From Monosiga brevicollis MX1 (lineage: Eukaryota > Opisthokonta > Choanoflagellata > Craspedida > Salpingoecidae), in assembly GCF_000002865.3 (NCBI RefSeq), contig NW_001865086.1:117836-143768 (forward strand): a stretch of DNA of 25,933 nt, read 5' to 3'. The notes below the pieces were generated by a model. It made no database searches. It saw only the letters and a program-made list of their open reading frames with translations, and was not told the DNA's origin. Shown here in pieces: positions 1-25,933 of this stretch. The position numbers were made by a program, and so were the translations under genes. The stretch's first letter is position 1. Each line of letters starts with the position of its first letter.

Positions 1-744
1 AACACACACACACACACATGATGAACACATGCACAAGTGTATCATCATCATCATCAGAATAGTCGACATTTTCACGAAAATGAGTCCGTAGGTGGTATTT
101 TGGCACGTACGGCGCACCTGCACCACCTCCTGCCTGCCTGCGTATCTCCACCACCTGCCCCGTTAACACCAGATCATCCATGCACCTGCCCCGCCTGCGT
201 ACCTTCACCGCCTTGCACCGCCCGCGTACCTTCACCACCGGCACACCTCCGACGCTATCGCTTCTTGGCGTTTGTTGGATGCGCACCTGCATCACCTGGC
301 GCGCTTGCACCGTACGGCTGGCTTTCGCAGATTGGCGAGCACACCACCGCCGCCGGGTCAGCAACATCTGGTCGATGCTGAGTCATGGACCGCCGCCACC
401 TCCCTCTTCTTACACACTGCCACTGCCATTACAACCACTCCAGCTGTCGTTACTCGTGCCCCGAGTGCCGAGTTCCGGAGCTTCGAGCCGCGATCAGACC
501 CGAACCGGGTCACGAGACGACTCTCTGCAACAGAAATTGGAGAGCGACGGAGAAACGTTCGATGCAAGCGGCGACCGGCTCCATTGGCCAGATGACCGTC
601 ATGCTCATCTGGTACACATGCGCGCCTCTCTGCCTGTGTGCGTGTGTGCTGGCGGTCGGGGCCACAGGAAGCCGAGAGATGACCAGGCAGGCCATAAGCC
701 TTTAGTACTATGGCGCCAAGAGTGCATGCATGCCACTCTCCCTT

Positions 745-802
<58 letters not shown>

Positions 803-803
803 T

Positions 804-834
<31 letters not shown>

Positions 835-2090
835 GTTTTTATCGTTTCTCTCTTTCTCTCTCTTTCCCTCCCTCTTTGTTGTTCCTCTTGGATAAGCAGG
901 GGATCGTATGGGGCTGCCGTTTGATTTGTGCCGTTCAGGGCAGGGACTCGTAATGATGGGCGCTCGGGGCAATGCATATCATCATCATGACGGGGAAACC
1001 CTTCGACACACGCACACACCTGCCGCCGAACAGATGCGTGGTCTGGCGGTCACGCTTTTGCTTTTTGTCGTAATAGCGTTGTAAATGCACGACCCGCTGC
1101 CGTTGGTTTTTTTCTCGGTCCGGAGCTCGGCCGGCACTGCCATACGACTATGGATACCTCATCATCATTATGATGCTATGGCAGCCGCGTGACCATGGAG
1201 GAAGCAGAGGCGGAGGAGCCGCTGGCAGGGCCACCTGGTTTGAGCTAAAGGGTTAATCAAGGTAGTAGCAGTAGTAATAGCAGCAGCAGTAGCACATCAA
1301 TGGGCGCTGCCATATTCTCGCCGCGCGGCGATTGTGAGTGGTCATAGAGATCCCGTTTCATTCCGTTTTTTGCTCAGTGAATTTGAAAACACGTTCTCTC
1401 TGATATCACACAGCTATCGATAGACATCTCTGGATCAGCTTGATGTTTAGCTTGTGAACATACATGAAGATTAACCCTTCTCTGCACATTAACCCCCTGG
1501 CACCAGTCACTCTCTCCCATCGCAATCCTCTATTTTAAGCATCCCCGTCCCAAAATGGCCGGAAGGTCTATATTTAGATCCCAAGCTCTATCCACGACAC
1601 GCTGCTGATGCATGCCACGACGCATTTTTACGTTTCCTGTTTTAACAAGTCTTGAGACCTCTTCATTTTAAAGCTTTTAAGTTTGAGGTACGCTACGTCA
1701 AAACTAGCCGTTACAGCGTTCCTGCGCGCGCTGCGCTGCGCTGTGCGCTGCCCTCCTCTTGTGGTTCTCTTCCTTCGTGCGCGTTTCTCTATGCTCCTTT
1801 TCCTCTGTGCGTCTTCCTCTTTCTCCATGTGCTTCCTGTGGGTCGACTCTGCGTCTGTGTTTCTGCACCGTCCCTTCCCCTTTCTTTCCCTCTGTTTCAC
1901 ACCTCCTCGCTTGACCTCTTGCTTCCTCCCCCTCTCTCTTTCACTCGCTCTCTCATTCACTGCTGAGCCTCGTTCCTGTCCTCTCCGCTTTTCTCACCAC
2001 CCTGTCTCTCGCACATTCCGTCCTTCTTCTGCCGCAAAGCTGTAGGGACCAGAGGATCCGATCCACTTGACTGGCCTCAACCAGATCGGC
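1..2090. other. Gene-poor 5' stretch with simple repeats
   Basis: I see no supportable gene here. It opens with a (CA)n run at 2-18 and an (ATC)n run near 40-56. At about 115-250 there is a degenerate C-rich repeat built on 'GCGTACCTTCACC'. A CT microsatellite block lies at 749-869, a GTA/GCA-type trinucleotide-rich patch at 1260-1300, and a pyrimidine-rich stretch from about 1700 to 2040. The open frames in this stretch are translations of low-complexity DNA (Pro/Arg or Ser/Leu runs) without a recognisable domain. The last few hundred bases presumably hold the promoter and 5' UTR of the downstream uracil-DNA glycosylase gene, but no TATA box is evident. Confidence 0.6.
749..869. repeat. Compound (TC)n microsatellite
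   Basis: Three (TC)n runs (about 749-798, 811-834 and 847-869) are separated by near-identical spacers reading CTGTTTTTATYGTTTCTC. The block therefore behaves as a short tandem repeat of a TC run plus a T-rich spacer. It creates long Ser/Leu and Arg/Glu frames on the two strands that should not be read as genes. Confidence 0.9.
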
Positions 2091-3902
2091 ATGTCCAAGC
2101 CCATCTCATCGTTTTTCAGCCCCGTGGGCGTCAAGTCTTCCAGCAAGACATCGGCCAAGCGTGCCCAGGCCGACGTAGACCCTGCAGGTGACCCCGCCTC
2201 CCCCACGGCCAAATCCCCAAAAGGTATGGCACCCGCACCCACATCCACATCCCTCGCCCCCTCCTCCCTCACCCCTCGCACCTCCTTGCTCATCACCCAT
2301 TTTTATCGGCCTTCTGTATCCAACACCCGACAGGAACGCCCTTGAGCCCAGAGCAACAAAAGCAAATTGCCGAGAAACGCCTTGAAGCCGTCCTCAAGCA
2401 ATGCAAGGCCAAAGGTCTTCCCCTGACCGACAGCCTGGCCCCCGACTGGCGCCAAGCCCTCCGTGCCGAGTTTGACAAGCCCTACTACAAACAGGTAGGC
2501 CGTCACGTGCTTGATCGCCTTTTTTTTTTTCCTACTTCATCCCTTCTGCTTCTCTCTGTCTCCTCAACTGATCGCCGTGCCCGCAGCTCATGGAGTTTTT
2601 GACCAAGCAACAAGCCGCCAAAAAGGTCATCTACCCGCCTCGTACGTAAACCCCGAGCCCCTGCCCCTCCTTGGCTCCTCTTTGCCCTGTCCTCAACCTG
2701 TTGTTTTTGTCCTTATTTTTTGCCTGTCGTCACTCATCTGGCCCGTCTGCCGGATCCACTCTTCTGCAGCGGAGATGGTGCACTCGTACAGCCGCGCCTG
2801 CCGCCTGCGCGACGTCAAGGTCGTCATCCTCGGCCAGGTACCCGACAAGCCTGGACAACAAGCCTCGCCTTCCCCCTCTTGAGCCTTGCTCAGCTCACAC
2901 CAACTACCCGTTGCTCCCCACCAGGACCCATATCATGGCCCAGGCCAGGCCCATGGTCTTTGCTTCAGTGTGCTCAAGGGCGTCGCCAGTACGTTGGCCT
3001 GTCTCTGCTTGGCCCTTGGCCATTCTCCGCTCGGTCGCTCGGTCGATCCTCTGCTGCTACTTGCGCTGCCTCATTTCTCCTGCAACTCCCGACCCAGTTC
3101 CCGGTAGCCTCCGCAACATTTACAAAGAGCTGACAGCGGACATTGATGGGTTTGTGGCCCCCAAGCACGGCTATCTCCAATCCTGGGCCGATCAGGGTAC
3201 GCTCCTCGTCTTATCTTGCTTTTGAGTCTTGTTTTGTTTTTTGTGTTTTGTTATCTATTTTTTTTTTTTTTCCTTCCTCTCTGCTCCCCTCCGCTGTGCT
3301 CATCTTCATCCACGGCACGGTCAGGTGTGCTGATGCTCAACGCGTGTTTGACGGTGGAGCACAAGCAGCCCAACTCCCATGCAGGACAGGTGAGACTTGA
3401 AACAGGCCGTGTGTTTCCTCTCGCAACAGTGGGCCGCGCTTTGCTCACGCTGATGATGAAATTAGGGTTGGGAAAAATACACCGACGCCGTCATTGCATG
3501 GATCAGCAAAAACCTCAACAACGTTGTCTTTATTCTCTGGGGCAATTATGCCAAGAAGAAAGGCAGCAAAGTCGATCAGGTGCGCTGCTACCCCACTGGG
3601 TCCCGCTCGCGCCTCGCCAAGACTGACCAGGCTCTCGCATGCCGCGTGTTCGATGTTGCTCCGTGTAGAAGCGCCACTGTGTCCTCGCTGGCGCCCACCC
3701 GTCACCCCTCTCTGCCACCAAGTACTTTGGTGTGTTGCTCAACTCATGCGCGAACCGAATCCAAAGGCGATTGTTGGCACGTCACTCACTTGTTTTTGAC
3801 TTGGTGTGGGCTGCAGGCTGCCGGCACTTTAGCCGGGCCAACGAGTACTTGAAAAAGCACGGCAAAAAGCCCATCAACTGGAGCTCCGTTTCTGACGCAT
3901 AG
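2091..3902 (+). CDS. UNG: Uracil-DNA glycosylase, UNG2-like (10 exons, 301 aa)
   Basis: This enzyme removes uracil from DNA at the start of base excision repair. Exons: 2091-2223, 2334-2494, 2587-2641, 2770-2837, 2925-2988, 3098-3196, 3325-3389, 3466-3579, 3669-3729 and 3817-3902; every junction is GT/AG and in frame. The product follows human UNG2 along its length (301 against 313 residues). The water-activating motif GQDPYHGP is present, with catalytic Asp at about residue 140, and is split exactly by intron 4. The uracil-binding LNACLTV has Asn at about 199. The DNA-intercalation loop is AHPSPLS with His at about 263. The C-terminus reads [12 protein letters not shown] and ends KKPINW plus a short tail. 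The ATG at 2091 was chosen because it gives [11 protein letters not shown], which resembles the PCNA-binding start of UNG2, although the usual Gln is missing. No mitochondrial presequence is visible, so a nuclear form is inferred. Confidence 0.96.
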
Positions 3903-5135
3903 GTCAATTTTTTGTCTGTTTGTTCGTCCCTTTCTGTTGCCTCCTCCTGGGGCCGTTGGCTTTTTGGGCTCATGCACAGGGCCACGGCTGGTTGTTGAGT
4001 TTTTGTTGCATTTGGTGCTACCTCTTTTTTTTTAAAAAAAAAAACGCCACGCGTGGTGTTGCATATCCCATTGCCTGCCTCCATCGCACTCGAGTGAGTG
4101 GACCTGATCTGTGTTTTCGGAAGACGAGGGGGCTTGCCTCCCTCGCCCTCTCCTCTCTCGAAGGAATTGATTCAAAAGATGACTCGCAATTTTTCGGCCT
4201 GCGCTTGCATGCACGCACTTGGACGGGGATGCCTTGTTCGGTGTGCCTTGAGGACCGGAGCTGTGGCGTGTGGGCGCATCGGTTGCCGGGGCGGTGGGGA
4301 ACAGCTCCAGCCCGCGCGAGTTGGGCTGTGCCTGCAGGCCGTTGCGGCGGACAATGCTGCCTTCCGTCAGTTCTCTGCCCAAAATACGTTCACGACACGA
4401 ATCTCTCAAATACCTTTTCTTTACCATTGTATGTTATTCGATAGAAATGCATATCTCTGGAAATAATACCCACTGCAAGCAACTCTCTGAAAAGTTGATG
4501 GCGATCTTTCGAATTTCAGACATCGCAACGATGTGTGTACGATTGCAACAGCAGCTGCGTCTCTCTGGTTTAAAGCTGATATCCACCTGTATCTCTGCTA
4601 CAATCTCTCATAGGGTGATATTCTCTGTATTTGACTTGGTTTTTGTTAACAGTTGGCTACCATTCATCGCGCACTCTCTCACGCGAGGCGGCTTTGAAAT
4701 AGCTTCTCTGGATGTCGCACACATGTTTTTCTCTCCCTCTCTCCCTCTCGTCGCAGGGCGTCGACGGCATTCAGCGCGCAGTCGCGCGAGCAGTTCAGTG
4801 CAGACGCCAACAGACGACACCAGGGCTAGAGGCGAACGCACAAAAAAGGGCGTAGCGCTGTTTGGCTTGGCGCGTAAGTTCCAGCTGCCTCAATGGCGAT
4901 GCTGATACTGCGTGTGCGCCACTGTGCTCATTTGAGGACTTGCCGCTGTAGGGCCTCGTCGCGTCGTCGCCATTGGCAGCACCACCACCTCCGTCCATTA
5001 TCATCACACCATCCGCTGCGCCAGCATCGGCTAGCACCAGCTGTCGCGGTGCAGGGCTGGGCAGCCCACGGCTCCTTGTTGCGCCGGAAGCAGCAGACAA
5101 CCACCTAGGCCTTGCGGGTCTCAACAACAGACGCC
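3903..5135. other. Gap between UNG and transporter genes
   Basis: I see no supportable gene. A T9/A11 junction lies at about 4024-4044, next to a CACGCGTG palindrome. The part from about 4380 to 4720 is more AT-rich than its surroundings and carries six copies of TCTCTG at irregular spacing. From about 4890 to 5130 the sequence is GC-rich and leads into the transporter start. A + strand open frame (4270-4905) crosses this interval but has no recognisable domain and no ATG at its 5' end. The stretch probably holds the UNG 3' UTR and the promoter of the transporter gene. Confidence 0.5.
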
Positions 5136-6375
5136 ATGACGCGTTCACGACATGGCAGCAGCAGTACGGCCAATGGCTCGGGCGAGGCGCCCGCAAAGCC
5201 CAAGCCCTGGCTCTGGATTATTAGCTACATGTTTTTCGCTGGTCTGTTGTCCCCTCGACCCTGACTCTGCCTTTGATGCTCTCCCTGGACCGATGATCAC
5301 TCACAGCACAGTTGATCGCCGGCGTTGTTTCAGGCATGGACTCGATCTTGCTGCACGTGAATGACCGCGGCGACTGGCAGCCGCCCACAGCCCTCTATCT
5401 CTTTGTGTTCATGGTGGGCGAGATGATGATCCTGCTGCCCTGCGCCCTGCTGCTCCGCAGCCGCGGTCGCGGTGGGTTCAAGGCACCGGCCGTGCGCACC
5501 GGTTTCATGGCTGGTGCGCTCAACGGCATTGGCGTTCTGGGCTTTGTCGCCCTCAACGGCATTGAAGAGGGTGAAGCCTCTAGCATCGCCCCCTTTAGTT
5601 CCCTCTACGTCCTCATTCCCATTCTCTACGGCCTCATTGTCCGGCGCGAGAAGCTCACCGCCCAAAAGGCCATCGGGGTTACCGTCGGCGTCCTCTCTAC
5701 CGTCAGCTTTATTTACAGCGGCTCCATCCCTCTCGGGGTCAATCGCCCCGACATTGTCCTTGCTGCCATGGCCTGCTTTGTTGGTGCGTTGCCACAGTAT
5801 TCCAGACCCCCTCTCCCTTGTGGACATGCCCACAAGCATGGCCACACCTCGATACACATCCACACGCGCGCGCGCCTACATACACACACAGATGCCAATG
5901 CAATTTGACATCCATTTCCATGTGGCGCTCATGTTTTACTCTCGTGTTTGCCTCTGTCCTAGGTTGGGGTGGGTGCATTCCATTTTATCACCACATGTCA
6001 ACGTGGCCCGAGAGTAGCTTTGCCGCAGCCTACATTGTCAACATCCTGACCTTTGGGATGGTGGGTCTGGTGCCCACTCTGTTCACGGCGCCCATGCTGC
6101 CCGACGTCCGAGAGCTGGGCATGCTGGAAATTTTCAACCGCTCCAGAAACCTCTTGGGCGCCGGTGCTTGCGACGGCCTGTCCTCCCTGGCCTTTATTGC
6201 CATGTCCGCTGCCTACCCGGAAGACTCGGTTGTCGTCGGTACCCTCTCCAGCCTCTACGTCATCTTCCCCACCGTTGTTGGCCTGCTTTGGCTAGGTGAA
6301 TCTCGGACCACGGGCAAGATTGTTGCCGTGGCCCTTGGTCTCTTGTCCTCGGGTCTCCTAAGCGCCGAGGCCTGA
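5136..6375 (+). CDS. EamA/DMT-type multi-pass transporter (3 exons, 322 aa)
   Basis: Exons are 5136-5241, 5334-5783 and 5963-6375, all GT/AG and in frame. After a hydrophilic Ser/Gly/Lys N-terminus of about 27 residues the protein is almost entirely hydrophobic, consistent with about ten membrane helices. It shows the internal duplication typical of the drug/metabolite transporter superfamily: the first half ends with SSLYVLIPILYGLIVRREKL followed by a Gly-rich helix, and the second half ends with the parallel LSSLYVIFPTVVGLLWLGES followed by another Gly-rich helix. Length fits a two-EamA-domain carrier. The substrate cannot be read from sequence. For exon 2 the acceptor at 5333 is preferred over the nearby one at 5311 because only the former keeps frame with exon 1. 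The gene is convergent with the small membrane-protein gene downstream. Confidence 0.85.
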
Positions 6376-6909
6376 GTGGCTTCCAAAAGAAGGAGACGTC
6401 ATGATGTGAGAGGAAAAAGAGGCGTTGCAGAGGTATCTTGCATGTTTCGTCGTCGTCTTTTGTCGCTGTTTGGGCGGTGCCCGTTGTTTTAGCGTGCATG
6501 CTATGGCCAGAGAATAAGTTAGCCAAGGGCCAGAGAAGTGGGCGCAGGTGGGGGGAGGCGCGTTGTTGGCGTGCATGCCTCGTTGTCCGTCTCCGCGACT
6601 CCAGCAATTGTGTAGTGCTGTAACGCCGAGTGGCACGAGGCCGCGCCTTTGATCCGTCTTTGTCTCGCATCATCCTCTAGGTCGTGCATCCAAGTCGTGG
6701 GGGCACATGTGATGAATATGACTGTGTTCTTCGCCTGATTTCAAATGCATTCCAATTCGAATTTAAATAGCCTAAATTTTCCTCCTCACACTCATCCGCA
6801 ACCCAGACCCAAAAGAAAAAAAGAAACGAGCAGCCAAAAAAAAATGAGAAGCAACCCAACCCGCTTTACATGGTTGTGGGTCATCTCTGAGCTACGTGGC
6901 CTTTCCGAG
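6376..6909. other. Convergent 3' intergenic stretch
   Basis: This interval lies between two convergent genes and should hold both 3' UTRs. It is mixed in composition, with an A-rich patch at about 6810-6845. I find no coding or RNA gene. Confidence 0.55.
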
Positions 6910-7401
6910 CTATTTCACTGCTCCGAGCGAGCCGGCCCCTCCGAGGATGTCACAGATGGTGACGAGACCCGCTCCAAGCAGGATAGCGAGTCCATGTGCC
7001 AAGGTCGTGATCGGCTCGGCCACCACGACATAGTAGGCGTTGACGATTAGACAGGTCGAGGTGAACAGCCGCAGCGTCGAGAGCTCTTGCCGCAACGCTT
7101 CGGGGCGTGCACGCCGCTGCCACCAGCGATGGGGGACCACATCCACCACCAACATGCCCGCCATGGCGTTCCACACAATGGAGACGCCGGTACACCCCAC
7201 GGCCAGACAAAGTCCAATCTGAAAGACCGTGATCCCCACCACCAGAGCACCTCGCACCCACCGCCCCCTCATTCCCAGGTGCCGATAGCACCGCCAACAC
7301 ACCGCCAACCCATAACCAAGCAATGTATAATTGATGGCCACGTCCAACACCGCCCCCTCGTACGACAAGACGGCGCACACCTCCTCCCTCAACCCGCCCA
7401 T
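6910..7401 (-). CDS. Unrecognised small multi-pass membrane protein (163 aa)
   Basis: A single open exon encodes 163 residues with three hydrophobic stretches that could form four to five membrane helices: about residues 15-36, 48-93 (probably two helices) and 108-155 (one or two helices). A basic loop (HRWWQRRARPEALRQEL) separates the middle helices from the C-terminal ones. I do not recognise the family. The frame is uninterrupted and the hydrophobicity pattern is organised, which supports a real gene. Five bases before the ATG on the minus strand the sequence reads T-rich then CTGTTTTAG, a good 3' splice site. The transcript therefore probably has an intron just upstream, in the 5' UTR or after a further small coding exon I could not identify. 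The true N-terminus is thus uncertain. Confidence 0.6.
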   Translation of the reverse strand: MGGLREEVCAVLSYEGAVLDVAINYTLLGYGLAVCWRCYRHLGMRGRWVRGALVVGITVFQIGLCLAVGCTGVSIVWNAMAGMLVVDVVPHRWWQRRARPEALRQELSTLRLFTSTCLIVNAYYVVVAEPITTLAHGLAILLGAGLVTICDILGGAGSLGAVK

Positions 7402-7516
7402 CTCCCTAAAACAGAAAAAAAATTAAAATTTTGGGCATCTCGATCGCGATGTGGAAAATCTGACAATCCCTTCCATTGTCATCATCTGACAACAGTTTTT
7501 GCTTTTTCCGGCTGTG

Positions 7517-7560
7517 TGCTATATATGTAGTATTATGAATAGCTGAGTTCAACAAGTGAT
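7517..7560 (+). promoter_or_regulatory. Upstream TATA and CAA elements of tRNA-Asn copy 1
   Basis: CTATATATGTA lies at -41 to -35 relative to the tRNA (TATATAT at 7520-7526), and AACAAGTGAT directly abuts it (CAA at about -8 to -6). Both elements recur before copy 3, and the CAA block recurs before copy 2. This matches the TATA-plus-CAA arrangement known upstream of plant nuclear tRNA genes. A role in Pol III initiation is inferred. Confidence 0.5.
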
Positions 7561-7634
7561 TCCTGCGTGGCGCAATTGGTTAGCGCGTTCGACTGTTAAT
7601 CGAAAGGTTACGAGTTCAAGCCTCGTCGCGGGAG
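7561..7634 (+). tRNA. trnN-GUU: tRNA-Asn (anticodon GTT), copy 1
   Basis: The 74-nt sequence folds into a complete cloverleaf. The acceptor stem pairs TCCTGCG with CGCGGGA (one G-T pair), with discriminator G. The D arm is GCGC/GCGC around AATTGGTTA. The anticodon stem TTCGA/TCGAA encloses CTGTTAA, giving anticodon GTT. The T arm ACGAG/CTCGT encloses TTCAAGC. There is no intron and no encoded CCA, as expected for a eukaryotic nuclear tRNA. A T6 run at 7646-7651 is a typical Pol III terminator. Copies 2 and 3 are identical in the mature region. Confidence 0.97.
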
Positions 7635-7645
7635 CTACACGATTA

Positions 7646-7651
7646 TTTTTT
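7646..7651 (+). terminator. Pol III terminator of tRNA-Asn copy 1
   Basis: A T6 run starts 12 nt after the tRNA, within a 3' flank (GCTACACGATTATTTTTTG) that is shared with copy 2. Confidence 0.75.
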
Positions 7652-8363
7652 GTCTTTTTGTAACGTAGAGACGGTGAATGCTATTTTGCTATGGGGGAAA
7701 TGCGTGTGGAGTACTTCAGGCTGATGCTCTGGCGAATGGTGCTAGGTGGGGCACACGATGGATCCAGAGCTTGTTCTGATGTTCTCTTTTTTTACATGTT
7801 AAGCCGGGGGGCTATAATCGTCGATGCTGAGCCCCGTGTTAGTTTTTGTCTAATTGTACCGTATTCGGCCAATATTGAGCGGGCAGGGTGAGCAAGACAT
7901 TCCACTTCGTGTAATCAGATCGAATGCTGTACAACAGTGAGAGTATGCGTCGGACGGACTCTGAATAGCGCACGGCGACGATCCTGGAGTCTGCTTTCTG
8001 CCGGCTGCGTTGGCTGGCTACAAACATCATTCGACGTGGTCAATTACTAAAATTTTAAGCGTAACCTATACGCCACCGTGGAAAACAATTGATTGGTCGG
8101 AACAAACTTGGTGTACACGCTCGACAAACACGTATACTGACGTACCAGGCATGGTATATCCCAACGGCAGCGCCTGTTACAAGTCACGTCCATGCTATAC
8201 TCTCCTCAACTGCAGATATGAGCCCTGATCTGACTCGAACAGCAAGGGAAAAAAAAGCAACGAAAAACCAAATGTAATTACACCGAAAAGGGAAGCTGAC
8301 GATTTTTTAATTGTAAGACAGTGTTTATAAATGGAATTATGCATGCGGGTATTAACAAGTGAT
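7652..8363. other. Stretch between tRNA-Asn copies 1 and 2
   Basis: No gene can be supported. The composition is balanced with several short open frames and no domain or repeat. The last ~40 bases carry the upstream elements of tRNA copy 2: TATAAAT at 8326-8332 (-38 to -32) and AACAAGTGAT abutting the tRNA. Confidence 0.5.
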
Positions 8364-8437
8364 TCCTGCGTGGCGCAATTGGTTAGCGCGTTCGACTGTT
8401 AATCGAAAGGTTACGAGTTCAAGCCTCGTCGCGGGAG
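8364..8437 (+). tRNA. trnN-GUU: tRNA-Asn (anticodon GTT), copy 2
   Basis: The mature region is identical to copy 1, with the same cloverleaf and anticodon GTT. The 5' flank is shared only for the last ~13 bases (ttAACAAGTGAT), preceded by its own TATAAAT box. The 3' flank is near-identical to copy 1, and a T6 terminator lies at 8449-8454. It probably arose by local duplication of the gene and short flanks. Confidence 0.97.
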
Positions 8438-8448
8438 CTACACGATTA

Positions 8449-8454
8449 TTTTTT
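8449..8454 (+). terminator. Pol III terminator of tRNA-Asn copy 2
   Basis: A T6 run starts 12 nt after the tRNA, at the same distance as in copy 1. Confidence 0.75.
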
Positions 8455-8556
8455 GTTTTTGGTCGACCCGATCATGAATGAGAGCTTCAAATGAGAGATG
8501 AGAGAGAGCTTGGCACAGCGGCGGCAGTGGAGAGCTCTCAGACCGCTCTTCGTGTG

Positions 8557-8629
8557 TTTTTTTTTAACATCCAGGATGAAAATTTTTTACATGTTATTTT
8601 TTTAACATCCGGATGTAAATTTTTTTTTG
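8557..8629. repeat. Two-unit T-rich repeat with ACATCCGGATGT palindrome
   Basis: Two adjacent units of about 36 nt each have a T run, then AACATCC(A)GGATG, then an A/T run. In the second unit the core ACATCCGGATGT (8605-8616) is a perfect 12-nt palindrome. In the first unit one extra base splits it. It could be a decayed foldback element or a protein-binding palindrome. Nothing in it is coding. It occupies the gap between tRNA copy 2 and the 3' end of the SDR-like gene. Confidence 0.6.
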
Positions 8630-8819
8630 CTTCTTGCCACCATGCCACCACAGGCCTCCCCCATGGTAACGCGGCCGTCATATGAAGAGCGCATGCCCAC
8701 GACCACCACACCCACAATTGACCACTGGGTTCAATTTACAAATTCAGACTCGAGAATGACGATACGAAATCAGTCTCTAGTGTCCAACGCGGCAGTCTCA
8801 TCCCATCCCGATAGGTTGA

Positions 8820-11734
8820 CTACCAGGCCGTTTCGACGTAGTCCTTGAGGAAGAGGCCTTGGAGCTGCTCACCGCTGCCGACTCCGGCAAAGACGGGGTG
8901 GACGACTCGCGCAGCGGCATCCACCTCGTCGATTGGCGTTTGAAAGTTGTGCTCCTCAGCAATGCGGACGGCCTTATCCAACGGGTTCTCGTCGTTGATC
9001 CAGCCCGTGTCCACCGCATTCATATAGATGCCCGCCTGAGGTAGTCACACGGCGCGCATCCGTGAAGCCACGCCATGGCAGGGTGCGCAGGGCACTCCAG
9101 AGGTCAAGCACGCACCTGAGCATAGTCGGCCGCCGAGGTGCGCGTCATCATGTTGAGCGCGGCCTTGGCCATGTTGGTATGCGGATGGTTGGGCGTCTTG
9201 AACCGATAAAACTTGCCTGTCGCCGCGCAAGAAAGAAACATATCAGCGGGGGCAGACACGGCCGAGACCACGAGTGGCCAGCGGCGACGCCGTACCTTCC
9301 ATAGCCGAAACGTTGACAATGTAGCGGTCGGCGTGTGGGGAGCGCACCATCAACGGCCGCAACTTGCCGTTGAGCACAAAGGGGGATAGCGCGTTGACGG
9401 CCATCACCTGGTCGCACGCGGGAGCGTCAGTCAACGAGGCACGCAACGTTGTCCTTGCCACGACCACAAACGCACCTCGGCGGCCTCAGGGGTGGAAACT
9501 TCTTCGAGCTTCATAACCCAGCTCGTTTTGGTCCGGAGGTCAATTTGTTGGGCATGGACATCGGTCAGACCCGTGGGAAAGTGCTCGACGTTGTCGTCAT
9601 AGTCCTCGAGCGTCATGGGGATCTGACAGGCGCACAGACCGTGACGTGGCACAGCAGGCACAGAGCAGGCACAGAGCAGGCATAAAATTGCGCCAACATA
9701 CCTGGGTACTGAGGGCAGCGAGGGCCGAGTGGGGTAGAGAGGCCGCATCAAGCCGGGCGGGGGCGGCGCTCGTGGCGGTGGGAGGTTCAGGGGTGGGAGG
9801 CTCGGGAGCGGGGCCGAGCTGAAGCTGGGCCAACATGTCACTAATCATGACGTTGTTCTGGCACACCTGCGGTGGCAGGGCTGCCGGGCTCACTTCGTCT
9901 TGGAGCAGGTGACGGTAGTAGGCCGGAGGACGACGAATGGTCTGGCACGCATTGTTGATGATGACATCTAGCCTGCGAGAAAGGACCCGGAAGCGCAGGG
10001 ACCGGCGCGCCACACGCCGGTCAGGTATATCAAAACTGAGGCCATGCGGTGGTGTACGTGCGACGGGGGCCAACGCGTACCACTCGTGATGCTCGCGCAT
10101 CCACGTGCAAAACGACTCGACTGCGGCCAGGTTGCGCAGGTCGAGGCCATAAATCTGAACCCGATCCAGCCAGGCGGCGCTATCGGGCTCCTGGTGACGC
10201 AGAGCACACACGTGCGAATCGGCATGCAGGTGAGAGCGGATAACTGGGAACAGGTGCGACCGGGCCAAGGGATCGTAAAGGCGGGCGAGACCTGCTCAAG
10301 GCGCTGGAAGCAATTTTGCGGGAAGCGAGTCGTCACAATGACGTGGGAGCCTGCGCGAAGCAGCTTGAGGACAATCTGCGCGCAGCATGCAGGATCAGCA
10401 TGTTGAAATCATACACGTGCGCCCGGGGGCTATGGCATGCAGTGTGCACCTGGTAGCCAATTTTGATGCGTCCGCCGGTTACGAGGGAGATGCGACCGCT
10501 CATGTCAGCCTTGAGATGGCGCTACGCGCAGGTCAAGGAGTGTGGCAAAGAGGGCGCAGATCAGATTGGCAACGATCCTGGCACAAGGCCAAGCCAAGAA
10601 GCGATTGGAGGTTGTATACTGCGGCTAGCGATGGGCAGGCAGAGCGGCGGGTTTGAGGCACGGTCACACCTTTTCCCAATTGAGAGCCGCACACGCAGGA
10701 CAGAGCTGGTCATAGAAATGGTGCAGCTCCTGATAACTAAAAGCCCAAGGATGAGGGTTACAGGGAGCATGGCCAGCGAGCGTCAGGGAGAAAGAAAGGT
10801 GGTGGCGGGCGCGGGCGTATGCTGGCAGGCCGAATCACGCTCGCAGAGAATAATGGCCATGTGCGACGGACCGAGCTTTGCAGATGTAGCAACTACGGAG
10901 AATGTGCTCGAGGGAGCACGTCTCTTCAGCAGGCGGGTCCGAGGCTTCGGTAAGGGCCAGTTGCTCCGAGTAAGAGAGAGCGGGTCCGTCTGGGACGGCC
11001 ACATGCTAAGGAATGCGGAAAAAAAGGGGGCGGATGAAAGACAAGGTGAAAGGTGCAGGTAGGCCTACAAAATGTGTGGTCGGCCGCAAATGTTTGCCGT
11101 CTGCCTACCTCGAGCTCGTGCTGGCGAGCCTGGTCTTGAATGCGTTGGAGGGCGTCCAGGCGCTGGGCTCGGAGGCGCCGGCTCTCAATCAGCTTTTGAT
11201 CCATCTGCCGCTGCTTCATGCGGCGAAAGTTGGTTTCCTGCTTGCGATGCTTGCTGCTCTTGTACTCGTCCCAGGAAAAGCCAGCAAAGTTGCGTCCCGA
11301 GTCGTGCGACACGATCGGCCGCAGCGTCGTGCGCAGCTGACACAAGTAACCAAGACCATCATCAGGGCACAGGGCAGTCCTACAATGGCACAGGGCCACG
11401 CTAAAACGCCACAGCACCTACCTCCTTGTACGTGCGGCTGGCGTAGCGATCCAGATCCGAAGCCAAGACCGCCAGCACCTATACGACACACACACACACA
11501 CACATATGATCGCGCCAAGCTGAGCGCGCCTGCTCTGCGGGAACCGACAGCGCCATCATTGACGCTCATACACCAGCACCTTACCTTCAAGGTCGTCCTA
11601 TACTCCTCAGCGGTAAACCCCTCATGCAAATCATCCTCTGCTTCCTGATCTTCCTCGTCAGCCGCTGCCGCCGTTCCAAAGGGCAGCCACAGCTCCATCG
11701 CCTCATCAGCATCTTCCTGTCCGTCCGACGCCAT
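8820..11734 (-). CDS. SDR-like oxidoreductase with helical and double-CxxC N-terminus (13 exons, 582 aa)
   Basis: Exons in transcription order: 11734-11585, 11478-11422, 11336-11109, 11005-10872, 10736-10670, 10521-10450, 10375-10292, 10190-10081, 9972-9702, 9622-9476, 9407-9296, 9216-9116 and 9035-8820. All junctions are GT/AG and in frame. Residues 1-50 are acidic. Residues ~85-145 are a charged helical segment rich in Arg/Gln. CYIC (184-187) and CPAC (202-205) form a likely metal-binding double knuckle. An SDR Rossmann domain starts at about 222 with [12 protein letters not shown] as the dinucleotide-binding turn, then NNAC (307-310) and NVSAMEG with Ser474. Next comes [17 protein letters not shown], with Lys495 but Thr instead of the Tyr expected four residues before it. 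The C-terminus has [11 protein letters not shown]. From memory, close relatives share the same double-CxxC plus SDR layout. Substrate and cofactor are unknown. A Pro/Ala-rich loop lies at about 345-385. Confidence 0.88.
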
Positions 11735-11813
11735 GATGCCTCGTGGTGCGAAAAATGCGTGTGTGGTAATGACTACAGGTCCGTGTGAGGATGTGTATGC
11801 CTGGGTGTGCGAC

Positions 11814-11821
11814 TATTTATA
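11814..11821 (-). promoter_or_regulatory. TATA-box candidate of the SDR-like gene
   Basis: Read on the minus strand the sequence is GCTATAAATAG, a consensus-like TATA box, about 80 bases before the ATG at 11734 and in the gene's orientation. The surrounding ~80 bases have no long open frame. Promoter function is inferred from motif and position only. Confidence 0.45.
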
Positions 11822-12120
11822 GCGTTTTAGGTGAATGGTTGACGTTCAGGTGTGGTGAAGTTGTATCTCGTGTGTGGCGATATTAAAGCAAACGTATGCT
11901 TGGGTTATTATCTCAATAACAGCCCTCCAATATAAATTACCATGACAATGACGTGAATTCGAATTTCAATACTACCTCTCCAAACTAATAAACTGTGATA
12001 TTGGTGAAGTGCGTCGTCGATGCTCGCAACATGTGCTTGCATGAAACGGCAGCGTGAAGGATCCAAGGGGGGTGCAGTGGACGATTGAGGCAAGGGATAG
12101 AAACGATATCGATTGGCGTG
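11822..12120. other. AT-richer gap between SDR-like and transposase genes
   Basis: This is the interval downstream of the transposase stop and upstream of the SDR-like promoter; both genes read leftwards. It becomes AT-rich around 11880-12000. I looked for terminal inverted repeats matching the DNA upstream of the transposase (13563-13857) and saw none by eye. Confidence 0.5.
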
Positions 12121-13562
12121 CTAGCTGGGCCGTGGTTCAGGTGTGGGTGTGTGAAAAGCGGCCATGTAGTCGCTTAAAGTTGGAATGGTCAGGCGCTCGT
12201 AAAAGTACTTGGCCACAGGACTGGACTGCTCGTCACACACGATCATGTTGCTGAGAAGGACTGCCACGTACAGGTAGCCGGTAACTGGTCGCATCTGCAT
12301 GCGCATGGCGCGAGGATTGGCAAGGCCTTCGAAGCGAGAGAATACCCCAGTTCCCGGTGCGCCAAAGCACCAATCAACGGCCACTCTTACGCTGTCGAGC
12401 TGTTGGTCGTGAGCCACGGCTTCCTGCTCGTTGTTTGCCCCTCGCCTAGTCTGTGCGGGTCGCACAATGCGCTTCGACTCGGGGTGCGCCTGGTCACCCA
12501 GGATACACCACGGCGCTCGCTCCGGCCACAGCTGACCAAGGCGTCCCTCAAGACCCAAGCTCGCCAGCATGACGGCATCCTGCGTGGGACCTGAGGGTAG
12601 GCAGATGGTTGCAATGAGGTTGTGGTATGTGAGTTTGCGCTCGGCTCAATCAAGGGTAGGCTGACCTCGAAACGGCCCATAAAAGCTGATGATGATGCCG
12701 TTGGGCGCCAAAACTGCTTGATATCGGAGCGCGTGCGCCTGACATGGCAGCAGCACGTGAGCGACAAATGATTGCGAGACCAAGGACATGCTACGCATGC
12801 ACCCACCTTGTCCTTGCCAACGCAGAACCATCGCTGGGCCTCGCCTGCGGGTCGGGCGATATGATGGTCGGTTCGGTCAATAAAGGCACAGATGCCTGCA
12901 GTTGGAGGATGGCGGGTTGCCACAGCAGCTGCGCCTTGCTTGGCCCAGCTTGGTTGAAAGTAGCGCTCGTCAAAGTTCATCCGCTCCTGTACCAGCGCTG
13001 TCAAAGCCAGGACAAACGTGTTGACGACCTTTGACAGTTTTTGCGAGGTCCATGATAAGTTGAGCTCTCGCACGGCGTCCACCAGTCGCAAGGGGCGGTG
13101 GAACAGGGTCAGAAAGGCGACCAATGCGTCTCGCACAGGTACAGGCACGGCGTTGTCTGGTAGGGCGGGCAAACTGGCAGCAATGCGTTCAAACTGCGCA
13201 CGATCGGCCAAGCCACACACTCGCGGCCACCAGGCGTCGTCCAACAGATCAAAAACGACGTGAGGCGTGCCCCCTGCGCAGATGGCAGACTTGTAGTGCG
13301 GGTAGAGACTCCAAAGCTCGGCTTGTAGGCCACGCGCTAGTTCTGAGGCCATTATCAGTCCCTCCCGGATGCCCTCCTCGTTGATTTGACCCAGATTTTC
13401 GAGATGGCTCAGGTAATCAACAACGAGGTCGATGGTAGCGAGGTATAGCACATTTCCGTTGCGCTCAATCTCTCGAATGATGGCGCATTTTTGGCTTGTC
13501 GTCAGACGCACATCCCGCTCCACGCGCCGGCGCGGTATCCGTCTGGTTCGCGGCCGCGCCAT
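12121..13562 (-). CDS. PIF/Harbinger-type DDE transposase or domesticated derivative (3 exons, 432 aa)
   Basis: Exons are 13562-12807, 12738-12666 and 12590-12121, GT/AG and in frame, with no internal stop. A basic N-terminus (MARPRTRRIPRRRVERD) is followed by a helical region. A helix-turn-helix-like segment ends at about residue 190 (LVDAVRELNLSWTSQKLSKV). The catalytic domain begins at AFIDRTDHHIARP with Asp229. It continues as YQAVLAPNGIIISFYGPFRG and PTQDAVML, then CILGDQAHP with Asp309, and VRVAVDWCFG, where Asp349 sits at the position usually held by Glu. The order and spacing match Harbinger/DDE_Tnp_4 enzymes, but GDPAYP has become GDQAHP. Intact frame, spliced structure and no visible terminal repeats suggest either a recent copy or a host-recruited protein of the HARBI1 kind. 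No Myb-like partner gene is in the window. The ATG at 13562 is the first in frame. Confidence 0.82.
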
Positions 13563-13857
13563 GCTTTTTGCCTGTCGTAATGCCCAAGGTGATAATGATA
13601 ATACCACTGATCAACAGCCAAGCACACTGCGTTGCGCGGTCGGCGGGTGGCGTGAGTGACAGTAGGCGGCTGGGCCACAGCAAGCAGCACAGCCCGGGCC
13701 TGGGCGTTCGCCATCATCCTGGAGCCCATCACGGTCAACAACGGGACGAGCGAACACAGTGACAATCACGCAAATCAATTGTCAGAAAAAACAAAATGAT
13801 AATTAAATCCATGTTCTATATATGTAATATTATGATCAGCAGACTTCAACAAGTGAT
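13563..13857. other. Gap between transposase start and tRNA-Asn copy 3
   Basis: This should contain the transposase-gene promoter (reading left) and the upstream region of tRNA copy 3 (reading right). No further gene is supported. The last ~45 bases carry TATATAT at 13817-13823 (-41 to -35) and TTCAACAAGTGAT abutting the tRNA, matching copy 1. Confidence 0.5.
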
Positions 13858-13931
13858 TCCTGCGTGGCGCAATTGGTTAGCGCGTTCGACTGTTAATCGA
13901 AAGGTTACGAGTTCAAGCCTCGTCGCGGGAG
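13858..13931 (+). tRNA. trnN-GUU: tRNA-Asn (anticodon GTT), copy 3
   Basis: The mature region is identical to copies 1 and 2. Its 5' flank matches copy 1 over roughly 45 bases (CTATATATGTAatATTATGA, then TTCAACAAGTGAT), so copies 1 and 3 share a longer duplicated unit than copy 2. The 3' flank GCTACATGATTACTTTTTG has diverged at two positions and ends in a T5 terminator at 13944-13948. Confidence 0.97.
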
Positions 13932-13943
13932 CTACATGATTAC

Positions 13944-13948
13944 TTTTT
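13944..13948 (+). terminator. Pol III terminator of tRNA-Asn copy 3
   Basis: A T5 run starts 12 nt after the tRNA, at the same distance as in the other two copies but one T shorter. Confidence 0.65.
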
Positions 13949-14775
13949 GTCTTTTATCGCTCTCCTTTTATTGCTCTCCTTCTTCTTCTTCTCGTCCTTC
14001 TTCGACAAGCTTCCGTGCACTGCCTCTTCTCTTTATTAGTCTTTAGCTTTGTATTTGTCTCTCTCGCTTTGTTCGACTTTACCTTGTTTCCTGTTGTTAC
14101 ATGTGGTAGTTGTGCTTTTCCTTTGTGTCTTTGCTCTTTATTTCTCCCGACCAAACCATGAACGCCCTTTGTTACCAAGTGTCATCGCCTACTTTTTTTT
14201 TTTTCTTTTTGTTCTTTGACTTTCGCTCCACTGTTGTGTTAGGGGCAAATGGGGATGGCTGGCTGGTGTTGGATCGGGTCGGAGCGTTAGGGGTTGGTGG
14301 GTGTGCTTGGGCCGGGTCGGGTCGAGCTTGTGCAACAGGGTCATGAGCTTGACTGTTTCTTGATTGAGAGGGTGTGGATGAAATGTTGTTTCTCCAACCG
14401 ACACGGTTCTGTAGACCGGAAGTGGCATTTTACTTTGTACCTTTCCCGTTTCAATTTCCTCTGTTTGCTTTGTGAATTCACCACAAACAGATCACATCCA
14501 AAAAAATGGCTTTTACTCGCTTTGTAGCCTAGCACAAATTAATTCCGTACATGGTGATCAACGCAAAGGCTGGCATCGACAATCAACGCCCCTACAGTCT
14601 TCGAGGTATCAAGGCGTGCCGCAACCGTGTGCTGGAAGCAGCGATTAAACTCAAAATGCTGAGAGACCAACGGGCGTCGACAGAGTGCTCCAATGATTGC
14701 CTGAACGGCTCATGCTGATGATGATGATGTCACGACACTCCGCATCGCCCGAGGAGCAGAAACCAGGAGCAAGTG

Positions 14776-14800
14776 AAAAAAAAAAAAAAAAAAAAAAAAA
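14776..14800 (+). repeat. Poly(A) run (25 A)
   Basis: An uninterrupted A25 tract is followed by GAAGAAGG. It might be the tail of an old retroposed copy, but no recognisable source precedes it and no flanking duplication was seen. Confidence 0.8.
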
Positions 14801-14984
14801 GAAGAAGGACATGAAGCACAGTCATTGAGCGCGCGCCTCGCACTTGTCTGACCAACTTTTCTTGGACGCGCGTTGCCATGAGCTTAAAGCTGGCTCGCTC
14901 GCCGTCAGGAATGGTGGCTCACATACCCGGGCGGGGGATAAGATTGATGTGACTGAAGGGGCAGTTAGCCAACGGGCTTGTAAC

Positions 14985-15315
14985 GTCATGGCAGGCAACG
15001 AGGCAGTACACGTTGTACGTTCAAGCGCCAGTTGTGCGGTGCTTTGGAAACCACTTGTAACAGGCGAGCTGTCATGTCGGGCAAAGGGGCGATACAGGTT
15101 GTACGTTCACAAGCCCCAATTTTGTGGTGCTCTAGAAGCTGCTCGTAACGGGTCATGTTTGGCAAAGGGGCAGTACACGTTGTACGTACACAAGCCCCAG
15201 TTTTACAGCACCTTGGAAGCTGCTCGTAACAGGCGAGCTGTCATGCCAGGCAAAGGGGCAGTCCACGTTGATACGAACACAAGCTTGACGGCGCTTTGGA
15301 ATTTGCTTGTAAGAC
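14985..15315 (+). repeat. Diverged ~85-bp tandem repeat, four units
   Basis: Units start at GTCATG at 14985, 15071, 15152 and 15240, so periods are 86, 81 and 88 bases. Each unit contains a GGCAAAGGGGCAGTACACGTTGTACGT-like core (interrupted by differences), then CACAAGCCCCAGTTTT, then a TTGGAAGCTGCTCGTAAC-like end. A partial unit end (GGGCTTGTAAC) precedes the first. The core includes the palindrome GTACACGTTGTAC-like ACGT. The period is not a multiple of three, so the array is unlikely to encode protein repeats. No known satellite is recognised. Confidence 0.8.
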
Positions 15316-15683
15316 TGTTGTTGTTTTGACTTTCCTCTCCGAAAATAAAAAAGTAAAAAAGAAGAAGAACAAGGTGTAAACGTGTGTGTGTGTGTGTTGC
15401 TTGCATTTTCCTTCTTCTGGCCTCTCTCTTTGGCTTGTTGCCATTGCTTTTGCTTTTGATCTTCTTCTTCTTCTGCTTCTTGTTGGTGTTGCCCTTTCTT
15501 GGCAGCGGTCTCGGTATCAAAATTGGCATCGGCGGGCTCCTTGATGTGTCTTGCTTTGTGTGTGTGTGCGTGGTGACTGATCGCTTGTGCTTGGTACGGG
15601 ACTTTCCTGGTCGGGGCCTTGCAGCGACGCCAGAACGTTTTGATTGAAAGCACCGATGCCATTTTTTTGTTTTTTGCTTTCAG

Positions 15684-15779
15684 TTGACCTCACTGATCTC
15701 ACCTCGCAGTCGACAACGTGCGCTGGGCAACCAAGTACACCTGCCCTCGCAACTGTCATCGAGAACTGTTAACCAAAAG
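15684..15779 (+). other. Isolated exon-like segment, possible 5' exon
   Basis: A strong 3' splice site (T-rich, then GCTTTCAG at 15676-15683) and a consensus 5' splice site (AAG/GTGAGT at 15777-15785) bracket 96 bases that are open in one frame for 32 codons. It lies 204 bases before the ATG of the ankyrin-kinase-PARP gene on the same strand. It may be a 5' UTR exon of that gene or an exon of an alternative N-terminus. I could not find a coding partner exon upstream. Confidence 0.3.
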
Positions 15780-15983
15780 GTGAGTCGTTTGGTGCACCAG
15801 GCAGAGAAGAGCAAGGAGCCCGCTGACCGGCTGCCGTTTTGGAAGCGCGCGCCTGTCGGATCCCAGTCCGAATTCCGGGTTGTCAGACGAGTTGTACTTG
15901 GAGGGGGCTCATGAGATTGGTGATAGATAGAGAAGCAAGCAAAGCGGTTTGAAGCGGATGGTGAATAGAGAGATACCGTTGCC

Positions 15984-17570
15984 ATGAGTGCTGATGGAGA
16001 GCAGCTGTTCAGTGCGTGTTGTTCATCAGATCCACAAAAGGCGCTGCAGCTGTTGACCAGTTGGGACCAACAACGTATACGAGATGCTGCCCAATACAAA
16101 GGTGGTTGGGTACGTATGCTGTTTGGTATGATGTTGTGTGATACTGGTTACACTTTGAATATGTCACTGGATGGGGTGACGTTATGGTATAACATGGGAC
16201 ATATACTGCATGTTTGCATTTTGCCACAGATTGGCCATACACCACTGCACGGGGCCTGCATTAACGGTCATGACAAGGTGGTGGAGATGCTGTTGAAGCA
16301 CGGTGTTGATACTAAAGCCAAGGACAACGTCAGTACAGTACCTCCCTCTTCCCCCCCTTTACCCCCCCCTATGATGATGCACCCGTACCCCATGATGATG
16401 ATGATGATGATGCTGCTGTACCTGTACGTCATGCTGATGCATCATCCCACAGGGTGGCCGTACACCACTGCACGATGCCTGCGATAACGGTCATGACAAG
16501 GTGGTGGAGATGCTGTTGCAGCACGGTGCTGATGCTAAAGCCAAGGACAACTCGGTCAGTACAGTACCTCCCTCTTCCCCCCTTTACCCCCCCTATGATG
16601 CTGCACCCGTACCCCATGATGATGATGATGCTGATGCTGTACGTCATGCTGATGCATCATCCCACAGAATGGCTATACACCACTGCACAATGCCTGCTAT
16701 CACGGTCATGTCAAGGTGGTGGAGATGCTGTTGAAGCACGGTGCTGATACTGAAGCCAAGACCAACGTCAGTACAGCACCTCCCTCTTCCCCCCTTTACC
16801 CCCCTCTATGATGGTGCACCCGTACCCCATGATGATGATGATGCTGTACCTGTACGTCATGCTGATGCATCATCCCACAGGGTGGCCAAACACCACTGCA
16901 CTATGCCTGCGATAACGGTCATGACAAGGTGGTGGAGATGCTGTTGAAGCACGGTGTTGATACTGAAGCCAAGGACAACGTCAGTACAGTACCTCCCTCT
17001 TTCCCCCCTTTACCCCCCCTATGATTTTGCACCTGTACCTCATGATGATGATGCTGATGCTGTACCTGTACGTCATGCTGATGCATCATCCCACAGGGTG
17101 GCTATACACCACTGCACGGGGCCTGCATTAAGGGTCAAGTCAAGGTGGTGAAGATGCTGTTGAAGCACGGTGTTGATACTGAAGCCAAGGACAACGTCAG
17201 TACAGTACCTCCCTCTTCCCCCCTTTACCCCTCTGACTGCTGCTCCTGCTCCCGCTGCCCCGTCGCCTTTGCCCCCGTCCCTCCTCTCCGCTACACCCTG
17301 CCCACCCGTGCGCGTCCGTTCTTCCCCCCTGACTCCTTGTCTTCTTTCCCGCTGTCCCTCTTCTTTCCCTTTTTTTCTTCCGCGCTTTGCCGGTGCTCCC
17401 CGCGCCCCGCCCTGCTCCCGCTGGTGTCTTCCGCCTGCCGTTTTCGCTCTCCCCTTTTTCTGATCCATCCCCAGCCCCTTGCCATCACGCTTCTGCCTCC
17501 CTCGCACGCTCAAGCGACTTTCGGTGGCCGTGCCTTCACGTTTGCATCCAACACACGCGCCGTTTCTTTC

Positions 17571-17604
<34 letters not shown>

Positions 17605-20600
17605 CTTCTCTCCAAGCGCGCCTCCGTTCGGACCCCTGTTACCTGCCCGCACCATTTGCACACCACTCGCGCGTCTGGCGGCTCCGGCCCACTTCAAAGC
17701 ATTGTCACCTCGCCTTTGTTATGTAAAAGCAAATGCGCGTCGCTGCCCACCTCACACGCTCAAATCACATGTTCTCAGGGTGGCGAAACGCCCCTCGATT
17801 ACGGACGTCTATGCGGGCATGGCGACAAGCTGGAGCCCGTGTTTGCTGCTCACGAGGCTCGCCTATCACAACCACCCGCACCACTCGCTCCGCCCACGCC
17901 GGCACCGCCTTCCGCCTGGCTACCGCCTCTGCCCACCACCCCCACCCTCGAGGTGAGCCTGCTCCCCCATCTTGTTTCCCCCAATGCATTTACTACCCCA
18001 ATTCCCACGGCCTCATCCAACCTAATCACGACCAATGGCACCACAACCCTCCATTAGACCACGGCCTCTGTTGTGGTGGCGGTGGACAAGTGGCTCAAGC
18101 CGCTCTTGCCCACGCGCACCACCAGCCATACTCTCCCCCACCTCGATGCCTTTATCAGAGGTGCCGCCAAACAAAACCCCAATCTTGCAACGGCGGTTGC
18201 GGACATCCAGATGACCATCGATGAAGCGCCACCAGAGTTTCCCGTCATGGATTGGGCTGCCTTCCAGACGACTACCACCCAGGCTCTCAACACACTCGAC
18301 CAGGCACTGGCAGCGCCCGAAGCGTTAAGCAACCGCTTGAAGCAATTGGACCCCAACACTGACAACCTAGAATCAGTGCTGCAAGAGCTGCACGGTGTCA
18401 CTGCTGGTTTTGAGCTGCAGCCGGTGCTTCTCGAGCTTCAGGACGTGCTGGCAGCGTGCCCCGCTCCACCCACCACGCCAGTGATCGCGCCCAAGAAGCC
18501 ACCCACCGACCTAGCTTCGGCCCTGAGAAAAGTCATCGTTCTGAGCGGCGTGGAACCCAAGCGTCAGGAGCTGCTCACCAGCGCCAACAGCAACCTCAAG
18601 CGCCTCGTGCTGGCCTTGATTGATGCCCTGGGCGCCGTGGCAAGAGCGGGAACTACCGACACAATTCATCGCGTGGAGACGCTACGGCAGTGCGCGCAAT
18701 GCGTGGATGCAAGTGCACCACCTCCAGCCGAGGCATTGCCCGGGGCCTGGGAGGAGCTGTGCCAAGCGCACGAGAAGCTGAGCCTGCTCGAGCAGAACGG
18801 TCTTGAGCAAATTGCTCAGTGGCAACCACCTCCAGACTACGAGCATCAGGATTGGTACTTGGCGTTTGTGCACCACGAGTCGCAAGCTCTGCTGCAGCAG
18901 TTGCAAGACATGATCGACTGGCAGGCCACGACGCTCTCCGTGTTGACCTCGTGCATGAGTCACGTGGACAGCTTGACCCAAGGCGTTGATGATGAATTGG
19001 TTGCTGCCAACGAGGAACTGACCAAGGTGGAGAATGAGATGCAAGGTATCAGCGCGGCATTGCAGCTGGTGCCCGAAGCTGTTCGGTCTGGTCTCGAGCA
19101 GGAACTCAAAAAGCTAGAAACGCGACGCGACACCTTGCGACAACAGTTATCAGATCAGCCACACGTGGACCACGTCGCAGAGCTCGCCCAGCTGCTGTAC
19201 CAACACTTTCCAGCGCTGCTGGTCTTTCTGCACCCTGAACAAAGCACGCTGGGAGCGCGCCTCCGCACAGTGCTTGGGCCCGACCTTCCAGCCAGTCTTA
19301 TCTTGGAGGCCATGACCGAAGTGGATCGCACATTGTCGCTCTCCAGCCTGGGCCAGCTTGATCTTCATTACAACCAAAACCACAAGGTGTACAAGGCCCG
19401 TGCCGCGCTGAAAGATTCTGGGGAACAAGATTTGGCCGTCAAGGAGTATGCATTTGCTCGGCAACACAAGCAGGATCAGTGCCGTACATTCTTGCGCGAG
19501 CTTCGCGCCATGCGCCAGCTTCAGCACCCACACATCATCCCGGTCCTCGGCGCGCTCGTGGACGTACACAGTGGCCACCCGAGCGCCTACCTGGTGCAGC
19601 CATGGTGTGCACAGGGTGATTTGCAGCAGTGGCTCAGCAAGGCACGGCACCTGGCCACCTCGACCGTGATTTCGAATCTGATGAATCAGCTGCGCACGGC
19701 GCTGGCGTTTATGCATAGCAAGGGCTTGGTGCATCGGGATGTCAAGCTGAGCAACATCATGTTGGACGGTGCAGAGGACCAACCTGTTGTGCGGCTGGGC
19801 GATTTTGACATTGCCAAGGCCGCCGCTGAAGCCACCATGCTACCATCTACGGCCACCGCATCGTCGGGCACGGCGGGCTATGTGGCACCGGAGGTGCTAT
19901 TTGGAATGGGTCGTGTGGGAGCACGCCCGGCACAGGATGCCTTTTCCTTTGGCTGCGTTCTCTACAACACGTACATGTATCCACAAACGGTGCCACCTGC
20001 TCAATCGCGAACCGATGAGGTTGTGGGTCATTGCAGATGGAATTTCCAAGCGGGAGATGGTGCCTTTAGCTTTCCTCATTTGGCGGCCGAGGTCAGTCAA
20101 TTATTATTTTTTTCTCTATGATTTTAAGACGCTCTGGTTGTCGTCGTCGTCGTCGTTGTTGTTGTAGTTGCTCATACCTGTGTTTCTGTGCAGATGTGCG
20201 ACATAGTGGGCGATCTGTACAAGGAAACGCGAGCCTTGCTGGCAGCAGATCCAAAGCAACGGCCAAGCCTTTTCAGCGCCGGGCAAATCGCAGAACGACC
20301 TGTCACGACCCAAGTTGTTGGGCCAGCCATTGATGTCTTGCGCGATGCGCCCGAGCTCATTTCAGAGGTGCGTTGCTTGTGATTTTTTTTTCTCTCTTCC
20401 ACGAATCGTCTGATTTGAACCTACTGGGTGGCTAGGTGGGTGAGCTACTGAAGCAGCTGAACACCGATGGGCGGGGACCAGCGAATATCACAGTGCAACG
20501 AGTGGAGCGCGTGCACAACCCCGTGCTGTGGGAGCGCTACAGCGTCAAGCGACGCGAAATGTTGCATTGCATCAAAAGTCAGGAGCACTATGATCAACTC

Positions 20601-21262
20601 CAAACGTCCACATTAAATGCACCCTCGGGCTCTCCAGCTTTGTTTCGAGATACACCCTGTCAAGAGCGCTTGTTGCTTCACGGCATCGCCCCTGACACAA
20701 TGTTGCGCGACAAGATTGTGCGCCTGGGCTTTGACTATCGTTTCGCCGGTCGCCGCAGGGGCCACAAGTATGGTCTTGGCGTTTACTTGGCCGACCATCC
20801 TAGAAAGGTGTGGTCGAATTGTTGGTTTGCAGGGTTCTACGTGTGTGTCCTCACATTGCTTTTTTGGCGCTGTGTGTCTACTTGAACCTGGGTGTAGAGT
20901 CACCATTATGCGACGCCCGGAGCAAACGGCGAGCGGATGCTCATTATTACGCGAGCCCTGTTGGGCCGTGCCTATGTCCATCCTTCGCCTCGTTCTCGGG
21001 CACTGGCTCCTCCACTGCTGCCCGCTGCACCCAACAACGAGCGGTTCGTCGAACAAAATTTTCTGATTCTGGCATGCTGCCCGACGTCTCCTGCCCGCCT
21101 TCTGCCCGTCTTCTGACCTAGCCTGACCTAACCGCCACGTCTGCCTTTTCTTTTAGATATGATTCGGTCATCGCGACGCCGCTCAATGCGTTTCGCGAGG
21201 TGATTATCTTTGAGAATGCTCAAATCTATCCTGAGCTGGTGGTGTACTACACGGCCGATTAG
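15984..21262 (+). CDS. Ankyrin repeat - protein kinase - PARP fusion protein (12 exons, 1209 aa)
   Basis: Exons: 15984-16109, 16230-16328, 16453-16554, 16668-16766, 16881-16979, 17097-17195, 17779-17952, 18058-20091, 20194-20367, 20436-20807, 20898-21043 and 21157-21262, all GT/AG. All junctions are phase 0 except the last. Residues 43-208 are five ankyrin repeats ([22 protein letters not shown]), one per exon; a weaker sixth opens exon 7, then a Pro-rich linker. Residues ~267-690 are helical, with a likely coiled coil at ~577-635. The kinase domain covers ~698-1000: AVK Lys728, HRDVKLSN (825-832), DFD at 848 in place of DFG, and GTAGYVAPE. The Gly-rich loop is degenerate. The PARP domain is ~1003-1209: LLLHGI His1084, YGLGVYLAD Tyr1119, and [16 protein letters not shown] with Glu1189, the H-Y-E triad of PARP1 and tankyrases. 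It may bind partners through ankyrins and phosphorylate or ADP-ribosylate them; this is inference. The ATG is the first in frame before the ankyrin region. Confidence 0.88.
16230..17195 (+). repeat. Tandem exon-plus-intron repeat encoding the ankyrin array
   Basis: Five units start at 16230, 16453, 16668, 16881 and 17097 (periods 223, 215, 213 and 216). Each is one ankyrin-repeat exon (99 nt, or 102 nt for the second), and the four introns between them are near-identical too. They begin GTCAGTACAG(T/C)ACCTCCCTC, run through C-rich and GATGAT-rich blocks and end CTGATGCATCATCCCACAG. Intron similarity at this level means the units duplicated recently or are being homogenised. Length differences lie mostly in the (GAT)n block. 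Confidence 0.93.
17562..17611 (+). repeat. Polypyrimidine tract inside intron 6 of the ankyrin-kinase-PARP gene
   Basis: A (TTTCT)n run passes into a long T tract within the 583-nt sixth intron (17196-17778), which is several times longer than the other introns of this gene. The first 40 or so bases of the intron match the repeat introns upstream (GTCAGTACAGTACCTCCC), so it began as a normal array intron and was extended by unrelated C/T-rich DNA. Confidence 0.7.
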
Positions 21263-22056
21263 GACGCTCGTGCTGTGTGTTTGTGTGCTTGTGTGCTTGT
21301 GTGTTTGTGTGTTTGTGTGCTGCATGCTGTCGGCTTGTCCGTTTGTTGCTTTGCCACATGCCCACGCAAGGGAAGGGGCCATTGATGAATTGACCTCCGG
21401 ACGGATCCCAATGTCTGGGTGGGGCATCTAGATCATGACACAGGGCAGGGCTGCCCTGTTTCAACGCTTGCTGTGGCGTGCTTCAATGGTCTGTTTTGGA
21501 CTCGACACAAGGCCAACCGGGGTTGTGACTTGGTCCGATCAGATTTGATCTGGCTTCCATGGCCTTGCCATCCCTTTCCTGCAAAGTCTCTTGCATGTTC
21601 CTCTCTTGGCGTCGCCCGTCCAATAGCCATTTCCTCTCTTTGATGAAGCGGTAACTCACGGGCTCACACGCACCGGAAAGTGGACAAGTTGGAAGCGGAC
21701 ACATAGCGGACAAGCGACGACCGGTGGTTGTTAGCGACAACCACCTGCCAGGCGACTTGCTCTCGCCCTTGACCGCAACCCATCACACGAAGAGACACAC
21801 ACGCACAGCTGTTGACATACCCGTGTCCTCAAATCGTTTCGGCTGCGCGCGCGTCGCTACCACCCGCCACCTGAGGGGTGTTCGTGATCACCCCTGTGTG
21901 TGTGTGTGTGTGCTCCTGTCGCTGCCAAGAAAGGAGAAGGCTACGACATGTACCTGATCTTCAGCAGGTCTTGGAAGAAGTTGTTTCTCGTGTACAGCCG
22001 CCGATTAGGAGTTGGAGCCCTCAGCCCACGCACTTGAGACGCACGCAGCGTCGGTA

Positions 22057-22098
<42 letters not shown>

Positions 22099-23428
22099 CG
22101 AGCTGGCTGTCCATGCGCTGCCTCTGCTGGTATCACGATGGCCTGCTGTCCGTTGTCCCTCTGCTCGGTTGTGACACCGGTTGGACATGACATGAACGAC
22201 CCGTGGCAACCCAGGGTCCCCTGCAGTCAGTCATCCCATGTCCCACTCGATACCAATGCTCGTCCCCACAGCCCTCACCCCCCGGCTTTGGTCTCTCTCG
22301 ATTCCGTTTTCCTTGCTCATGGGCACTCCCCAATCGCCCATGGATCAGCCACACACACACACACACACACACGCACACACACACGCACGCACGCACACAC
22401 ACACGCTGGCCCACTGTCCGCTGAGCGTGGCTAAGTGGAGGCTGGGTGTCACTTGAGTCGCGCGTCATCATCACCTGTGTTGGTCCATCGGTCATGCGCG
22501 TTCTCTCAGCCTCACTGCTCTGGCCCCAATGCACGTCGACCACTTCAAGTCAACACGTCGGCCCCTGGTTCGATGACCGCTGCCTTGCACGTTGTCCTTT
22601 GCGCCGGTGGGCGACCAACAGTCAACCTCAGTCACCTCCATCACCCCGCACCTTGCTTTCGGTTCACTCACGATGCACTCTCCTTCCACCCCCGCCTCCC
22701 CCCCTCTCTTCCTCTGCCAGTTGGCCCTCACTACCCTTTATCATGGTCCCTGCTCATGATCCTTCAGGTGGTCCCGGCCGTTACACAAGGCCATCTCACT
22801 CTCAAGAAGACGAGGCCGCCGTGTGCTTTCTGCTTCCGTCACACATGATGCGCTGCCCAGCGGGGTTGCCCCTGCAAGCATCCAGGCTGCCAGCCACCCA
22901 TCCTCTTGACCATTCCCCTTATCCAGCTAGCCACTCGTCCACTCGTCCACCCGTTCACGCGCGAGGCCAGGCCGACTCGCCGTCGCCTTGCCCATCATCC
23001 ACAGGCCCCACCTTTCTCCCGCTTTTGCCCTCCGACCCTGCATGGCCAGTCTTCATCACGCCACCGTGACAGTTGACCATTGCATTGCCCTCCGTGATCC
23101 AGACGTGTCGCATCGAAAACCGTCACCTCTTCCCCACGCTCCCAATTGCCATTCGTGACACGCAGGCATACACATACACACACACACGCACACTCGCGCA
23201 CACATCTGGGATCTCGCCGTCGCTCTCACCGCCATTTTTCTCAGTCCTTCGCCGGCCACCACCGGACTTGTTTCCCCACCTCTTCTCCACCGCCGCCGCC
23301 CACATCTTCTTCCGCTGGCCCCTTGCCGGCTTGCTCGCCTCGTCTTTACACCCAGCTGGGTCTCAGTGGATGTCCCATCCGCCACTTTCCCCGTTCATAT
23401 TTATCAACGGCCACCAATTGCCGTCAAC
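21263..23428. other. Microsatellite-rich gap
   Basis: No gene is supported over about 2.2 kb. A (TGTGTGYT) octamer array lies at 21274-21321, directly after the stop codon. A (TG)n run is at 21896-21912, (CA)n at 22059-22097, an interrupted (CA)n/(CG) run at 22351-22405, and another CA-rich run at about 23167-23201. A 9-bp hairpin (GGTGGTTGT/ACAACCACC) lies at 21723-21745. From 22450 to 23400 the + strand is strongly C-rich, producing long Pro/Ser frames without domains. The end should hold the promoter of the secreted-protein gene. Confidence 0.55.
21274..21321 (+). repeat. Six-copy TGTGTGYT octamer array
   Basis: Six octamers (TGTGTGTT or TGTGTGCT) follow each other without interruption, 11 bases after the stop codon of the ankyrin-kinase-PARP gene, and so probably lie in its 3' UTR. 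Confidence 0.85.
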
Positions 23429-25933
23429 ATGCTGCTGCGCCTAGTTTTAACCCTGGCCGTGGCCACCACGGCCGTGCACGCTGTACGTGGATGGGGGACC
23501 AAATTATCTGCAATGTCTTGCAAACCCGGGCTCGAGAAAAATCGGACCGCTCTCACGATCATCGCCCCGCTCACCTGGCTGCTCTGGTCCATGATGTAGT
23601 TTTGCGGCAACGGCGTCATTGGCAATGGCGAGACCTGTGTACGTCCAACCGCGCTCGAGATTGAGACCTTGCCCAGTCACTGCAAAACGACCAAACTCAC
23701 ACGAACCGATCCGGCTCCTCCGTGTTGATAGGATGATGGCAATCGCTTCAACGGCGATGGCTGCTCCGGCGCTTGCATGATTGAGGATCGATTCACTTGC
23801 GTGGGTGGCCAAGAGGAAGGATCACCATCGGTTTGCCTGCCTGATGTGCCCGACTACTGCACCCCCCGGTACGCCGCACACTCGGCTTGTCCAGACTTGT
23901 GAAATTCAGCCGGCACAGCCTCTTGCACTGCCCGCCGGCCTCCTCATCCCTTGCCCATTTTGATTCACCAGGAACCCTTTTACCACGACCACCCGTGGGC
24001 GCCCCGCTACGACCACAACATCCACGCGTCGCCCCATGACGACCACCGCATCCTCCTGCCCTCCCTTTGATCCTTGCAACTGCAAGCCCAATGCCGAGGC
24101 TGAAAACTACTATGATCGTGACGGCTGCCTTCAGTGCCGTTGCGTTGCCACGGGCCCGGTCGAAACCACCACCACACGTCGTCCGGCTACCACCACCACC
24201 ACTACGACGCGCCGCCCAACTACCACCACCACTACGACGCGCCGCCCAACTACCACCACCACCACGCGCCGCCCAACTACCACTACTACCACCACGCGCC
24301 GCCCAACGACGACAACTACTACTCAGGCGCCATGCCCAACATACGATCCCTGCAATTGCAAGCCCAATGCCGAGGCTGAAAATTACTATGATCGTGATGG
24401 CTGCCTCCAATGCCGCTGCGTTGCCACGGGCCCCATCGAAACCACCACCACCACCACTCGTCGGCCGGCCACCACCACCACAACCACCACCACCCACGCT
24501 CCTACCACCACCACTACCACCACACGCCGTGCCCCGACGACGACGACGACCACCACACAGGCCGCACCGGAGACAACGACGACCACCACACGCCGCCCAG
24601 TCACAACCACGCGTCGCGACGACGACAATGATCACAACGGAGATGATGACGACAATGATGACAACGACGCTCAATGCAAGAGCAACCCGCTTGATTACTG
24701 CGAGTAAGCTGCACTTGAATCTCACCCCGTAGTCACACTCTGTGTACCTCATGCCCTGAGGCGTAGTTCTAATGGCTTACAGCAAGGGTTTGACTCACTT
24801 TGATTCGATTTTTTCCATAGCTGCGACTCGACTGAAATTCCCGTCTTGAAGATCAACAACAAGGGCTGCTTGGCTTGCAAGTGCGAAAGCCTGAACGGCG
24901 AAGAAGAAGACGACGACGAGTCTTCCAACTGCAAGCCAAACCGCTGGGATTACTGCGAGTAAGTCTTCATTGGGCCGTCGACCTGTGCGTCCAATCACGA
25001 CCTCGCTCACTTCCTCTGCTTGTTTTGGACTGTGACTCCACAGCTGTGCCTTTGGTGAGGTGGCCGTGCCCAAGATTAACAACAAGGGTTGCGAAGCCTG
25101 CAAGTGAGTGATGGCTTTCCTCGTGTCTGACAGAAATGTGACTGGACGGCTTGCACCCACGCACACATGCACACTGCCCTTGACATAATTTTTGCTCTGC
25201 GCTCACAATTGTGTTGCTTTTTCACCATCAAGGTGTATCACGACCGAGGAATATGAGGAGCAGCGAAATCGCCGCTCGGTCATGGAGCATCCCGATGCTG
25301 ATAAGTTTGACGTGTGCAAGTACGTTTGAAATCTGGCACACCCCTTTGCCATACGAATTTCGTTTCGAGAGCTCATGCTGATACTGACCCGTGATGCAGC
25401 TGCAAGGAAGATGCCGTGAGTGTATGGGAATTCACCAACGATGGCTGCGCCACTTGCTCGTGCAAGCACCCCGCACTTTGCTCGGACAGGATCGAGCTTG
25501 CAACAGGCGACGACTGCTCGGTACGCCCCTGCTTTGGCCACAAGCAAGCATGGCGGGCCATTGCCACCTTGCTGTAGCCAAACACAAGCAAGAGCTCGCA
25601 GCCTTCCACTAACATTGTGCCTGCTGCTCGCACCTATTGTGATACAGTGTGGTACCAGGGATTGCTTTGAATGTGAATACCGCTTTGGCGAGCCCGGGGC
25701 TTGTCAGGTCTGCCGCCGCGGCACAAAGCTGCTTGATGGCGAATGCTTGGACGAGTGCCCCGATGGCTTTGAGGTGGCAGGATCGGGTAAACGTCATTTG
25801 CAATGCGTGCTAGCACCCCCAGCGCCTACTGGTACTTCTACCTCGACCTCGACCTCGACCTCGACCTCGACCTCGTCGTCGTCCTCGTCGTCGTCCTCGT
25901 CGTCAACCTCTTCTTCCTCCTCCTCGTCATCTC
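23429..25933 (+). CDS. Secreted Cys-rich, Thr/Ser-rich matrix-like protein, 5' part (partial)
   Basis: Exons seen: 23429-23482, 23600-23638, 23732-23868, 23972-24703, 24821-24958, 25044-25103, 25233-25319, 25400-25520 and 25648 to the window end, all GT/AG and in frame (about 551 residues, open at the 3' edge). Exon 1 is an 18-residue signal peptide (MLLRLVLTLAVATTAVHA). Residues 19-54 are a DUF4215/Myxococcus-type Cys repeat (CGNGVIGNGETCDDGN, then FNGDGCSGAC). Exon 4 has two near-identical antistasin-like modules (CNCKPNAEAENYY, then DGCLQCRC) set in long Thr runs with RRP punctuation, then an acidic Asp/Asn stretch at ~293-309. Exons 4-6 carry a repeated module (DYCDC, then KINNKGC, then ACKC) split at equivalent phase-2 sites. 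Exon 7 has RNRR, a furin-type site, at ~398-401. Exon 9 is furin-like Cys-rich (CxxC, CPDGF), then a Thr-Ser and poly-Ser tail. Mucin-like O-glycosylation and extracellular matrix or surface location are inferred. Confidence 0.85.
24066..24450 (+). repeat. Duplicated ~110-bp Cys-module cassette
   Basis: The segments at 24066-24175 and 24342-24450 are nearly identical at DNA level and encode the same Cys module (CNCKPNAEAENYYDRDGC). Differences are mainly at third codon positions. The intervening DNA is an (ACC/ACG)n Thr repeat with CGCCGCCCA (RRP) at regular intervals. The spacing of 276 bases is a multiple of three, so the frame is kept. Confidence 0.9.
25841..25933 (+). repeat. (CTCGAC)n hexamer and TCG/TCC Ser repeat
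   Basis: About five CTCGAC hexamers encode Thr-Ser repeats, followed by TCG/TCC/TCT triplets encoding a Ser run that continues past the window edge. Such tracts vary in length by slippage, so length here may differ between isolates or be collapsed in assembly. Confidence 0.85.

Follow-up and report, generated by a model that had tools for sequence, protein, structure and literature searches.

An expanded ankyrin-kinase-PARP gene family with hypervariable ankyrin positions in Monosiga brevicollis, a probable intracellular sensor-effector family

We analyzed a 25,933-nucleotide stretch of the Monosiga brevicollis MX1 genome (contig NW_001865086.1; hereafter, the window), in which a single gene encodes ankyrin repeats, a protein kinase, and a PARP domain in one chain. 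Dozens of gene copies, this one included, share the architecture; across them, the kinase and PARP domains are conserved together and five positions of the ankyrin repeat are hypervariable. These copies probably constitute a diversified, expanded intracellular sensor-effector family with an RNase L-like layout, in which kinase and PARP would be the outputs.

Gene model and domain content

The gene model comprises 12 exons spanning 15984-21262 (+) and yields a product of exactly 1209 aa, with GT/AG at 11/11 introns, the first ten being phase 0 and the last phase 2. The features are as follows.

14900..15983 (+): probable promoter region or 5′ flank; similar DNA at no fewer than about 40 further genomic sites
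15984..16109 (+): exon 1, N-terminal cap (N-cap) with the start Met, aa 1-42; from the model, 106 genome matches, and 6/6 extended paralogous loci
16224..17231 (+): tandem array with period 213 and 89% matches, each unit an exon with its intron
16230..16328 (+): exon 2, ankyrin repeat 1 (each repeat has an exon to itself); gene model and Pfam
16453..16554 (+): exon 3, ankyrin repeat 2; gene model and Pfam
16668..16766 (+): exon 4, ankyrin repeat 3; gene model and Pfam
16881..16979 (+): exon 5, ankyrin repeat 4; gene model and Pfam
17097..17195 (+): exon 6, ankyrin repeat 5; gene model and Pfam
17779..17952 (+): exon 7, final ankyrin repeat in degenerate form, plus a Pro-rich linker; gene model and paralogous loci
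18058..19330 (+): exon 8, first part, predicted helical region of ~410-425 aa, coiled-coil-like over one stretch
19331..20091 (+): exon 8, second part, protein kinase domain; Pfam and residue positions
20194..20367 (+): exon 9, end of the kinase C-lobe and linker; gene model, Pfam, and paralog splice sites
20436..20807 (+): exon 10, linker with an ERVxNxxLWExY-like stretch and first half of the PARP domain, with His1084 (20679-20681)
20898..21043 (+): exon 11, PARP domain with catalytic Tyr1130 (20907-20909); gene model
21157..21262 (+): exon 12, end of the PARP domain with catalytic Glu1189 (21197-21199), and stop; gene model

A first-pass annotation had proposed this combination of domains in one chain, and the 12-exon model and Pfam bear it out. 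All three domains scored above curated cut-offs in the 1209-aa product: Ank at E 4.2e-48 (5 stretches), Pkinase at 6.3e-37 (716-970), and PARP at 3.3e-9 (1007-1151), the last with a modest score of 37 bits.

Exon joins were checked by conservation across 30 loci (the window locus and 29 paralogs), taking the GT/AG nearest the position expected from the protein alignment and counting it if it lay exactly there. Acceptor and donor were exactly placed in 30/30 loci for both exon 8 and exon 9, as were the exon 10 donor and exon 11 acceptor; the exon 10 acceptor was in place in 29/30, being displaced in L010, a broken copy. The exact-position count is inapplicable to the exon 11-12 join because that join splits a codon. 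Exon 8 is a multiple of 3 in length in 30/30 loci and exons 9 and 10 in 29/30 each, while intron lengths show all three remainders modulo 3; introns capable of read-through were found in 1/30 loci between exons 8 and 9, 0/30 between 9 and 10, 0/30 between 10 and 11, and 5/30 (proper phase) between 11 and 12. Exons 9-12 were present after exon 8 in 30/30 loci examined. At the exon 7-8 join, which leads from ankyrin to helical region, 30/30 loci keep the acceptor and 22/29 scored loci the donor (L033 skipped); the seven misses fall where the end of exon 7 had to be extrapolated over a variable, Pro-rich tail. Upstream DNA as far as exon 1 was covered in seven genes, the window gene included, and in L033 the exon 1 match begins at residue 4.

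The kinase residues Lys728 (19441-19443), HRD 825-827 (from 19732), and APE 876-878 are at the positions given by the first-pass annotation, and are accompanied by Glu747, Asn832, and DFD 848-850. In 28 aligned copies (L015 and L034 excluded), the active-kinase residues (VAIK Lys, alpha-C Glu, HRD Asp, catalytic-loop Asn, and DFG Asp) are invariant, and DFD replaces DFG, the Gly being absent from 28/28. By eye, no canonical glycine-rich loop (GxGxxG) was found in a 17-aa stretch of the kinase, and because this loop is degenerate, kinase activity is uncertain. The domain is best explained as a putative Ser/Thr-type kinase. Kinase and PARP domains both retain most catalytic residues.

The PARP domain, previously described as tankyrase-like, proved otherwise. 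By similarity ranking, its best solved relatives are PARP12 (4.3e-13) and PARP15 (about 2e-12), with PARP12/15 E values from 4e-13 to 3e-12 against 1.2e-5 for tankyrase-2, and the ERVxNxxLWExY-like stretch of exon 10 aligns with PARP12/15. The catalytic triad of the window PARP is HYE (His1084, Tyr1130, and Glu1189); across 28 readable copies, 25 have HYE, two HFE, and one YYE. In the same ranking, the catalytic domain falls closest to PARP clade 3 (PARP10, 12, 14, and 15), whose members, in the excerpted text of one study, mostly lack the catalytic Glu, with one exception there (PMC2964712), whereas Glu is kept in 28/28 readable copies here. Macro and WWE domains, which occur in that clade, are not in the Pfam table of the window product.

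The helical region had no convincing relative in Pfam, where any one family matched at most 4/27 members (best match E 2.4e-4), or in the PDB, which yielded short coiled coils at best (E 0.0036); nor did a pattern-led scan of a prokaryote genome collection reveal one. A structure model of exon 8 was moderate in the helical part (pLDDT in blocks of ten, 58-91 for residues 1-220 and 60-87 for residues 261-400) and poor in the kinase part (mean pLDDT 54.9), so we draw no conclusion on fold.

Copy number and genome distribution

The 39.5-Mb genome holds 33 full-length copies of the helical-kinase exon (exon 8), the window copy included, and 33/33 are paired with exon 10. A PARP exon lies 310-558 bp downstream in 46/46 used exon 8 matches that reach the 3′ end, two of them from contig C47; the pairing count used 53/68 exon 8 and 47/57 exon 10 matches, excluding fragments, stop-containing matches, and distant kinase-only matches. 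It is therefore scarcely credible that the gene model is wrong and that the kinase is encoded by a different gene from PARP or from the ankyrins: the model rests on sequence, the PARP score is modest, and the ankyrin-to-body donor is confirmed in 22/29 only, but we rejected this reading on the 46/46 linkage and the splice conservation (30/30 loci bar one acceptor), with frame preserved in exons and not in introns and the N-cap exon present in all 6 extended loci.

The N-cap exon has 106 genome matches, 67 of which do not lead to a kinase-PARP body (all 106 exon 1 matches compared with 56/68 exon 8 matches). Among the listed ankyrin matches (the best 150 of 823 candidates), 60/150 have no body in the 12 kb downstream, counting distances from all 150 to 46/68 exon 8 matches. 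Because so many are unlinked, the N-cap and ankyrin cassette is not specific to the kinase-PARP body. In the stretch of contig C48 in L073, nothing beyond an N-cap and a single weak ankyrin exon was seen by eye. A genome search with the kinase family returned, among the matches listed, many members of the ankyrin-kinase-PARP family and revealed no other bodies.

The 5′ flank (14900..15983) gave at least 61 matches, with 40/79 candidates scored, and many long ones stop at or a few bases from an exon 1 match; the 3′ flank has no long match elsewhere in the genome. Copies visibly broken in exons 8-12 were found at 3/30 loci (L010, L015, and L017). PARP exons lay less than 10 kb from a contig end in 8 of 41 scored cases against 1.2 expected (41/47 exon 10 matches, those on contigs of known length). 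As exact TTAGGG x4 occurs only once, at C29:493423, this clustering could be an effect of assembly.

Ankyrin variability and selection on the body

The ankyrin repeats had also been called tankyrase-like, but their matches to ankyrin-1 and designed ankyrins outrank those to tankyrase. There are 5 full repeats in the window gene, and array size differs among copies, reaching at least 11 in L016. From 87 repeats found, 80 were used, of which 77 were unique. Among these 77, columns 1, 3, 8, 11, and 12 carry 16-17 residues each and have the five highest pN values of the 33 columns. Their pN of 0.64 compares with a whole-repeat pS of 0.29 (bootstrap over genes, 2.2, 1.6-3.5), by NG86, a crude counting method as opposed to a tree-based codon test, and repeat exchange among copies can inflate such site-wise tests. 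Outside these columns the repeat is constrained. In 50 repeat pairs with ≤3 differences in the other 84 bases, a mean of 7.4/15 bases differ in the five codons, and within the window gene, ten repeat pairs differ at 68/150 bases in the five codons vs 42/840 elsewhere. In 60 repeat introns, bases +7 to +30 gave a mean difference of 0.34 (median 0.21, ungapped), so neutral divergence may slightly exceed pS, yet it is below the 0.64 of the five columns. We rejected relaxed constraint as the source of the variability, since pN exceeds pS in these columns. Template-driven or blind hypermutation alone is disfavored, because the third base of column 1 is nearly fixed (T in 69/77 repeats) while the first two bases vary. 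In these alignments, the five positions thus show a diversifying pattern.

In the body, median JC dN/dS over 27 copies was 0.27 for the helical part, 0.14 for the kinase, and 0.18 for the PARP domain, a set that excludes L010, L017, and L034 (exon 8 of L034 is split over two match rows). By this measure, kinase and PARP are both under purifying selection. The closest relative is not the same for the helical, kinase, and PARP parts in 25/27 copies, a pattern that shows mosaic exchange among copies at the level of these comparisons. Given the many copies and hypervariable ankyrin positions, the array more likely serves as a diversified recognition module than as a scaffold with fixed partners.

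Proposed function and alternatives

The claim that no family with this domain order has been described agrees with the literature searched, which in the text available gives no such description. Perina 2014, as excerpted, notes ankyrin with PARP in M. brevicollis, and its two occurrences of "kinase" concern MEK kinases and a reference title (PMC4245714). Clade 1 ankyrin PARPs such as Dictyostelium ADPRT3 likewise join ankyrin and PARP; in the available text, clade 1A PARPs have WGR and PRD domains, neither of which is in the Pfam table here, and no kinase is mentioned (PMC4245714, PMC2964712).

RNase L, described in excerpt as N-terminal ankyrins, a pseudokinase, and an effector nuclease (PMC4730318), shares an N-terminal ankyrin array, a kinase fold, and a C-terminal effector enzyme in one chain. 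It differs in having a pseudokinase and KEN nuclease where the gene here has a kinase with most catalytic residues and a PARP effector, and the M. brevicollis family adds the ~400-aa helical region and dozens of diversified copies. For a fungal NLR ankyrin locus, the available text reports five positively selected positions, suggests concerted evolution, and places selected and polymorphic sites on the concave face with one exception (PMC4986451). Near-identical repeats, five selected positions, and suggested repeat exchange are common to both, the positions themselves not being matched up. In contrast to those NLRs, the ankyrins here are N-terminal, the body is kinase plus PARP, and each repeat has its own exon; no NACHT or NB-ARC was found in the Pfam tables of the family.

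The following account is inferred with regard to expression, binding of ligands, catalytic activities, the sequence of steps, and the immune role. The promoter, N-cap exon, and one-repeat-per-exon ankyrin array would form a ligand-recognizing cassette, acting through the five diverse positions per repeat, and the constant body (helical region, kinase, and PARP) would convert binding into output. By analogy with RNase L, a ligand bound to the ankyrins may release or dimerize the protein via its helical-kinase portion. Autophosphorylation or phosphorylation of a partner by the kinase would follow, with ADP-ribosylation of targets by the PARP domain as the effector step. Recognition of non-self would be the most likely setting, directed at bacteria, at viruses, or at other cells. 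The same sequence trace would result from recognition of mates, kin, or prey, and the sequence does not name the ligand.

It is rather unlikely, though a reading to be taken seriously, that the same machine serves kin, mate, or food-bacteria recognition rather than defense. A Pfam scan, the one search bearing on this, shows no secreted or membrane domain. In animals, PARP12/15-type domains are tied to antiviral roles, which also argues for defense. Diversified recognition families do serve allorecognition, however, fungal HNWD members being incompatibility genes in the excerpted source (PMC4986451), and the data hold nothing that separates defense from such recognition.

We consider it distinctly unlikely that the protein is a tankyrase-like scaffold whose ankyrins hold fixed partners, both phosphorylated and ADP-ribosylated, with the coiled region oligomerizing as SAM does. 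Like tankyrases (PARP clade 4), it has N-terminal ankyrins and a C-terminal PARP within one chain and an HYE triad (PMC2964712, as excerpted), and a helical and coiled region is predicted. Tankyrases carry fifteen to eighteen ankyrin repeats according to the same text (PMC2964712), against the 5 of the window gene; here a kinase is added, the PARP is nearer PARP12/15, and no SAM was found in the 1209-aa product (Pfam scan to E 0.1). We rejected tankyrase membership on SAM, PARP similarity, and repeat number; tankyrase itself was undetected in M. brevicollis and S. rosetta in one study, in the portion available (PMC9688111). Amino-acid change above silent change at five hypervariable positions and dozens of gene copies also speak against a scaffold.

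Improbable, finally, is a self-propagating or passively duplicating family in which the promoter, N-cap, and ankyrin cassette is a recombination hotspot with no selected recognition role. The widely shared 5′ flank beside a 3′ flank without long matches, the N-caps that lack a kinase-PARP body, the excess of PARP exons near contig ends, and the broken loci would fit it. Against it are purifying selection on kinase and PARP, the confinement of amino-acid change above silent change to five ankyrin columns, and the third bases of column 1, which neutral drift or blind hypermutation would not readily give.

Choanoflagellates are the sister group of animals and, to our knowledge, little has been learned of diversified intracellular recognition families in them. 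The sensor-effector reading may extend, tentatively, to an NLR-independent, germline-encoded intracellular receptor repertoire in a unicellular relative of animals. About a hundred N-cap and hypervariable ankyrin cassettes, varied naturally at several positions that engineers vary in designed ankyrins, would be joined to two or more kinds of output body, chiefly a kinase and PARP two-transferase engine that phosphorylates and ADP-ribosylates on recognition. A PARP12/15-like domain retaining the full HYE triad also bears on PARP evolution. The family would offer a natural library akin to designed ankyrins on a constant kinase-PARP body, with dozens of natural binders and a two-enzyme output that is directly assayable. 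If the proposal is true, this would be a new receptor type beside the list headed by NLRs, and would show that a NACHT or NB-ARC switch is not needed for recognition by variable repeats to evolve.

Gene structure and family

The structure proposed in the first-pass annotation held: on the + strand, 15984-21262 reads as a gene of twelve exons, all bordered by canonical GT/AG, whose product of 1209 aa joins ankyrin repeats, a protein kinase, and a PARP domain. The suggested Pfam scan of the product found all three above curated cut-offs: ankyrin repeats (E 4.2e-48), a protein kinase at 716-970 (E 6.3e-37), and a PARP catalytic domain at 1007-1151 (E 3.3e-9). Exon 1 encodes an N-cap. Exons 2-6 each encode one full ankyrin repeat and, with their introns, form a tandem array with a repeat unit of 213 bp; exon 7 encodes a degenerate repeat and a Pro-rich linker. 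Exon 8, a single open frame of 678 codons, encodes a helical region and the greater part of the kinase; the body (exons 8-12) is completed by the rest of the kinase and the PARP domain (exons 10-12). An imperfect 81-bp tandem repeat of 3.5 copies lies in the 5' flank (window 14984-15284). Other features of the window were as follows.

Other features of the window
2603-3626, + strand: exons resembling uracil-DNA glycosylase by eye; two frames scanned singly gave no Pfam match
5297-6375, + strand: EamA-like transporter gene; the first of two overlapping frames, 5297-5905, matches Pfam at cut-off
12390-13610, - strand: 407-codon open frame; no Pfam match
23964-24704, + strand: Thr/Pro-rich repeats and recurring Cys-rich units that by eye resemble a mucin; no Pfam match

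The gene was then used to search its own genome assembly, G000 (39.47 Mb, 57 contigs; window at G000:C9:117836-143768). A PARP search gave 28 matches, several of which coincided in extent with exon 10. With exon 8 as query, 68 rows matched; 33, the window copy included, covered 640 or more of the 678 codons and count as full length, with identities of 55-100%. Exon 10 gave 57 rows. In all 46 exon-8 rows reaching the 3' end, exon 10 lay 310-558 bp downstream on the same strand (median, 345), in a count that left out fragments, rows with stops, and distant kinase-only matches, and used 47 of the 57 exon-10 rows. Two of these 47, G000:C9:9606-9980 and C55:2587257-2587475, had no exon-8 row upstream. 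Exons 9 to 12 followed exon 8 in every one of the 30 loci read, the window's own included. Three loci are visibly broken copies: L010 has a frame break in exon 10, L017 has one in exon 9, and in L015 a stop codon interrupts the frame of exon 8.

Whether the exons share one transcript was tested by conservation of their joins among paralogs, with a script that picked the GT or AG nearest the site expected from the protein alignment; only sites exactly in place were counted. Both acceptor and donor of exons 8 and 9, the donor of exon 10, and the acceptor of exon 11 were in place in 30/30 loci, and the acceptor of exon 10 in 29/30 (exception, L010). Length was divisible by 3 in 30/30 loci for exon 8 and in 29/30 for each of exons 9 and 10, the exceptions being the broken copies L017 and L010, respectively. 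Unlike these exons, the introns showed all remainders on division by 3, and read-through was possible in 1/30 loci between exons 8 and 9, in 0/30 at each of the next two introns, and in proper phase in 5/30 between exons 11 and 12. At the ankyrin-to-body join, the exon 8 acceptor was in place in 30/30 loci and the exon 7 donor in 22 of 29 scored, the misses arising because the end of exon 7 was extrapolated. Exon 1 was present in all six paralogous loci for which more upstream DNA was read, in L033 from residue 4 on. A strict splice-bounded scan, covering only 1.5 kb of upstream DNA in most loci, found ankyrin exons in 27/30; L030 and L035 had ankyrin matches by tblastn, and L029 had no ankyrin exon by either method in the upstream DNA read.

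The combination of ankyrin and PARP was noted in Monosiga brevicollis by Perina and others (PMC4245714), in the text of which "kinase" occurs only for MEK kinases and in one reference title. A tankyrase survey detected none in this species (PMC9688111). In the literature searched, which lacked most subscription papers, we found no account of a family that combines ankyrin, kinase, and PARP.

Constraint and relatives of the kinase-PARP body

Across 27 copies, median JC dN/dS was 0.27 for the helical region, 0.14 for the kinase, and 0.18 for the PARP domain. The kinase residues Lys462, Glu481, H559-R560-D561, Asn566, and D582 (numbered within exon 8; protein positions are 266 higher) were kept in 28/28 aligned copies, which carry DFD where DFG is expected and show no canonical glycine loop by eye. 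As the kinase scored 127.8 bits with Pfam Pkinase versus 98.6 with PK_Tyr_Ser-Thr, we read it as Ser/Thr type. Of 28 readable copies, 25 had HYE as the PARP triad, two had HFE, and one had YYE; in L010 and L017 (2/30), frame breaks made the triad unreadable. Matched by sequence to solved structures, the PARP part came closest to PARP12 (4.3e-13) and PARP15, followed by PARP14 and PARP10 and after these by tankyrase-2 (1.2e-5). Glu1189 of the window protein aligns with an Ile of PARP12. In clade-3 PARPs, this Glu is replaced in most and kept by one member, according to Citarelli and others (PMC2964712). Searches of Pfam, PDB, and the prokaryote genome set gave no convincing relative for the helical region. 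In 25 of 27 copies, the closest relative was not the same for the helical, kinase, and PARP parts, so that the bodies look like mosaics.

Variation concentrated in five ankyrin columns

Length and score filters kept 80 of the 87 repeats found, and 77 of these were unique. Five columns of the 33-codon unit (1, 3, 8, 11, and 12) each held 16 or 17 amino acids, with entropies of 3.2-3.6 bits (next most variable column, 2.2). These were the top five of 33 columns in pN but not in pS, column 1 having the lowest pS of all. Their pN was 0.64 versus a whole-repeat pS of 0.29, a ratio of 2.2 (bootstrap over genes, 1.6-3.5). Two controls, exon 8 silent divergence (~0.5) and differences among 60 repeat introns over bases +7 to +30 (mean, 0.34; median, 0.21), both lay below the five-column value but indicate that pS may understate neutral change. 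The ratio for the remaining 28 columns was 0.53 (0.44-0.69). Among 50 repeat pairs with three or fewer differences in the other 84 bases, a mean of 7.4 of the 15 bases in the five codons differed, and across the ten repeat pairs of the window gene, the figures were 68/150 bases in the five codons and 42/840 elsewhere. So much change in five codons amid near-identical surroundings seems extreme if point mutation and selection are its only causes, and targeted mutation or the exchange of short tracts from a standing pool may play a part.

Columns 1, 3, 11, and 12 belong to a set of seven positions randomized in designed ankyrins, an overlap that is not an independent prediction since those positions were named after the repeats had been seen. 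Column 8 lies outside the seven yet is variable here, whereas designed positions 24, 31, and 33 are not (ratio, 0.38). In a fungal NLR, five ankyrin positions are positively selected, and the selected and polymorphic sites lie on the concave face except one, according to Dyrka and others (PMC4986451).

An apparent 5' cassette and a putative recognition role

The DNA before exon 1 (window 14900-15983) recurs at about 40 other places among the matches listed, and the 3' flank gave short matches only. Exon 1 had 106 matches in the assembly, of which 39 lead into a kinase-PARP body and 67 do not (e.g., five on contig C3 and two each on C40 and C46); the latter may connect to different effector bodies, or else may be fragments. 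Ankyrin rows lay within 12 kb upstream of a body in 90 of 150 cases among the matches listed. These counts suggest that promoter, N-cap, and ankyrin array together form a cassette that has been duplicated and spreads as a unit. Eight of 41 scored exon-10 copies lay within 10 kb of a contig end versus 1.2 expected, an excess that may reflect assembly breaks, as an exact search for four TTAGGG units found one place in the genome.

In the mechanism we propose, the ankyrin array would bind a ligand through its variable columns, and, as an analogy to RNase L suggests (PMC4730318), binding would alter the part made up of helical region and kinase. The kinase and PARP domains, whose residues and constraint point to activity, would then act. 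The same machine could serve to recognize kin, mate, or prey, a role we regard as less likely. The pairing of a fixed body with a variable array is in keeping with recognizing a target that changes, most simply non-self, and it is toward this role for the ankyrin-kinase-PARP machine that we lean.
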